This document shows, piece by piece, positions 1 through 64,000 of a stretch of 64,000 nt of DNA (its first letter is position 1; the number at the start of each line of letters is the position of its first letter). The stretch is taken from contig JAJFUG010000180.1 of NCBI GenBank assembly GCA_021372515.1, positions 1 to 64,000 of the forward strand. The letters are read 5' to 3'. Made by a program: the position numbers and the translations under genes. Under the pieces are notes generated by a model that was not told the DNA's origin, did not search any database, and saw only the letters and a list, made by a program, of their open reading frames with translations. Origin of the DNA: a bacterium (lineage in GTDB: Bacteria; Gemmatimonadota; Glassbacteria; GWA2-58-10).

Positions 1-1
1 C

Positions 2-553
2 TGGGCCTCGGACCACGAGTCGATCATGGCCAAGTCTCTTTTCTGCGCCGGGACCACCTGGCCGGGGGTGTATTTCGCCGAGGACCGTGTGGCGCTGGAC
101 ATCCTGTGCGCCCGTCCGGAGGTGGACCCGGAGCGTGTCGGCTGCGGCGGGCTGTCGGGCGGCGGGATGCGCACGGTGTTCCTGGGCGGGCTGGAGCCAC
201 GGATCAAGTGCGCGTTCTGCGCCGGGTTCATGACCACGTGGCGGGATTTTCTGCTGAACAAGTCGTTCACGCACACCTGGATGACCTACGTGCCGCTTCT
301 GCCGCACGAGCTGGATTTTCCGGAGATACTGGGGCTGCGGGTCCCGCTGCCCACCCTGGTGCTGGATGACCTGGATGACGAGCTGTACACCGTGCCCGAG
401 ATGAAGCGCGCCGAGAGCATCCTGGCCGAGGTTTACGCCAAGGCGGGAGCGGCCGGGAATTTCAAGTGCTCCTACTATCCCGGGCCGCACAAGCTGGACG
501 TGCCGATGCAGGAGGAGGCGTTCGACTGGTTCGACCGCTGGCTCAAAGCCTGA
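2..553 (+). CDS. alpha/beta hydrolase (dienelactone hydrolase / acyl-esterase-like), 5' truncated
   Basis: The reading frame is open from the first bases of the window, so the N-terminus is missing; about 183 C-terminal codons are visible. A nucleophile elbow G-L-S-G-G-G (Ser near base 150), an acidic candidate in the D-D-E-L-Y segment near base 375 and a C-terminal G-P-H-K with the likely catalytic His near base 488 form a plausible Ser-Asp-His triad of the alpha/beta hydrolase fold. The last helix (E-A-F-D-W-F-D-R-W-L) is typical of family ends. I infer a hydrolase acting on a small ester or glycosidic ester; the substrate cannot be told. It is transcribed towards the efflux operon and is separated from it by a terminator. 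Confidence 0.75.
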   Translation, partial: WASDHESIMAKSLFCAGTTWPGVYFAEDRVALDILCARPEVDPERVGCGGLSGGGMRTVFLGGLEPRIKCAFCAGFMTTWRDFLLNKSFTHTWMTYVPLLPHELDFPEILGLRVPLPTLVLDDLDDELYTVPEMKRAESILAEVYAKAGAAGNFKCSYYPGPHKLDVPMQEEAFDWFDRWLKA

Positions 554-732
554 GCGGTGTTCTTGCTTGGGTTGCGTGTTTTGGCCGGGGCAGACTTTGA
601 GAGGCCTGTTGAAGCTTCGGTCCTCTGTAGGGCCCGGCGCGCCGTGCCCCTGCGTCAGGCGCAACCGAAGGCACACCGGAAATAGTAAAAACTCTGCATC
701 CCTGTAAGTTCTCAGTGTATGCACCCAGAAAC

Positions 733-795
733 AAAAAGGCCGGGAACCGGCTTTCCCCTCAATCCAGTGGGAGAGCCAGGTTCCCGGCTTCTTTT
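733..795. terminator. bidirectional intrinsic terminator between hydrolase and efflux operon
   Basis: A long interrupted hairpin: arms GCCGGGAACC (739-748) and GGTTCCCGGC (779-788), extended inward by GGCTTTCCC/GGGAGAGCC. It has an A run on the left (733-737) and TTCTTTT on the right (789-795), so it can end transcription from both converging units. Further upstream, bases 630-649 hold a second, imperfect 20-bp palindrome of unknown role; nothing else is visible in 554-803. Confidence 0.8.
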
Positions 796-803
796 GTTCA
801 GGT

Positions 804-2237
804 CTATTGTTTCTGCGCCGTCTCGGCCTGGTCGCCGCCGCCGCCCAGCACTGCATAGAGCCGCACGTTGCTGCCAACCTTGGCCAGCTGAAGGGAGACC
901 AGCCCCTGCTGCGCGGCGAACAGCGAACGCTGGGCATCCAGCACGCTCAGGTAGCTGTCGATCCCCTTTTCGTAGCGGACGCTCGCCAGGCGGTAGGTCT
1001 CCTGCAAGGCCTCGACCAGCGCCTGCTGGGCTGTCACCTGGCTGTCCACTGTGCCGCGCAGGGCCAGGGCATCCGCCACGTCCCGGAATGCACTCTGGAT
1101 CGTTTTCTCGTACTGGGTCAGCACGATCTTGCGCTGCACGTTGCTGGCCTTGAGCGCGCTCCAGATACGGGGGTCGAACACCGGCAGCGTCGCCGCCCCG
1201 CTGTAGTTCCAGGTGTCGTTCCCGGACTTGAACAGGTTCGACAGCTCGTTGCTGGCCGTGCCCAGGGCCGTGGTCAGGGAGATGCGCGGGAACAGCGCCG
1301 CGCGCGCCGCCCCGACATCGGCGTAGGCCGCCTTGAGCATGTCCTCGGCCTGCATGACATCCGGACGGCTGAGCAGGACCTCCGAGCCCAGCCCGGCCGA
1401 GATATCCTGGGGCGGGCTTATCCGGCTCAGCCCGGCGGGGAGCAGCCCCTCCGGCACCTCGGCGCCAGCCAGCAGGTTCAGGGCGTTGAGGTCCTGCGCC
1501 ACCAGTTGCGTGTAGTGGGCGATGTCGCGCCGCGCCGACTCCACCGGGGTCTGGGCCTGACGGAGGGTGAGGCGGTTCGCCAGGCCGACCTCGTAGCGTT
1601 TCTGCACCAGTTCGTAAGCCTTGCTCTGGGCTTCGAGCGTACTCTGCGCCAGGGCCAGGTTCTCACGGTCGGCGGCCAGGGCCAGATAGGTGTTGGCCAC
1701 GGACGAGACCAGCAGGGTCTGGGAACTGCGGCGGGCCTGCTCCGAGGCCATGTACTCCTGCAGGGCGCGGTTCTTCAGGCTGCGGATGCGGCCGAAGAAA
1801 TCGAGCTCCCAGGAGGTGATGCCCAGGTTGACATCGTAGCGCTCGGTGGTCCGCGGCTGGCCGGGCTGGGTCAGGTCGGCGGAGGCGTTCTGCTTGCCGG
1901 CTCCGGCCGAGGCGTTGAGCGACGGGAACAGCTCGTTGCGCTGGATGCCATACAGCGAGCGCGCCAGCTCCACGTTGAGCGCCGCCAGGCGCAGGTCGCG
2001 GTTGTTGTCCAGGGCCAGACTGATCACCTGCTGCAGGCTCTGGTCGGTGAAAAATTCCCGCCAGCGCAGGTCCTGGGCCGAGGGCGCACCCGCGGCTGCC
2101 CCGACCGCCCCGTAGGCGTCGCCGCTGGGCCATTCGGCCGGCACGGGCGCCGCGGGGCGGGAGTACTTGGGGGCCAGCGTGCAGCCGACTGCACCGAACG
2201 CCAGCCCGATTGCCAGAAGAAGCACCTTCTTATTCAT
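804..2237 (-). CDS. RND efflux outer-membrane lipoprotein, TolC/OprM/NodT family
   Basis: 477 residues, last gene of the efflux operon. The N-terminus has a lipoprotein signal (hydrophobic stretch then A-V-G-C, Cys near residue 19), followed by two repeats of the outer-membrane efflux protein family with long helices, ending in a polar tail. It would form the trimeric outer-membrane channel that docks on the periplasmic adaptor. The preceding permease stops at 2240-2242. A GTG at 2243 overlaps that stop and lies 4 nt after GGGAG; an ATG at 2237 lies 10 nt after it. I chose ATG because it gives the clean M-N-K-K lipoprotein start; GTG would add only two residues. Confidence 0.93.
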   Translation of the reverse strand: MNKKVLLLAIGLAFGAVGCTLAPKYSRPAAPVPAEWPSGDAYGAVGAAAGAPSAQDLRWREFFTDQSLQQVISLALDNNRDLRLAALNVELARSLYGIQRNELFPSLNASAGAGKQNASADLTQPGQPRTTERYDVNLGITSWELDFFGRIRSLKNRALQEYMASEQARRSSQTLLVSSVANTYLALAADRENLALAQSTLEAQSKAYELVQKRYEVGLANRLTLRQAQTPVESARRDIAHYTQLVAQDLNALNLLAGAEVPEGLLPAGLSRISPPQDISAGLGSEVLLSRPDVMQAEDMLKAAYADVGAARAALFPRISLTTALGTASNELSNLFKSGNDTWNYSGAATLPVFDPRIWSALKASNVQRKIVLTQYEKTIQSAFRDVADALALRGTVDSQVTAQQALVEALQETYRLASVRYEKGIDSYLSVLDAQRSLFAAQQGLVSLQLAKVGSNVRLYAVLGGGGDQAETAQKQ

Positions 2238-2239
2238 GA

Positions 2240-5200
2240 TCACTCAGCTCCCGGATGAAAGGAACCAGCGTTCTCATCCGCTGGGTGTGAATTGCCTTTG
2301 CCGAAGACTTTCTCGATCAGCACGTAGAACAGCGGCGCGAACAGGATGACCAGGACCGTGCCGGTGATCATCCCTCCCAGCACCGAGGTGCCGATGGCGT
2401 TCATCGCGCCGGCGCCCGCGCCGCTGGTGATGGTCAGGGGCAGCACGCCGAAGCCGAAGGCGAGCGAGGTCATCACGATGGGCCGCAGCCGCAGCTTGGT
2501 GGCTTCCAGGGTCGCCTCGATCAGGCCGAGGCCCTGCTCCCGCCGCGCCTTGGCGAACTGGACGATCAGGATCGCGTTCTTGGTGGTCAGCCCCAGCGTG
2601 GTCAACAGCCCGATCTGGAAATATACATCATTGGGCATCCCCCGCAGCATCGAGAAGACCACCCCACCCAGGGCCCCCAGTGGCAGGGCCAGCAGGATCG
2701 CGATCGGGATGGGCCAGCTTTCGTACAGCGCCGCCAGGCAGAGGAATATCACCAGGATCGAAAAGGCGTAGAGCATGCCGGTCTGGGACGAGGCCTGGCG
2801 TTCCTGGTAGGAAAGCCCGTTCCAGTCGTAGCCGATCCCCTGGGGGAGCTTGGAGGCTATCTCCTCCATGGCCTGCATCGCCTCGCCGGAGCTGCGTCCG
2901 GGCGCCGGCTCAGCCCAGATGTTCAGCGAGGGGAAGCCGTTGAACCGCTCCAGGCGCGGCGAGCCGGAACTCCAGTGCGTGGTGGCGAAAGAGTTGAAAG
3001 GCACCATCGCCCCGGCGGTGTTGCGCACGTATAGTTTCTCCAGGTCGGAGGGCAGACGGCGGTACTGCGAGTCCGCCTGGACGTACACGCGCTTGACCCG
3101 CCCGGCCTGGATGAAGTTGTTCACATAGGCGCTGCCGAAAGCCGCGGACAGCGTGTTGTGGATCGAGCTGACCGGCAGGCCAAGGGCTCCGGCCCGGTCC
3201 CAGTCCACATCCACCCGGAACTGCGGCACGTCCTCCAGACCGTTGGGCCGGATACTCGCCAGCCGCGGGTCCTGCATCGCCATGCCCAGGAGCTGGTTAC
3301 GCGCGCCCATCAGGGCGGCGTGACCCAGTCCGCTGCGGTCCACGAGCTGGAAATCCACGCCCCGCGCGTTACCCATCTCGACCACGGCCGGGGGTGGGAA
3401 AGTGAAGACCATGGCCTCGCGCATACCGGATAGGGCGATCATGGCCCGCTGGGCCACAGCCGAGGCGCGCAGGTTCTTGTGACGGCGCTCGTGCCAGTCC
3501 CTCAGCTTGACGAAAACCATGGCGTTGTTCTGGCCGCGGCCGGAATAGCCGTAACCCACGATATTCATGCAGGAGGTCACGGCCTCTTTTTCGTTCTGCT
3601 CGAAATAACGTTGGACCTTGTCCGCCACATTCTTGGTCTGCTCCAGGGTCGAACCGGTGGGCATGATGATCTGTGTCAGCAGCATCCCCTGGTCCTCATC
3701 CGGCAGGAAGCCGGTGGGCATTCGCATGAACAGGAAGCCCAGTCCCACCACCAGCACCACGAACGCCAGCAGGTAGCGCAGTTTCCTGGAGAGGGCATGC
3801 CCCACCAGACGGATGTAGCTGTCCCGGAAGCGGAAGAAGCCCCGGTCGAACCAGAGGAAGAACGGCCGCAGGAACGATATGGCGCCCTCGGCGGCCTCGT
3901 GTCCCTTGGCCACCGGCTTGAGCAGCGTGGCGCACAGCACCGGGGTCAGGATCAGGGCCACCAGCACGGACAGCAGCATCGAGGCGGCGATGGTCACCGA
4001 GAACTGGCGGTAGATCACGCCGGTGGAGCCGGAGAAGAAAGCCATCGGGCCGAACACCGCGGCCAGCACCAGACCGATGCCGATCAGGGCGCCGGTGATC
4101 TGCTCCATGGACTTGGCCGTGGCCTCCCGCGGCGAAAGGCCTTCCTCGCCCATTATTCGCTCCACGTTCTCCACCACTACAATCGCGTCATCGACCAGTA
4201 ATCCGATTGCCAATACCATGGCGAACATGGTCAGCATGTTGATCGAAAATCCGAACAGCCCGAGCACGGCGAAAGTTCCCAGTAGCACCACCGGCACGGC
4301 AATGGTGGGGATCAGGGTCGCCCGGATGTTGCCCATGAACAGCCACATCACCAGGAACACCAGGATGATGGCTTCGATCAGGGTCTTGACCACCTCGTCG
4401 ATCGCCACCCGCACGAACGGGGTGGTATCGTAGGGGTAAACCACTTTCATGCCCTGCGGGAAGTAGCGGCTCATCTCCACCATCTTGGCTTTGACCGCGT
4501 CCGCCGTTTCCAGTGCGTTGGCGCCGGGCGCCTGACGGATGGCCAGGCCGGAGGAGGGTTTCCCGTTGTAGAACGACTTGACGTCGGCGGACTCGCTGCC
4601 CAGCTCGGTGCGCCCCACATCCTTGACCCGCACCACCGAGCCGTCCGGATTGTTGCGCACTGGGATATCGGCGAACTCCTCCGGGGTCTGGAGCAGGTTC
4701 TGTATGATGATCGAAGCGTTCAGCCGTTGGCCGGTCACCGAGGGCTGGCCGCCGAACTGGCCCGCCGAGACCTCGACATTGTAGGTCTTGAGCGCCGCGA
4801 CCACATCCTCCACGGTCAGGTGGTAGTCGGTCAGCTTGTCGGGATCGAGCCAGACACGCATCGAGTACTGCGAGCCGAATATCATCACCTCGCCCACACC
4901 CGGCACGCGGGAGAGGACCTTTTCCAGGTTCGACTGGGCGTAGTCCTGAAGGTCGGCGCTCTGCATGCTCCCGTCCTCGGAGACCAGGCCGACGATGATC
5001 AGGAAGTTGCGGGTGGATTTGCTCACCGACACGCCGGTGCGCTGGACCACCTCGGGCAGGCTGGACATGGCCAGTTGCAGCTTGTTCTGCACCTTGGCCC
5101 AGGCCAGGTCGGGATCGGTGCCGGGCTTGAAAGTCAGCTCGACGCGGGCTGATCCGGCGGCATCGCTCGACCCGGACAGGTAGAGCATGTCATCGAACCC

Positions 5201-5413
5201 GGTCATTTTCTGTTCGATGATCTGGGTGACACTGTTTTCCACGGTCTGAGCCGAGGCCCCGGGGTAGAACGCGTCGATGGCGATCGACGGCGGAGCGATC
5301 GGCGGGTACTGCGAGATAGGCAGATTGTGGATGGCCAGCGCGCCCGCCACCATCATCACGATGGCGACGACCCAGGCGAAGACCGGCCGCTCCAGGAAGA
5401 ATTTCGATAACAT
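2240..5413 (-). CDS. RND multidrug efflux permease, HAE1 (AcrB/MexB) family
   Basis: 1057 residues, the usual length for AcrB-type pumps. TM1 lies near residues 11-31, two large periplasmic loops follow TM1 and TM7, and the proton-relay pair Asp408-Asp409 in TM4 (motif G-L-L-V-D-D-A-I) matches the essential Asp pair of AcrB. It is a proton-driven inner-membrane trimer exporting hydrophobic drugs, detergents or similar compounds through the adaptor and OprM-like channel encoded on either side. The adaptor gene ends 12 bp upstream and the channel gene begins at its stop codon, so the three are one transcript. Nothing suggests a heavy-metal (CzcA) subtype. Confidence 0.97.
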   Translation of the reverse strand: MLSKFFLERPVFAWVVAIVMMVAGALAIHNLPISQYPPIAPPSIAIDAFYPGASAQTVENSVTQIIEQKMTGFDDMLYLSGSSDAAGSARVELTFKPGTDPDLAWAKVQNKLQLAMSSLPEVVQRTGVSVSKSTRNFLIIVGLVSEDGSMQSADLQDYAQSNLEKVLSRVPGVGEVMIFGSQYSMRVWLDPDKLTDYHLTVEDVVAALKTYNVEVSAGQFGGQPSVTGQRLNASIIIQNLLQTPEEFADIPVRNNPDGSVVRVKDVGRTELGSESADVKSFYNGKPSSGLAIRQAPGANALETADAVKAKMVEMSRYFPQGMKVVYPYDTTPFVRVAIDEVVKTLIEAIILVFLVMWLFMGNIRATLIPTIAVPVVLLGTFAVLGLFGFSINMLTMFAMVLAIGLLVDDAIVVVENVERIMGEEGLSPREATAKSMEQITGALIGIGLVLAAVFGPMAFFSGSTGVIYRQFSVTIAASMLLSVLVALILTPVLCATLLKPVAKGHEAAEGAISFLRPFFLWFDRGFFRFRDSYIRLVGHALSRKLRYLLAFVVLVVGLGFLFMRMPTGFLPDEDQGMLLTQIIMPTGSTLEQTKNVADKVQRYFEQNEKEAVTSCMNIVGYGYSGRGQNNAMVFVKLRDWHERRHKNLRASAVAQRAMIALSGMREAMVFTFPPPAVVEMGNARGVDFQLVDRSGLGHAALMGARNQLLGMAMQDPRLASIRPNGLEDVPQFRVDVDWDRAGALGLPVSSIHNTLSAAFGSAYVNNFIQAGRVKRVYVQADSQYRRLPSDLEKLYVRNTAGAMVPFNSFATTHWSSGSPRLERFNGFPSLNIWAEPAPGRSSGEAMQAMEEIASKLPQGIGYDWNGLSYQERQASSQTGMLYAFSILVIFLCLAALYESWPIPIAILLALPLGALGGVVFSMLRGMPNDVYFQIGLLTTLGLTTKNAILIVQFAKARREQGLGLIEATLEATKLRLRPIVMTSLAFGFGVLPLTITSGAGAGAMNAIGTSVLGGMITGTVLVILFAPLFYVLIEKVFGKGNSHPADENAGSFHPGAE

Positions 5414-5425
5414 CGCACGCCTCCG

Positions 5426-6616
5426 TCAGTGAGCTTGAGGCGCGCTCTGGGCGCCGGTTTCGTTATTGGCCGCGTACGGCGTCGCGGTGACTTTCATCCC
5501 CGGCCGCACGCGCTGGAGACCATCGACCACCAGGCGTTCCCCCGGGGCCAGCCCGTCTATCAGCAGCCACTTGTCGCCGATGGCGCGGTCCAGGGTGAGG
5601 GGATGGATCTGGATCTGGTCCTGCTCGTCCAGCACGTAGGCGAACGGGTTGCCTTTCGCGTCACGCATCACCGCGGGTTGCGGGGCCAGCACCGCGGCCG
5701 GGTTGTCGCCCTCCTTGATCAACGCCCGTACGAACATGCCCGGCAGCAGGATGCCGTCCGGGTTGGAGAACACCGCCCGCAGGGTGACCGAGCCGGTGCT
5801 GGGTTCCACGCTGATATCGCGGAACTGGAGCGTCCCGTCCAGAGGGTACTGGCCGTCATCGGACAGGAACAGCTTCACGTTCTGCTGGCCGTCGCCGTTC
5901 TGGTTGAGACGGCCTGCGGCCAGACGGCTGCGCAGACGGGCCAACTCGGCCGTGGACTGCTGGACATCCACGTAGATCGGGTCGAGCTGCTGGATCGTGG
6001 TCAGGGCCAGGGGCTGATAGGCTGTGACAATTGCGCCCTCGGTCACGCTGGATTTGCCGATGCGTCCCGAGATCGGGGCCGTGACCCGGGTGTAGGCCAG
6101 GTTGATGCTGGCGGTCTGCAGCATGGCTTTCCAGTACTGGATGTCGGCCTCGTTCTGGGTCAGGGCCGCCGCGGCGTCATCAACGTCCTGCTGGCTCACC
6201 GCCCTGTCGGCCAGAAGCTCCTTGTAGCGTTCGGCCCGGGCCCGGGTGGCGGAAAGGTTGGCCTCGGAACGTCCGAGGGCCGCCTTGGCGTTGTTCAGGG
6301 CCGCCTGGAACGGGGCCGGGTCGATCTGGTAGAGCACCTCGCCCGCCTTTACATCCGCGCCCTCGGTGAACAGCCGTTTCTGGATCAGGCCGCTGACCTG
6401 GGGACGGATCTCCGCGATGCGGAAAGGAGTCGTCCGGCCGGGAAGCTCGGTGGTCAGGGTCACCGGCTCGGTACCCACGGTGATGAAAGAGACTTCCGGC
6501 AGGTGCGCCGGACCGGACTGTGTCTTTTTGCACCCGGCCCAAGCGAGTAAGGACAGCAGAACCGCTGCCGTCGAAATCCATTTCATGGATTGTTTGAAAA
6601 ACCCATCGAACTGCAT
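5426..6616 (-). CDS. RND efflux periplasmic adaptor (membrane fusion protein), AcrA/MexA family lipoprotein
   Basis: 396 residues. The lipobox L-A-W-A-G-C marks lipidation at about Cys28. A lipoyl/barrel-sandwich hybrid follows (P-Q-V-S-G, then I-D-P-A-P-F), then the alpha-helical hairpin (about 95-170), the second lipoyl half (A-P-I-S-G-R-I-G) and beta-barrel/membrane-proximal domains, as in AcrA. It bridges the permease and the outer-membrane factor. The start at 6616 has GGAGG 7 nt upstream; the internal ATG at 6586, which would give a shorter signal peptide, has no ribosome binding site. First gene of the structural operon; the TetR gene upstream is the obvious candidate regulator. Confidence 0.95.
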   Translation of the reverse strand: MQFDGFFKQSMKWISTAAVLLSLLAWAGCKKTQSGPAHLPEVSFITVGTEPVTLTTELPGRTTPFRIAEIRPQVSGLIQKRLFTEGADVKAGEVLYQIDPAPFQAALNNAKAALGRSEANLSATRARAERYKELLADRAVSQQDVDDAAAALTQNEADIQYWKAMLQTASINLAYTRVTAPISGRIGKSSVTEGAIVTAYQPLALTTIQQLDPIYVDVQQSTAELARLRSRLAAGRLNQNGDGQQNVKLFLSDDGQYPLDGTLQFRDISVEPSTGSVTLRAVFSNPDGILLPGMFVRALIKEGDNPAAVLAPQPAVMRDAKGNPFAYVLDEQDQIQIHPLTLDRAIGDKWLLIDGLAPGERLVVDGLQRVRPGMKVTATPYAANNETGAQSAPQAH

Positions 6617-6726
6617 CAGAAACCCTCCGCTGAATGTGACTTACCGACTTTGGTGCACAGGACCGCCGGGCGTCTGCCCTGGCCGGTCGAATTTTCCATC
6701 CGGCGCTTTTTTCTGCCGGTGCTGAT

Positions 6727-6750
6727 AGCTGATCCGGTAGCTGATCCGGT
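6727..6750. repeat. perfect 12-bp tandem direct repeat in the efflux leader
   Basis: Two head-to-tail copies of AGCTGATCCGGT (6727-6738 and 6739-6750) lie in the 354-bp gap between the TetR gene and the adaptor gene. This gap must carry the efflux promoter if the operon is separately transcribed. A direct repeat is not the palindrome usually bound by TetR dimers, so a regulatory role is only a possibility. No clear -35/-10 pair was recognised in the rest of 6617-6970. Confidence 0.4.
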
Positions 6751-6970
6751 CCCCCCTTCATCCCAGGATGAGAGCGATGTTGCAAGGAATAAAATCGAGC
6801 TTGTCCTGCCGCCCGATTCAAAAAAACGTGCCCGAAATAAATACACTCCAGTCCGGACGGCCTTGGCCTGCTGCGGCTCCGGGCAGGAGTCTGAACTCTG
6901 TTGTCGGCGCGCGGGGGAAGTCCTTCTCGATTGAAGATATGACCGGCTTTCCAGGCTGCGCGGCAATTGC

Positions 6971-7594
6971 TCAGGAGACTTTTATTCTTTCAAGGAACAG
7001 GTTGAAAACGGCCTCGATATTTTTCGAAAACGGGTGCTGCTCCGGGTTTTCCAGCCAGAGGAACAGGAACGCGTTGGTCAGGCTGTCCAGGGCCACGGCC
7101 ATGTAATAGGGATCGAGCAGGCCCTTGATTTTGTTTTTGGCGATGGCGTTTTCGAACACCGCGGCCAGCTTATGCAGGAAATGCTCGTAGTTCCCTTTCA
7201 TTTCACAGTCCAGCCCGGCCTTGACATTGACCTTGGCGCCCTGGGTCTCGGTGAAATACAGGCGGATCAAGGCGGCGTTTTCGGAAAACACCTTTTCCTT
7301 GGCTTTGATATAACTCTTGATTTTTACTAACTCGTCCTCATCCGAATCGAGGGCCCGGTTCAGCTCGATATGGAATTTCTCGGCCTGCTCGGACACCAGG
7401 GCCTGGTACAGGGACTCTTTGTCCTTGAAGAAATTGTACAGGGTGCCCACCGCGAACTCGGCTTTCTGTGCGATCTCCTGCATCGAGACGTTGTGGAAGC
7501 CTTTCTGCGAGAACAGCTCGAGGGCCGTTTTGATGATCTCGCCGCGATGGGCCAGTCTCTTGCTCTCGCGAAAGGTGCATCGGGCACTGCACAT
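6971..7594 (-). CDS. TetR/AcrR-family transcriptional regulator
   Basis: 207 residues. The N-terminal helix-turn-helix is clear (I-I-K-T-A-L-E-L-F-S-Q-K-G-F, then M-Q-E-I-A-Q-K-A, then G-T-L-Y-N-F-F-K-D-K-E-S-L), with a helical ligand-binding C-terminal domain ending in I-E-A-V-F-N-L-F-L-E-R-I. Members are usually dimeric repressors released by a ligand, often a pump substrate. It lies directly upstream of the RND operon on the same strand, with a 354-bp gap, so I infer local control of the pump. The ATG at 7594 is preceded by AAGGCGGG; the first residues are Cys/Arg-rich and a slightly later start is possible. Confidence 0.92.
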   Translation of the reverse strand: MCSARCTFRESKRLAHRGEIIKTALELFSQKGFHNVSMQEIAQKAEFAVGTLYNFFKDKESLYQALVSEQAEKFHIELNRALDSDEDELVKIKSYIKAKEKVFSENAALIRLYFTETQGAKVNVKAGLDCEMKGNYEHFLHKLAAVFENAIAKNKIKGLLDPYYMAVALDSLTNAFLFLWLENPEQHPFSKNIEAVFNLFLERIKVS

Positions 7595-7666
7595 TGTCGC
7601 CCGCCTTTGCTTTCCGGAGTGGATTTACAAACAATGAACGACTCGTCATAAAGTGAATGCAAATTC

Positions 7667-7695
7667 AAGATATGGGCCGGACGGTCTTTTGTCAA
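7667..7695 (-). promoter_or_regulatory. sigma-70-type promoter of the TetR gene with an overlapping inverted repeat
   Basis: On the minus strand TTGACA (7695-7690), a 17-bp spacer and TATCTT (7672-7667) fit the vegetative consensus and point at the TetR gene, whose start is at 7594. The inverted repeat TGAAT-GCAA-ATTCA (7654-7667) covers the expected transcription start and is a candidate auto-repression operator. Confidence 0.6.
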
Positions 7696-7860
7696 GAGGG
7701 AGGGCCTGTTTTCCGCCGACAGCACTCAGGCTCGCGCCCGAGGCAAACAGGGGCGCAACCCCGCACTGAACGTGGATTCCAGCGCCAGGCGACCGACAGG
7801 ATATGGCGGCGAAACAACCGCGTGTATTGCCGGGAGGGGTATAATCGAAGCGGCTTGAGC

Positions 7861-7902
7861 TGTCCTCCGGGCGGCGGACCTCGGCCCGCCGCCCGGAGGA
7901 CA
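7861..7902. terminator. very stable hairpin after the oxidoreductase gene
   Basis: Perfect 17-bp arms (7861-7877 and 7886-7902) with an 8-base loop, starting 9 bp beyond the stop of the minus-strand oxidoreductase gene. No U-tract follows on either strand, so it may act as a transcription barrier or as 3'-end protection rather than as a textbook intrinsic terminator. The remaining part of 7696-7860 shows nothing recognisable. Confidence 0.6.
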
Positions 7903-7911
7903 CAAAGGCGC

Positions 7912-9582
7912 TCAGGCCATGAGGGATTGCATAGCGGCCGGGTTGGAGTCGCAGACCAGGCTTTCGCTGCCGCTGTCCCAGCGCACGCGGCTGCCGGTGC
8001 GGTAGCTCAGAGTGGCCATATGGGCCGTGATCGCCTCCTGGAACCCGTCCTCGATGTTGCAGAGCGTGTCCTGATCGTTCGCCCGGATATGCTCCAGCCA
8101 GTTCTTGTGGTGCAGGTAGGTTATGTCCACCCGCTTGCCGTTCTGGAAATCGTACAGCAGGCCCAGCGACTGGTAGAAACTGGAGGTGGCGGAGGTGAGC
8201 GCGTCCAGGCCTTTGCCTGCCGCGCCCGTGAACGAGAGCATCGGCTCGGTCGGCTTTACCTCGCCGTCCTTGAGCAACTGGGCGAATTTCTTGCTTTCCG
8301 GGTCGGCGAAGACCTGGACCCCGTTGGTCAGGTCCATGGTCGCCTCGTTGCCCATGTAGATCTGTCCGCGCTGGCGGCCGCAGGCCAGGGTGGCGTTGTA
8401 GACCACGGTCAGGCCGCGGTCGGACCACTCGTAGACCACCTGGAACACATCCGGCACCTCGCGGAGGATCCGCGGGACATCCGGGCGTGGGACAGCTCCG
8501 GTCGGCAGGGGCGCGTTCGTGTCCAGCGGCTGGCCGTCCGCGGTCTGCATGGCCTGGTATTCCCTGAAATGGTAGATTCCGCCCGAGGCGCTGGCGCTGG
8601 CCGGGATGCCGAGCTGGAGGATCATGTTGATCACGTCCATCTCGTGGGTCAAAAGCTGGCCCGACAGCCCGGTGCTGTAGTCCCAATAGCAGGACCAGTT
8701 GAAAAAGCGGTTGGGGTCGTAGGGCAGTTTTTCGGTGTTGGCCACATAGCGGTCCCAGTCCAGGTTGCGCGGCCCGGAGGCGGCGCTTTTCGGGCCGTGG
8801 GCGGCCGGGACGTTCCTGAACCAGGCCCCGTTGTTGTTGTTCCGGTTCGTGTAGCACTGCACCAGGGTGACATGCCCCAGGATACCGCTGTCGATCACCC
8901 GGATCGCATCCTCGTAGCGGGAGCTGTTGCGGTTCTGGTGGCCCAACTGCAGGACAGTGCCCTTGCGGCGCACGGCCTCGCGCAGGTCGTAGGCCTCGCG
9001 CACGGAGTGGGTCATGCACTTTTCGACATACACGTGCTTGCCGGCCTCGGCCGCGGCCCGGGCGATGGGGGCGTGCCAGTGGTCGGTGGTGGCGACCACC
9101 ACGGCATCCACATCCGGCGATGCGAGCAGCTCCTCGTAGTCGGTGTAGGTCTTGGCCTCGCCGCCGGTCACGCTTTTCGCGTACTCCAGGTTCGGCTCGT
9201 AGAGGTCGCAGACCGCGCTGCAGCGGATGTTCAGCTCCTTGCGCACCTGTTCGCCGGGAGTCGCACCCGGTTCGAGGTCTTTGTCCAGGACGTATCCGAG
9301 CGCGCGCATGTGGTCCTTGCCGCGGCTGCCCACCCCGATGAAAGCGATACCCAGCGTGTCGTTGCGGCTGGGCGTGACCGCGGGTTTCTTTTTCCGGGTG
9401 TTCTGGGCTGTGCTCTGGGCCAGTCCCTTCTCGAACTCTTCCATCACCCGCTGACGTTTCTCTTTGTCGTCTTTCTGCTTTTGGGCCACGGACAGGGCGA
9501 ACGCCCCCAGCACCGGGGTGGTGGCTGCTGCTTTCAGAAAATCCTTGCGGCTCAAGCCTTTGCCGTTTTTCTTCGAGCTCAT
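7912..9582 (-). CDS. secreted Gfo/Idh/MocA-family NAD(P)-dependent oxidoreductase
   Basis: 556 residues from the ATG at 9582, which has GGAG 7 nt upstream; the frame stays open further upstream but with Pro/Arg-rich non-protein-like sequence. The N-terminus carries a Tat-like signal S-R-K-D-F-L-K followed by an Ala-rich hydrophobic stretch. The second Arg of the twin pair is Lys, so export is likely but not certain. The Rossmann motif G-V-G-S-R-G follows near residue 80. The family E-K-P motif appears as E-K-C-M. Such exported oxidoreductases act on sugars or inositols. There is no partner enzyme nearby, so the substrate is unknown. Confidence 0.88.
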   Translation of the reverse strand: MSSKKNGKGLSRKDFLKAAATTPVLGAFALSVAQKQKDDKEKRQRVMEEFEKGLAQSTAQNTRKKKPAVTPSRNDTLGIAFIGVGSRGKDHMRALGYVLDKDLEPGATPGEQVRKELNIRCSAVCDLYEPNLEYAKSVTGGEAKTYTDYEELLASPDVDAVVVATTDHWHAPIARAAAEAGKHVYVEKCMTHSVREAYDLREAVRRKGTVLQLGHQNRNSSRYEDAIRVIDSGILGHVTLVQCYTNRNNNNGAWFRNVPAAHGPKSAASGPRNLDWDRYVANTEKLPYDPNRFFNWSCYWDYSTGLSGQLLTHEMDVINMILQLGIPASASASGGIYHFREYQAMQTADGQPLDTNAPLPTGAVPRPDVPRILREVPDVFQVVYEWSDRGLTVVYNATLACGRQRGQIYMGNEATMDLTNGVQVFADPESKKFAQLLKDGEVKPTEPMLSFTGAAGKGLDALTSATSSFYQSLGLLYDFQNGKRVDITYLHHKNWLEHIRANDQDTLCNIEDGFQEAITAHMATLSYRTGSRVRWDSGSESLVCDSNPAAMQSLMA

Positions 9583-9917
9583 TTTCTGCTCCGTTTTTGA
9601 TTGGCTGACCAGAACGACGAGTTGCGGGTGTCCGGCGCGGCCCCGGGGGGGATTCCAGGGGCGGTCCTCGGCGCTGCGGGACCGTGGGCGTTGGGTTTTC
9701 CGGACTATACCTCGTGATAATTCAACTAAGTTAGCCTTGATTGGCCGCAGGATCAACAATTTTCTGGGGTTGGGCGGCGGCAACAGCAGCGGGGCCGCGA
9801 GTCGGTGGCTCGATGTCGCAGGCTGCGGTCGAGGCCGGGGCTTCCCGGGCGGCTTTGCAGCGCCGTTGCTGCGTAAGACATCATATGTTGGGCATTGGCC
9901 CGGTTTTCTTTTATATC

Positions 9918-9946
9918 TTGACATTTCATATGTCGTAGTATATTCA
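9918..9946 (+). promoter_or_regulatory. candidate promoter of the sensor kinase gene
   Basis: TTGACA (9918-9923) followed by TATATT (9939-9944, spacer 15) or TATTCA (9941-9946, spacer 17), in the AT-rich end of the 436-bp divergent gap 9583-10018. A small inverted repeat GACAT-N5-ATGTC (9920-9934) overlaps the -35. The rest of the gap shows no gene. Confidence 0.4.
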
Positions 9947-10018
9947 ATCATACCTTGATACCCACAGCGTTATTTATTCAATTAGTTCGCAATGTGGACT
10001 TTTTGAAGGTCGCCCAGC

Positions 10019-13000
10019 ATGCGGCTCCCAGCCCCCAGACTCCGTGTCTCCGTCGGCCGGGTTTTAATGATTGTCGGCCTGTGTTGTCTTTTCGCCGGCG
10101 AGGCCGCTGGCGAGGGGCTGACCTCGTGGCGTTTTTTCGAGGCCTCGGAGGGCCTGGGGGACACCTGGACAAGCTTCATCACAGTCGGCCCCAGCGGCCG
10201 GGTCTGGGTCTCGCACGAGTCCGAGGACAAGCTGAGCTGCCTGGACGGCTGGCCGGTGCCGGACAGCGGGATCGCACATATCTATCCGAGCCCGGGCAGC
10301 GATCTGAAAGTCTGCGAAAGCGATTCCGGCCAGCTCTGGTCGGTCTACTCCAAGGGTGTCCAGCTTTTCCGGGACGGCCGCTGGGTGCGCTACCAGATCG
10401 ACGAGATCACCAACTTCCTTCCACCCAGCGGTCTGCGCGCCCTGATCCCGTTCCTGCCCGATGGCCCTGACCGGGTCTACTACCTGCTGCCCAACCGCCT
10501 GATGCTGTTCGATGCCGGCACGGGCCGGCGCATCGTGGTGAAATCGGCCCGGGAGGCCGGCCTCGGCCGTTTCATCGACATGATCTCCGCCCGTCAGGGG
10601 GGCATCTGGGTGAGCGGAGAGAGGGGAGTGGCCCGCTTCGAACCCGGCCGTGCGGGCCAGGCGGACCTCTGGCGGGAGTACCTTCTGGGCGCCCTGCCGG
10701 TCCAGGATGTGCGCAGCCCGGTCGAGGGCCGTCCCGGCGAGCTGTTCGCCGTGGCCGGCAGCCGCGGGAACTGCCGCCAGGAGATCGTGAGGTTCGACGG
10801 CGAGCGCTGGCGTATCATTCCGGGCGGCGGAAGCAACATCCGGAAAGTCTGGCCCGGCCTGGACGGCAGCTACTGGACGCTGCGGGACAAGAACACCCTG
10901 GCGCAGGTGGTGGACGGCCGGGTCATGCTGCAGGAGAAAGCGGGCATCCTGTCCGGCAACCTTCACGAGGTGGCGGTGGAGCCGAACGGCGTGTTCTGGC
11001 TGAGCACCTCCCACGGCCTGGCCCGCTGCGCGCCCTCGATCTGGAGGACACCCGGCGAGGTGAAAAACATCGACGCCCGGGTGCACGCCATCCACGAGGA
11101 TGCGGGCGGCAAGGTCTGGTTCGCCGCAGTGGACAGGCTGCTCGTATTTGACGGGAGAGCGTGGAAAAAGTACGCCCTGCCCAGGAACACGGAGACCTAT
11201 TCCTACCTGACCCAGGCCATCGCCTCGCTGCCGGACGGGCGCCTGGCTATCTGCACCTACCACTATTCACCGTTCCTCCTGCTGTTCGATCCGGGCAAGG
11301 AGCGCTTCGAGTATGTCGTTCCCTCCCTTGACGATTCCTCCTCCGCACAATCGAACCGGGTGGTGGGCCTGATCGCTCCGCGCCGGGACGGGAAAATCTG
11401 GGTCCAGACCCTGGACTACTGGAATCCCGCCAATTTCCGGCTGGAGCTGTTCGACGGGAAAAATTTCCAGAGTTTCCTGGACCTGGGTGAGGGCTGGAAG
11501 ATCGGCCGGCCACAGTTCCTCTACGAGACCGAAAGCGGAGACCTCTGGATCGGGGGCTCGGGGCAGGATGGGCTGGGGCTGTACAAGGACGGGCGCTACG
11601 AGACTTTCGGGCCGGACAAGGGGTTCCCAGGCGGCTGCGCCTACTGTATCTGCGAGATCGAGCCGGGCCGTATCTGGGTCGGCTGCAAGAACGAAATCTA
11701 CCAATACGACGGGCAGCAGTGGACGGTCATCCATTCCGGCTTCAACGTGGTCAACTCCATAGTCAAGGGCCGGGACGGGATCATCTGGGTCGCCTCCGGC
11801 ACCGGGGTCCACCGCTGCCGGGAGGGGGCCTGGGTCACCAACACGGTGGAGGACGGGCTGCCCAACACGGCCGCATACACCATCGCCCAGGACCGGCACG
11901 GCCGGGTCTGGGCCGGAACGATCAGCGGCCTGGGCCTGTTCCATCCGGAGGCCGACTCCGACCCGCCCCGGACCATCATCTCCGGGAAAGACAACCTGAA
12001 AGAGACCCCGCCCGACAGGGAGGTCCATCTGCTTTTTTCCGGGATCGAAAAATGGAAGCAGACCCGCGCCGAACGCCTGCTGTTTTCCTACCGTCTGGAC
12101 CAGGGCCCCTGGTCGACTTTCCAGACCGGCAACCTGGCCGTGTTCCAGAATCTGCCCTACGGACGGCATAATTTCGAGGTCCGGGCCATGGACGTGAATT
12201 TCAACTACGACCCCGAGCCGGCCGGCTTCGAGTTCCGGGTGCTGCTGCCCTGGTACCGGGAGACCGGTTTCCTGGTCGTGATGGGGGCCAGCGGGACGAT
12301 CATCCTGTTCCTCCTGGGCTTCGCCCTGCGCCGCCATTTCTTCCTCGAAAAGCTGGTCAAGGAGCGTACCCGCGACCTCCGCGAGGCGAACGTCCAGCTC
12401 CAGGACAACTATTCCGAGCTCCAGCGGGCCGAGGCCGAGCTGAAGAAGGAACATCAGCTCCAGGAGGTCATGCTGCAGAACGAGCGCCTTCTGGCCCGGA
12501 TCGCCTCCAGGCTGAATTCGGCCGCGGCTTTCCACGAGATATTGAACGAGCTGCTGAACATTATCGCCGAGGCCACGAGCGTCAACCATATCGGCCTCTA
12601 CCGTCTGAACCGCAAGGAAAGGAAAGCCAGCCGGCTGGCCGCCTGGATCGCGCCCGCCAGCAACGGGCGTCTCGATGGGTTGCCGGCCCTGTTTTTCCCC
12701 GGCCTGCCCAGCCTGGTCGAGCGCCTGTTTCAGGGCGAGACTTTCAACCCGGCCAGCCTGGAGCGACTGGAACCCGGGGAGCGGGAACAGCTCGAAGGCT
12801 GCGGGATCGGCCCGCTGTTCATCCTGCCGCTGCCCATCGCCGAGGGGGTGATCGGCTGCTTCTTTTTCTCGCGCGGCGCGGGCTGTCCCTGGAAACCGGA
12901 GGAGGAGGAACTGTTCGGCACCATCGCCGACATCCTGGCCAACGGCTGGCAGCGCTACGAGCACCTTCAGGCCCGCCTGGAGGCGGACCGCAAGAAGACC

Positions 13001-13729
13001 GAAGCCGTGCAGATGGCCGAGAAATCGGCGCGCATGGCTTCGATCGGCGTGATGGCTTCCGGCATCACCCACGAGATCAACCAGCCGCTCAACTCCCTGC
13101 GCATAATCACCGAGGGTGTGCTCCAGGACATGGACCGTAACCTGTCGGTCTCGCAGGAGGAGTACGCCAAGATGTTCCACCGCATGTTCCGGCAGATCAA
13201 CCGTATCGATGATATCATCAAGCACATGCGGGCGTTCTGGGTCTCCCCGGTGCACATCGCCCAGGAAAGCTTCGACCTGAACAAGGCGGTGAAAAACGCC
13301 CTCTCCCTGATCGACAGCCAGATCCGCGCCCACGGGATAGAGCTGACCCTGGGGCTGGTGCGCCAGTCCTCCCTGATCCGCGGCAACCAGGTGCACCTGG
13401 AGCAGGTGGTGATCAACCTGGTGGTCAACGCCATGCACGCACTGAACGAGATGCCCAGCGGGGACAAGCTGATCCGGGTGCTGACCCGCAGGCGGGCCGG
13501 GTACGCCGTGATCCGGGTCGAGGACAACGGCGGCGGCTTCCCGGAAGGGGAGGAGGAGAACCTGTTCGATCCCTTCTATTCAACGCGCCAGCCGGGCGAG
13601 GGGATGGGGCTGGGCCTGGCCATCGTGAACCGTTTCGTCGAGGGCATGGGCGGCACGGTGACGGCCCGGAACAGGAAAACGGGCGGAGCCGAATTCATCG
13701 TCGAGTTGCCCGTGCTCTCCGGGCAGTGA
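10019..13729 (+). CDS. sensor histidine kinase with periplasmic two-component-regulator beta-propeller (Reg_prop), Y_Y_Y and GAF domains
   Basis: 1236 residues. A signal/anchor helix (about 14-31) is followed by a long propeller of Reg_prop-like repeats (motifs such as G-R-V-W-V-S, G-I-I-W-V-A, G-R-V-W-A-G; about 40-650), a Y_Y_Y domain (about 665-735), one TM helix (about 750-772), a coiled coil, a GAF-like domain (about 835-985), a dimerisation domain with His1018 (H-E-I-N-Q-P-L) and a HATPase domain (N box near 1134; G-E-G-M-G-L-G-L near the end). It has no fused receiver or AraC domain, unlike Bacteroidota HTCS proteins. The response regulator gene starts 12 bp downstream, so I infer a cognate pair sensing a periplasmic ligand, perhaps a glycan. 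Confidence 0.93.
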   Translation: MRLPAPRLRVSVGRVLMIVGLCCLFAGEAAGEGLTSWRFFEASEGLGDTWTSFITVGPSGRVWVSHESEDKLSCLDGWPVPDSGIAHIYPSPGSDLKVCESDSGQLWSVYSKGVQLFRDGRWVRYQIDEITNFLPPSGLRALIPFLPDGPDRVYYLLPNRLMLFDAGTGRRIVVKSAREAGLGRFIDMISARQGGIWVSGERGVARFEPGRAGQADLWREYLLGALPVQDVRSPVEGRPGELFAVAGSRGNCRQEIVRFDGERWRIIPGGGSNIRKVWPGLDGSYWTLRDKNTLAQVVDGRVMLQEKAGILSGNLHEVAVEPNGVFWLSTSHGLARCAPSIWRTPGEVKNIDARVHAIHEDAGGKVWFAAVDRLLVFDGRAWKKYALPRNTETYSYLTQAIASLPDGRLAICTYHYSPFLLLFDPGKERFEYVVPSLDDSSSAQSNRVVGLIAPRRDGKIWVQTLDYWNPANFRLELFDGKNFQSFLDLGEGWKIGRPQFLYETESGDLWIGGSGQDGLGLYKDGRYETFGPDKGFPGGCAYCICEIEPGRIWVGCKNEIYQYDGQQWTVIHSGFNVVNSIVKGRDGIIWVASGTGVHRCREGAWVTNTVEDGLPNTAAYTIAQDRHGRVWAGTISGLGLFHPEADSDPPRTIISGKDNLKETPPDREVHLLFSGIEKWKQTRAERLLFSYRLDQGPWSTFQTGNLAVFQNLPYGRHNFEVRAMDVNFNYDPEPAGFEFRVLLPWYRETGFLVVMGASGTIILFLLGFALRRHFFLEKLVKERTRDLREANVQLQDNYSELQRAEAELKKEHQLQEVMLQNERLLARIASRLNSAAAFHEILNELLNIIAEATSVNHIGLYRLNRKERKASRLAAWIAPASNGRLDGLPALFFPGLPSLVERLFQGETFNPASLERLEPGEREQLEGCGIGPLFILPLPIAEGVIGCFFFSRGAGCPWKPEEEELFGTIADILANGWQRYEHLQARLEADRKKTEAVQMAEKSARMASIGVMASGITHEINQPLNSLRIITEGVLQDMDRNLSVSQEEYAKMFHRMFRQINRIDDIIKHMRAFWVSPVHIAQESFDLNKAVKNALSLIDSQIRAHGIELTLGLVRQSSLIRGNQVHLEQVVINLVVNAMHALNEMPSGDKLIRVLTRRRAGYAVIRVEDNGGGFPEGEEENLFDPFYSTRQPGEGMGLGLAIVNRFVEGMGGTVTARNRKTGGAEFIVELPVLSGQ

Positions 13730-13741
13730 AGGAGGAAGCGG

Positions 13742-15193
13742 ATGCGGATACTTCTGGTGGATGACGATGTGGTGGCCCGGGAACTGCTGACCGAGCACCT
13801 GGAGAAACGGCTGGGCCATCAGGTGACTCCCTGCGCCAACGGCCTTCAGGCGCTGGAGCTTTTCCGGGAGAGCCCCTTTCCAATGGTCCTCAGCGACATC
13901 CGCATGCCCAGGATGAGCGGGATCGCCCTGCTGCAGGGCATCAAGGCTCTGGAAGAGGGCAAGACCGCGGACACCGTGCTGTTGACCGGCTACGGGAACA
14001 TGAACACGGCCATCCAGGCCCTGCGGGCCGGGGCCTACGATTATCTGCTCAAGCCGGTGAACCTGGTCGAGCTGGAGGCCGTGGTCCTGCGAATTGCGGA
14101 GCACCAGGCGCTGCTGAGGAGCAACGACGAGCTGACTCACCACTTCGAGTGCCGGCTGGCCGAGGCCACCTCCGAGACGCAGTCACGGTTCGAGCAGTTG
14201 CGCAAAGCCTACGCCGAGGTGATGGGCATCGGCCGGCTGTGTGTCTGCTCCAGGCAGATGCATGAGGTGATGGCCCTGGCCGAGCGGCTGCACGAGGACC
14301 GCTCGGTCCCGGTGCTGGTCGAGGGCGAGACCGGCACCGGCAAGGAGTTGGTGGCCAGGTTCGTCCACTATGGCCGGGAGGCCGCCACTACCCCCTTCGT
14401 CTCCATCAACTGTTCGGCCATCGCCCCGAACCTGTTCGAGAGCGAGCTGTTCGGCTACGAGGGCGGCGCCTTTTCGGGGGCCAAGCGGATGGGGCAGATG
14501 GGCAAGCTGGAGCTGGCCCAGGGCGGCACCCTGCTGCTGGACGAGATCGGCGACCTGCCGCTGGAGATGCAGCCCAAGCTGCTGCGGGTGGTCCAGGAAC
14601 GCGAGTTCTACCGTGTCGGGGGGCTGAGGAAGATCAACCTCGACGTGCGGATAGTCTGTGTCACCAACCGCAACCTGGCCCGTCTGGTCCGGGAGAACGG
14701 CTTCCGCCAGGACCTGTTCTTCCGCCTGAACACGGGCCGGATCTTCATCCCCCCGCTGCGGGAGCGGAGGGATGACATCGCGCCCCTGGCCGAGCTGTTC
14801 CTGGAGCAGTATGCCGCGCAGAAGAAGCGCCGCTTCAAGGCGTTCCAGGAGGAGACGCTCAAGGTCCTCCACGGCTTCGACTGGCCGGGCAACGTGCGCC
14901 AGCTCCAGAACGCCGTGGAGCGGATCGTGCTGCTCAACGACGAGGAACAGGTCCGTCCCGAGCACCTGGCTTTCCTGTCCTCGGTCGACGGAGAGGAAAA
15001 CCCGGCGCAGTTCTGCCGGGAGGAACTGGACTGCCTCACCATCACTTTCCCCCCGGAGGGCCTGGAGCTGAAGGAGATCGAGATGCGGGTCATCCACAAG
15101 GTTCTGTCCATTTTCGGGGGCAACAAGACCCGGGCCGCGGCCTATCTGGGCATGGCGCGCAATTCCATCCGCAGTTGGATCGACAAGGGTTGA
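13742..15193 (+). CDS. sigma-54-dependent response regulator, NtrC/AtoC family
   Basis: 483 residues: receiver (1-120, phospho-acceptor Asp52, switch Lys in L-K-P-V), AAA+ sigma-54 interaction domain (Walker A G-E-T-G-T-G-K-E near 196, Walker B L-L-L-D-E-I-G near 264) and a C-terminal Fis-type helix-turn-helix ([13 protein letters not shown], near 460). The sigma-54-contacting loop reads G-A-F-S-G-A rather than G-A-F-T-G-A, a conservative Thr-to-Ser change. It should be phosphorylated by the propeller kinase encoded just upstream and then activate sigma-54 promoters, possibly those of the downstream receiver or transport genes. Confidence 0.95.
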
Positions 15194-15377
15194 TCCGGCC
15201 CGGGCGAGGCTTTTTCATCACCGCTTCTTTCCTTCTGCACTGAGCCTGCTGCGCAGGATTTGAGCGCTCAGTTTCTTGTCGCCGCTCAGAAACCTACCGG
15301 CGGTCAAGTCCTTTATCTGATTCCGTATATCAATAATTTACAATGGATAACGCTATTACGGGCGTCCAGGGCCGGTC

Positions 15378-15392
15378 TGGCACCGTTTTTGT
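15378..15392 (+). promoter_or_regulatory. weak sigma-54-like -24/-12 element upstream of the lone receiver gene
   Basis: TGGCAC (15378-15383), five bases, then TTGT (15389-15392). The -24 half is perfect and the spacing correct, but the -12 half has GT instead of the near-invariant GC. It lies about 120 bp before the receiver gene and directly downstream of a sigma-54 activator gene. An inverted repeat GGGATG-N6-CATCCC (15408-15425) follows. Nothing else is seen in the 317-bp gap 15194-15510. Confidence 0.3.
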
Positions 15393-15510
15393 CTATACCG
15401 GTTCCGAGGGATGGTCTGACATCCCGACAAGCGGATCGGCACAGCCACATACCAAATTCCAGGCTTGGATCGGAGCCGTGTTTCTACCTGCCATTCCACT
15501 CGAGAACATT

Positions 15511-15939
15511 ATGAAGATACTTCTGGTGGACGACGATCAGGACGGGCTGGAAGACTTGGACAACCTGCTGAGAAACAACGGATTCAACACCACGACCTTT
15601 GCCGATCCCAGGCAGGCGCTGCGGGCTTTCCTGGCCGGAGGGTACGATGTCGTGCTCACGGACCTGAAAATGCCGCGCCTGAACGGGGTCGAGCTACTCA
15701 AGGCGGTGAGGGTGCAAGACCCGGAGGCCTATGTGATCGTGATCACCGCTTTCGACGATCCGGAAAACCGCAAGTCGGCCCTGGACGGCGGGGCCTACGA
15801 TTTCTTCGGTAAGCCGCTGAACACCAAGAGGCTTCTGAACGTTCTGGCCGAGATTTCAGAGCGGCTGAGGCTGAGGCCGAGGCCGGAGTTGCACAAGCCC
15901 GGACCATCCATCCTGCACCGGCTTGGGCCACCAGACTGA
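15511..15939 (+). CDS. single-domain response regulator (receiver only)
   Basis: 142 residues: a complete receiver with acidic pocket D-D-D (7-9), phospho-acceptor Asp51 (V-L-T-D-L-K-M-P), Thr/Ser switch in V-I-T-A-F and Lys in G-K-P-L, then a short Arg/Pro-rich tail with no output domain. The start at 15511 gives the canonical M-K-I-L-L-V-D-D-D; the frame is open further upstream but with no receiver sequence. Its first bases closely resemble those of the preceding response regulator (13742), suggesting common ancestry. It may be a phosphate sink or an alternative target of the propeller kinase. Confidence 0.88.
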   Translation: MKILLVDDDQDGLEDLDNLLRNNGFNTTTFADPRQALRAFLAGGYDVVLTDLKMPRLNGVELLKAVRVQDPEAYVIVITAFDDPENRKSALDGGAYDFFGKPLNTKRLLNVLAEISERLRLRPRPELHKPGPSILHRLGPPD

Positions 15940-16022
15940 ACCGCATGAATGAAGGGAGGTTGATGCGCCACTATCCTGTCTGTCGCTGTTTCGGGTCCCA
16001 TGATTCCTTTTTGGAGGAAGAT

Positions 16023-19000
16023 ATGCAGCGAAAACCAGTCAGACGTCTCTTGACGGTGGCCTGCGCCTGTTTTGTGCTGCTGGCGCCGGCAAGCCTTCTT
16101 TCCCAGCTTTCGACCGCCAAGGTGGAAGGCATAGTGCGCGACAAGGAGACCGGCCAGCCCCTGACCGGGGCCCAGGTTGTAGTGGAGGGCACGCGCCTGG
16201 GCAACGTGACCAACTCGGACGGTTACTATTTCGTGCTGGACGTGTCCCCGGGCCGCCGTTCGATAACTTTCTCCTATACCGGCTACCAGAAAGTCACCAT
16301 CGCGGACCAGTTGATCCTGGCCGGCCAGACCACTACTGTGGACGCCTACCTCAGTTCGACCGTGGTCGAGTTGAGTGGCATCACGGTGGAGGGCGAATCC
16401 GAAGTCCTGGTCCCCCGCGACAATACTGTGACCAAGCAGCGCATGACCGCCGAGAAGATCGCCGAGTCCCCCACCACCAAGCTGGATGACCTGCTGGTCC
16501 TGGAGGCAGGCGTGCAGATCGGCGGGGAGGGCGGGATGTCGCGCGGGGTCCGTATCCGCGGCGGCCGCCTGGGCGAGGAGGCCGTGGTGGTGGACGGGGT
16601 GACCGTGCGCAACTACACGGTCGATCCGTTCCGCTCAGGCGACGGCTGGGTCTACGAGCAGGAACAGGGCTCCATGGGCGGCGACGCCTCACCGCTCGAG
16701 TTCTCCACCAACGCGGTCGAGCAGGTCGACATCATCACCGGCGGTTTCCAGGCCGAGTTCGGTAACGCCCAGTCCGGCATCATCAACATCGTGACCAAAG
16801 AGGGCAGCCCGGACCTGCGCGGCAGCGTGCGCATGACCACCGACGAAATGAACCCGCGGACCGCGGACTACGGCTACAACCAGCTCCAGACCACGGTCGG
16901 CGGCCCGGTGCCGTTCATCTCAAATTTCTTCTTCCAGGGATCGGCCGAGATCCAGGGTGCGGCGGATCGCACTCCGACCCACGCTGATGAGGGCTTCCGA
17001 GGGATCAACCAGGACTTCGTCGACCGGCTCAACAACGCCGTGCGCAACGACCCTGTGCTTGGGTTGCAGACTTCGCCGTTCAGCCTGGAGGATTTCCGCA
17101 AGGGCCGCGAGTTCTACGCCGGCAAGACCGGTGTCAGCGCCGCTTTGTGGAGCCCCGAAAACCCAGTGCGCCAGCCAGGTAACTGGGGCGACCGCACCCT
17201 GGCCTCGGGCAAGCTGACCTACTCCCCGATCAAGGGGCTCAAGCTTCTGGCCAGCAGCAATTTCTCGCGCAACCAGCACTCCTACCCCTGGCGTGACACC
17301 GGGAACTATTTCCGCTCCGGAATTATCACCAAGTCGGAGTTCCCGAACCGGGACTGGTCACAGGGCAGCGACACCACGATCTACATCCCGCAGGCCTACG
17401 GCGCGCGGACACGCACCAGTAATCTGCTGTTCGGAGCCGACTGGTCGTTCCTTCAGACCTCGCAGCGCAACGCCTCGCTGGCGATCCGTTTCAACAACCT
17501 GCGCAACCAGGATATAAACGGTTCGAGCCTGCGGACCAACTACAAGCACGACAACACGTTCATGAGCTGGACGGCGCACGATATCCCGTTCGAGGTGGAG
17601 GCATACCCGAACCAGCAATTCCCGAGCGATCCGGCGGATTATCATTACCTCCCGGATGGTGCGACCTGGTGGAACCATGATGGAGCCTACGAGACTCCCT
17701 TCGCCATGGTGCGGACCGGCCGTGAGGACTGGCTCTACTGGCTCAACTACATGCACATGTTCGAGAACCAGTACAACTGGAAAGCCGATCTCGATTTCCA
17801 GGTCAACCGCGCCAACCGCGCCAAGCTGGGATTGCAGGCCACCTTCTTCGAGAACCGCAAGTTCTGGATTTGCAACGATTACCGGACGCGGGACAAGAAC
17901 AACGAGTTTCATTTCAAACCCGAGATGTACGCTTTCTACATCCAGAACCGGACCGACCTGGGCGACCTGGTCTTCGACTACGGCCTGCGCTACGATTCTT
18001 TTAACCCCAAGACCAACTGGGGTGGAGTCTACTGGGGTTGGGAGCGTGGCGACGATCCTTGGGGCGAGGACCATTTCGTCAAGACGATCAAAGAGTTTTC
18101 ACCCCGCTTCGACGTGGCTTTCCCGGTCACCGACCGCTCGCAGCTCAGGTTCGCCTACGGGGTGTTCACCCAGTTGCCGCCCATGACCTATATCTACAGC
18201 GGGAGCAATTTCGGGGACCTGGACTACAGCCGCACGGACGCGTTCGAGGCCGGTCTGAGCCGGCTGCTCTCCAGCGACTATGTCCTGGATCTGGTGGCCT
18301 ACTACCGGGATGTGACCGGCAACGTGGCCCAGAAAGACTATTTCGTGGATTACTGGCAGTACCACAGCGAGAAGCGGATACGTGAAGTCAAAAGCGGCTA
18401 CACCAACCGTGACAACGGCAATATCAAGGGTGTGGACATCACCCTGAGGAAGAACTTCTCCAGTAATTTCGCCTTCAACCTCATGTACACCCTGCAGTTC
18501 TCCCGGACCACGGGCAGCGATTTCCTCTCCAGCTCCAACCTGTCCCAGTTCATCGACGCCTCGACCGGCGAGTCCTTTACCCCGCCGGATGAGCTGACCC
18601 CGATCACCGGGGATGTGACTCACAAGATGTCGTTCTTCTTCAATTATCTGTTCCCCGAGGATTTCCAGACCGGCAGTCTCGCCGGCGCCATTCTGCGCAA
18701 CACCGGGATCTACGCGGTCTACTCACTGCAGAGCGGCGCGGCGCTCTGGGACCGGATCGGCGGCTTCTCCAACGCGAGCGAGGATTACTCCTGGTTCACC
18801 CGCCGGGGTGACCGGCCGATCGGCGGCATAAACTATTTCCGCGGCCGCTGGACACAGAACCTCGACCTGCGCATGAACAAGGCCGTATCCCTCGGAGTGA
18901 AAAGACGCATCAACCTGTTCTGCGAGGTGTTCAACCTGCTCAACCGTAAGATCAACACCCCATACCCCAAGGGCGACACTTACTCCTACGAGACCAACAG

Positions 19001-19217
19001 CCATGTCACCGGGGGAGTGGACTGGTATTGGAACGACCCCAACCTGACCAGCGACGACCGGATCCGGTTCAACGCCGATTTCAACCAGGACGGCATGCTG
19101 AGCGTGATGGAAGCCACCAAGGGCGAGATCGCCAACCTCTTCATGCTCGACACCATGGATAAGCAGACCTGGGGCACCGCCCGTCAGGTCCGTCTCGGCT
19201 TCGAGTTCACGTACTGA
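16023..19217 (+). CDS. TonB-dependent outer-membrane receptor with N-terminal carboxypeptidase-regulatory-like domain
   Basis: 1064 residues from the ATG at 16023, with GGAGG 5 nt upstream. Signal peptide (R-R-L-L-T-V-A-C-A-C, ending about residue 27), a CarboxypepD_reg-like beta-sandwich (about 30-115: V-E-G-I-V-R-D-K-E-T-G-Q-P-L), a plug domain (R-G-V-R-I-R-G-G near 180), then a 22-strand-type barrel rich in aromatic residues, ending in F-E-F-T-Y, a typical outer-membrane C-terminus. This layout is that of SusC-like or oar-like receptors. No SusD partner is encoded nearby. The two following genes (secreted protein, PorV-like) repeat an association common in FCB genomes. The substrate is unknown. 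Confidence 0.92.
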   Translation: MQRKPVRRLLTVACACFVLLAPASLLSQLSTAKVEGIVRDKETGQPLTGAQVVVEGTRLGNVTNSDGYYFVLDVSPGRRSITFSYTGYQKVTIADQLILAGQTTTVDAYLSSTVVELSGITVEGESEVLVPRDNTVTKQRMTAEKIAESPTTKLDDLLVLEAGVQIGGEGGMSRGVRIRGGRLGEEAVVVDGVTVRNYTVDPFRSGDGWVYEQEQGSMGGDASPLEFSTNAVEQVDIITGGFQAEFGNAQSGIINIVTKEGSPDLRGSVRMTTDEMNPRTADYGYNQLQTTVGGPVPFISNFFFQGSAEIQGAADRTPTHADEGFRGINQDFVDRLNNAVRNDPVLGLQTSPFSLEDFRKGREFYAGKTGVSAALWSPENPVRQPGNWGDRTLASGKLTYSPIKGLKLLASSNFSRNQHSYPWRDTGNYFRSGIITKSEFPNRDWSQGSDTTIYIPQAYGARTRTSNLLFGADWSFLQTSQRNASLAIRFNNLRNQDINGSSLRTNYKHDNTFMSWTAHDIPFEVEAYPNQQFPSDPADYHYLPDGATWWNHDGAYETPFAMVRTGREDWLYWLNYMHMFENQYNWKADLDFQVNRANRAKLGLQATFFENRKFWICNDYRTRDKNNEFHFKPEMYAFYIQNRTDLGDLVFDYGLRYDSFNPKTNWGGVYWGWERGDDPWGEDHFVKTIKEFSPRFDVAFPVTDRSQLRFAYGVFTQLPPMTYIYSGSNFGDLDYSRTDAFEAGLSRLLSSDYVLDLVAYYRDVTGNVAQKDYFVDYWQYHSEKRIREVKSGYTNRDNGNIKGVDITLRKNFSSNFAFNLMYTLQFSRTTGSDFLSSSNLSQFIDASTGESFTPPDELTPITGDVTHKMSFFFNYLFPEDFQTGSLAGAILRNTGIYAVYSLQSGAALWDRIGGFSNASEDYSWFTRRGDRPIGGINYFRGRWTQNLDLRMNKAVSLGVKRRINLFCEVFNLLNRKINTPYPKGDTYSYETNSHVTGGVDWYWNDPNLTSDDRIRFNADFNQDGMLSVMEATKGEIANLFMLDTMDKQTWGTARQVRLGFEFTY

Positions 19218-19274
19218 AAAGGAGCCGTTCCCTTGCCGTATCGAGTTACCGGAGATTCCTCAGGAGACTAAGCT

Positions 19275-22200
19275 ATGCTCAGACACAAACGCTGTCTTCT
19301 TGGTATATCACTGTTGGCCCTGCTGCTGCTTGCGACAGGTTCCGTCCGGGCCGAGAAGAAATCGGTCCGGATGTCGCAGGGCAACAACCTGGGTCTGGTT
19401 TTCGGACTTGACCGCAATATCCTGTACGGGGGCGGTGACAATCTTCACCAGTTCCCGCGCGGTTCGGGCAACATGATCTTCAGCTATGACTTAAGTTGGG
19501 GCCCTTCGGTGGCCCACGACCTGAACGGCGACGGGGTGACGGATGACACGACCCAAAGCTGCCAGCGAGGAATGTGCTGGCGCAGCAATGTCGCCACTCT
19601 GGAAGCCCACGACCAGATCGAGGCGCTCTGGAACGCCGGAGAGAACCTGCAGATTGCCACCAGCCGCATCGAGGTCAACCGCATCTGGTCCTCGCTGGAT
19701 GCCGACGACATCGCTGACTGGCCGGTGGAGTTCCGCGAGGGCCGCAGTGAGGGCGGCGCCCCGATTATACACGGCGCCGAGACGATAGTAGGACGTTTCA
19801 CCGACACCTACGAGCCCTGGATCCCCTTCCCCTCGGGCGCCTCCCTCGAGTACAGCTTCTATTTCCTGAATTTTGCCGAAAGCAACAACATGGTCTACGG
19901 GCATCTGTTCATCCGGAACATGTCCGAGTACATCAAGTGGACTCCGCTGGCCTCGTTCCGGGACCGGGTGGCAAACACCCCCAACGGACAGACCTGGGAA
20001 ACCTGGACCATGACCTACCAGACGCACTCCCTCACGCTCGGATCCGACCTGATGGGCTGGATCTATAACCCGGCCAAGGCTATCACCGGGAACATCGACG
20101 CGGACGGGCTGGTGAGCGCCTTTTCCCCGCCCGAGGCCCCGATCATCGCCCAGAAAGTGCTGCGCCAGCCCTCGTTCAACGGCGAGACCATGGAGCTGAC
20201 CAATACGAACATGCGCGGGACATCCGCCTATGGGTTCGACGGGCAGAGGGACATCATGGAAACGGGCTTTCCGGTCGGGCTGGCTTTCCGCGCCCAGCTC
20301 GGCGAACCCTACGACCCCGACCTGTATCCCGGGCAGATCAGCCCCTGGACCGGCAAGCAGCTTTTCGGTTGGCCGGGACGGATCGTACCGGACGATCCCA
20401 ACGACCTCTACCACAAGTGGCTCTGGGGCAGAAACTGCGGTCTTGGCACGACCTGCTACGGGGCTTTGCATAATTTTGCGCCCCGCGACAGCACGAGCAT
20501 GGACTTCGTCCTGATGTTCGTCCCGGTGCCGGCCGGCCAGGCCTACCAGCTCAAGACCACGGATATCGGAAACATCCTCGACCCGGGGATACAGGAACAC
20601 CTGAAGCGGGTGGAGAGCTACGCCGATGTGGCGGCGACCGTGTTCAGCGGCGGATACATCCTGCCCGAGACCCCCGTGCCGCCCCAGTTGACCATCATCC
20701 CCGGCGACCGTCAGGTCACCGTCACCTGGAGCGATGTCAACGTCCAGACCCCGGACGCCTATTACTTCTTCCTCCAGGCCAATCCGGAGCTCGATCCCGA
20801 GCATGTCTACCGCGAGTACGACCTGGAGGGCTACCGTCTTTACCGCAGCTTCGTGGGGCCCTCCGACTCCCACTCCGAGCTGATCGACGAGTGCAGCATG
20901 TCGGCCGGCAACCTGCATTTCTATTTCGTCGACCGGATGGATGACGACACCGGCCTCTACCGCATGCGCAACGGGGCGCGGGTCTGGTACGCCCTGGTGC
21001 CTTTCGACCGCAACATCGATCCGGTCAGCGGCCAGGAGTTCAGCCTGCCCGGACCGGGCACGGGCAAAGTCTGGAACCGGCCGGGCGAGGGCCTGTTCAA
21101 CGTCATTCCGCGCAGCGAGGCCAGCAATTTCAAGCCCGCCTCGATCAACAGCCTCACTTTCACCCACGGGCCGGGCACCGCGGTGGACGGACTGCCGGTC
21201 TCCTCGGTCAAGCTGGCCGGGGACGGTAACGGCAGGCTGCTGGAGGCGCCCAAGTTCCTGATGCCGCCGTTGCGCGAGATCGCCCTGATCCCGGTGAACA
21301 ACGAGCGGATCACCGCCGACCTGAACCTGACCCTGCTCTGCTCCCGCGAGGACCAGGACTGGGGTTGCCGCAACAAGGCCCTGCGGTATTTCGACGTGAC
21401 CGAAAGCACCGGGAAACAGGGCGTGGAATCGCCGGCGCTCAAGGCTTTCGGCGACGACCTCCAGATTATCGACGTGCCGGGGCCCATGGCCCAGGACGGG
21501 ATGGTCTACACCCTGCGGATGACTTTCGAGAACATGTCCAAGGTCATCAACGACCTCAACCGGCTCAACACTATGGATGCCGGCGGCTACACCGGCGGAT
21601 CGGTCTCCGAGATCGAGGGCGGCTGCGGTTACCGTGAACCGGCCTACGCGCCCAACAACCTGGCCTACATGCAGACCGGGCGGTTCAAGATCACCTGGAA
21701 GGACGCCGGCGGCGGCTACCTGACCGTGGAAGTGCAGGACGAGACGCGTTCCCGGACCGTGTCCTACTCTCCATACCTCGGAGATCCGGAACGCGGCTGG
21801 GGTTTCTGGACTGTCGAGGGCTACGGCGGCCGGATGGACCTTTTCGACTCGAACAACGGCAATTACTGGAGCGAATGGCATGACAACGTCCCGCTGGATC
21901 AGCGCACGGTCAGGATGGAACAGCGGCTCCCGGCCGACAACACCGAGCAGTTCGCCCTGTGGGTGAACGGCCAGGCCTGGCTGGTCAACGGCGAGGGCGG
22001 GATCACGATGCCCCAGGCCGGAACGGTCTGGACCCTGGATAACGCCTACGGTGAATGGAACAACACGCAGACAGAATTCACCCAGTACCCGGACCTGCCA
22101 GCCGTTGGCGACAAGTGGCAGATCCAGGTCAAGGCGATGTCCCTCGACCCGAACGATGCCGACCTGGGCAAAATCAAGGTGGTGCCGAACCCCTACCTGG

Positions 22201-22538
22201 CCAGCTCGTTCCTCGACCTGTCGCCCAGCTCGCGCCGGATCGAGTTCGTCAACCTCCCTGACCGCTGCACTATCCGTATCTACACGCTCAGCGGCAACCT
22301 GGTGAACGTGTTGAACCATGTCGGCGCCAACCGCAACGGGTGGGGCACCTACACGGACTGGGACAGGCTGAGCGACAGCCAGCCCCGTGAGTTCACCGGA
22401 TGGGACAACCACGGGGGGACGGAACCCTGGAACCTGAGGAACCGTTTCGGCGCTACCGTGGCCAGCGGGCTCTATATCTTTCACGTGACCGACAGCCGGG
22501 GCAAGTCGCAGATGGGTAAGTTCTACATTATCGAATGA
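19275..22538 (+). CDS. large secreted protein with FN3-like region and FlgD/T9SS-type C-terminal domain
   Basis: 1087 residues; AGGAG 8 nt before the ATG. It has a classical signal peptide (about 1-27) and a long beta-rich region with no recognised catalytic motif. A fibronectin-III-like stretch lies near 470-560 (R-Q-V-T-V-T-W, then L-E-G-Y-R-L-Y-R). The C-terminal module of about 110 residues starts K-V-V-P-N-P-Y, contains C-T-I-R-I-Y-T-L-S-G-N-L-V and ends S-G-L-Y-I-F-H-V-T-D with a final G-K-F-Y-I-I-E. That module matches FlgD-Ig/T9SS type A sorting domains. I infer export to the surface, possibly via the neighbouring PorV-like protein and the TonB-dependent receptor. The exact function is unknown. 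Confidence 0.85.
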   Translation: MLRHKRCLLGISLLALLLLATGSVRAEKKSVRMSQGNNLGLVFGLDRNILYGGGDNLHQFPRGSGNMIFSYDLSWGPSVAHDLNGDGVTDDTTQSCQRGMCWRSNVATLEAHDQIEALWNAGENLQIATSRIEVNRIWSSLDADDIADWPVEFREGRSEGGAPIIHGAETIVGRFTDTYEPWIPFPSGASLEYSFYFLNFAESNNMVYGHLFIRNMSEYIKWTPLASFRDRVANTPNGQTWETWTMTYQTHSLTLGSDLMGWIYNPAKAITGNIDADGLVSAFSPPEAPIIAQKVLRQPSFNGETMELTNTNMRGTSAYGFDGQRDIMETGFPVGLAFRAQLGEPYDPDLYPGQISPWTGKQLFGWPGRIVPDDPNDLYHKWLWGRNCGLGTTCYGALHNFAPRDSTSMDFVLMFVPVPAGQAYQLKTTDIGNILDPGIQEHLKRVESYADVAATVFSGGYILPETPVPPQLTIIPGDRQVTVTWSDVNVQTPDAYYFFLQANPELDPEHVYREYDLEGYRLYRSFVGPSDSHSELIDECSMSAGNLHFYFVDRMDDDTGLYRMRNGARVWYALVPFDRNIDPVSGQEFSLPGPGTGKVWNRPGEGLFNVIPRSEASNFKPASINSLTFTHGPGTAVDGLPVSSVKLAGDGNGRLLEAPKFLMPPLREIALIPVNNERITADLNLTLLCSREDQDWGCRNKALRYFDVTESTGKQGVESPALKAFGDDLQIIDVPGPMAQDGMVYTLRMTFENMSKVINDLNRLNTMDAGGYTGGSVSEIEGGCGYREPAYAPNNLAYMQTGRFKITWKDAGGGYLTVEVQDETRSRTVSYSPYLGDPERGWGFWTVEGYGGRMDLFDSNNGNYWSEWHDNVPLDQRTVRMEQRLPADNTEQFALWVNGQAWLVNGEGGITMPQAGTVWTLDNAYGEWNNTQTEFTQYPDLPAVGDKWQIQVKAMSLDPNDADLGKIKVVPNPYLASSFLDLSPSSRRIEFVNLPDRCTIRIYTLSGNLVNVLNHVGANRNGWGTYTDWDRLSDSQPREFTGWDNHGGTEPWNLRNRFGATVASGLYIFHVTDSRGKSQMGKFYIIE

Positions 22539-22609
22539 GCCCGGTCAGACTTATCGGCACAGACAAACGCGCTTGCTGTCCTTACTTCGTGAATATATGG
22601 AGGTCCGAT

Positions 22610-23821
22610 ATGTTATGGAAAACTGCATTCAGAGCCTGGTCCAAAGCCTGCGTGCTGCTGCTGCTGGTCACGCTGCCTTTGCTGGGCCAGGGCGTTTCGC
22701 GTCAGGAATACTCCGGCCTGGACAAGTACCTTACCCAGGGGCGGCCGTCCGATTACTCCTTCGCGGGAGTGCGGGCCGCGGAGTTCCTGACCATCCCGAT
22801 CGGGGCGCGGGGCATCGGCCTGGGTGAATCCTACTCGGCGCTGGCCGATGATATCAGCGCAATCTGGTGGAACCCCGCCGGCCTGGGTTTCCTGAAGAAC
22901 AAAGAGGTGATGGCGACCGTGGTGGACTATACCCTGGACATCACCTACAGCTACGCCGCTTTCGCCACGCCGGTGTCTGACGGGAAGGTGGTGGTCGGAG
23001 GGTTTTTCGGCTATCTGAACATCCCAGACATGGAAATCACCACCGTCGTCAACCCCGAGGGCACGGGCCACAATTTCGACGCTTTCGATTTCCAGATGGG
23101 CGGCTCCCTGGCTTACAACTTTTCGGACCGCTTTGTCGGTGGGATCAATCTGAAGTACGTGCACCAGGACGTTTTCAGCAACATCGGCGGCGACGCTTTC
23201 GCTATCGACGCCGGAGCGATCTACTACACGGAGTTCATGGAGCGGGAGATAAGGTTCGCTTTCTCGGTGCAGAACCTGGGGACCAACATCACCATGCAGG
23301 GGCCGAACCTGATCTACGATGTGGGGCCCGAGACCCGCGACGGCCTGATCCCGGACGGATACAGCGACTATTCCACCGACAAGAACGCCATGGCCCGCCG
23401 GGGGGCCCGCCAGATGTTTTTCAAGACCCACACCTACCGCCTGCCCACGGTGGTCAAGCTGGCCCTGGCCTACAACGTGCTTACCACGGAGAAGGCCAAC
23501 TGGCTTGTTTCGGGCGAAATCTGGCGCAACAGCAACATCCCGATCAGCTATGCCACCGGCACCGAGTTCAACTACAACTTCAACCCCTTCTATTCCGGGG
23601 CGCTCCGTCTGGGCTGGAAAATCCAGACCGACGAGTTCACCGGGGACCGGGACCAGTTCGGTTACGAGTACCTGGGGGATGACCCGACTTTCCGGGGCCT
23701 GAGCTTCGGCGGCGGCTTCCAGCGCAACATGGGCGGCCGGGTGGTGAAGTTCGATTACGCCTATCAGAACAAGGGTCGGCTCACCGCGGATAACTATTTC
23801 ACCATCAGCCTCGGGTTCTGA
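22610..23821 (+). CDS. PorV/PorQ-family outer-membrane protein
   Basis: 403 residues from the ATG at 22610, with GGAGG 6 nt upstream. A signal peptide (about 1-25) is followed by the family hallmark near residues 45-85: A-A-E-F-L-T-I-P-I-G-A-R, then D-D-I-S-A-I-W-W-N-P-A-G-L. This is a FadL-like beta-barrel of the PorV/UPF0164 group, ending in aromatic L-G-F. In type IX secretion PorV binds cargo C-terminal domains at the outer membrane. Its position right after a protein with such a C-terminal domain supports a shuttle role; no other T9SS gene is in the window. Confidence 0.9.
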   Translation: MLWKTAFRAWSKACVLLLLVTLPLLGQGVSRQEYSGLDKYLTQGRPSDYSFAGVRAAEFLTIPIGARGIGLGESYSALADDISAIWWNPAGLGFLKNKEVMATVVDYTLDITYSYAAFATPVSDGKVVVGGFFGYLNIPDMEITTVVNPEGTGHNFDAFDFQMGGSLAYNFSDRFVGGINLKYVHQDVFSNIGGDAFAIDAGAIYYTEFMEREIRFAFSVQNLGTNITMQGPNLIYDVGPETRDGLIPDGYSDYSTDKNAMARRGARQMFFKTHTYRLPTVVKLALAYNVLTTEKANWLVSGEIWRNSNIPISYATGTEFNYNFNPFYSGALRLGWKIQTDEFTGDRDQFGYEYLGDDPTFRGLSFGGGFQRNMGGRVVKFDYAYQNKGRLTADNYFTISLGF

Positions 23822-23862
23822 GCTGATCAGTTCCGCGCCCGCAATCCAATGATCTCGAAAGC

Positions 23863-23906
23863 GCCCCTCCGGCCCGGTGGTCCACGGGTCGGAGGGGCTT
23901 GATTTT
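23863..23906 (+). terminator. intrinsic terminator after the receptor/secreted protein/PorV unit
   Basis: Arms GCCCCTCCGGCCCG (23863-23876) and CGGGTCGGAGGGGC (23885-23898) pair with one bulge, followed by TTGATTTT. It closes the transcription unit; downstream the base composition drops and the broken-gene region begins. Confidence 0.85.
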
Positions 23907-24059
23907 GGCTGCGCGGATGTCCGGCGGAGGGCTCTATTTTCTCAGGCTGTGCCATTGCTCCGGGCAGAAGCTGGCGCGGGCTGGGGATTGAATATATTCT
24001 TTCCCATGTAATATTTCAGCGAAAGCTTCCGGCAAGGTTCGTTCACAAGGTAAAGGCAC

Positions 24060-24980
24060 ATGGCAAAGCCACCTTTGGTGTCGGTGATCATTCCGGTCTA
24101 CAATCAGGTTTCCTTTGCAGACGAAGCCATCCAGTCCCCGTGTTTCAGCAAAGCTACGGTAATATCCAGCTGATCCTTATCGACGATGCTTCCACCGATG
24201 GATCGGACGTAATACTGCAGAAACACGCGGGCAAGGACAATGTGCCGATTCTTCGCACCCGGCCAACCTCGACTGCGCCAGGACTTTCAACCGCGGCCTC
24301 GAGCTGGCCTGCGGGAAGTACTGTGGAATTCTGGCTGCGGATGACACCTGGGAGCCGGATTTTGTGGCGAAATGTGTTGCGGCGCTCGAAAAATATCCCG
24401 AGGTCGCGTTCTGTTACTGCCGTATCAATCTCTTGAACCGCGACGGCGCAAAACATCCCCGCGGCCGGGACAGAATACCCCATCGAGAAATTATACGGAC
24501 TTGAATTCGAGAGTATAGTCAGAAACCTCAATCCCATACCGCATCACGCCACTGTTGTCCGCAAGAAATGCGTCGATGCTGTGGGCGGGTGCGACCCCGG
24601 AGCTGACAACCACACACGACTGGGACCTGTGGTTGCGGCTGTCGGGAAAGCACCCGGTCGCATTCATCGATGAGCACCATGCAAACTGCAGGGTGAACGA
24701 ATCGAACATCTCAAAGACAAGAAGCCGCACCGGAGATAAAGAGAGGCTGATAATCGCTCTGCTCGACCGTGTTTTTTAAGCTGGAGATTTGCCGGAGAGG
24801 TTGATCCGTGATAAAAGGGAGATATATGCGCGTGCTTATCTGGATATCGCCGAGGGTTACCGGGTGATAGCAGACAGAGTCAGGATGCGGCAATCCTTGC
24901 TCCATGCGTTGCGGTTAAGCCGGAAACCAGGCTTATTCATTCAGTATCGCAGGCTTCTAATCTCGCTGGTCGTCCCCTGA
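24060..24980 (+). pseudogene. family 2 glycosyltransferase, broken by several frameshifts
   Basis: The ATG at 24060 opens a clear GT-A start (V-S-V-I-I-P-V-Y-N-Q) but the frame dies near 24165. The next frame supplies I-L-I-D-D-A-S-T-D-G-S, another carries L-A-A-D-D-T-W-E-P-D-F (the D-x-D-like region, near 24340), another the stretch V-V-R-K-K-C-V-D-A, and yet another T-H-D-W-D-L-W-L-R-L-S-G (acceptor loop, near 24630) up to 24779. A final segment ending at 24980 (A-R-A-Y-L-D-I-A-E-G-Y-R) looks like the old C-terminus. At least four frame changes across about 300 codons make this a decayed gene rather than a sequencing slip. It once transferred a sugar from a nucleotide donor. Confidence 0.85.
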
Positions 24981-25271
24981 GCCATGCAGGAACTTATTCC
25001 GCCTGATTTTCCCCTGAGCCAGATACCATTCGACTGTTTCTTCAACCCCTTTCCTCAAGGGATAAGAAGATTCGAACCCGAAGTATTTTTTGGCCCGCGA
25101 GACATCCAGACACCTTCGCGGCTGGCCGCCGGGCATACGGCTGTCCCAGACTATCCTGCCGCTGAAACCGGTGACCTCGGCGATCAGTCCGGCAGCATCG
25201 GAAAACCATCTCTTGGTTTGTGGGCTGAAAGTGTCCAACTTGTTCTGAAGGGGGACATCACCGGCATGCAA
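24957..25271 (-). pseudogene. C-terminal fragment of a GDP-fucose-synthase-like NAD-dependent epimerase
   Basis: About 75 residues on the minus strand match the end of nucleotide-sugar epimerases: L-I-A-E-V-T-G-F-S-G, P-G-G-Q-P-R-R-C-L-D-V-S-R-A, then G-V-E-E-T-V-E-W-Y. The Rossmann domain and the Tyr-x-x-x-Lys catalytic part are absent. Upstream of about 25235 (its 5' side) the sequence no longer looks like an epimerase, marking a deletion or insertion junction. The gap 25272-25382 also has no intact gene, only short stop-interrupted frames. It overlaps the end of the glycosyltransferase relic by 24 bp. Confidence 0.7.
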
Positions 25272-25382
25272 ACATCTGTTTTTTAACCTTCGTCGTTGTA
25301 CGGGCTTTCAACGGCCGGCCGAAAGGCAGTGGACGATATCGCGCTGGCCATATCGGGGTATCTACACCGGACCAGCCATTTT

Positions 25383-26009
25383 TCAGGTCCTGTAATTTTC
25401 TATCTTCTGCAATATGTATTCCCGTACGTATTTCGACTGTAGAGAGCACAACAGCAGGGTGGTGCAGAACGTGAGGGCGATGAAAAATAGCATTCCGGGA
25501 AGATGCATCTCCGCCGGAGCTGCCCACCGGATTAGAAGTCCGGCCAGCGCGGCGCAACTGAAAGGCTTACCTATATCCTGGATGAACCAGCGCCGTGTTT
25601 CGCCCTTAAGAAGCTGTCGATGCATAAGCGGGACGTTGAAAACCAGGTAACCAAGATTGAGCAGTATCAAGGCCGCGGCCGCTCCGACGCCCCCGTAGAA
25701 TTTCGCCAGGACATAAATCAACGGCGCGAGCAGGCTTGTAGCCGCCAGGTTCGTGTACATCATCAACTGCGGCCAGCCCGCGGCGAACTGAAGGTAGCCC
25801 GACACACTGGACAGTCCATTCAGAGCAGTTCCAATCACGAGAAGCGAAACGACTAAGTGTGTGTTGTCCGCCACGAGCGGATTGTGCGTCCAGGCAAGCA
25901 TGACCTCACGCGAAAAAAAAACCAGGGTTACAGCCGCAGGGCAGGGGTTCATTGCCATGTTGCATGATCGGCTTGAATGTTCCCCGCGTTCCATCGAACG
26001 CTTATCCAC
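25383..26009 (-). pseudogene. C-terminal part of a Wzx-type polysaccharide flippase (MATE/MOP superfamily)
   Basis: The reading frame gives about 185 residues with five or six hydrophobic helices (e.g. V-V-S-L-L-V-I-G-T-A-L-N-G, L-A-A-T-S-L-L-A-P-L-I-Y-V), matching the last third of O-antigen or capsule flippases (F-F-S-R-E-V-M-L-A-W-T is the typical entry to TM9). The N-terminal two-thirds is missing: upstream of about 25945 the frame runs into unrelated sequence that overlaps the XRE relic. With its neighbours it marks a collapsed surface-polysaccharide locus. Confidence 0.75.
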
Positions 26010-26383
26010 TCCAATTGGTTAGCTGGGGTGACCATCTCAGAAAGATGCGTCTCGATCTTGGACTTGTTCAACGAGAGGTCGCCCGGATTATTCAGGTCAA
26101 TGAAACCACAATATGTAACTGGGAGAACACTCACACATGCCCGGTGTCAGTTCACCCGGCGACGAAAAACAATTTCCTTGAATATGCACCTTATTGAGGA
26201 CTGTGCAGGAGCCTTGGGGAGAAGATAGTAAGATACAGGGAATTAAGAGTGTTGAGTCATAAATCGCTGGCGAAGAACATCGATGTTGATTCCAGTACAG
26301 TAGAACGATGGGAAAACGGTTGAACCTTGCTGAAAGGGCTGATATTTACAGAGGTTAAATCCATTCTTAAGGAATTAACTTGA
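25952..26383 (+). pseudogene. double-XRE helix-turn-helix regulator interrupted by in-frame stops
   Basis: One reading frame encodes a first XRE domain (W-G-D-H-L-R-K-M-R-L-D-L-G, then V-N-E-T-T-I-C-N-W-E-N), a TGA at 26195-26197, and a second XRE domain (L-G-E-K-I-V-R-Y-R-E-L, then D-S-S-T-V-E-R-W-E-N-G). Another TGA at 26321-26323 follows, then a helical tail ending at 26383. The fold order matches a known two-HTH protein type, so the two stops are nonsense mutations rather than gene boundaries. The true start is uncertain (similarity begins near 26020). Confidence 0.7.
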
Positions 26384-26487
26384 CCTTCATTTGCACTACA
26401 CTAAAAAATGCCTGACTCTTTCAGAAGTCCAAGATAGATTAGCCTCCTCAGCTATAGCGATACTAACTTCCCTTATAAAGTGCCCCG

Positions 26488-26500
26488 ATGTATTATACAT
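26488..26500. promoter_or_regulatory. inverted repeat ATGTAT-T-ATACAT before the second sigma-54 activator
   Basis: A perfect 6-bp inverted repeat with one central base, about 40 bp before the start at 26540, in AT-rich DNA that probably holds the promoter. It is a candidate operator; no binding protein can be named. Confidence 0.35.
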
Positions 26501-26539
26501 GTAAATAATTTTCAAACTTTTCCAACGAAAGAGTAGGAA

Positions 26540-27943
26540 ATGTCAAAAATATTGATCATCGACGATGACGTGAAATTCACCGTTCTGTTACGTCTATGTA
26601 TTGAGAGGCTGGGTCACGAGGTTGAATCGGCGCTGACTCTCAGGGAAGGCCTCAAGGCCGCCCAAACCGGGAGGTTCGATATCGTGTATCTTGATGTCAA
26701 ACTGCCGGATGGAAACGGTCTGGCTTTCATTCCTGAGATACATCAAACACAGTCTTGTCCGGAAGTGGTGATTATAACTGGAGACGGCAGTGAGTGCGGG
26801 GCTGAACTGGCTATTCGCAGCGGCGCCTGGGATTATATCGTAAAAACTTCCACGAACGATGCGAAAATCCTCCCGCTGGTGCGTGCCCTGCAGTACCGCG
26901 AGCAAAAAATCAATGCGAACAGAAAGATAGTGTTGGACATGCAGGGCTTGATCGGTAGCAGTCCTCAGATAAAGGTCTGTTTTGATCTGTTGGCGGATGC
27001 TTCCACCACAGATGTTCCGGTGCTTATTACGGGTGAGACAGGAACCGGCAAGGAGCGATTCGCCCGCGTGATACACTCCAACAGCACCCGTGCCGGAGGG
27101 AATTTCGTGGTTGTGGATTGTGCGGCCCTGCCCGAAACCCTGGTGGCGAGCCTTTTGTTCGGGCATCGCAAGGGGGCGTTCACCGGGGCCGATCAGGACC
27201 GGGAGGGCCTGATCCGTCAAGCCAACGGAGGGACTCTGTTTTTGGACGAGGTCGGTGAGATGCACCTCGACTTGCAAAAAAGTTTCCTGCGGGTTATTCA
27301 GGAACGGCGGTTCCGGCCGCTCGGAAGCGGCCAGGAGGTGAGCAGCGATTTCAGGCTTATCGCCGCCACCAACCGGAATCTGGAATCGGAGGTCGAGCAG
27401 GGCCAGTTCCGGAGAGACCTTTACTATCGTCTCAAGACCTTGAACATCGAGATACCGCCTTTAAGAAACAGGCCCAAGGATATAAAAGAGTTGATGCTTG
27501 GGTACGTCTCAAAAACGTGTGAAAAGATGAAGATAGAGATGAAAGGAATTTCGCCGGAGTTTCTCGAAGCCATGATCCATTACGAATGGCCCGGGAATGT
27601 CAGGGAATTGATAAATGCTGTTGAGAAGGCTGTTGTTTCGGCGCATGGAGAATGCGTGCTCCACCGGGTGCATCTTCCGATGGAGATACGGCTCAAATCC
27701 GTAAAGGAGAGCCTGTCCGGCCTCGGTTCCCTGAAAGAAAACAACAGCGCTCTCATCGTTTTTTCGGAGCAGCTCCCGGAGTGGGTCGAGTTTCACAAAA
27801 AAGCCAGAAATGATGCTGAACTCAAATATCTGCAAGACCTTATCCGCCTTTCCGGGGGGCGGGTGAAAGATGCCTGCCGCATTTCCGGGCTGTCGCAATC
27901 CCACCTGTATTCGGTCCTGAATCAGCACGGGCTTAAGCTTTAG
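26540..27943 (+). CDS. sigma-54-dependent response regulator, NtrC family (orphan)
   Basis: 467 residues: receiver (1-120; D-D-D at 8-10, phospho-acceptor Asp52, Lys in I-V-K-T), sigma-54 AAA+ domain with Walker A G-E-T-G-T-G-K-E, intact G-A-F-T-G-A and L-F-L-D-E-V-G, and a C-terminal Fis-like helix-turn-helix (D-A-C-R-I-S-G-L-S-Q-S-H-L-Y-S-V-L). No histidine kinase gene adjoins it. Its codons are visibly less GC-rich than those of housekeeping genes in the window, as in the adjacent relic region. The sigma-54 promoter and tandem palindromes just downstream make the chemotaxis operon a likely target. Confidence 0.95.
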   Translation: MSKILIIDDDVKFTVLLRLCIERLGHEVESALTLREGLKAAQTGRFDIVYLDVKLPDGNGLAFIPEIHQTQSCPEVVIITGDGSECGAELAIRSGAWDYIVKTSTNDAKILPLVRALQYREQKINANRKIVLDMQGLIGSSPQIKVCFDLLADASTTDVPVLITGETGTGKERFARVIHSNSTRAGGNFVVVDCAALPETLVASLLFGHRKGAFTGADQDREGLIRQANGGTLFLDEVGEMHLDLQKSFLRVIQERRFRPLGSGQEVSSDFRLIAATNRNLESEVEQGQFRRDLYYRLKTLNIEIPPLRNRPKDIKELMLGYVSKTCEKMKIEMKGISPEFLEAMIHYEWPGNVRELINAVEKAVVSAHGECVLHRVHLPMEIRLKSVKESLSGLGSLKENNSALIVFSEQLPEWVEFHKKARNDAELKYLQDLIRLSGGRVKDACRISGLSQSHLYSVLNQHGLKL

Positions 27944-27951
27944 CCGGCCCT

Positions 27952-27984
27952 CCCCCGGACAGCGGCGGCCTTCTGTCCAGGGGG
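27952..27984 (+). terminator. hairpin after the sigma-54 activator gene
   Basis: CCCCCGGACAG (27952-27962) pairs with CTGTCCAGGGGG (27973-27984) with one bulged base, 9 bp after the stop codon. There is no U-tract. The right arm and the following GCACGGGGGATT resemble the right end of the repeat at 60811-60904. Confidence 0.5.
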
Positions 27985-28087
27985 CACGGGGGATTATGCG
28001 GTAAGAATTCGAAAGACACCATCCTGATTTTGTCTTTTCTGCACGGCTACTCTCCTGCCGCGACTGTCCTCTGCTTTCATCCGAAAG

Positions 28088-28125
28088 ACTCCGGTCCGAC
28101 CGGAGTACTCCGGTCCGGCCGGAGC
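28088..28125. promoter_or_regulatory. tandem 19-bp palindromes, probable enhancer (UAS) sites
   Basis: ACTCCGGTCCGACCGGAGT (28088-28106; perfect 9-bp arms) is followed immediately by ACTCCGGTCCGGCCGGAGC (28107-28125); the copies differ at two positions. They lie about 90-120 bp upstream of a sigma-54 promoter, the usual place for dimer sites of NtrC-type activators. The orphan activator gene ends 145 bp upstream. Confidence 0.65.
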
Positions 28126-28211
28126 ATATACCTGCTTTAAACTCCCTATTGTTTTCACTCTCCAGTGGATAACTCGTTGTCAATCAATCTGATGCCTTAT
28201 CGTAAAATTTC

Positions 28212-28226
28212 TGGTACGCCGGTTGC
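28212..28226 (+). promoter_or_regulatory. sigma-54 (-24/-12) promoter of the chemotaxis operon
   Basis: TGGTACGCCGGTTGC: the -24 element TGGTAC (one mismatch to TGGCAC), correct 5-base spacing and the -12 element TTGC with the invariant GC. Expected transcription start near 28238, about 40 bp before the first gene of the operon. The rest of the 335-bp gap 27944-28278 holds the hairpin and palindromes described separately. Confidence 0.7.
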
Positions 28227-28278
28227 CTAAGGAGAACCTGCCTCGGCGAAGACCAATCTCGACCAGAAAGACCGGAAA

Positions 28279-28644
28279 GTGAAACTGATCGCATTTATAC
28301 CAGGAATATCCAGAACAGGCCAACGTCTGAGCCAGGCGGTCGAGGAGGCCCTGCCGGGCAGGGGGGTTGAGATCTTGAAAAGCCGCGCGGAGCTGCTCGG
28401 CAGGCTGAGCGAACCGCTGCAGGAAAGGCTCTGTGTCCTGCTGTACGCGGAGAACGAAGCGGACCTTTCCTTTTTTGTCGCACACGCGGGCAGGCTGATG
28501 GATTTCAAGCTGGTCCTGATTCTTCCGCGGCCCGGACGCGAAATCCTCTCGCGCGGACTGAAACTGTGCCCCCGCTACATCGGATACGCGGATGACGATT
28601 TCAGCGAAGTGACGGCTGTATTGCGAAAGATACTGCACCACTGA
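28279..28644 (+). CDS. small protein with pseudo-receiver-like fold, first gene of chemotaxis operon
   Basis: 121 residues starting at a GTG. The alternating strand/helix pattern (K-L-I-A-F-I-P; R-L-S-Q-A-V-E-E-A-L; R-L-C-V-L-L-Y-A; K-L-V-L-I-L-P; F-S-E-V-T-A-V-L-R-K-I-L) resembles a CheY-type beta-alpha fold. The acidic pocket, phospho-acceptor Asp and switch Lys are not at the expected places, so it cannot work as a normal receiver. I do not recognise a named family. Downstream of the sigma-54 promoter and upstream of cheW by about 140 bp, it may be a structural or partner protein of the chemoreceptor array. Confidence 0.6.
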   Translation: MKLIAFIPGISRTGQRLSQAVEEALPGRGVEILKSRAELLGRLSEPLQERLCVLLYAENEADLSFFVAHAGRLMDFKLVLILPRPGREILSRGLKLCPRYIGYADDDFSEVTAVLRKILHH

Positions 28645-28786
28645 TCGTATGGCCGGGTTCGAGAAGGAGCGGCGGACCAGGGAAGGATCGAGAACGGAGC
28701 ATCGGATGAGGGAAAATGGAGCTTTCGGAGAGACGGTTGAGCGATCGAACCCGGCCAGGAATTTAACAACAACCCAAGGAGGCAGT

Positions 28787-29308
28787 ATGTCGGAAAGCAA
28801 TATCGAATCCTCTCTCTCCCGTGCGGGGCAGTCACTTGCAGAACAGACCCACCTGTCCGGCAAGTACCTGACTTTCCGCCTGGGTGGCGAGGAGTACGGC
28901 CTGCAGATTCTGAAAGTCAAGGAGATCATCGGCCTGATGGATATCACGCAAATGCCGCGGACGCCCGATTACATCCGGGGGGTGATCAACCTCCGGGGAA
29001 AGGTGATCCCCGTGATGGGCCTGCGGGACAAGTTCAACATGCCACACGTGGAGGACGATGAAAAGACCTGCATCATCGTAGTCGAAACCCGGTCGGAGGG
29101 CAGGGCGATACTGATGGGGGCCCTGGTGGACGGTGTCTCGGAAGTGCTCAACATCCAGGAAGATCAGATCGAGAACGCCCCGGAGTTCGGGGCGGATGTG
29201 AAGACGGACTTCGTTCTGGGGATCGGCAAGACCCGGGAAAAGGTCATTCTGCTTCTCGATATCGACCAGGTGATATCCGGTGAGGAAAAAAAGGTCATAT
29301 TCGCGTGA
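28787..29308 (+). CDS. cheW: chemotaxis coupling protein CheW
   Basis: 173 residues from the ATG at 28787, which has AGGAGG 4 nt upstream; the frame is open further upstream but lacks a site. The CheW/SH3-like fold is evident: Y-L-T-F-R-L-G-G-E-E-Y-G-L, V-K-E-I-I-G, M-P-R-T-P-D-Y-I-R-G-V-I-N-L-R-G-K-V-I-P, and D-G-V-S-E-V-L. It links chemoreceptors to a CheA kinase. It is followed 45 bp later by an MCP gene; no cheA, cheY, cheB or cheR is in the window, so the kinase must be elsewhere. Confidence 0.95.
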   Translation: MSESNIESSLSRAGQSLAEQTHLSGKYLTFRLGGEEYGLQILKVKEIIGLMDITQMPRTPDYIRGVINLRGKVIPVMGLRDKFNMPHVEDDEKTCIIVVETRSEGRAILMGALVDGVSEVLNIQEDQIENAPEFGADVKTDFVLGIGKTREKVILLLDIDQVISGEEKKVIFA

Positions 29309-29353
29309 GTTATGATTCACTCGGGCATTTACACTTTGAACGGGGAACGGGAA

Positions 29354-31459
29354 ATGTTCAAGAACATGCGTCTTGCTCTGAAACTCGCCGTCGGCTTTGC
29401 CGTTGTCCTCATCCTCTCCGCGGTCGTGGGTTGGAGAGGGATCGAAAGCATGAGCGCTCTGAACAAAGCAATAACCGATCTCAACAACAACCAGTTCCAA
29501 CCCGCAACCACTGTGGCCAACGCCAACATCGCCCTGATCAGTTGGAACAGAGCCATGATAAATCATATCATCACCACTGATCAGGAGGGAATGGCAGCCC
29601 ATGAAGCCAAGATGATGGAGTTCAGGAAGGAAGTGCTCAAGCAGTTGGATAACCTGGGAGAGATGAAACTCACGGATAAAGGCAAGGAATATTTGCAAAC
29701 TCTGAGGGAGGAATTCAACAGCGCGATCCCGATTCGCGATAAAATAGTCGAGCTTTCAAAAGCCGGCAATCAGGCCGAAGCCCAGAGTGTTCAGGTCAAA
29801 GAATTCCGACCCATTATCAATAAAATGGACGAAGATATGACCATGTTCCTCAATCTCCAGCAGGAACTGGTGGATTCCACTGTTACGGCTACGGACATTC
29901 TGTACGCCTCCAGTTTCAAGCTGATCTTGTTTATCCTCGGGCTGGCGACCCTTCTGGGAATCGGGGTGGCCTATATCATCACGGGCGCTATTGTCAAGCC
30001 GGTGAGACAGGTGACCAAGGTAGCGAAGGAGATTGCCAAGGGGGACCTCGAACAACAGGTCGGCATAGTCCAGAAAGACGAGATCGGGACACTGGCCGAC
30101 GCTTTCCGCGACATGATCAAGGCCCAGAAATCGAAGGTCCAGGCGGCGGATGAGATTTCGAAGGACAATCTGAATATTACGGTGGAGATCGCTTCGGAAA
30201 AAGACACGCTGGGGCACGCTCTGCAGCGGATGCTGACCAGCCTGCGAGATAAGAATGACCGAATCAACAAGTCCATGGAGGAGGCCGCCGAGAACGCCAA
30301 GTTCCTGGAAGAGGCCTCACCGGTGCTGAAGGCCGCCTCCGGTAAGGACCTGACCAACACGATGACCGGGGAGTACAAAGGCAAGCTGGGCGAGCTCAAG
30401 GACAACATCAATACTACGATCACAGCGCTGGATGAGGCCCTGACCCAGGTCTCCGAGGCGGTGGAGCAGGTCTCCTCGGCCAGCGAACAGATCTCCAGCG
30501 GCAGCCAGAGCCTGGCCGAGGGCGCCAACGAACAGGCCAGCGCCCTGGAGGAGGTTTCCTCCAGCCTGGAGGAAATGGCCTCCATGACCCGCCAGAACGC
30601 CGACAACGCCAACCAGGCTAAAAACCTGGCCGGGACTTCCCGCGACTCGGCGACCAAGGGCGCCGAAGCCATGAACCGCATGACCGATGCGATCAACCGG
30701 ATCAAGACCTCCAGCGATCAGACGGCCAAGATCGTGAAGACCATCGACGAGATCGCGTTCCAGACCAACCTCCTGGCCCTGAACGCCGCGGTGGAGGCGG
30801 CCCGCGCCGGCGAGGCGGGCAAAGGCTTCGCCGTGGTGGCCGAGGAAGTGCGCAACCTGGCCCAGCGCAGCGCCGCCGCGGCCAAGGACACGGCAAGCAT
30901 GATCGAGGAGGCGGTCAAGAACGCCGAGGGCGGAGTGGAGATCACCGATGAGGTCGTGATGATCCTGAACGAGATCACGGAAGGAATCTCGAAGGTGAGC
31001 GACCTGGTAAACGAAATCGCCGCCGCGGCCAGGGAACAGGCCCAGGGTATCGACCAGGTGAACAACGCCGTGGCCCAGATGGACAAGGTGACGCAGCAGA
31101 ACGCCTCCAACTCGGAGGAGTCGGCCAGCGCGGCCGAGGAGCTGAACAGCCAGGCCGAGGAGCTCCAGAACATGGTCGGAGAATTCCAGCTCAGCGTCAG
31201 CAACGCAAAAGCACAGGTGCGTTCGGCCGCCTCGGCCCCGGAGGTGAAAAACGCCGGCGTACTGAAGCCATCGCCGGCACACGTGGCCCGTCCGTCCAAC
31301 GGAAAAGTCAAGATCAACCGTCTGGCGGCTGTCGCCTCCAAGTCCAATGGGAGCAAGGTCGAGGTGAGAAAGATGAAGGAGAAACCCTCGAACGGGCACG
31401 GCAAGGCTGCGCCGTCCAGTCTTATCCCGCTGGAAGACAAGGATTTCAGTGACTTCTGA
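29354..31459 (+). CDS. methyl-accepting chemotaxis protein
   Basis: 701 residues from the ATG at 29354. TM1 (about 8-27), a four-helix-bundle periplasmic sensor (about 30-185), TM2 (about 187-209), HAMP (about 210-262), then a long cytoplasmic coiled coil with the conserved hairpin tip near 463-510 ([22 protein letters not shown]). The C-terminal tail (about 610-701) is Lys/Ser-rich and carries no NWETF-type CheR tether. The ligand is unknown. It forms a unit with cheW and the pseudo-receiver gene and is followed by a strong terminator. An upstream in-frame ATG (29312) would add 14 residues before TM1. Confidence 0.95.
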
Positions 31460-31476
31460 TCCTGGCCGATCCTGCA

Positions 31477-31520
31477 GGGGAGGGACCACATGGAGGTGGT
31501 TTCTCCCCTTCCGTGTTTTT
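31477..31520 (+). terminator. intrinsic terminator of the chemotaxis operon
   Basis: GGGGAGGGACCAC (31477-31489) pairs with GGTGGTTTCTCCCC (31495-31508), followed by a U-rich stretch ending TTTTT at 31520. Bases 31521-31890 contain no convincing gene; one short open frame there lacks a ribosome binding site. Confidence 0.85.
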
Positions 31521-31890
31521 CCGGGTTGTCGCTGCCGGATCCGGCCCGGGTCCTTCAGGCTGGCGGCAGGCGGATCGCCCGGATCCAGCCCGGGAAAACA
31601 ACTGAATAACTCGGCTGAATAATGATTCCTTGTCATGGGGCCGGTTTTCATGTTCTAATTATGATTTGTTACCGGTTTTCAACCCGAATGATCGTGCGGC
31701 CTCGAGCCGTTTCCATCTCTGCTCCGGGGGGCACAGCGTAGAAAGCTTTCCAAGACTTGAAAAATCAGCCGTTGCCTGGCGAGTGGTCGCGAGTTGTATC
31801 GGGAAAGTCCTGATCGGAGTAATTCCGGTGTTCAAAAAATGGCCGACTTGAGCGGAATCAGAGGACGAGTCGGGTCCTCCAGAAAACGAG

Positions 31891-34575
31891 ATGCCAACGG
31901 GCGATGCGATCGAATCTCAGAGGACGACATTGACTATGCGGACTGATCGGATGCGGCTGCTGTTTGTCGGGGTGGTGGTGTTGTGGACAGGTATGTTGAT
32001 ATTCTCGTTCCTGATAACCTGGAGGCAGTCAGTCAACTGCCTGAAATCCCTCGCTCTGACCGAAGCCCGCTCCGACTGTAACAGTGACCTTGCCAGTCAC
32101 GTCTGGGCTGCCTTGCAAGGCGGCGTTTATGTTGCGCTCACCGAGAAGACGCCGCCCAATCCCTACCTTTCCGGCCTTCCGGACCGGGATGTCACGACGA
32201 CATCCGGCCTGAGGCTGACTCTGGTGAATCCGGAATCCCTGGTCCGCCAGGTGCATGAACTGGTGCGGGAGCGGTGCGGTGTGCAAGGCCATATCGCGAG
32301 CCTGGACCCGATCCGGCCGCAGAACGCGGCCGATGCCTGGGAACACCGGGCGCTGTGTGTGCTGGAATCCGGTTCGGAGGAAGTCAGTTCCCTGGAAATG
32401 ATGGACGGCAAGCCTTTCCTGCGCATGATGAGGCCTTTGACAATACAAACCTCCTGCCTGAAGTGCCATGCAGCTCAAGGCTATAAAAAGGGTGATATCG
32501 GGGGCGGGATCAGCATCTCAATCCCCTTTGCGCCCTATTTGGCGGTAGCGGCTAAACAGCGGATGATTTCCGCTCGCGCTCATTTGCTGATTGGGTTGTT
32601 CGGATTATCGGGGCTGTTGCTGGGCATAAAAACTTACAACCGGTATCTTCATGACTTACGAGCCAACGAGGAGAAATACCGCCGGCTGTTCGAGGATGAT
32701 TTGACGGGTAATTTCCTGGCTACGCCGGATGGCGCCGTCATCGACTGCAACCTTGCCTTTGTGCGGATGCTTGGGTACGGAAACAAATCCAGTGTCCAGA
32801 AAAGCAAAATCTCGGTTCTGTATTCCGGGCTTTCTGAATGGGGAATTATTGTCGATGCACTGGGTGCAAACGGAAAACTCAAAAACCTCGAAGCCGTTCT
32901 TAAGTGCAAAGACGGTAGAGAGATAAATGTTATCGAGAATCTGGTCGCAGTGTTCGACGAGGCTGGGGAAATATCAGGAATAAAAGGCTATATCTTTGAC
33001 ATCACCGAGCGCAAACAGTATGAGCAGGCGCTACGGGAAAGCGAGGAGAGGCTTGAATTCGCTCTTAAAAAGGTCCACACCGGAGGGTGGTATTTCGACC
33101 TTGTGAATCACACGGTTTTTCACACTTTGGAGCATGATCGCATTTTCGGCTATGAATCGAGGCTTCCGGTTTGGACTTACGAGATGTTTCTCGATCACAT
33201 TATCCCAAAGGATCGGGACGAACTGGACCGGCGGTTCCGCGAAGCCGTTGAATCTTGTGGCGACTTGGAATACGAGTGCCGTTTCCGCCGCAGGGATGGC
33301 GAGGTGCGCTGGCTCTGGTTGACTGGTGAGTATCTGCACTATGATACTGCAGGGATCAAGCGTATGGCCGGGATTGTGCAGGACATCACCGAAAGAAAGC
33401 AAGCGGAGGCGGAGCGGGAAAAATTGCAGGCAAAGCTGAACCAAGCACAGAAGATGGAGTCCGTGGGGCGGCTGGCTGGCGGCGTGGCCCACGATTTCAA
33501 CAACATGATTGGGGTGATCCTTGGTCATACCGAGCTGGCGCTTGAGCAAATGGACGCTGCCAACCCGATCCTTTTCAATCTGCTGGAAATCCAGGAAGCC
33601 GCGCAGCGTTCCGCCGACCTGAACCGGCAACTGCTGGCCTATGCCCGCAAACAGGTGATAGCACCCAGAGTGCTGGACCTGAATCAGACCGTGGAAGGTG
33701 TGCTCAAGATGCTGAAACGGCTTATCGGAGAAGATATCGAACTGGTTTGGCGACCCGGTGAGGGCCTCTGGCCGGTCAAGATAGACCCGTCCCAGATCGA
33801 CCAGATTCTGGCCAACCTGTGTGTCAACGCCCGGGACGCTATCACCGATGTGGGCAAAGTCACCATTGAGACAGCCAACAGAGTTTTTGACGCGGAATAC
33901 TGTTCCAGGCACACGGGTTTTGAGCCCGGCCAATACGTGATGTTGGTCGTGAGCGATAACGGCTCCGGTATAGAGAAGGATATATTATCGAAAATCTTCG
34001 ATCCGTTTTTCACGACCAAGGAGATGGGCAAGGGAACCGGGCTGGGGCTGTCCATGGTCTATGGTGCGGTCAAGCAGAACAGAGGCTTTATCAATGTCTA
34101 CAGCGAAACCGGTTATGGCACGACTTTCAAGATCTATCTTCCGCGCCATGATGGTCTGTCGGTACAGATATTGATAGAAGAGACGGCACTACTATCCCTG
34201 CGTGGCCAGGAGACTATTCTGCTGGTAGAGGATCATCCCGGTTTGTTGAGAATGATCAATGAGATGCTTGAGAGACAGGGTTACACTGTTCTGGTGGCAG
34301 GCACTCCGGGAGAGGCTCTTCGCCTGGCCAGCGAACACGCCGGGAAAATCCACCTGGTGATGACCGATGTGATTATGCCGGAAATGAACGGCAGGGAACT
34401 GGCCAGGAAACTGTTGCTTCTCCACCCTGATACCAAGTGTCTTTTCGCGTCCGGCTACACAGCCGATGTAATCACAAGTAAAGGTGTGTTGGACGAGGGA
34501 GTGAAGTTTATCCAGAAGCCTTTTTCATTGATCGATCTGGCGACCAAAGTGCGCGAGGCGCTGGATAATGATTGA
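31891..34575 (+). CDS. hybrid histidine kinase with periplasmic Tll0287-like heme-type sensor domain, two PAS domains and a receiver
   Basis: 894 residues. TM1 (about 22-44), a periplasmic DUF3365/Tll0287-like sensor (about 50-225) containing C189-L-K-C192-H193, a c-type heme attachment motif, TM2 (about 228-248), PAS 1 (about 265-375), PAS 2 (about 385-505), HisKA with His534 (V-A-H-D-F-N-N-M), HATPase ([14 protein letters not shown]) and a C-terminal receiver (phospho-acceptor Asp826, Lys in Q-K-P-F). I infer a redox or gas sensor. There is no output partner next to it. A start at 31936 would remove 15 residues; neither site has a strong ribosome binding sequence. Confidence 0.92.
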
Positions 34576-34584
34576 ACCGGACAG

Positions 34585-34643
34585 AAAGCCGCAGGCAATT
34601 CACGGCGCTGTAAACGGCGGTCATGTGAAGACTGTGCGGCTTT
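34585..34643 (+). terminator. probable terminator after the hybrid kinase gene
   Basis: AAAGCCGC (34585-34592) pairs with GCGGCTTT (34636-34643); the long loop holds a further TTCAC/GTGAA pairing. It lies between convergent genes, 10 bp after the kinase stop and 77 bp before the end of comM. Confidence 0.45.
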
Positions 34644-34720
34644 AATAATCGTTCTCCCGGGCCGCGGCGATGTGGCCGGTCGTTCGCTGTGTGGTATCCG
34701 GCTGGAGGCCCGGTTCGCGG

Positions 34721-36256
34721 CTATCGGCTCAGGTTGCGGTCGAGGCTGCGGTACTGGATCGCCTCGGCCAGGTGGGCCGGGTCGAGGCGTTCACTGCGTT
34801 CCAGGTCGGCGATGGTGCGGGCGACCTTGAGGATACGGTCGTGGGCGCGGGCGGACAGCCCGAAATGGTTCATCGCCTGGCGCAGAAGGGCCTCGGACTC
34901 AGGGCTCAGCTCGCAGAACTGGCGCAGGTGGGCGCGGCGCATGTGGGCGTTGCAGTGCACGCCGTGGTCGCTCTCGTATCGCGTCCTCTGCAGCTCGCGG
35001 CAGCGCTCGACCCGGGCGCGGATCGCCTCGCTCGGCTCCCCCGGCTTCTTGTCGGCCAGGTGCTCGAACGGCACGGCCGGCACCTCGACGTGGATATCGA
35101 TCCGGTCGAGCAGGGGCCCGCTGATATGGCCCAGGTAGCGCTCCACCTGCACCGGGGTGCACTTGCAGGCGTGGTTGGGGTCGGTGCGGTAACCGCAGGG
35201 GCAGGGGTTCATGGCGCAGACCAGCATCAGGCGGGCCGGGTAGGTGAGCGAGCTCATCGAGCGGGTGATGTTGACCTCGCCGTCCTCCAGCGGCTGGCGC
35301 AGCACCTCCAGCACGTTGCGCCGAAACTCCGGCATCTCGTCCAGGAACAGCACGCCGTTGTGCGCCAGGCTGACCTCGCCCGGCTTGGGAATGCGCCCCC
35401 CGCCGATCAGCCCGGCGTCCGAGATCGTGTGGTGCGGGGCGCGGAACGGGCGGGTGGCCACCAGCGACTGCGACGCCCCGGTCAGGCCGGCCACGCTGTG
35501 GATGCGGGTGGTCTCGATCGCCTCGGCCAGGCTCATGCGGGGCAGGATCGTCACCAGCCGTCGGGTCAGCATGGTCTTGCCCGAGCCCGGTGGCCCGATC
35601 AGCATCAGGTTATGCCCACCGGCCGCGGCCACCTCCAGGGCGCGCTTGGCGTGCTCCTGGCCCTTGACCTCGGCGAAATCCACCGGGTAGCGGCTGTGGC
35701 TTTCGAACAGACTGTCCCGGTCCACGCGGGTGGGCGGGATGTCCCGCTGGCCGGACAGGTACTCGGCCGCCTCGCCCAGGCTGCGCACGCCGATCACGGT
35801 CAGGCCCTCCACCACCGCCGCCTCCTGGGCGTTCTCGGCCGGGAGGACAATGCCCCTGAGGCCGAGACGGCTGCAACTGGCGGCCATGGGAAGGGCGCCC
35901 CGCACGGGCTTGACCGCCCCGTCCAGGCTCAGCTCGCCCAGCACCAGGTGGTCCGCCAGGCGGGCGGCCTCGATCTGTCCGCTGGCAGTCAGCAGGCCCA
36001 GGGCGATGGGCAGGTCGAACGAGGCCCCCTCTTTCTTCACATCCGCGGGGGCGAGGTTGAGCGTCACCCGTTTCAGTGGGAACCTGAAACCGGTGTTGGC
36101 GAGGGCTGAGCTGACACGCTCGCGGCTTTCCCGGACAGCGTTGTCGGGCAGGCCGACCAGGGTGTAAGTGGGCAGTCCCGGGGCGATGTCGGTCTCGACC
36201 TCCACCAGGTAGGCCTCGATCCCGAGGATCGACCCGGAAAAAACTTTGCTGAGCAA
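34721..36256 (-). CDS. comM: YifB/ComM-family Mg-chelatase-like AAA+ ATPase
   Basis: 511 residues from a TTG at 36256, 8 nt after GGGAGA. This start gives the family opening [16 protein letters not shown]-initiated forms further upstream add unrelated sequence. N-terminal Lon-protease-like fold (about 1-165), AAA+ with Walker A G-P-P-G-S-G-K-T (about 220), Walker [10 protein letters not shown], a C-P-C-G-Y zinc-type motif and the C-terminal Mg-chelatase domain. ComM is a hexameric branch-migration helicase that aids recombination during natural transformation. dprA at 62106, another transformation gene, lies in the same window but not in this operon. Confidence 0.93.
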
Positions 36257-36344
36257 GTGACGGTTCTCCCGTGACCGGGAGGGTGTCCCGGACAGGTTGA
36301 ATCTGGCGGCTGGATAAACCTCGGCGCGTATCACAGCCCGGGGC

Positions 36345-37424
36345 TCAGGCCCCGGCGTCATCCGACATGGAGTCCCCGGCGTCGGCCTGCGGCCCCATCT
36401 CGCGCCGTTTTTCCATCAGGTCTATGTATTTGGCGTACTTGAGATAGCCGATCACGTTGCCCAGGCGCTGGTCGGTGTCCGTGGAGACCATCCTGCAGCG
36501 GCCCTCGATCAACTCCTCGAGCAGCGGGGCCAGGTCGGTGCTGCCGCCTCCGGCCAGGAGTATGAATTCCAGGTCCCAGTCCTCGGCCCAGAGCCGCTCC
36601 ATGTCGCTCACGATGGCGGTGGCGAGCTGACGGAGCACCTGCTCGCGCAGCTCCACCAGCGACATCTCCTTGCCGCGGATACGTATCTGTCCCTTGCGCA
36701 CCGGGTCGAACAGGCGGAACAGCTCCACGCTCACCCCGGTCTGCTCCAGGATTTTCCGGCTGATCAGGGCGAAGGCCTTGGAGATGCCGGTGTCGGTGGT
36801 GCGGCTGCCGCGCTCGATGTAGCGCAGGCGGTCCGTGAGGGTGTAGTCGGTGGTGCGGAACCCGATGTCGATCACACCGAATTTCTGGCGCGCCACGTCC
36901 CGGTCCACGATCCGGCCGTGGTCGTTCATCAGAAGGTTGAACACCGAGCCGAACGGCTGGGGCAGCACCCTCACGCGGCGGATGTCGAGGCTCTTCTCCT
37001 GGAACTCGTCCTCCCGGGCGTGCAGGGTCACGTTGTGCACACCCTCCAGCATCTGAACATAGCGGGCGCGCTGCTGCTTGAAATAACGGATGGGCAGCCC
37101 GGTGACCAGGCTGATCTCGCGGCCGGCGGCCCCGCTGAAACAGGCGGTGGCGGTCAGGGCCATCACCTTGGCGAAATTGGTCAGCAGGGTGTTCTGGTCG
37201 AGGGTGAACTCACGGACGTTCGACTGCTTTTCGGCCATGTCTCCCACGTAGTAATCCCTGCCGTCCACGGTCACATGCAGGTTTTCCAACAGGCCGCCCT
37301 CGGAGAACCCGGACTGGAACTGGATATCGGCGGCATCGCCCAGGATGGATTTGAAGATTATCGACCGCTCACCGTTGTAGGCTTTCGTATAGCCGAATCC
37401 GACATCCACTCCCAGGTAATCCAT
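36345..37424 (-). CDS. ParM/StbA-like actin-family ATPase
   Basis: 359 residues from the ATG at 37424 (AGGGG 5 nt upstream). Actin-fold nucleotide motifs are present: phosphate-1 [13 protein letters not shown] (2-14), phosphate-2 [13 protein letters not shown] (about 185) and the adenosine motif L-A-G-G-G-S-T-D-L (about 300). This pattern and length fit the plasmid-segregation ParM/Alp7A/archaeal-actin group rather than MreB or FtsA. No ParR-like DNA-binding gene or centromere-like iterons lie beside it. It sits in a run of housekeeping genes (comM, yraN, uvrA), so it is probably a resident chromosomal filament protein of unknown role. Confidence 0.85.
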
Positions 37425-37461
37425 GGGCAACCCCTTGACATGTTGGAGTTACATTTGCCGG

Positions 37462-37911
37462 TCAGGGACGGAACGCGTCCTCGATATGTTCCAGCTCGAC
37501 CCGGCCCTCGGCATCGGGCGGGTGCAGCAGTATGACATCGAACCTGTAGACACTCTGCGGACCGGCCCCGCCGTGCTCATGCAGCCAACCCTCGGCCGCG
37601 GCGGCCAGGTTGCGGCGCTTGCGGCTGTCCACTGTCAGGCGCACCGGCCCGAACTTGTCGTTCAGGCGGCGTTTCACCTCGACAAACACGGTCAGCGGCC
37701 CCCGCGCGGCCACCAGGTCGATCTCCTTGCGGCCGTGCCTCCAGCGTTGCCCGAGTATGCTGTACCCGCAGGCCACGAGGTAGCGCGCGGCGGTGTCCTC
37801 TCCCTCCAGGCCTTTTTTCAGGTTTGCACTCACAGGCGTCTTTGCCGGAGCGGCGACAGGGCTTTCTCTCATAATTTCGACTGCATCCGGAATTACTTTA
37901 TCAAATTCCAT
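37462..37911 (-). CDS. yraN: YraN family protein (UPF0102, endonuclease-like)
   Basis: 149 residues with the restriction-endonuclease-like core: G-E-D-T-A-A-R-Y-L (about 36), R-H-G-R-K-E-I-D-L-V-A (Glu/Asp metal site), F-V-E-V-K-R-R (E-x-K) and R-F-D-V-I-L-L. The family is usually 110-130 residues; here about 28 extra N-terminal residues precede the core, and a later start cannot be excluded. Often linked to DNA uptake or repair genes; here it lies between the ParM-like gene (37 bp) and a lipoprotein gene (41 bp) in a probable operon. The cellular role is not established. Confidence 0.9.
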   Translation of the reverse strand: MEFDKVIPDAVEIMRESPVAAPAKTPVSANLKKGLEGEDTAARYLVACGYSILGQRWRHGRKEIDLVAARGPLTVFVEVKRRLNDKFGPVRLTVDSRKRRNLAAAAEGWLHEHGGAGPQSVYRFDVILLHPPDAEGRVELEHIEDAFRP

Positions 37912-37952
37912 CCGCTCTTACAACGGAAAAGCGCTTGACCGGGGCGCCGGGC

Positions 37953-38954
37953 TCAACCCCGCAGCTCGCTGATATCGAGCATCGCCGGCCGATTGCCGCG
38001 CAGGACATCGTAGCGCCACAGGCTGATATAGGCCGGCAGAGTCCCCTCGCGCAGATGCTTGATCATAAAATAGACATCCGCGGCCTGCTCGGGTTGCATC
38101 TTGTACTGCGTGCCCATCTGTTTCCAGATGTCTGGCAGCTTTTCCTGCCATTTATCCGCGCCCAGCTCGGTCTGGGCGGACATGATCTGTTCCTCGGTAA
38201 TTCCGAACAGGTCTATGCTCATCGCGTCGTAGCTTTCCACGATGCGGTCCCACTGGAACTGCCTTTCGTAGACCTGACGTGTGTTCTTGCCCGACAGGAA
38301 ACGCACGCGCTCCTCGGCCAGGGCGAAATCCTGCGGGTCGCGTTTGAACACCAGCAGGTAATGCTTGAGGGCCTGCTCCCACTCGGTCTCGGCGAACAGC
38401 TTTTCCGCCTTGAGGTACTGGAAACGGCTCATTTTGCGGAAACCTTCCATCAGGCCGGGGAAACGGAATTCCAGGCGGTTGTAGATATCGCCCTGGCTGG
38501 AGATCTGCCGCAGGTACTCATCGTAGCCGGCCTGCAGCAGGACCATCTTGTAGGTGGTCTGCGGCAAAGTGGAGATGTTGCCGCGGCTGAGGCTGTCGGC
38601 GCGGGCCCATTCCAGGTCGCCGGTGGCCCAGTCGCCGGCTTCGGCCGCCTGCATCGCCAGGCCGGCATGGTAGTCGAGCAGGAACACCTGCATGCCGCTC
38701 ATTTTTTCGTGGTACTGGAGACGCTCGGCCTCGCTGACCAGGGTTTCCTTGCTGCGCTGGAAATCAAGGGTGTTGAGGAAGAAAGCCAGGCTCTCACGGG
38801 CGAATTTCACCTTGCGTTCGGTGTCACCTTCCTTGTTGCGCAAGCTTTCCCAGCGATCGAGGCGCTTGTTCAGGCGGTTGACGCTCAGTCGGCAGCCGGA
38901 GGCGCCCAAGCCCAGGGCCAGAAGAATCAGCAGAATCACGGTTCTTTTCAGCAT
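37953..38954 (-). CDS. hypothetical lipoprotein with TPR-like helical repeats
   Basis: 333 residues from the ATG at 38954 (AAGGA 7 nt upstream; earlier in-frame ATGs add a polar leader before the signal). The signal peptide ends in the lipobox G-A-S-G-C (about Cys21). The mature part is all-alpha, with a pattern of paired helices (e.g. A-E-K-L-F-A-E-T-E-W-E-Q-A-L-K-H-Y) typical of tetratricopeptide folds. No family recognised. It follows uvrA by 35 bp and precedes yraN, so is probably co-transcribed; it may be an envelope scaffold. No catalytic motif is visible. Confidence 0.8.
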   Translation of the reverse strand: MLKRTVILLILLALGLGASGCRLSVNRLNKRLDRWESLRNKEGDTERKVKFARESLAFFLNTLDFQRSKETLVSEAERLQYHEKMSGMQVFLLDYHAGLAMQAAEAGDWATGDLEWARADSLSRGNISTLPQTTYKMVLLQAGYDEYLRQISSQGDIYNRLEFRFPGLMEGFRKMSRFQYLKAEKLFAETEWEQALKHYLLVFKRDPQDFALAEERVRFLSGKNTRQVYERQFQWDRIVESYDAMSIDLFGITEEQIMSAQTELGADKWQEKLPDIWKQMGTQYKMQPEQAADVYFMIKHLREGTLPAYISLWRYDVLRGNRPAMLDISELRG

Positions 38955-38989
38955 CGTCCTGTCCTTGCTCATGCGGTTCGGTTGATGGC

Positions 38990-41857
<2,868 letters not shown>

Positions 41858-41906
41858 CTTGCCGTCCGTTCAAGTTTATTCTCGTCTTCTGCGGGTCAAA
41901 CCCATA

Positions 41907-41935
41907 AATTTACATGCGGCACCTGGTTTTGTCAA
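41907..41935 (-). promoter_or_regulatory. sigma-70-type promoter of uvrA
   Basis: Minus strand TTGACA (41935-41930), 17-bp spacer, TAAATT (41912-41907), 50 bp before the uvrA start. No clear LexA operator seen. In the opposite direction a TATAAT at 41969-41974 is the only promoter-like element for the divergent lipoprotein gene. Confidence 0.6.
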
Positions 41936-42050
41936 AGCTCATAGTGTATCATAAACGGTTAAAAACAATATAATTAGGTGCGGAGAAAGCATTATGCGCC
42001 CCGGGCGGGCGCGCTTTCCCGCTGGCCATCCCTCCAACCCGGGAGAAACA

Positions 42051-44987
42051 ATGCGACACTTCGCTGGCAAGCTTCGGCTAATTCCGCTCTTTCTGCTGGC
42101 CCTGGCCCTGAGCGCGGGTTGCGGCGGCTCCAAGCTCAAACTGCCGGTCAGCCGCGACACGGTGATCTGGATGTACCGGGGCGAGCCGACTTTCAATTTC
42201 GGGGCGGTGGAGCCGCTCTGGGCCGAGGGGGCGCATTATGCCGCCCTGATCGATTTCGACATGTCCGCCCTGCGCGGCCGGCGGGTGAGCCAGGCGCGTC
42301 TCTGGCTGCACAAGGCCGGGGACACGCCTCTATATGCGGTGGCGCTTTCGACTATCGCCGCGGACTGGATCGAGGGCGCGGGGGATGGCTCCGCGCCGCA
42401 GCCGGATGCGAGCTGCGCGGCCTGGGTGCGGCAGGACCCGCAGAGCGGCCGTCCGGTGCGCTGGGCCGGGCCGGGAAGCGATTTCACGGACGTGATCATG
42501 GGTGAGGGCGGCAGCTTGCGCTCGGGCGAGCTGACGGTGAAACAGGAATCCGGCGGCTGGCAGAGCGTGGAGGTCCCGAATGATTTCCTCCACGCCCTGG
42601 CCGTTGGCGCGGCCTACGGGATTGTGATAGTGGATGCCCGCGGCGAGTTGCGCACCCCGGATGGAAATTTCATCCGCAAGATGTTCAACAGCCGCGGCTC
42701 GGGCGAGACCTCTCCGTACCTGGAGGTCGAGCTGGAGAAAGCTCCGGAGGCCGCACCCGTGGCTCCCACCGAAGTGCGGGTGCTCCCGGAGCCGCTGGAG
42801 GCCGGAGTGACGAGCGGCGCAGCCCTGGTGGAGATTACCCCGCAGGGCGAGGGCGAAAGCCGCGGGTTTGTCTACGAGGTGCTCTGTTCCTCCTCCGCGC
42901 TCGATACCGCCACAGCCGACAGCGCCGCGCGCCTGCCGCGCTGGCAGGTGCCGCCCGTTTCCGCCCAGGGGCGCGACACTGTCCGCCTGAGCGACCTCAC
43001 TCCCGGCGCGCCACTCAACGCGGCCGTACGCACGGTTGACCGCAGCGGCCGGGCAAGCGCATGGGTCCTGGCTTCGGGCGAGGCTTCCGCGGCCCTGGCC
43101 TGGCCTTCGCTTGTCCCGCCGCGCCGCCCCGACCTGGGCGGGCGGATACGGGTCTGGGCCTGCGGGCCGGATGAGAAAGTAAACCCGGTGACCGGACGCC
43201 TTTTCGAGGAGAACGCCGCCCTGTACGGCCTGGCCGGGGACGGCGACTACGACTACAAGTTCGCGGGGCCGCTCTGGGAGGCCGCCTCGAACGGGGGCAC
43301 GGTGAGCCTGGACGCTCCGCGCGGGGGCACTGCGGCTTTCCAGGTGCTCGTGGAGCCGGAGGAAGCCGCGCTGGAGGGCCTCTCCCTCCGTGCCGACTGG
43401 ATCGACAACCCGGCCGGGGTGCGTTCGCGCTTTCCAGCAAAAGTGTTCCGCCTCTGGAGCCTCAGGGACCGCGCCAGCGGCCAGTGGTTCCCCGAAGTGG
43501 CAGTCCCGCAGACTGCCGAGTTCAACCTGCCCGACACGGCCAACGGCATCCCCGGCCAGCGAAACCAGGCTTTCCTGGTGGAATACTATATTCCGCGGGA
43601 TGCCGCTCCCGGGCGCTACCGGGCCGCCGTGGTGGTGGGCGCGCGCGGGCTGCTGGCCCGTTCGCTGGAGGTTGAGATAACCGTGCACCGGGCCGTGCTG
43701 CCGGATGTGCTGCCCTTTATCGCCGAGATGAATGTATACAGCCCGGTGGCCGCGCAGTGGGGCCTCGACCCGGAGTCGGACGAGTACTATTCCATGGAGG
43801 AGAAATACTACCGTCTGGCCCACGAGCACCTGGCCGCGATCAACCAGCTGCCCTACAGCCAGAACGGCTCGATCAAGGCCGTGGGCGCGCCGAAAGTGGA
43901 GGGCGAGGGCGAGAACATCCAGGTGAGCGACTGGTCCGCCTGGGACAATCGCTGGGGCCGCTACCTTGACGGCAGCGCGTTCGATGGCACGGACCGCCGC
44001 GCCGCGGTTCCGGTGATGTACCTGCCGTTTTTCGAGAACTGGCCCTCCGGCCTCAACCGTCATTTCCGTTTCACCCCGCGGGATACGACCTATCCGGAGA
44101 TAATCAACGAGCGCGCCCTGGACACTCCGGCCGAGATGGCCGACTGTTTCGACCCGGCCTACGCCGCCGAGTGGACCGGGGCGCTGCGGCAATTCGCCCG
44201 GCATTTCCGCGAGAAAGGCTGGACCGGCACCGAGTTCCAGCTTTACCTGAACAACAAGTACTACTGGAAAGACCCCAAGATGGGCGATCTGGGCGGCAGC
44301 GGCATCTCGTGGTGGCTGCTGGATGAGCCCTACCACTGGGATGATTTCAAGGCCATCGCTTATTACGGGAATTTGTTCATGCAGGCGGTGGGGGAGGTCC
44401 ACGACGTGAACATGGTGTTCCGTCTGGATGTAAGCCGTCCGCAGCTCCAGTTTGGGTTGTGGGACGGTATCCGCAGCGTGAGCTACGTGAGCGGCGCGTT
44501 CTACGAGAAGAATGCCTTCCTGCTGCGCCGTCAGCGCGAGTTTGGCGAAAAGACCCGCAACTACGGCGCGTTCAACAATCTGGATGAGACCAACCTCACC
44601 GCCACGGCCTGGCCGCTCAAGGTCTGGCTCGCGGGCGGCTCGGGCCTTCTGCCCTGGCAGACCATCGGCGATGACAAGAACTTCGGGCAATTCCAGAACA
44701 CGGCCATATTCTACCTCGGACGGCGTTTCGGGGTCGAGGGGCCCCTGGCCAGCCTGCGGCTCAAGGCCTGCCGCCTGGGGGTGGAGAACACCGTGCTGCT
44801 GGAGCTGCTGGCCCGCAGCCGGGGCTGGACCCGTGAGCAGGCTGCCCTGGCCGTGTCCCGCTACCTCGACCTGGGCGGCGGCACCCGCGAGCAGTATCTG
44901 GATGATGCCGGGCAGGTCAATTTCGCAGGCCTGGACCGCGCCGGCCTGACCGCTTTGCGGAGGGCCGTGCTGCGCAGCCTGGATTGA
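42051..44987 (+). CDS. large lipoprotein with glycoside-hydrolase-like (DUF4091-type) region
   Basis: 978 residues from the ATG at 42051 (GGGAG 5 nt upstream). The lipobox L-S-A-G-C puts Cys near residue 23. The first 200 residues look like a DNRLRE-type beta domain (A-R-L-W-L-H-K-A-G-D), followed by a fibronectin-III-like segment. A region from about 430 resembles proteins with a DUF4091/TIM-barrel glycoside-hydrolase-like core, including W-W-L-L-D-E-P-Y-H-W near residue 757, whose D-E-P could hold an acid residue. The enzymatic role is inference. It stands alone between uvrA and phosphate genes, and a terminator follows directly. Confidence 0.75.
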   Translation: MRHFAGKLRLIPLFLLALALSAGCGGSKLKLPVSRDTVIWMYRGEPTFNFGAVEPLWAEGAHYAALIDFDMSALRGRRVSQARLWLHKAGDTPLYAVALSTIAADWIEGAGDGSAPQPDASCAAWVRQDPQSGRPVRWAGPGSDFTDVIMGEGGSLRSGELTVKQESGGWQSVEVPNDFLHALAVGAAYGIVIVDARGELRTPDGNFIRKMFNSRGSGETSPYLEVELEKAPEAAPVAPTEVRVLPEPLEAGVTSGAALVEITPQGEGESRGFVYEVLCSSSALDTATADSAARLPRWQVPPVSAQGRDTVRLSDLTPGAPLNAAVRTVDRSGRASAWVLASGEASAALAWPSLVPPRRPDLGGRIRVWACGPDEKVNPVTGRLFEENAALYGLAGDGDYDYKFAGPLWEAASNGGTVSLDAPRGGTAAFQVLVEPEEAALEGLSLRADWIDNPAGVRSRFPAKVFRLWSLRDRASGQWFPEVAVPQTAEFNLPDTANGIPGQRNQAFLVEYYIPRDAAPGRYRAAVVVGARGLLARSLEVEITVHRAVLPDVLPFIAEMNVYSPVAAQWGLDPESDEYYSMEEKYYRLAHEHLAAINQLPYSQNGSIKAVGAPKVEGEGENIQVSDWSAWDNRWGRYLDGSAFDGTDRRAAVPVMYLPFFENWPSGLNRHFRFTPRDTTYPEIINERALDTPAEMADCFDPAYAAEWTGALRQFARHFREKGWTGTEFQLYLNNKYYWKDPKMGDLGGSGISWWLLDEPYHWDDFKAIAYYGNLFMQAVGEVHDVNMVFRLDVSRPQLQFGLWDGIRSVSYVSGAFYEKNAFLLRRQREFGEKTRNYGAFNNLDETNLTATAWPLKVWLAGGSGLLPWQTIGDDKNFGQFQNTAIFYLGRRFGVEGPLASLRLKACRLGVENTVLLELLARSRGWTREQAALAVSRYLDLGGGTREQYLDDAGQVNFAGLDRAGLTALRRAVLRSLD

Positions 44988-45025
44988 ACGGACTGAATCC
45001 GGGAGAGATAGTCAATCGGGAGCGT

Positions 45026-45060
45026 AAGGGGGTGCGGACCAGGCTGTCCGCACCCCTTTT
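45026..45060. terminator. bidirectional terminator between the large lipoprotein and the Pit transporter
   Basis: GGGGTGCGGAC (45029-45039) pairs perfectly with GTCCGCACCCC (45046-45056), followed by TTTT on the plus strand. It sits 39 bp after the lipoprotein stop and 4 bp beyond the pit stop codon. Confidence 0.85.
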
Positions 45061-45063
45061 CCA

Positions 45064-46059
45064 TTACATGAAGCAGGAAACGATATAGTAGCTCAGTGCG
45101 GCGATGAGCGCGGTGGCCGGTATGGTCAGAATCCAGGCCCAGAGGATTTTGCGGGCGATCCCCCAGCGGACGTTTCTGGCGTGCTCGATGCTGCCCACTC
45201 CCATTATCGAACCCGAGATCACATGTGTCGTGCTCACCGGAATCCCCATATGCGCTGTCCCCAGCAGCACGATCGCGGATGCGGTTTCGGCGCAGAACCC
45301 CTCCATCGCCCGGATCTTCGTTATCCGCGTGCCGATGGTTTTCACGATCCGCCAGCCTCCCAGAAAAGTGCCGAGAGAGATGGCGCTGTAGCAGCTGATT
45401 ATCACCCAGTGTTCTATCACGAAAGAATCGGTGATACCCGCCGAAAAGAGCGTCAGCGCGATTACTCCCATCGTTTTCTGCGCGTCGTTCGTACCGTGGC
45501 CGAACGAGTAAAACGACGCCGATACCAACTGCAGAAGCTTGAATTGCTTGTTCGCGGTCGAGGGGTGGCGCTTGCGGAACAGCCAGATGATGAATACGGT
45601 GAATATCGCCGCTCCGATCATTCCCAGCAGGGGAGCCACGAAAATAAATAGGAACACTTTCAGCAGTCCCAGCAAATGGACTATTTTCAGCCCGACCGAG
45701 GCGATGCCGCTGCCGACCAGCCCTCCGATAAGCGCGTGGCTGCTCGATGTGGGCAGGCCGAGGAGCCAGGTCAGGATGTTCCAGACTATGGCGCCGATCA
45801 GGGCCGCGAAAATCAGGGGCAGGGTGACGTGGGTTATGTCAATTATCCCTTTCCCGACAGTCTGGGCGACCGCGGTGCCGTAAAAGAAATAGCCCGAAAA
45901 ATTCGCGATGCCCGCCAGTATCACGGCCTGAAGCGGTGTCAGGGTGCGCGTGACCACCACCGTGGCGATGGCGTTGGCGGAATCGTGAAAACCGTTGATA
46001 AAATCAAAAATAATTGCAAAGGAGATGATTATGATCACCGCAGTCGTCGGATCCACCAT
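45064..46059 (-). CDS. pit: inorganic phosphate transporter, PiT family
   Basis: 331 residues with about ten hydrophobic helices. Both PiT signature repeats are seen: F-D-F-I-N-G-F-H-D-S-A-N-A-I-A-T-V-V near residue 19 and the second G-T-N-D-A-Q-K-T-M-G near 190. It is a low-affinity symporter of metal-phosphate or phosphate with a cation in the inner membrane. The DUF47 gene ends 3 bp upstream, the usual two-gene pit unit in bacteria. The length fits short bacterial Pit proteins. Confidence 0.96.
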   Translation of the reverse strand: MVDPTTAVIIIISFAIIFDFINGFHDSANAIATVVVTRTLTPLQAVILAGIANFSGYFFYGTAVAQTVGKGIIDITHVTLPLIFAALIGAIVWNILTWLLGLPTSSSHALIGGLVGSGIASVGLKIVHLLGLLKVFLFIFVAPLLGMIGAAIFTVFIIWLFRKRHPSTANKQFKLLQLVSASFYSFGHGTNDAQKTMGVIALTLFSAGITDSFVIEHWVIISCYSAISLGTFLGGWRIVKTIGTRITKIRAMEGFCAETASAIVLLGTAHMGIPVSTTHVISGSIMGVGSIEHARNVRWGIARKILWAWILTIPATALIAALSYYIVSCFM

Positions 46060-46062
46060 CTT

Positions 46063-46707
46063 TCAGCCCCGTTTCACGACAATGCCGCGGATCAGTTTCG
46101 CGATGCGGTCGATTGAATTGATTAAGTCTTCGAGGTTCTCGTAAAGGTCTTTGAACTTGATCATATAGACGAGGTTGTTCTTGCTGTTGATAAGGTCGGC
46201 CATAGCGGTATGGAAGAGGAAATCGGCCTCGGTCTCCAGGGTGTGGATTTTGGAGACAATAATGGTGATGTCCTTTTTACCTTCCAGGTTGAAAATCAGC
46301 TTTTTCATTTCGATTGACATGTCCACGATGAGATTGGCAAAGTTCATCACCGCGGGCGGCGCATCCTTGATCTGGAAGATTTCTATTTTCTGGGCCAGGT
46401 TGTTGATCCTGTCGAGCGAATTGTCGAGGCCGACCGCGATGGAATGGATGTCCTCCCGGTCGAGCGGGGTGAGGAAAGTGCGGTCGAGTTGATCGATGAT
46501 CATGCGCTCGATCGCGTCGCCTTTCAATTCCAGGTCCTTGATCTTCGAAACCTCGGAGTGAATCTCCTCATCGCTCAACTGCTTGAGTCTGGACAAAAAA
46601 GTCCTGAAAACTGTACAGCCTTCGGAAAAGAGGTCGACCTGGTCGTTCATGTACTTGAAGAACTTGATCTCCCTCGGCAACAGCAGGTCGAGAATGTTGA
46701 AATTCAT
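46063..46707 (-). CDS. DUF47 (PhoU-like) accessory protein of the Pit transporter
   Basis: 214 residues, all-alpha, with the DUF47/PhoU-like pattern: F-F-K-Y-M-N-D-Q-V-D-L-F near 15, I-K-D-L-E-L-K-G-D-A-I-E-R-M near 47, D-R-E-D-I-H-S-I-A near 82 and L-E-T-E-A-D-F-L-F-H near 150. Such proteins bind metal ions and modulate Pit transport. It is the first gene of the two-gene unit and is divergent from the second phosphate locus. Confidence 0.93.
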   Translation of the reverse strand: MNFNILDLLLPREIKFFKYMNDQVDLFSEGCTVFRTFLSRLKQLSDEEIHSEVSKIKDLELKGDAIERMIIDQLDRTFLTPLDREDIHSIAVGLDNSLDRINNLAQKIEIFQIKDAPPAVMNFANLIVDMSIEMKKLIFNLEGKKDITIIVSKIHTLETEADFLFHTAMADLINSKNNLVYMIKFKDLYENLEDLINSIDRIAKLIRGIVVKRG

Positions 46708-46934
46708 GTCGTTCTCCTGATGGACAAAGCAATAACGGACAACTGTAATTGGCTCAAGAGGATAAAGACGGATGCCATCTGTCGCTCAAGCGAAGGGCGA
46801 CAGCCGGGCGCTGTCATATTCTCTGGCGGCAGCGGCGGCGCGGTTTTCTCGCCGGTGCCGGCGGTGAGCAGGAAGACGTCTCTCCCCTGCCGTGGCTAAT
46901 CAAAAACTTGCAGAAAACTAACAAAACGCTAAAA

Positions 46935-46940
46935 TATAAT
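46935..46940 (+). promoter_or_regulatory. isolated TATAAT in the gap between two phosphate loci
   Basis: A perfect -10 hexamer in AT-rich DNA pointing towards the PhoU-like gene, without a good -35 at 16-18 bp. It would give a leader of about 300 nt. The gap 46708-47143 otherwise shows only an A-run with AAGGAG (46962-46973) that is not followed by a convincing gene. Confidence 0.25.
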
Positions 46941-47143
46941 TCGAGCTTCGATTTCAGGCCAAAAAAAAGGAGAGCTTCTGTCCCTCCGGCCAGGAATTTT
47001 CAAATTTCGGTGGCGAACCGGGTTAGGATTTGAGGGAAAGCGATTTGAGCGTTGCATTGCCCTGAGTATTGCGTCTGCGGGAAGCGGCCAGGCACTGGCT
47101 CGGTTTTCAGGAAACGGATGGGAAAGCCCCCCGCGGGACTACC

Positions 47144-47248
47144 GTGTCCAATCGCGCGACAGCCGCACGTAACCGGAACCGGGCTGTGATCTGCGTCCTG
47201 GTTCTGTTCTTCGCCTTGCCATTGTTCTTTATCTATCTCCTGGAGTAG
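47144..47248 (+). CDS. possible 34-residue single-pass membrane peptide
   Basis: A GTG-started frame encodes an Arg-rich N-terminus (S-N-R-A-T-A-A-R-N-R-N-R) followed by one hydrophobic helix (C-V-L-V-L-F-F-A-L-P-L-F-F-I-Y-L-L), ending 5 bp before the PhoU-like gene. The charge pattern and position suggest a small membrane protein translated with the phosphate operon. There is only a weak GGGA upstream and no family is recognised, so it may be chance. Confidence 0.35.
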   Translation: MSNRATAARNRNRAVICVLVLFFALPLFFIYLLE

Positions 47249-47253
47249 GCCAG

Positions 47254-47940
47254 ATGTTCAAATCACTGCTGCAGTGGTTCAGGAACGAAAACCTGCTGGT
47301 ACAGGCAAAAGAGTCCGTAATCCTCATGCTGGACGAGGACTTGAAGATGTTCGATGACTCGGTCGGGCTGCTGTGGACCAACAGCGGGGTGACGCTGGAG
47401 GAGATACGCGAGCGCGACCAGCAGATCAACCGCCGGATGCGCCAGGTGCGCAAGAAAGTGCTGACCCATCTGGTTTTCAGCGGCCAGAGCGGCCTGGACA
47501 CGGCCCTGGTGCTTATCAGCATCGTGATCGATGTCGAGCGGATCGGCGACCATACCAAGGACATCACCGTGCTGGCCAGCGAGTACCGCGGACGGTTCAA
47601 CCCCGGACCATTCGAGCAGGATGTGCGGCGTTTCGAGCAATCGATCCGAGAACGTCTGATGACCCTGCGAGACATCATCGACCAGGAGGACGAGGAGAAG
47701 GCCAAAGGGATAGCCGACACACACAAGGCGATCAGCGCCAGCTACACCGCCATGCTCACCCGTCTGGTCAACGAGAACGGCGCCGGGCTGGAGGCCGGGA
47801 TGGCCGTGCTGCTGGCCCTCTACCTGCGCTATCTGCGCCGGATCGAGGGGCACATTTTCAACGTCGCCTCGGCCGAGGTCAACCCGTTCCACCGGATCGG
47901 GTTCAAATCCAAGAAAAAGAATCGCTCCGGCGAGGCCTGA
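47254..47940 (+). CDS. PhoU-domain protein
   Basis: 228 residues, all-alpha, with two three-helix repeats of the PhoU type. The motif V-I-D-V-E-R-I-G-D-H-T-K-D-I (about 90-103) carries the acidic metal-binding E/D-x-x-x-D signature. GGAG lies 8 nt before the ATG. Downstream by 125 bp is a Na/Pi cotransporter, and PhoU domains are often fused to or encoded with such transporters. I infer metal-dependent regulation of phosphate uptake rather than the Pst/PhoR partner, as no pst genes are present. Confidence 0.9.
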   Translation: MFKSLLQWFRNENLLVQAKESVILMLDEDLKMFDDSVGLLWTNSGVTLEEIRERDQQINRRMRQVRKKVLTHLVFSGQSGLDTALVLISIVIDVERIGDHTKDITVLASEYRGRFNPGPFEQDVRRFEQSIRERLMTLRDIIDQEDEEKAKGIADTHKAISASYTAMLTRLVNENGAGLEAGMAVLLALYLRYLRRIEGHIFNVASAEVNPFHRIGFKSKKKNRSGEA

Positions 47941-48065
47941 CCCGTTTCAGGGTTATGTCGCGCGGGGCTGAGACAGTATCTCAAGGAACTTTTTGTGCCA
48001 CTGGAGTCTATCCCTGCCCCCAGGGAGGCGTCTCCGCCTGAACCATATAAGAAGAAAAACACTCT

Positions 48066-49166
48066 ATGAAATCGGACACCACCCAGCCGGGCATAGCCAG
48101 GAAAATGCTGGCCGCCGCGCTATTCATGCTCTTCCTGTACCTGTTCCTGCTCAGTATCCAGACAATGGGCCTGGGTTTCAGTCACCTGGGCAAGGGCTTT
48201 TCCGAGGGCCTGATCCGAAGCACCACCAACCCGGTGCTGGGGCTTTTCATCGGGCTGCTATCCACGGCCATCGTGCAGAGTTCCTCCAGCACCACCTCGA
48301 TCGTGGTCGGGCTGGTGGCGAGCGGTGCGCTCACCCTGCACAACGCCATCCCGATCATCATGGGCGCCAATATCGGCACCACGGTGACCAACCTGATCGT
48401 CTCGCTGGGCCACATCTCGCACCGCGAGGATTTCCGCCGCGCCTACGCCTCCAGCGTGATCCACGACATGTTCAACATGCTTTCGGTGCTGATTTTCCTG
48501 CCCCTGCAGTACTATTTCCAGTACCTGGAAAGGGTGGCCCTGTTTTTGTCCAGCCTGTTCGATTCCAGCGGCGGGATGCAGTTCGCCAGCCCGCTCAAGA
48601 TGGTCCTCGACCCGGTCTCGCGCGGGGCGGCCGACCTGATGGGCGGCCACGGCATAGTAATCCTGGTGGTTTCACTGGCCGCGCTGTTCTTGTCGCTGAC
48701 CTACATGGTCAAGAACATGAAGCTGCTCATCATGTCGCGGGCCGAGGTGGTTTTCGAGAAGGCTATTTTCCGGACCAAGTACCACGGGTTCCTGTTCGGG
48801 ATGCTGTTCACCGCCCTGGTGCAGTCGAGCTCGGTGACCACCAGCCTGGTGGTGCCGCTGGCCGGGGCCGGGATGCTCTCGATCGACCGGATTTTCCCCT
48901 ACACCCTGGGGGCGAATATCGGCACCACCATCACGGCGATGCTGGCCGCGGTGGCCACGGGCAGCCCGGCGGCGGTGAGCGTGGCGCTGGCCCACCTGAT
49001 GTTCAACGTGTCCGGCACGCTGGTGTTCTGGTGGATGCCGTTCGTGCCGATCCGCCTGGCCGAGTGGATTGCCATGTTCGCCGCGCGCAACCGCATTATC
49101 GCCATAGTCTACATCCTGGTGGTGTTCTTCCTCGTGCCGCTGGGGATGATCTGGCTGATGGAGTGA
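48066..49166 (+). CDS. Na/Pi cotransporter family protein (NptA/PF02690 type)
   Basis: 366 residues with inverted hydrophobic repeats. Each repeat has the signature Q-S-S-S (T-A-I-V-Q-S-S-S-S-T-T-S near residue 72 and A-L-V-Q-S-S-S-V-T-T-S near 257), followed by G-A-N-I-G-T-T. It is a sodium-phosphate symporter of the inner membrane. Bacterial homologues often carry a C-terminal PhoU domain; here the PhoU domain is a separate gene just upstream, and this protein ends right after the last helices. No strong ribosome binding site precedes the ATG. Confidence 0.93.
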   Translation: MKSDTTQPGIARKMLAAALFMLFLYLFLLSIQTMGLGFSHLGKGFSEGLIRSTTNPVLGLFIGLLSTAIVQSSSSTTSIVVGLVASGALTLHNAIPIIMGANIGTTVTNLIVSLGHISHREDFRRAYASSVIHDMFNMLSVLIFLPLQYYFQYLERVALFLSSLFDSSGGMQFASPLKMVLDPVSRGAADLMGGHGIVILVVSLAALFLSLTYMVKNMKLLIMSRAEVVFEKAIFRTKYHGFLFGMLFTALVQSSSVTTSLVVPLAGAGMLSIDRIFPYTLGANIGTTITAMLAAVATGSPAAVSVALAHLMFNVSGTLVFWWMPFVPIRLAEWIAMFAARNRIIAIVYILVVFFLVPLGMIWLME

Positions 49167-49215
49167 GGGGGGGTAAGCGGAACTCCAGGTTCGGCTCGAA
49201 GCCGTGATGGGTTGC

Positions 49216-49279
49216 CGTAGGGGCGGCCCCCTGTGGCCGCCCGAAACGAAAATGGCAGGCACAGTGGCCTGCCACTACG
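49216..49279. repeat. palindromic repeat element with two hairpins between convergent genes
   Basis: CGTAG (49216-49220) and CTACG (49275-49279) bracket two hairpins: GGGCGGCC/GGCCGCCC (49221-49228, 49235-49242) and GGCAGGC/GCCTGCC (49254-49260, 49267-49273). The layout is that of dispersed REP-like palindromes seen in many GC-rich genomes. Placed between converging genes, it may also stop transcription. Confidence 0.5.
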
Positions 49280-49311
49280 AAAGCCGGTTCCGCGGTACAT
49301 TCTGGCATGGA

Positions 49312-50703
49312 TCACTGCTCCAGCGGCAACCTTACCGTGAAGGTGCTTCCCACCCCGGCCTCGCTCTCCACCGTGATCGTGCCGCCGTGCGCCTCCACGA
49401 TCTCCTTGACTATCGCCAGGCCCAGCCCGGTGCCCTCGCCCAGGCCCTTGGCCCGGCTGCCCCGGAAGAACTCCTCGAACACCTGTCCCTTCTCCTCCTC
49501 GTTCAGCCCGATCCCAGTGTCGATCACCGCCAGCACCAGCATGTCGTTCTCCACCGCGGCGCGCAGACGCACCCGCCCCTGCTCCGTGTACTTGACCGCG
49601 TTGCTCAGCAGGTTGATCAACACCTGGCCCAGGGCCTCCGGATCGACACTGATTTCGGGCAGAGCGGGCGCAAGCTCCACCTCCAGGGCCAGAGCGCGCG
49701 CCTCGGCCTGGGGCCGCACCAGCTCAAGCTGGCGCTCGATCAGGGCGGTGGGGTTCAGGCGCTGACGGTTGAAACGGTGGGCCGCCATTTTCATGCGGGA
49801 GAGCTCCAGCAGCTCGCGGATCATCTCCAGAAGGTTCATCACGCGCCGCTCGGAGCGGCGCAGAAGGTCCTTCACCCGAGGCTCCAGCCCGGCCTCGAAC
49901 GAGGTGAGGATCACGGTGATCAGGCTGTGGATCGCCGCCAGGGGCGCCTTGAGCTCGTGCTCCACCCGCAGGATGAAGCGCGTGCGGTACTCGTGGACCT
50001 CCTGCAGCTGCTCGTTGGCCAGCTCCAGCGAATCTTTCACCCGGAACAGCTCCTGCTCGCGCGAACGCAGCCGCCGCGTGATCGAGGTGGCCATGTAGAC
50101 CGAGATGAACAGCGTGGTGCTGAACACCGCCGCGCTGCCCAGCAGGTAGAGCGGGTTGTCGTAGATGCCAGGGTCGAAGAACGGGAACAGACGGTGGTGC
50201 GGGATCAGGCGCAGGTACTCGGAGGCGAGGATCAGGTTGAACACCCCCACGGCCAGGCTGGCCTGGAGGTAGCTGGCCAACGTGGAGAGCAGGATGCTGG
50301 CGATGATGATGTGGAAGATGAAATAGAAGCAGAACGGGTTTTCCACCCCGCCCGAAAAATAGATCAGCACGTTGAGCAGCAGAAGGTCGAACGAGATCTG
50401 CACGTTGGCCAGGCGCGAAACCATTCTGTGCCAGCCGGGAAGGTCGCGGCGGCGCTGCAGCCAGCGGAAATAGAGCAGGTAGACTGCATTGACCAGGAAA
50501 ATGGAGGAGGAAAGGACGAGCAGCAGGTCGCGGTTTACCAGCAGGGGGAACACGGAGGTGGACACGAGGATAGTGCTGCTGACCCCCAGGCCGGCCAACC
50601 AGCGCACCCGGATCAGCCAGCCGATCCGGTCGACCAGCTCATCCTCGAAGGTCAGCACGAAATGACTGATACCCTTGCGTCTTTTCCGCGGCTCGGATGG
50701 CAT
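49312..50703 (-). CDS. membrane sensor histidine kinase
   Basis: 463 residues. The N-terminal half has about six hydrophobic helices with short loops (about 30-215) and no large periplasmic domain, so it probably senses a membrane or intracellular cue. HisKA follows with the H box V-E-H-E-L-K-A-P-L-A (near 252), then HATPase motifs N-L-L-S-N-A-V-K-Y, D-T-G-I-G-L and G-E-G-T-G-L-G-L-A-I-V. The receiver gene upstream on the same strand (ends 100 bp away) is the likely partner. The target is unknown. Confidence 0.93.
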   Translation of the reverse strand: MPSEPRKRRKGISHFVLTFEDELVDRIGWLIRVRWLAGLGVSSTILVSTSVFPLLVNRDLLLVLSSSIFLVNAVYLLYFRWLQRRRDLPGWHRMVSRLANVQISFDLLLLNVLIYFSGGVENPFCFYFIFHIIIASILLSTLASYLQASLAVGVFNLILASEYLRLIPHHRLFPFFDPGIYDNPLYLLGSAAVFSTTLFISVYMATSITRRLRSREQELFRVKDSLELANEQLQEVHEYRTRFILRVEHELKAPLAAIHSLITVILTSFEAGLEPRVKDLLRRSERRVMNLLEMIRELLELSRMKMAAHRFNRQRLNPTALIERQLELVRPQAEARALALEVELAPALPEISVDPEALGQVLINLLSNAVKYTEQGRVRLRAAVENDMLVLAVIDTGIGLNEEEKGQVFEEFFRGSRAKGLGEGTGLGLAIVKEIVEAHGGTITVESEAGVGSTFTVRLPLEQ

Positions 50704-50803
50704 CGTTCCCGTTCGGCTTGACCGTCACGGAGCGGCCGGGCCGGTCAAGCCCCACGTGGCAGGGCAGCCGGCCCGGCTTCGATTCTCGCGGCGACGGTGC
50801 GCG

Positions 50804-51187
50804 CTATTTCAGGTTCAGTTTCCTTTTTATCAACGAGATCAGCACCGAGGGGATAACCGGTTTCTGAAGCGCGCCCTCGAACCCCAGCCCGCTTATGTCC
50901 AGGTTGTAGCTGGTGGTGTCGCCGATGGAGCTGAGCAGGATCACCGGGGCCTTGCAGCCGGCCTCCTTGATCCGGGTGGCCACTTTCGCCCCGGCGTCCA
51001 CGGTTTCCATCATCATGTCCGCCAGAATCAGGTCGGGGTTGACGCTCTTGGCCTTTTCCAGTCCCTGCTGACCGTCGATCGCAGTCTCGACCGTGAACCC
51101 CTCGGTCTCGAGCATGATCTTCATCGCCTCGAGGATGTCCCTGTCGTCGTCGATCACCAGGATGGTCTTGTTGATCGCTTCAGCCAT
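50804..51187 (-). CDS. single-domain response regulator
   Basis: 127 residues: acidic pocket D-D-D (13-15), phospho-acceptor Asp57 (L-I-L-A-D-M-M-M), Ser switch in I-L-L-S-S and Lys in Q-K-P-V. No output domain, so it must act by protein contact or phosphotransfer. It precedes the membrane kinase gene by 100 bp on the same strand, suggesting a two-gene signalling unit. The region between its start and hoxW (51188-51334) is AT-rich and probably carries its promoter. Confidence 0.92.
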   Translation of the reverse strand: MAEAINKTILVIDDDRDILEAMKIMLETEGFTVETAIDGQQGLEKAKSVNPDLILADMMMETVDAGAKVATRIKEAGCKAPVILLSSIGDTTSYNLDISGLGFEGALQKPVIPSVLISLIKRKLNLK

Positions 51188-51334
51188 CGCTGAGTCTCCT
51201 GATTAAAATTATCTCCTGAATATGAAATTGCAATCATTCGGCGGACTGCAAAAGCCAGTTTCCATACCGGGTGCAATATAATGTCCCGTACAGAGCCAGG
51301 GCTTAAAAAGCGCTCTTTCAGCGGGTGCGCCGGT

Positions 51335-51805
51335 TCAACCGCCGGCGCGTTTTTCCAGCTCGGCCCGCGGTTCGGGGTGTTGCAGCACCCCGCGCAGGAA
51401 ACTCAGAGCCGCCTCCAGCCTGCGTTCGGCCGCCTGGCTCAGGCCCTCGCCCATCTCGAAACTGTCGCCCCGCAGGGCCAGCAGGAACGACGGGGGCGTG
51501 CGGCCGTAGACCGCGCGGCAGGTTTCGAGCACCGCGGCCGGTGGCATCGCGTGGGTCGAGAAATGAGCGGCGTCCGAGGGCGCGAGCCGGCTCAACCCGA
51601 ACGGCTCCGGGGCCTCCAGGGCTGCGTCCACGAACAGCGCCAGGTCCGCCCCGGCCAGGTCGGCCGCGTGCTCGATGTTGAGCTGGTAGTCCCAGAGCGT
51701 TTCCAGGCCCTCCAGACCCCATTCGCTCACCGCCTCGGCCAGTTGCGGCCCCAGGCCGTCATCGCTGCGGCCCGGGTTGCCGTATCCGATAAGGAGCATT
51801 TTCAC
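51335..51805 (-). CDS. hoxW: [NiFe]-hydrogenase maturation endopeptidase
   Basis: 156 residues from a GTG at 51805, with GAGG 5 nt upstream; an ATG at 51799 is the alternative. Family motifs: L-L-I-G-Y-G-N-P-G-R-S-D-D-G-L-G (nickel-sensing Asp), the second acidic site in L-F-V-D-A-A, and T-H-A-M-P-P (His ligand). It removes the C-terminal peptide of the large subunit after nickel insertion. The gene follows hoxH by 7 bp and is the last of the operon; the cleavable tail of HoxH is present, which fits. No hyp genes are in the window. Confidence 0.92.
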   Translation of the reverse strand: MKMLLIGYGNPGRSDDGLGPQLAEAVSEWGLEGLETLWDYQLNIEHAADLAGADLALFVDAALEAPEPFGLSRLAPSDAAHFSTHAMPPAAVLETCRAVYGRTPPSFLLALRGDSFEMGEGLSQAAERRLEAALSFLRGVLQHPEPRAELEKRAGG

Positions 51806-51812
51806 AGCGGCC

Positions 51813-53279
51813 TCAGACCCCACGGGTCAGACGGCTGATCCTGCGGCCCGCCGCATCCACCAGCTCCACGTCCAGCGCCATCTGGCCCAGGGCGTGCGTG
51901 GCGCAGCTCAGGCACGGGTCATAGGCCCGGATCGCCACCTCGATGTGGTTCAGCAGGCCCTCGGTCACCTCGCGCCCTTCCAGGAACTGCTTCGCCGTCA
52001 CCTCGACCGCCTTGTTCATCGGGTCGTTGTTGTTGGTGGTGGAGACGATCAGGTTGCACATGGTGATCTGGTCCTGCTCGTTGATCCGGTAATGGTGGAA
52101 CAGGGTGCCGCGCGGCGCCTCGATCAGGCCCACACCCTCGTTCACTTTCTTACCCGTGCGCACCAGTTCGCCGGCCATCAGGTCCGGGTCGTTCAGCAGC
52201 GACTTGATCACCTCGGCGCTGTGCAGCATCTCGATCATGCGGGCCCAGTGGTAGTGCAGGCTGAAATTGTTGGGCTTGCCGCCGGTGTAGGCGCGGAAGA
52301 TTTCGAACTCTTTCTGCGCCAGCTCGCTGGGGATGAAATCGCAGGTGTTGAGCCGGGCCAGCGGTCCCACGCGGTACCAGCCGTTGGCCTTGCCCAGGCT
52401 CTTGATGAACGGGAATTTCATGTAGCTCCAGGAGCGGACCGCCTCACCGATGTAGTCGAGGTAGTTCGCATAATCCACCTGGTCGAGGATCTTGTTCCCG
52501 TCCTTGTCCACGGCCACGATGTTGCCGTGGTAGAAGTCCAGCGCCCCGTCCTTGCGGACCAGGCTCAGGTGGTTGGAGGGGAAGGAGCCGAAGCTGTCGA
52601 AGAAAGCCGGGTTCTTGGAATGGACTTTCTTGACCAGCTCGACCGAGGCCACCGACCAGGCGATCATCTGGTCGATGTCCTTGAGGAAATGGTCACGCTC
52701 GGTTACGGTCAGGTGCTTGTTGATCCCGCCGGGGATCGCGCCTGTGCCGTGGATTTTCTTGCCTGCGGTGGCCTGGATCAGCTCCTGGCCATACTTGCGC
52801 AGCAGGACTCCCCGCACGGCCAGCTCGGGATACTCGGCGGCCACGGCCAGCACACTGCGCTTGGTCACGTCGCTGTCGAAACCGAACAGCAGGTCGGGCG
52901 AGCAGAGGTGGTAGAAATGCAGGGCGTGGCTCTGCAGCATCTGGCCGTAGTGCATCAGACGGCGCATTTTCTCGGCCGTGGGGCTCAGGCCGTCCGGACC
53001 CACGCCCACGATCACGTCACAGGCCTTGGCCGCGGCCAGATGGTGGCTCACCGGGCAGATGCCGCACAGGCGCTGCACCACCACCGGGGCCTCCCAATAC
53101 GGGCGTCCCTGCACGAAACGCTCGAAGCCACGGAACTCCACGATATGCAGCCGGGTGCGCTCGACATGCCCGTCCTCGTCGATGGCGATCGTCACCTTGC
53201 CGTGCCCCTCGACCCGGGTCACGGGGTGGATCGTCACTTTCTTCATCATCTTTTCGCTGTGCATGGAGGTCGTACTCAT
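51813..53279 (-). CDS. hoxH: NAD-linked [NiFe]-hydrogenase large subunit HoxH
   Basis: 488 residues. The four nickel-site cysteines are present: L1 R-L-C72-G-I-C75-P-V-S-H-H and L2 D-P-C456-L-S-C459-A-T-H462. After His462 follows a 26-residue tail that HoxW should remove. N-terminal V-T-R-V-E-G-H-G-K carries the family Glu. Similarity, length and gene partners indicate the cytoplasmic bidirectional group 3d enzyme (H2 plus NAD+ to NADH plus H+, reversible). GGAGA lies 8 nt before the ATG. hoxY ends 19 bp upstream. Confidence 0.97.
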   Translation of the reverse strand: MSTTSMHSEKMMKKVTIHPVTRVEGHGKVTIAIDEDGHVERTRLHIVEFRGFERFVQGRPYWEAPVVVQRLCGICPVSHHLAAAKACDVIVGVGPDGLSPTAEKMRRLMHYGQMLQSHALHFYHLCSPDLLFGFDSDVTKRSVLAVAAEYPELAVRGVLLRKYGQELIQATAGKKIHGTGAIPGGINKHLTVTERDHFLKDIDQMIAWSVASVELVKKVHSKNPAFFDSFGSFPSNHLSLVRKDGALDFYHGNIVAVDKDGNKILDQVDYANYLDYIGEAVRSWSYMKFPFIKSLGKANGWYRVGPLARLNTCDFIPSELAQKEFEIFRAYTGGKPNNFSLHYHWARMIEMLHSAEVIKSLLNDPDLMAGELVRTGKKVNEGVGLIEAPRGTLFHHYRINEQDQITMCNLIVSTTNNNDPMNKAVEVTAKQFLEGREVTEGLLNHIEVAIRAYDPCLSCATHALGQMALDVELVDAAGRRISRLTRGV

Positions 53280-53298
53280 CTATCCGTCTCCCAAGTAA

Positions 53299-53838
53299 TC
53301 AGTCGTACTTGATAACCTCGTAGGGCAGGTCGGCCGGCTGGCCGGTCAGCAGAGCGACCAGGGCGTTCCAGATCAGGTCGGCCCGGGGCGGGCAGCCCGG
53401 CAGGAAGTAGTCGATCTTGACCACCTCGTGGCAGGGGTAGACCCGGTCCAGGATCAGCGGCAGCTCGGGGTCGTTCGGTATCTGCCCGTCCACCACGCTG
53501 GGGCCGTTCAGGTAGGCCTCGTCCAGGCATTCCTTGAGCGGGATGCCGTTGCGCATCGAGGGCAGGCCGCCCATGATTGCACACTCTCCCACCGAGATAA
53601 GAATCTTGCAGTTCTTGCGGAAAGAACGCAGCACTTCCACGTTCTCGGAGTTGCAGCAACCGCCCTCGATCAGTCCGACAAGGCATTCGCCGGTGAAATT
53701 CTTGATGTCGTTGATCGGGCTTTTGTCGAACTCGACCAGCTCGGCGAGCTTGAGGATGCGCTCATCGATGTCGAGCACCGACATGTGGCAGCCGAAGCAG
53801 CCGGCAAGCGAACATGTGGCGATTTTGGGTTTAGGCAT
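53299..53838 (-). CDS. hoxY: NAD-linked [NiFe]-hydrogenase small subunit HoxY
   Basis: 179 residues, no Tat signal, typical of the short cytoplasmic group 3 small subunit. Cysteines for the proximal [4Fe-4S] cluster are present: C9-x4-C14-x2-C17 at the N-terminus, V-G-E-C-A near 85 and L-P-G-C-P-P near 150, like the complex I NuoB/20-kDa fold. It passes electrons between the NiFe site in HoxH and the HoxFU diaphorase. It lies between hoxU (57-bp gap) and hoxH. Confidence 0.96.
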   Translation of the reverse strand: MPKPKIATCSLAGCFGCHMSVLDIDERILKLAELVEFDKSPINDIKNFTGECLVGLIEGGCCNSENVEVLRSFRKNCKILISVGECAIMGGLPSMRNGIPLKECLDEAYLNGPSVVDGQIPNDPELPLILDRVYPCHEVVKIDYFLPGCPPRADLIWNALVALLTGQPADLPYEVIKYD

Positions 53839-53895
53839 TGTTCCCTCGTTCTATGGTCCGGTTCCTTGTTCTCCCGATGACTGTGCCGGCGGGCC

Positions 53896-54603
53896 TCAGG
53901 CCTTGCCGGACTCGACATCCGCTCCGATCGGCGTGGCGTCGTACTGGCGCTGGCCGATGGGAACGCGGTAGGCGGTTTCCTTGACGATGATCGACCCGAC
54001 CGGGCAGGCCTTGACACACTCGTCGTTCGGCGAGATGTCCACGCCGGCCAGGCCCCTGGTGCTGCTGGCCTTGACCCGCACCTTGCCACCACGGCCGATG
54101 AAGCCCAGGATTTCCTTGCCGTCCAGCTCGCTGGCCGCGCGCACGCAGCGTCCGCACTGGATGCAGCGGTTCCCGTCGATGAATATCGACTTGTGCGTGG
54201 CGTCCAGCTTACGCAGCGGGAACATGTAGGGGAAACGCGGGGCCATGATGTTCAGGCGGTAGGCCAGGGCCTGAAGCTCACAGGAGCCGCTGCGCTCGCA
54301 GGAGGGGCAGAAATGGTTGCCCTCGGCGAAAAGCATCTCGATGATCGCCCGGCGCAGGTCGTTCAGCTCGTCGGTGTTGTTCTCGATCACCATGCCATCG
54401 GCCAGGGGGGTGGTGCAGGCGGCGGCGTTGCGGCCGTTGGCCTTGATCGTGCAGACCCGGCAGCTCCCGACCGGACGCAGCTTTTTCATGAAGCAGAGGT
54501 GGGGGATGTAGACCCCGTTGTCCGCGGCCGCCTCGAGGATCGAGCGGCCCTTGTCGGCCTCGCACTCTTTGCCGTCTATGGTGAATCCCAGTTTATCGCT
54601 CAT
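53896..54603 (-). CDS. hoxU: hydrogenase diaphorase iron-sulfur subunit HoxU
   Basis: 235 residues, equivalent to the N-terminal part of NuoG. An N-terminal [2Fe-2S] ferredoxin fold (Cys in H-L-C-F, G-S-C-R-V-C-T and A-A-C-T-T), a NuoG-type His-Cys3 site (H-F-C-P-S-C-E-R-S-G-S-C), then a ferredoxin-type [4Fe-4S] site (R-C-I-Q-C-G-R-C and E-C-V-K-A-C-P-V-G). It wires FMN in HoxF to HoxY. It starts 8 bp after hoxF. Confidence 0.96.
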   Translation of the reverse strand: MSDKLGFTIDGKECEADKGRSILEAAADNGVYIPHLCFMKKLRPVGSCRVCTIKANGRNAAACTTPLADGMVIENNTDELNDLRRAIIEMLFAEGNHFCPSCERSGSCELQALAYRLNIMAPRFPYMFPLRKLDATHKSIFIDGNRCIQCGRCVRAASELDGKEILGFIGRGGKVRVKASSTRGLAGVDISPNDECVKACPVGSIIVKETAYRVPIGQRQYDATPIGADVESGKA

Positions 54604-54611
54604 GTTCTCCT

Positions 54612-56435
54612 CTACGCCAGGTTAAGGGTTCGGCCGGTGGCGTCGCAGGCGTCGGCTACGGCGGCTTCCAGGTCGAAGCCGGTCAGATATTCGTCTTCCT
54701 TGATCAACTCCTCATAGCGGCTGCGGAAATTGGTCAGGGTGGTCAGGATCGGGTTGGGCGAGGTCTGGCCCAGTCCGCAACGGCTGGCGCTCTTGATTAT
54801 CCTGCCCCAGTCGGCCAGGTCGTCCAGGTCCTTGCGCGTGCCGTGGCCCTCGAAAATCTTGCGCAGCTTGGACTCCAGCATCTGGTTGCCCACCCGGCAG
54901 GGCACGCACCAGCCGCAGGACTCCTCGACGAAGAAGCGCATGAAATTGTGGACCACCTTCAGCAGGTCACGCTGCGGGCCGATGATCATCAGCGCGCCGC
55001 CGGTGGGCATGTCGTCGAAACATATCTTGCGGTCGAAATCCTTGTCCCCGATACAGGAGCCGCTGGGTCCGCCTACCTGCACGGCCAGCGCGTCATCGGC
55101 GCCCACGATCGAGAGGATCATGCGGATCGTGATGCCCATGGGCAACTCGTACACGCCCGGGCGCTTGCAGTCGCCCGATATCGAGAGCAGCTTGGTGCCG
55201 GAGGAAACGTTCGTCCCCTGGTCTATGAACCACTGCGGCCCCATCTCGACAATCCGGGCGCAGGCGGCCAGGGTCTCCACATTGTTGACCAGGGTCGGCT
55301 GGCCCTTGTAGCCCTCCTGGACCGGGAACGGCGGCCGGTCGCGGGGTTCGCCGCGCTTGCCCTCGGTGGAGTTGATCAGGGCGGATTCCTCGCCGCAGAT
55401 GTAGGCCCCGGCTCCGATCTGGATACGGATCTCGAAATCGAACCCGGCCTTTCCGGCCACGTCCTTGCCCAGCAGACCCTCTTTGCGGCGCTGCGCGAGC
55501 ACGTCCTCCAGGAAAGGCTGCAAGTACTGATATTCTTGGCGCAGGTAGAGGATGCCCTTGGGCGAGCCGATGGCGTAGCCGGCCAGGGTCATGCCCTCGA
55601 ACACCAGATCGGGGTTCTCGGTCAGGAGCACCCGGTCGGTGAACGTGCCGGGCTCACCCTCGTCCGCATTGCAGAACACGTAGCGGCGCGAGCCCTTGGA
55701 GCGCGAGCAGAATTCCCATTTCATGCCGGTGGGGAACCCGGCGCCGCCGCGGCCGCGCAGCTTGGCGGCCTTGACCTGCTCGATCACCTCCTGCGGGGTC
55801 ATGGCGACCGCTTTGCGCAGGGCCGCGCCCTTGGCCATGGCGCCGAACAGGACCGGGCCTTTTTTGCGCAGGTTGTTGTTCACCATGGAGCGGATCAGCG
55901 GGTGGGCGTTGTTCCCGTCGCCCAGGCCCATCTCGTCCACCAGCGCCTGCACGCTCTTGCCGGCCTTGATCCCGGCCACGATCTTGCGGGCCTTGGCGGC
56001 GTTCAGGTTGACAAAGGGCTTGCCGGCGATCAGGGCGGCCGGTTCCTGGTCGCTCATCCCGATACAGGAGGTCTCGCTCAGCGAGATCAGGCCGTCCGCG
56101 GTCACCTGGCCGAAAGCGATCCCGGCCGATTCCTCGAACGCCTTCTTCACCTCCTCGAAACCCATCATTTCCGAGACCGCGCTGTTGTTCAGGTAGATCG
56201 GCACGCGTCCGGTGCTTTTTTCGCTCAGGAAATGGTAGAATGACACCACGCCTTCCACTTCAATCCGCGAGATTTCGAGCGTCTGGGCGATCATGTCGAT
56301 CATCTGTTCCGAGACCCGGCCGTAGGCGGACTGCACTTTGCGCACCACGTTGATCAGGCGCGTCCGCTTGTTGTCCTCGGTCTCGGCGATCGCCTTTATC
56401 TCGCCGGCCAGTACTTTGGGGTCCAGGTCCTGCAT
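54612..56435 (-). CDS. hoxF: hydrogenase diaphorase subunit HoxF (NuoE-NuoF fusion)
   Basis: 607 residues. The N-terminal NuoE-like thioredoxin domain (about 1-165) is fused to a NuoF part: NAD-binding G-R-G-G-A-G-F-P-T-G (near 228), FMN-binding G-A-G-A-Y-I-C-G-E-E-S-A-L (near 348) and [4Fe-4S] ligands S-C-G-W-C-V-P-C-R plus the later R-C-G-L-G. It oxidises or reduces NAD(H). The NuoE-like domain keeps only one of the usual four cysteines (S-C-I-G-M-S-D-Q), as I recall for Cupriavidus-type HoxF, so that cluster is probably absent. First gene of the operon; GGGAGGGA precedes the ATG. Confidence 0.96.
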   Translation of the reverse strand: MQDLDPKVLAGEIKAIAETEDNKRTRLINVVRKVQSAYGRVSEQMIDMIAQTLEISRIEVEGVVSFYHFLSEKSTGRVPIYLNNSAVSEMMGFEEVKKAFEESAGIAFGQVTADGLISLSETSCIGMSDQEPAALIAGKPFVNLNAAKARKIVAGIKAGKSVQALVDEMGLGDGNNAHPLIRSMVNNNLRKKGPVLFGAMAKGAALRKAVAMTPQEVIEQVKAAKLRGRGGAGFPTGMKWEFCSRSKGSRRYVFCNADEGEPGTFTDRVLLTENPDLVFEGMTLAGYAIGSPKGILYLRQEYQYLQPFLEDVLAQRRKEGLLGKDVAGKAGFDFEIRIQIGAGAYICGEESALINSTEGKRGEPRDRPPFPVQEGYKGQPTLVNNVETLAACARIVEMGPQWFIDQGTNVSSGTKLLSISGDCKRPGVYELPMGITIRMILSIVGADDALAVQVGGPSGSCIGDKDFDRKICFDDMPTGGALMIIGPQRDLLKVVHNFMRFFVEESCGWCVPCRVGNQMLESKLRKIFEGHGTRKDLDDLADWGRIIKSASRCGLGQTSPNPILTTLTNFRSRYEELIKEDEYLTGFDLEAAVADACDATGRTLNLA

Positions 56436-56495
56436 ACTCTCCCTCCCGGTTGGTCTGCTTGCGAGGTTAGGGTTAGGCGTTGTCGGAACATGTCA

Positions 56496-56511
56496 TGTGA
56501 AAAGTCTCACG
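56496..56511. promoter_or_regulatory. CRP/FNR-family-like site 1 upstream of hoxF
   Basis: TGTGA-AAAGTC-TCACG matches the CRP half-sites TGTGA-N6-TCACA with one mismatch. It is centred about 68 bp upstream of the hoxF start codon and could occupy a class II position if transcription starts near 56462, where TAACCC/TAACCT -10-like hexamers are found on the minus strand. Confidence 0.5.
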
Positions 56512-56527
56512 CTTATGGTATGGGTCA

Positions 56528-56543
56528 TGTGAATAAAATCACA
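56528..56543. promoter_or_regulatory. CRP/FNR-family-like site 2 upstream of hoxF
   Basis: TGTGA-ATAAAA-TCACA is a perfect match to the CRP-type consensus. Its centre lies 32 bp from that of site 1, three helical turns, so both would face the same side of the DNA. The rest of 56544-56800 is AT-rich with no gene visible. Confidence 0.55.
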
Positions 56544-56804
56544 AACCGGCGCTTTTAAATCGAACGGGCCTGGGGGGGTGATTTGATGTATCAGGCGGCG
56601 TTCGTTTGCAGAGAGCAAGCTGGAACAGCCCGCTTGCGAGGTGACTTGATTCGGAATTAACAATCTATTGAACGCGCACCGGACTGTCAACAAAATATTT
56701 ATTTGCTTATTTGAATATATATAATGACTTATGTAAATATCTCTGTAAAAATGCAACGATAACACGAAATATTAAAACATCACACCCTGCAGGGCCCGAA
56801 AGCC

Positions 56805-56834
56805 TTGACACTTGTTTTAAACGTGTGCTATGAT
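56805..56834 (+). promoter_or_regulatory. promoter of the coiled-coil gene pair
   Basis: TTGACA (56805-56810), 18-bp spacer, TATGAT (56829-56834). The expected leader (about 56841-56927) contains a hairpin CAGCGGCT/AGCCGCTG (56858-56865, 56879-56886). Confidence 0.65.
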
Positions 56835-56927
56835 AGATTGTCGCACAAATGGAGATTCAGCGGCTCGAAACAACGCGCAGCCGCTGGATCGTTGGCAGTC
56901 TGACCGTATTTGCGAAAGTGGTGGGGG

Positions 56928-57389
56928 ATGATTTCCTATCCCGGACAGAACCGCGGAGAGAGCGAGCCCGGGGGCGACAAGCTGGTGCCCCTGCTGGAGG
57001 AGCGCACCCGTCTCGAGGAGCGCCTGCGCCAGATCGACCTGCGGGGCAAGGCGATGGAGCCGGAGGTGGTGCGTCGGGTGAGCGCCGATTACCGCACGCG
57101 CCTGGAATACCTGAGCAGTGAGATCACGCGCCAGGCCCGTCTGCTCGAGACCACTCTGTCCAGCTACCGAGAGCTGATCGGTCTGCTGGAGCGCGGGATC
57201 GAGCTGGGTGAGCGCTCGCTGGATGAGCTCAAGGTGCGCAGCGCCCTGGGTGAGTACAGCGGCGAGGACCTGGAGCAGATCGGGCGCGAAAAGAAAGAGA
57301 AAGTGGAATACTACCGTGGCAAGGCCCGCAGCTACCGCGCCAACGTGGAGCGGATCGAGGGTGTGCTGGGCCAGATTGCCAAGAACTGA
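56928..57389 (+). CDS. coiled-coil protein, homologous to the N-terminus of the next gene product
   Basis: 153 residues, almost wholly charged and helical, with heptad-like spacing of Leu/Ile (L-L-E-E-R-T-R-L-E-E-R-L-R-Q-I). Two segments recur in the next protein: P-E-V-V-R-R-V-S-A-D-Y versus P-F-V-L-H-K-L-S-Q-E-Y, and S-A-L-G-E-Y-S-G-E-D-L versus H-L-L-G-E-Y-G-P-E-E-F, at matching distances. No named family recognised. The start at 56928 is chosen as the only ATG near a G-rich sequence; its ribosome site is poor. It is cytoplasmic, as no signal or TM segment is seen, and is 11 bp upstream of its paralogue. Confidence 0.75.
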   Translation: MISYPGQNRGESEPGGDKLVPLLEERTRLEERLRQIDLRGKAMEPEVVRRVSADYRTRLEYLSSEITRQARLLETTLSSYRELIGLLERGIELGERSLDELKVRSALGEYSGEDLEQIGREKKEKVEYYRGKARSYRANVERIEGVLGQIAKN

Positions 57390-57400
57390 GGTCGATAGAG

Positions 57401-59272
57401 ATGCCGGACGGGACTGAAAAGAACAGCATCGCCGGGGACAGCCGCCTGACACCGGGGTTCCGGTTCATGGGCAAGAGCCTGGGCGAACTGCTCGAACTCA
57501 AGGCCAGCCTGCGCAAACGCCTGGCTTTCCTGGAGGAGAACCGCGCCCGGATCAGCCCGTTCGTGCTGCACAAGCTGAGCCAGGAATACAAGTCCTACCT
57601 CGACACCGTGGACAGCGAGCTGGCGCTCAACCTCTGCGAGTACGAGATAAAGCTCTCGGAGCTGCGCCTGTTTTCCAGCCAGCTCCAGCTTTTGCGCAAG
57701 ACCTATTCCGACAACATCGAGGAGATTCGTCTGCGCCACCTGCTGGGCGAGTACGGGCCGGAGGAGTTCGACCGTCTGACCCGCGACCACGAGGAGCGCA
57801 TGCGTATTTTCGAGGAGAACCTGGCGCGCTACGACAGTGAGGAACGCCGGATCCAGGCTTTCCTGGAGCAGACCGGGTTCAGCCGCGCGGAGATGGCGGC
57901 GGGCGCGGCAGCCGCACCCGAACCAGCCCCGTCCGCGCCGCAGGCCAAGGGCGCAATACGGGTCAAGGCCGAGCCGCAAGCCAAGGCGGAGCCGCAGGCC
58001 AGGGTCGAAACTCCAGCCCCGGTCATGCCCGCGCCGACTGCGCGAAGCGCTCCGGAGCCGGCCGCCGAACCGGTGCTCGAAGCTCCGGCCCCGCCCAAAG
58101 CCGAGGCCGTCCCGAGCACGCCGCCCCCAGCGGCTGCGCGGCTCGAATTGCGCCAGGCGCCAGCGCCCAGTCAGAAACGCCCGCCGGTCGAGGTCACGCC
58201 GTCGGATATCGCCGACCTGATGGGTCCCTCTCCGGTGGGCCGGCCGGGCAGCGAGCCGCAGCCGGAACCTGCACCGGAGTTCAAGAGCGAAACAGAGGGG
58301 CTCCCCGGCCTGGAGGAGATATTCGGCGCACCCGTCCCGGAGAAGTCCCTGGAGATGGCAGTCGCGCTGGATGCCGTTGCCCCGGCCGAACCCGCTACGC
58401 CGGTCCAGGGCCAGGCCGCCGGCCCGGAGGAGCTGTTCGAGTCCCTGCTTCAGGAACAGAGCGCAGCGGAGCCGGTGGCGGCTCAGGAAAGCGAACCGGT
58501 CGAAGCCGCTGCCGAGGCGGCCCCGGAGGCATTGGAGCAGTTCGCCACGGCGGGAATCCCGGAGCTTGAGATCAGACTGGACCAGGCCCCGACTGCGGCC
58601 GAGACTGCACTCGCCGAAAAGCAGGGCGCGGTCCAGGACGAGCTGGATGCGCTCGACTTGGACCTGCTGCAGATAAAGAACGCCGCTGCGGCCAAAAGCC
58701 CGGCGGAGGAGCCTGCGCAGTCAGAGAAAGAGCCCGTGGCCGCCGCGCCCTCGGTCAGCTTCGACCTCGACCTGGAGGCGCTGATGGAGGCCAACCGTGG
58801 CGCCGAGCAGGCGCCCAAGCCCGCGGCTCCGGTCCCGCAACCGCCTGTCGAGGCCGCTCCGGTCCAGCCCCCGCTGATCGAGATACCATCCGCTCCGGCC
58901 CTGGATGCCCCGGTCCCGGTCACGGACGCGGCCGAGCCGGAAATGATCCAGCCGCCGGCTGCGGCGGAGGAAGAGATTGAGCTGCGCTGGGAGCCGCTTC
59001 CACGCGAGAGCGCGGCTGAGCACGAGGTCCAGCCGGCCTCCGGCGTGCCGCAGACGGAGAAGGCCGCGCGGCGCGCCCTGCCGCTGGACGGCAGGATCGA
59101 GCTGACACTGGACCTCGACCGCACGGACCTCGATCCGCAGAAAATCCTGACCGTCAATCAGACTATCGACGCGATCAAGAAAAAGACAGTCAAGTGCCCC
59201 AACTGCGGGACCATGAATTACGCCATCCGCTGGTACTGCGAAAACTGTGAGGCCACTCTCACCACTCTCTGA
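57401..59272 (+). CDS. coiled-coil, Pro/Ala/Glu-rich linker and zinc-ribbon protein
   Basis: 623 residues. The N-terminal coiled-coil domain (about 20-160) is paralogous to the whole preceding protein. A long low-complexity Ala/Pro/Glu linker (about 165-560) with short acidic motifs (e.g. L-P-G-L-E-E-I-F-G, L-D-A-L-D-L-D-L-L, V-S-F-D-L-D-L-E) follows. The protein ends in a zinc ribbon C-P-N-C-x(11)-C-E-N-C (about 600-618). No signal peptide or TM. The layout suggests a scaffold with a flexible tether and a C-terminal binding module. Function unknown. The linker should not be trusted for homology searches. Confidence 0.8.
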   Translation: MPDGTEKNSIAGDSRLTPGFRFMGKSLGELLELKASLRKRLAFLEENRARISPFVLHKLSQEYKSYLDTVDSELALNLCEYEIKLSELRLFSSQLQLLRKTYSDNIEEIRLRHLLGEYGPEEFDRLTRDHEERMRIFEENLARYDSEERRIQAFLEQTGFSRAEMAAGAAAAPEPAPSAPQAKGAIRVKAEPQAKAEPQARVETPAPVMPAPTARSAPEPAAEPVLEAPAPPKAEAVPSTPPPAAARLELRQAPAPSQKRPPVEVTPSDIADLMGPSPVGRPGSEPQPEPAPEFKSETEGLPGLEEIFGAPVPEKSLEMAVALDAVAPAEPATPVQGQAAGPEELFESLLQEQSAAEPVAAQESEPVEAAAEAAPEALEQFATAGIPELEIRLDQAPTAAETALAEKQGAVQDELDALDLDLLQIKNAAAAKSPAEEPAQSEKEPVAAAPSVSFDLDLEALMEANRGAEQAPKPAAPVPQPPVEAAPVQPPLIEIPSAPALDAPVPVTDAAEPEMIQPPAAAEEEIELRWEPLPRESAAEHEVQPASGVPQTEKAARRALPLDGRIELTLDLDRTDLDPQKILTVNQTIDAIKKKTVKCPNCGTMNYAIRWYCENCEATLTTL

Positions 59273-59298
59273 GCCCGGGGCGATACTGAATGCGTGAG

Positions 59299-59330
59299 CC
59301 GGCGGAGCCGCCTGTCCGCCGGTTTTTTTT
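59299..59330 (+). terminator. intrinsic terminator after the coiled-coil pair
   Basis: CCGGCGGA (59299-59306) and TCCGCCGG (59315-59322) form a perfect stem followed by eight T (59323-59330). Confidence 0.9.
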
Positions 59331-59517
59331 GTCCCCGCCGCCCTGGCCGCCGAACGAGTTGCCGCGACGGCGGTTGGACAGTATATTTTCAATGTCCGGC
59401 GCGATTGGGCTTTACACGTGCATGGCCCGTGACCGACCGTCAGGGACCATACCGTAAACGATTTCATGTTCGGTGCGATAGAACAAGACTGAACCAATAC
59501 GCAAGGAGACCAGAGCC

Positions 59518-60765
<1,248 letters not shown>

Positions 60766-60810
60766 GACCAGCGCTGGCGCTGGCACGAGTATCAAACTGC
60801 AGGAAAGACA

Positions 60811-60904
60811 AATCCCCCTCGGTCCCCCTTGTACAAAAGGGGGAGGCGGCTCTCTGCCGGCCGGTGAGAGGATTCCCCCCTTTTCCAGGGGGGCAGGGGG
60901 GATT
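60811..60904. repeat. 94-bp palindromic repeat element (REP/MITE-like)
   Basis: Ends AATCCCCC (60811-60818) and GGGGGATT (60897-60904) are inverted repeats. Inside are two hairpins: TCCCCCTT-GTAC-AAAAGGGGGA (60823-60844) and a CCCCCCTTTTCC/AGGGGGG stem (60874-60891). This arrangement matches a dispersed C/G-tract palindrome common in bacterial genomes. A related right end occurs at 27979-27998. It lies between icd and obg. Confidence 0.6.
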
Positions 60905-61052
60905 AAGCTGTTTGACTATATGCAACTATCATGACATCAGGCTATGGCCATTATCTGTGTACCGTGCCGCTTTCATTAAAGATGGCCTCTTGATCCGTGG
61001 ATCACAGGCGGCGTGAGCCTACAGGTATAAAACTGATTGCTAAGGTGGGCGG

Positions 61053-62066
61053 ATGTTCGTAGACCGGGCCGAAATATCGGTGCGCGCGGGCGAGGGCGGC
61101 AAGGGGATGATCGCGTTCCGCAAGGAAAAATACAACCCCAGGGGCGGACCCTCCGGCGGCACAGGTGGCCGCGGTGGGAACATCTGGTTCCTGGCGGATG
61201 AGGACATGTCCACCCTGATGGATTTCCGCTACCGGCGCGAGTACCACGCCCCGCGCGGCGAGAACGGCGGTCCCAACGACTGCACCGGCCACAACGGAGA
61301 GGACGTGGTGGTGCGGGTGCCAGTGGGCACTGTGCTGCGCGATGCCGAGACCGGCCGGCTGGTGGCCGACCTGACCGAGAAAGGCCAGAAAGTCCTGGTG
61401 GCCGAGGGTGGACGTGGCGGGCGGGGCAACGCCTCTTTCGCCAACCCCACGCGCCAGGCCCCGGATTTCGCCGAGGACGGACGTCCGGGCCAGGAGTGCA
61501 CGCTTCAGCTCGAGCTCAAGCTGATCGCGGATGTCGGCCTGGTCGGGTTCCCCAACGCGGGCAAGTCCACCCTGCTGAGCCGGGTCTCCGAGGCGCACCC
61601 CAAGATCGCCGACTACCCGTTCACCACGCTGACCCCGAATCTGGGGGTGGTGCGCACGGACACGGACTCGTTCGTGATGGCCGACATTCCCGGCCTGATC
61701 GAGGGCGCGCACGAGGGCCGCGGCCTGGGCCTGGAGTTCCTGCGCCACGTGGAGCGCACCCTGGTGCTGGTGTTCATGATCGATGTCTCGGCCGAGGAGC
61801 CGGAGAAACAATACGAAATTCTGGAACGCGAGCTGGAGGGGTACTCCTCCGAGATGACCCACAAGCCGCGCTGCCTGGTGTTCACCAAGCTGGACCTTAT
61901 GCCCGCGGACCAGCCGCCGCCCAGGATCGATGACCCGGCCCTGTTCCTCCAGACAGGGATCAGCGCGGTCAGCGGGCGCGGCCTGGCCGATTTCACCCGC
62001 GACCTGATGCGCAAGGTCCTGGAGGTCCGCCGTCAGGCCGCCGCCTCTGTCCGCGATGATTTCTGA
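61053..62066 (+). CDS. obg: GTPase Obg (ribosome maturation, stress)
   Basis: 337 residues. The N-terminal glycine-rich OBG fold (about 1-158; G-E-G-G-K-G, R-G-G-P-S-G-G-T-G-G-R-G-G) precedes the G domain with G1 G-F-P-N-A-G-K-S-T-L (about 167), switch T-T-L-T-P-N-L-G, G3 D-I-P-G-L-I-E-G-A and G4 T-K-L-D. It is a 50S-associated essential GTPase. The short C-terminus lacks the extra TGS-like domain of some Obg proteins. It starts the obg-dprA-hemW series, with 39 and 23 bp gaps. Confidence 0.97.
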   Translation: MFVDRAEISVRAGEGGKGMIAFRKEKYNPRGGPSGGTGGRGGNIWFLADEDMSTLMDFRYRREYHAPRGENGGPNDCTGHNGEDVVVRVPVGTVLRDAETGRLVADLTEKGQKVLVAEGGRGGRGNASFANPTRQAPDFAEDGRPGQECTLQLELKLIADVGLVGFPNAGKSTLLSRVSEAHPKIADYPFTTLTPNLGVVRTDTDSFVMADIPGLIEGAHEGRGLGLEFLRHVERTLVLVFMIDVSAEEPEKQYEILERELEGYSSEMTHKPRCLVFTKLDLMPADQPPPRIDDPALFLQTGISAVSGRGLADFTRDLMRKVLEVRRQAAASVRDDF

Positions 62067-62105
62067 GCGCGTGCCGGAAAGCTTCCCATCCAGACCGGAG
62101 CCGGG

Positions 62106-63230
62106 ATGAGCCTGCCCGAAGTCGATACCCTGCGCGACATGCTGCGCCTGCTGTTCGTGCCGGGCCTCGGCGCGGTGCGCCTTCGCCGCCTGCTCGAGGC
62201 TTTCGGCGGGCCCGCGGCGGCGGTGGCGGCGGATTTCGAGTCCCTGCGGCGCGTGCCGGGTCTGGCCGCCGGGCCGGAGCTGGAGTTCCTGGCGCGGAAG
62301 AGTTGGAACGAGCGGGCGGTGGAGGCCCAGCTCGAGCGGCTCGACAAGTCCGGCGCGCAGGTGATTTTCTACTGGCAGGAGAACTACCCGGCCTACCTGG
62401 CCCAGATTTACGATCCTCCTGTGCTGCTGTTCGCGCTGGGGGCCCTGGACTGCCTCAACCGTCCCTGCGTGGCCGTGGTGGGCACCCGCTCGCCCAGCCT
62501 TTACGGCAGCGAGAACGCGCGTGATCTGTCCGGGGCGTTGGCCCGGGCCGGGTTCACCGTGGTGAGCGGCCTGGCCCGCGGGATCGACAGCCTGGCCCAC
62601 GCCGCCGCCCTGGACAACGGTGGCCTCACGGCGGCTGTGCTGGGCAGCGGGGTCGATAACCTCTACCCGCCCGAGAACGAACCGCTGGTGGAGCGCATGC
62701 TGGAGCACGGCTCGGTTGTGCTGAGCGAGTACCCCCTGGGCACTCCGCCGGATGGGCGCAATTTCCCACGCCGCAACCGCATAATCAGCGGCCTGTCGCG
62801 CGGGGTGCTGGTGGTGGAGGCCGGCGAGCGCAGCGGCGCGCTGATCACCGCCGAGTACGCCCTGGACCAGGGACGCGAGGTGTTCGCAGTCCCCGGGGAT
62901 GTGGCCCGCGGCCTGAGCCACGGCGCCAACCGCCTGATCAAGCAGGGGGCCACGCTCGTGCAGAGTGTGGATGACATCCTGGAGGAGCTGGGCGGCGCGC
63001 CTGTACCGAGCCGTCAGACCGACGGCCAGCCGGAGCTGCCGGGACTCGGCCCCTGCCTGAGCCGCGAGGAGCGCCGGGTGTTCGACTGCCTGGACCGTCA
63101 GCCCCAGCACGTGGATGAGTTGGCCGAACGCAGCGGGGTGGAGGTCTCGCAACTGCTGGGGCTGCTCCTGCAGCTCCAGATGAAACGCCTGGTGCGCGAG
63201 CATCCGGGCAAGCTCTACAGCCTGGGTTGA
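62106..63230 (+). CDS. dprA: DNA processing protein DprA
   Basis: 374 residues. N-terminal SAM-like helices (about 10-75; V-P-G-L-G-A-V-R-L-R-R-L-L), the Rossmann core with V-V-G-T-R-S-P-S (about 122), S-G-L-A-R-G-I-D-S-L-A-H (about 158), G-S-G-V-D-N-L-Y-P (about 180) and N-F-P-R-R-N-R-I-I-S-G (about 218), and a C-terminal winged helix (about 315-374). It loads RecA on incoming single-stranded DNA in natural transformation. Together with comM this suggests, but does not prove, competence. Confidence 0.96.
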   Translation: MSLPEVDTLRDMLRLLFVPGLGAVRLRRLLEAFGGPAAAVAADFESLRRVPGLAAGPELEFLARKSWNERAVEAQLERLDKSGAQVIFYWQENYPAYLAQIYDPPVLLFALGALDCLNRPCVAVVGTRSPSLYGSENARDLSGALARAGFTVVSGLARGIDSLAHAAALDNGGLTAAVLGSGVDNLYPPENEPLVERMLEHGSVVLSEYPLGTPPDGRNFPRRNRIISGLSRGVLVVEAGERSGALITAEYALDQGREVFAVPGDVARGLSHGANRLIKQGATLVQSVDDILEELGGAPVPSRQTDGQPELPGLGPCLSREERRVFDCLDRQPQHVDELAERSGVEVSQLLGLLLQLQMKRLVREHPGKLYSLG

Positions 63231-63253
63231 CCGGGAGAGGGAAGAGGGCGCGG

Positions 63254-64000
63254 GTGGAGGAAAGTTTTTCGTTGTATGTCCATGTCCCGTTCTGCCGCGG
63301 CGGCAAGTGCCTGTACTGCGATTTCTACTCCGTGCCGGACCGGGTCGAGTTGCTGGATGACTACCTGGACGCCCTGGGCCGCGAGGTCGAGGCCTCGGCC
63401 GGGCTCTGGCCACCGGCCGGCAGCCGGGTGCGGACAGTCTTTTTCGGCGGAGGCACGCCCTCGCTGCTGAGCGGGGCGCAGGTGGCTTCCGTGCTGGAGA
63501 AAGCCGCCGCAGTCTGGAGCCTTGACCCCGAGACCGAGATCAGCCTGGAGGCTAACCCCGAGGACGTGAGCCTGGAGGCTGCGGCCGGCTGGCGTGCGGC
63601 CGGGGTGAACCGTCTCTCTGTCGGCTGCCAGAGTTTCGCTGACCGCGCCCTGGCCGGCCTGGGGCGCCGTCACGACTCCGCCGCCTGCCAGGCGGCGCTC
63701 GATCGGGCCCGGAAGGCCGGGTTCGAGCGCCTGAGCGCCGACCTGATCCTGGGCGGGCCGGGCTGCACTGAAAGTATGGTGATCGAATCGATCGACACGG
63801 CCCTCGCTCTGGGGGCGGACCATCTGTCGATTTACGGCTACCATCTGGAAGCAACCTGCCCGGCCCACGCCGTCCCTGATTTCGCCGAGTGCGAGGAGTC
63901 AATCTACCGCGCCCAGTACCTGGCCGCCTGTGAGAGCCTGGCCCGCGCCGGCTGGCTGCATTACGAAATGTCCAACTGGGCGCGGGATGCGCGCTGCACC
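63254..64000 (+). CDS. hemW: HemW-like radical SAM protein (coproporphyrinogen III oxidase-like), 3' truncated by window end
   Basis: 249 codons are visible from a GTG at 63254. Family motifs: V-H-V-P-F-C at the start, F-F-G-G-G-T-P-S-L-L (about 65), E-A-N-P-E-D (about 98), N-R-L-S-V-G-C-Q-S-F (about 117) and L-S-I-Y-G-Y-H-L-E (about 195). The cluster motif reads C14-R-G-G-K-C19-L-Y-C22, i.e. CX4CX2C, whereas HemW normally has CX3CX2C. The rest is canonical. HemW is thought to be a heme chaperone. It follows dprA by 23 bp. Confidence 0.9.
   Translation, partial: MEESFSLYVHVPFCRGGKCLYCDFYSVPDRVELLDDYLDALGREVEASAGLWPPAGSRVRTVFFGGGTPSLLSGAQVASVLEKAAAVWSLDPETEISLEANPEDVSLEAAAGWRAAGVNRLSVGCQSFADRALAGLGRRHDSAACQAALDRARKAGFERLSADLILGGPGCTESMVIESIDTALALGADHLSIYGYHLEATCPAHAVPDFAECEESIYRAQYLAACESLARAGWLHYEMSNWARDARCT

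Follow-up and report, generated by a model that had tools for sequence, protein, structure and literature searches.

The 64,000-nucleotide stretch of bacterial DNA analysed here (the window) carries a gene for an NtrC-type activator, followed by two adjacent palindromes, a -24/-12 element and genes for a pseudo-receiver (psrec), CheW and a chemoreceptor. What do the palindromes do, and which protein reads them? In Desulfovibrio vulgaris, sigma-54 activator genes are co-localised with the promoters they serve, the sites lie mostly within ~100 nt upstream of the promoter, and the regulons are small, with 1-4 operons; similarity of the motifs, which are given in a figure of that report, is not always in step with similarity of the DNA-binding domains (Kazakov et al. 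2015, PMC4641369). LuxO uses two cooperative sites ~100 bp upstream of its sigma-54 site (PMC11407668). In Geobacter, sigma-54 promoters are predicted ahead of che/mcp operons, nine of them in G. sulfurreducens (Tran et al. 2008, PMC2577667). We propose herein, with a probability of about 0.86, that the palindromes form a tandem enhancer through which the adjacent activator would drive a sigma-54-dependent psrec-cheW-receptor transcript, and that the cassette was acquired by horizontal transfer.

The palindromes, as read directly from the sequence, are 19-mers arranged head-to-tail with a step of 19. Palindrome 1 occupies 28088-28106 (ACTCCGGTCCGACCGGAGT) and palindrome 2 occupies 28107-28125 (ACTCCGGTCCGGCCGGAGC); neither has an assigned strand, both contain the core CTCCGG-N5-CCGGAG, and each is a predicted site for an activator dimer. 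The build of palindrome 1 recurs in relatives. The first-pass annotation had described two adjacent, near-identical 19-bp palindromes ahead of a -24/-12 element, and this description proved exact: the pair has a tandem-palindrome score of 24, the highest attainable, and none of 1000 dinucleotide shuffles of the intergenic region (335 bp) equalled it, the best scoring no more than 20. A genome scan that it had called for, with widespread occurrence counting against its reading, found the exact palindrome at a sole locus, 28088-28125; the runners-up have 2 mismatches and are all single. Palindrome 2 is separated from the -24/-12 element by a gap of 86 bp, and the centre of the pair lies 105 bp from the -24 element. 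On sequence grounds, the pair is very probably where the adjacent NtrC-type activator binds.

This activator (467 aa; 26540..27943, + strand) matches Pfam Response_reg, Sigma54_activat (E 1.3e-66) and AAA_lid_14; its receiver and its AAA+ sigma-54 interaction domain, which contains GAFTGA, are joined to a Fis-type helix-turn-helix. GAFTGA, the Walker motifs and the C-terminal helix-turn-helix mark it as a member of the NtrC family, and in the translation D52, T80 and K102 are intact, as in a receiver that can be phosphorylated. Its recognition helix reads GLS-QSH-LY-S. The three-domain architecture is shared with LuxO and NtrC; however, the window's activator belongs to another clade with other half-sites, and its predicted target is a receptor operon rather than small RNAs or nitrogen genes. 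Its earlier description as an orphan is only partly right: a kinase gene adjoins the activator gene in ~30 of 56 relatives, and in the window itself a hybrid histidine kinase (31891..34575, +, assigned by Pfam) lies 4 kb downstream and is a candidate partner. That kinase gene sits beyond the terminator-like hairpin described below. The protein has a Tll0287-like domain with a CxxCH motif; the motif, CLKCH, in this sensor region suggests a c-type haem sensor. Co-transfer of the kinase with the activator was considered and found unsupported, because paralogues up to 66% identical occur in the same genome.

The -24/-12 element (28212-28227, +; TGGTACGCCGGTTGCC) has 1 mismatch to TGGYACGNNNNTTGCW, and its position is kept in relatives. 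Its letters at 28212-28226, TGGTAC-GCCGG-TTGC, are near-consensus, with GG and GC at the fixed spacing of a sigma-54 promoter, and the genome encodes RpoN in single copy (one Sigma54_DBD gene, E 8.7e-64). From the end of the element to the start of the first gene (GTG, 28279) there are 52 bp, which bears out the earlier estimate of about 50 bp, and the start site formerly proposed at ~28238 agrees with the +1 predicted here. In the stretch separating the palindromes from the promoter, a possible IHF site (28182-28194, 1 mismatch) was dropped, since the window holds 20 such sites against 13.7 expected.

The steps that would join these parts into a circuit, namely phosphorylation, looping, the point where transcription starts and its continuation through cheW and the receptor gene, are what we infer. 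Some kinase would phosphorylate the receiver domain of the activator, and the phosphorylated protein would oligomerise on the paired palindromes. Looping of the DNA across ~105 bp would then bring its AAA+ domain to sigma-54 RNA polymerase, to be remodelled at 28212-28227, and a single transcript from ~28238 would run through psrec, cheW and the chemoreceptor gene and end near 31509.

By comparison with relatives, a frequent gene order was found: histidine kinase, activator, an intergenic region with palindromes and a -24/-12 element, and pseudo-receiver, with variable genes after it. In roughly half of the pseudo-receiver loci these include CheW and/or a receptor; the other loci have BacA, a hybrid kinase or an M48 peptidase there, or no gene in common. 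At L092:3116-3919 and L094:2139-3617, for instance, the following genes differ widely (BacA-type protein, M48 peptidase, hybrid kinases). Because these genes vary between relatives, the constant output would be the pseudo-receiver and not chemotaxis. The regulatory elements were counted at pseudo-receiver loci retrieved by protein profile alone, about half of which come from genomes already found via the activator and the rest from a phylum sample. A -24/-12 element with a score of at least 11 is present within 250 bp upstream at 32 of 56 loci, versus 0.7 when shuffled and 1 when the opposite strand is read. Tandem palindromes scoring at least 20 are present at 20 of 55, versus 0.1 in shuffles. 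Where both features occur (21 loci), the distance from pair centre to -24 is 99-141 bp in 13. Moreover, among 28 held-out loci with an activator upstream, 23 have a -24/-12 element scoring at least 10 behind the activator stop. The palindromes of relatives are mostly constant in build (arms of 5-6 bp, a spacer near 5 and a repeat of 18-22 bp) and changeable in arm sequence. A strict search for TCCKG-N5-CMGGA behind activator relatives gave 12/57 versus 5.2 in random windows, which was too weak; it was replaced by tandem-palindrome scoring because the half-site varies. At L140:1778-3170, an activator relative (55% identity in the best segment) is split between frames, through a sequencing error or as a pseudogene, and two identical TTCCTGTGGCGCAGGAA palindromes lie behind it.

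The changing half-sites can be set beside the recognition helices of the activators that precede them. Helix RPR-LY-A occurs with a TCTTG half-site in 6 of 6 loci, xxR-LY-E with TCCGG in 7 of 8, xSR-LY-A with TCCTG in 8 of 14, and RTR-LY-Q/T with TTCAC in 7 of 14. The window's own class, xSH-xY-A/S, occurs with TCCGG in just 5 of 14, and TCCGG-type matches have a background of 18% in random 320-bp windows. Over the five helix classes, 33 of 56 half-sites match (permuted mean 9.6, maximum 20), although the half-site classes were drawn after the first locus set had been seen. The rules were then fixed before new loci were fetched; on these held-out loci 8 of 18 match, versus 3.4 when permuted, with 17 of 20000 permutations as good. 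One held-out locus, L243, has helix RSHLYS, one residue off the window's QSHLYS, together with TCCGG palindromes. This success rate is modest: a palindrome of the predicted class is missing at most loci with RTRLYQ and at several with E, and many loci carry none of the four half-sites. At L104 (~5452-5480) and L106 (~7429-7457), activators with helix RSQLYR are accompanied by a different palindrome outside the four classes, which at L104 reads GTCGCA-N5-TGCGAC.

Part of this association is shared ancestry. In a quick tree, though, the TCCGG/E class falls on several separate branches, and L123 and L125 (E, TCCGG) are nested in the RTRLYQ/TTCAC clade; simple inheritance is therefore insufficient for the whole of it. 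Judged from sequence, the half-site covaries with the activator's recognition helix, and the effect is real yet partial. Comparison across relatives supplies the sites, the promoter element, the conserved order and spacing and the site/helix covariation on which our reading is built. The first-pass proposal of an enhancer-dependent promoter served by the upstream NtrC-type activator draws support from the loci retrieved by profile only, the kept distance, the covariation and the lack of further copies of the palindrome in the genome.

Three other explanations have to be weighed against a tandem enhancer for the adjacent activator. The palindromes might serve another protein, a repressor or one of the genome's other activators, while the neighbouring activator works elsewhere. 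NtrC-type activators are indeed numerous in this genome (107 first-look candidates, of which 16 were scored), and the poor fit of the window's helix class to TCCGG points the same way. Such an arrangement is nonetheless unlikely, given that relatives from several phyla have palindromes directly behind the activator gene, that the half-site follows that activator's own helix in held-out loci too, and that a site unique in the genome fits a dedicated local regulator. A second view concerns the promoter. On its own the -24/-12 match is weak evidence: with at most 1 mismatch there are 68 matches in the whole genome versus 60 for a reversed control pattern, a chance frequency, so that its position is informative and its existence is not. 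The operon could then be read from some other promoter. This we regard as very improbable, since no sigma-70-like site was detected between the activator and psrec, and elements in a similar place recur both at the protein-retrieved pseudo-receiver loci and behind the activator stop in the held-out set, far above expectation in the former.

The palindromes might, finally, be DNA or RNA hairpins, for example a repeat element or a terminator that ends the activator transcript, and not protein sites. In favour of this, their arms are self-complementary and G+C-rich, and they begin 145 bp past the activator stop codon; against it, no T-run follows them, the terminator scan has no entry there, an Rfam scan gave zero matches, the palindromes included, and the genome has no further copies of them. 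Among relatives, arm sequence differs whereas the spacer stays near 5 and the step at 18-22 bp, upstream of a -24/-12 element, all of which makes a hairpin extremely improbable.

The first gene of the putative operon, psrec (28279..28644, +), encodes a pseudo-receiver of 121 aa. An AlphaFold2 model (pLDDT 94; alignment including 18 relatives) has a (beta-alpha)5 fold, and the best Foldseek hits of the model in the PDB are receiver domains, among them the phosphorylation-independent HP1043; the probability is 1.00 and TM 0.6-0.7, with a best E-value of only 1.9e-3 and 16% identity. In a 19-row alignment of the family, the conserved DD, D, T and K are absent from the ends of strands 1, 3, 4 and 5. 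Because these phosphorylation residues are missing, the name pseudo-receiver given earlier is correct under the definition of Bourret et al. (2025, PMC12632262), who treat aspartate-less receivers such as HP1043 and AmiR with the same fold. It does not denote a known family: across the 19 members, Pfam and NCBIfam gave not one credible match to a curated model. Unlike those receivers, psrec stands alone and falls outside Pfam and NCBIfam, including Pfam's minor pseudo-receiver families.

The second gene, cheW (28787..29308, +; Pfam CheW 1.7e-38), most likely begins at 28787, behind the ribosome-binding site AAGGAGG, rather than at the longest-ORF start 28649. The gap of 142 bp between psrec and cheW counts against a single transcript. 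A 13-bp inverted repeat of the GGCCGGGTTCGA type (28650-28662 and 28746-28758) spans this gap; an RNA structure there was rejected, as the folding energy is ordinary despite the 13-bp arms (z -0.78). The third gene encodes a methyl-accepting chemotaxis protein (29312..31459, +; Pfam 4HB sensor, HAMP and signalling domain) and is followed by a terminator-like hairpin (31476..31509, +; 14 pairs and a T-rich tail), where the operon probably ends. Terminator-like sites overall are no commoner than in shuffles, and the argument for this hairpin is therefore its placement. If cheW and the receptor gene are co-transcribed with it, the pseudo-receiver may tune receptor arrays without phosphorylation, which is a guess.

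The nearest relatives of the activator (40-55% identity, nearly full length) are mostly from Desulfobacterota, with some from Hydrogenedentota and Aminicenantota, whereas among 100 further genomes from its phylum the best match is 43% identical and covers less of the protein. In a quick tree, the window's activator groups with these relatives, and a fully supported split sets it apart from proteins of its own phylum. This genome has one copy of psrec, which is absent from 199 relatives of the window's phylum, and present in 28 of 35 genomes with activator relatives, in 41 of 297 from the phylum of Oryzomonas, in 72 of 258 from the order of Desulfobulbus rhabdoformis and in 26 of 155 from the class of a Syntrophales genome. 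The simplest reading is that this genome acquired the cassette horizontally.

The promoter very probably belongs to the known sigma-54/enhancer class, and this type of circuit is already known. The D. vulgaris systems (PMC4641369) likewise have a local activator gene and upstream sites, a likeness of layout, but in the activator clade studied here the half-site changes together with the recognition helix. The Geobacter che/mcp operons (PMC2577667), in Desulfobacterota, share predicted sigma-54 promoters before chemotaxis-related genes, while the accessible part of that report describes no such activator, enhancer or pseudo-receiver. Less ordinary are the covariation itself and the pseudo-receiver family, which lacks a name and frequently supplies the gene next to the switch; a literature search, with most subscription journals outside it, found no earlier report of the cassette or of an NtrC-type helix/half-site code. 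The circuit is found again in Desulfobacterota, Hydrogenedentota and Aminicenantota as well as in the window's phylum, and a guess from sequence has become a testable circuit. If the correspondence also holds in binding, then for many NtrC-type activators of the clade that are still uncharacterised, the enhancer sites could be predicted from the protein. Tentatively, and with somewhat more doubt than belief, we suggest a transferable signalling cassette of activator, private tandem enhancer, sigma-54 promoter and aspartate-less receiver, which would plug into whatever follows (chemoreceptors, kinases or others). Such cassettes might be insulated from one another as 3-4 recognition-helix positions and the half-site change together, forming a readable specificity code for the activator clade.

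Elsewhere in the window, two genes were noted by eye. One (19275-22538, +) encodes a large secreted-type protein whose C-terminus resembles a type IX secretion sorting domain, and the gene after it (22535-23821, +) encodes an outer-membrane protein like PorV/PorQ.

Follow-up and report, generated by a model that had tools for sequence, protein, structure and literature searches.

CC-ZR, a coiled-coil and zinc-ribbon protein family of the Gemmatimonadota with a probable tandem duplication in Glassbacteria-type genomes

Comparative analysis of a 64,000-nucleotide stretch from a Gemmatimonadota genome (GenBank assembly GCA_021372515.1, contig JAJFUG010000180.1, positions 1 to 64,000; referred to as the window) assigned two adjacent reading frames, P1 and P2, to one protein family that spans most of this phylum with few cultured members. 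The family, named CC-ZR here, combines a coiled coil, a linker and a C-terminal zinc ribbon; in a Glassbacteria-type lineage the gene was most likely duplicated once and P1 then lost linker and ribbon, this being the simplest history on the sequence comparisons. Taken together, the family, the duplication and the loss in P1 are held to be very probable. CC-ZR proteins are proposed to work as oligomeric adaptors in which the coiled coil would serve assembly, the linker docking and the ribbon a second contact, a reading given a probability of about one half. An anonymous pair of reading frames is turned into one definable family with a fixed anatomy and a conserved putative docking motif, and the motif, the ribbon and the split between P1 and P2 each yield a direct prediction for the bench.

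The two genes lie head to tail on the same strand with a gap of 11 bases (Table 1). The draft genome to which their contig (C180) belongs spans 4.87 Mb and is 99.5% complete. Re-reading of the sequence recovered all reading frames and motifs quoted in an earlier note on this DNA. Co-occurrence of the pair, which that note had put forward as a check, was complete in the window's family, comprising six genomes including the window's own and inferred to be Glassbacteria-type: P1 orthologues adjoined P2 in 5/5 other genomes, and the tandem pair was present together and adjacent in 6/6.

Table 1. Features of the P1-P2 pair, in coordinates of the window.
Feature	Position	Strand	Basis
P1, stand-alone coiled-coil protein, 153 aa	56928..57389	+	ORF
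P1 three-helix coiled-coil domain, residues 15-152	56970..57383	+	AlphaFold model
P1 signature PEVVRRVSADY; family consensus P-x-x-V-x-x-R-V-x-x-D-Y	57060..57092	+	alignment
P1 hairpin-turn signature LGEYSGED; family consensus L-R-x-x-V-G-E	57246..57269	+	alignment
P2, 623 aa: coiled coil, disordered linker, zinc ribbon at the C-terminus	57401..59272	+	ORF; orthologues
P2 coiled-coil domain, residues 27-158	57479..57874	+	AlphaFold model; homology to P1
P2 Pro/Ala/Glu-rich disordered linker, about residues 171-584	57911..59152	+	low pLDDT; composition
Linker motif SDIADLM, acidic-hydrophobic	58202..58222	+	motif count, sequence
Linker motif LPGLEEIF	58301..58324	+	motif count, sequence
Linker motif QDELDALDLDLLQI, inside helix 399-430	58634..58675	+	AlphaFold model, sequence
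Linker motif FDLDLEALM	58760..58786	+	motif count, sequence
Short helix before ribbon, residues 585-594 (NQTIDAIKKK region)	59153..59182	+	AlphaFold model, alignment
Zinc ribbon C-x2-C-x3-N-x6-C-x2-C; last Cys 7 residues from C-terminus	59195..59248	+	sequence, alignment

In AlphaFold2 models, residues 1-14 of P1 are unstructured and the remainder is helical, with helices at residues 15-42, 45-106 and 112-152 (mean pLDDT 91.6), and P2 also starts unstructured before forming the same three helices at residues 27-46, 53-114 and 120-158. The two P1 signatures have the counterparts SPFVLHKLSQEY and LGEYGPEE in P2, and Tyr55, Glu100, Arg104, Gly108 and Glu109 (P1 numbering) were invariant across 57 coiled-coil domains. 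A search of the window's genome with P1 found only P1 itself and P2 (25% identity, E 2.7e-8), and when phmmer was run with P1 on the ORFs of 20 related loci and of the window itself, CC-ZR members alone were retrieved at E 0.01. Profile comparison of the six P1 with the six P2 N-domains by hhalign gave a probability of 98 and a score of 88 over 141 columns, compared with 15 for the reversed profile and a maximum of 21 in 50 heptad-preserving column shuffles. As the score stands far above both controls, the likeness is not one of coiled-coil composition; the earlier note had named the correction for composition as a refutation test, and the domain of about 140 residues that it described as shared by the whole of P1 and the N-terminus of P2 proved real. 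Judged from these profiles, the homology of P1 and the P2 N-domain extends along the entire domain.

The supposition that the domain is limited to the pair did not hold, with a domain-only profile search matching 259/395 Gemmatimonadota genomes. Most genomes carried one coiled-coil match, each of the six of the window's family carried two, and among the matches listed nine genomes outside this family also showed two; CC-ZR is not essential to the phylum, since 136/395 genomes were without a match. A 57-row coiled-coil profile matched P1 and P2 in their own genome at E 2.2e-31 and 5.4e-16, respectively. A candidate third copy in the same genome (contig C91, E 3.2e-4 over 52 positions) was chemoreceptor-like by eye and was rejected as a member. 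Searching with P2 matched 41/101 relatives at E 0.001. When named genomes were scanned, 192 relatives were confirmed, the best 79 of which were all titled Gemmatimonadota or Glassbacteria. A coiled-coil ORF was identified in 76 of these best 79 loci of 192, giving 77 ORFs in total, and among them only locus L054, from the window's family, held two.

The earlier note's statement that no described family with the layout of the pair is known was supported, as neither P1 nor P2 matched a curated Pfam or NCBIfam family at cut-off. Membership in a known anti-phage defence or phage protein family was likewise not borne out, since PADLOC matched 0 families and PHROGs gave a single marginal match confined to the ribbon (E 0.01). 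Foldseek returned nothing at E 0.001. The best PDB sequence match of the P1 profile was 8whn, an OST1-like protein from Asgard archaea represented by its cytoplasmic domain (E 4.2e-4), a match that weakened to E 0.15 once the 57-row profile was used; against solved structures only generic coiled coils reached E 1 with the latter, and CdvA was absent from the matches listed. The literature on Gemmatimonadota zinc-ribbon and coiled-coil proteins showed no such family among the matches listed, and no description of CC-ZR is known in print within the literature searched.

The P2 ribbon (CPNCGTMNYAIRWYCENC, residues 599-616) was modelled by AlphaFold2 with a pLDDT of about 89, and the NQTIDAIKKK-region helix was nearly identical across the family. 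A terminal ribbon of one spacing, 7 residues before the end, was present in 75/77 coiled-coil ORFs from the best 79 of 192 loci, the two ORFs without it being a fragment of 107 residues at locus L119 and the L054 copy of P1; P1 has no ribbon and stops after the coiled coil. The ribbon Asn (C-x2-C-x3-N-x6-C-x2-C) was conserved in 75/75 ribbons, and 16 ribbon ORFs from across the phylum aligned without gaps. Non-Glassbacteria ribbons mostly have Y-P-T-E-W after the Asn, with Glu at the position of the window's Arg. The RanBP2-type family PF00641 matched 13/13 scanned members at E <=0.05, its cut-off of 27 bits not being reached by the window's P2 (19.7) or the best relative (26.7). Compared with PDB sequences, the ribbon found weak matches to mixed zinc proteins only, including ZNF265 (E 0.29) and eS31 (E 0.0067).

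The P2 linker (A 20%, P 16%, E 13%) was mostly predicted at pLDDT <55, residues 399-430 forming the sole confident long helix in the AlphaFold2 model. The repeated acidic short motifs that the earlier note saw in this tether were supported by counts: the pattern [LI][DEAN][DESAG][IL][FM] occurred 12 times in seven linker pieces of the window's family, whereas 2000 shuffles averaged 0.11 and reached at most 3, a contrast that overstates the surprise because the pattern was drawn up after inspecting the same linkers. Recurrent forms in Glassbacteria linkers included FDLDLEALM, FDLDDIF and LDLDAIM, and LPGL was present in 5/7 pieces of the window's family. The pattern D[ED][LFMI]xF[LIM], mostly as DELAFLKSV, was identified in 30/42 linkers, compared with an average of 0.009 and a highest count of 1 across 1000 shuffles; the DELAFLKSV form was not found in the window's linker nor in 11 others (12/42), and the L054 linker also lacked it. 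An exact degenerate DNA pattern of the DELAFLKSV type was found in 11/61 genomes with 0 control matches, and all 11 fetched places fell in ORFs matching the CC-ZR profile; a docking motif common to other proteins was accordingly rejected, the exact pattern occurring in no other gene of the 61 genomes. The DELAFLKSV-type and the Glassbacteria short motifs may be one motif type, since both arrange acidic and hydrophobic residues in a common pattern.

Gene neighbourhoods differed between the window's family and its relatives. Among the best 79 of 192 loci, pyrC was present in 72 (upstream in 71, same strand in 72/72), and pyrB (68 loci) and pyrR (59 loci) were without exception upstream on the strand of the gene. 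Downstream, rpsT was identified in 74/76 coiled-coil loci, always on the other strand, followed on the gene's own strand by an M50 peptidase and scpA (59 and 67 loci); neighbour families were checked on examples, S20 by visual recognition. The P1-P2 pair of the window's family instead precedes idh, obgE and dprA, and a hydrogenase-type cluster lies on the other side and the other strand. As the neighbours differ by family, they indicate no functional link, and a gene that moved yet kept its form speaks against a narrow operon function. A hydrogenase or IDH partner was dropped, as the single-gene relatives sit after pyrR-pyrB-pyrC instead.

A maximum-likelihood tree, to be read with its long branches and lack of a true root in mind, separated P1 and the P2 N-domains jointly from the single-gene proteins (99/98); inside this joint group, P1 (98/94) and P2 (100/99) each formed a group of their own. 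Together with the tandem arrangement in 6/6 family genomes, this grouping bore out the local duplication claimed in the earlier note. The placement of P1 with P2, the shuffle and reversal controls, and an alignment of 57 domains that covers all three helices and has five invariant residues make it extremely unlikely that the resemblance merely reflects coiled-coil composition or a common helical hairpin turn (LGEYxxEE), although this motif is of a generic kind, a point counted for that explanation. The claim that the second copy gained its tether and ribbon was not supported, as single-gene relatives already have both (75/77 ORFs), and loss in P1 is likelier than gain in P2 because these relatives carry the coiled coil, the linker and the same ribbon. 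A history in which a short coiled-coil ancestor was duplicated and the second copy acquired tether and ribbon would agree with P1 being closer than the P2 N-domain to the phylum's coiled coil (hhalign scores 121 vs 89) and with its shorter branch (1.07 vs 2.18), yet this closeness is attributed to slower change in P1. Gain is disfavoured since the same ribbon, found in single-gene or P2-type ORFs from the best 79 of 192 loci and gap-free in 16 ribbons across the phylum, would have to arise twice, and it is considered very improbable.

A coiled coil joined to a floppy tether with motifs and a zinc knuckle looks like a partner-recruiting scaffold, and a putative scaffold recruiting through acidic motifs, as the earlier note suggested, is still the best guess in view of the conserved motif counts (30/42 linkers; 12 vs 0.11). 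In the proposed mechanism, the N-terminal three-helix coiled coil would self-associate and the flexible Pro/Ala/Glu linker would display short amphipathic acidic motifs that dock a partner, of the DELAFLKSV type in most of the phylum and, in Glassbacteria, as several copies of the DL[DE]x[IL][FM] type. The small C-terminal zinc ribbon may hold another ligand, either protein or RNA. In Glassbacteria, with the gene probably duplicated and P1 reduced by loss of linker and ribbon, the coiled coils of P1 and P2 would most likely bind each other, a hetero-oligomer being probable. The family, its duplication, the domain layout and the conservation of motifs and ribbon are findings of the analysis, whereas oligomerisation, pairing of P1 with P2, docking and ribbon ligand are inferred. 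The AlphaFold2 models, with low confidence for the linker and high confidence for ribbon and coiled coil, were counted for the adaptor, as were the homology of the two N-domains, their grouping in the tree (99/98), the adjacent pair in 6/6 genomes, the constant ribbon in 75/77 ORFs, the DELAFLKSV-type motif in 30/42 linkers and the confinement of its exact DNA pattern to CC-ZR ORFs (11/11 places); varying neighbours, the absence of DELAFLKSV from 12/42 linkers and the 136/395 genomes without the gene were counted against it.

Two other functions were weighed against the adaptor. If the ribbon were a RanBP2-type finger binding single-stranded RNA and the coiled coil merely dimerised it, CC-ZR would be a nucleic-acid or ribosome-linked factor, as the PF00641 matches in 13/13 members (best 26.7 vs cut-off 27), the RanBP2-like spacing with its conserved Asn, the weak matches to ZNF265 and ribosomal eS31 and the proximity of rpsT might suggest. 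This role is improbable: rpsT lies on the opposite strand in 74/74 loci and is thus no operon partner, the linker is acidic, and outside Glassbacteria Glu replaces the window's Arg, whereas in known fingers such an Arg plus an aromatic contact RNA. It is also rather doubtful that the CC-ZR coiled coil is a distant homologue of CdvA, with filaments or patches that recruit a client via a peptide in the flexible C-terminal tail. PF18822 (CdvA) matched 19/57 coiled-coil domains at E <=0.1 (best 2.4e-5) compared with <=2/56 reversed sequences, the latter figure following from the absence of CdvA among the 25 families listed, which reach down to 2 members. In 61 whole genomes, 7/8 PF18822 places at E <=0.01 were the CC-ZR gene, and PF18822 was the top match in one register for 7/7 such genes and 0/7 when reversed. 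Structure comparison pointed the same way, S. islandicus CdvA being VIA-align rank 1 for P1 (Z 12.5, 132 aligned, 3.9 A; Z 11.9, 131 aligned, 2.3 A; next 10.6) and also for P2 (Z 11.3, 121 aligned, 2.4 A; next 10.7), although helical bundles commonly reach Z of 11-13 and Foldseek alone ranked CdvA 15th (E 0.82). The architecture of CdvA, outlined as PRC domain, three-helix coiled coil, flexible linker and binding peptide (PMC12818579), and the two adjacent CdvA-like paralogues of Thermoproteales, arCOG03733 and arCOG03734, of which a single one bears a zinc ribbon (PMC10936438), were likewise counted in favour. Nevertheless, the PF18822 cut-off was passed in 0/61 genomes (best 24.1 of 30 bits), no PF18822 match at E 0.01 was identified in the six genomes of the window's family, and APG6_N, another coiled-coil family, matched as many domains (21/57). 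Furthermore, Pfam search and AlphaFold2 models revealed no PRC domain, the CC-ZR ribbon is C-terminal and that of the archaeal pair N-terminal, PspA/IM30 (bacterial ESCRT-III) was over cut-off in 0/6 genomes of the window's family, and FtsZ was found in 5/6 of them.

Across all genomes PspA/IM30 was over cut-off in 52/61, and a role as PspA/ESCRT-III adaptor was rejected for the window's family given its 0/6. Replacement of FtsZ was also rejected, FtsZ being present in 25/26 genomes with the single miss in an 88% complete genome. Literature on CdvA in bacteria did not contain the phrase 'bacterial CdvA' among the matches listed, and bacterial ESCRT homologues were reported as not identifiable in one study (PMC10936438). 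In a wider and equally speculative form, CC-ZR might be the bacterial branch of a CdvA-like coiled-coil superfamily in which Glassbacteria reached or kept a Thermoproteales-like two-paralogue layout, a membrane or cell-cycle filament or patch platform with a client bound via the DELAFLKSV-type peptide and no ESCRT-III partner; this is unlikely. If the CdvA link were true, a non-ESCRT part of the archaeal division machinery would enter bacteria, with a bearing on the age of that coiled coil.

Several known systems resemble the proposed oligomeric adaptor in part. PopZ-type polar scaffolds are built from an oligomerisation domain, an acidic Pro-rich disordered linker and a client-docking segment, a plan that CC-ZR would share. 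FlgZ, CdsZ (CT398) and MSMEG_4306 similarly join a coiled-coil hairpin to a C-terminal zinc ribbon (PF02591), and 4ilo, 3na7 and 5y05 of this type appeared in the VIA-align lists; CC-ZR differs in the short spacing of its ribbon and in the linker of ~415 residues between coiled coil and ribbon. P2 clearly missed the PF02591 cut-off of 29.1 bits (11.5; 16.5 in the genome search), and another gene of this genome is a true PF02591 member (contig C180 76999, 51.2 bits). The RanBP2 consensus (PF00641) combines the spacing and Asn seen in the P2 ribbon, one relative scoring just under cut-off, with a Trp typically two before the first Cys; CC-ZR has none there, its Trp standing two before the third Cys. 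CdvA (PF18822; 9s9g, 9s9i) is similar in its three-helix coiled coil and flexible tail with a short binding peptide, putative in CC-ZR, and unlike CC-ZR in possessing a PRC barrel, in place of which CC-ZR has a C-terminal zinc ribbon. CC-ZR also scores below the Pfam cut-off and, in the window's family, occurs with FtsZ and with no PspA over cut-off. By analogy of layout, the parallel between P1-P2 and arCOG03733/arCOG03734 is striking: going by the published description alone (PMC10936438), both are adjacent paralogues differing by a zinc ribbon, which in the archaeal pair is N-terminal via a coiled coil and in CC-ZR is C-terminal via the disordered linker.

No PspA/IM30 protein scored above the Pfam cut-off in the six genomes of the window's family (0/6, G000-G005, Glassbacteria-type) compared to 52 of 61 across all genomes searched. 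The bacterial ESCRT-III is lost or absent at the level of the lineage.

The coiled-coil profile, run on 395 genomes of the phylum, gave two matches each in nine genomes outside the family (G028, G039, G167, G202, G212, G291, G323, G363, and G380), which may be split genes or real second copies. The single-gene form, combining coiled coil, linker, and C-terminal ribbon, was also identified in Roseisolibacter sp. H3M3-2 (L108), which is not labeled as a MAG in its record title, such that a cultured host for tests of this form may exist.

A hydrogenase-type cluster lies divergent from the stand-alone coiled-coil protein P1. As judged by eye, its products comprise a NiFe large-subunit-like protein, a small subunit, and proteins of Fe-S and HoxF-like type. 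In the 607-aa protein of the cluster, 2Fe-2S thioredoxin and Nuo51 domains are fused. Approximately 17.7 kb downstream of the ribbon-bearing protein P2, on the same contig beyond the window, a genuine zinc-ribbon gene of the FlgZ/CdsZ type matches PF02591 with 51.2 bits.

Coordinates of the features described
Feature	Location	Positions	Strand
Hydrogenase-type cluster	window	51813-56435	-
PF02591 zinc-ribbon gene	G000:C180	76999-77097	
Single-gene form ORF	Roseisolibacter sp. H3M3-2	4645-6102	

Elsewhere in the genome, two chemoreceptor-like proteins (L138 and L139, contigs C91 and C109) carry Pro/Ala/Lys-rich C-terminal tails terminated by acidic motifs (PLNEDDLKEL and PLDENDFKDF) reminiscent of those in the P2 linker. 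The top solved relative of the P1 profile by sequence was PDB 8whn (E 4.2e-4), the coiled coil from the cytoplasmic part of an OST1-like protein of an Asgard archaeon, in which V-x-x-Y and L-K-x-R-Y-x-x-G are similarly spaced.
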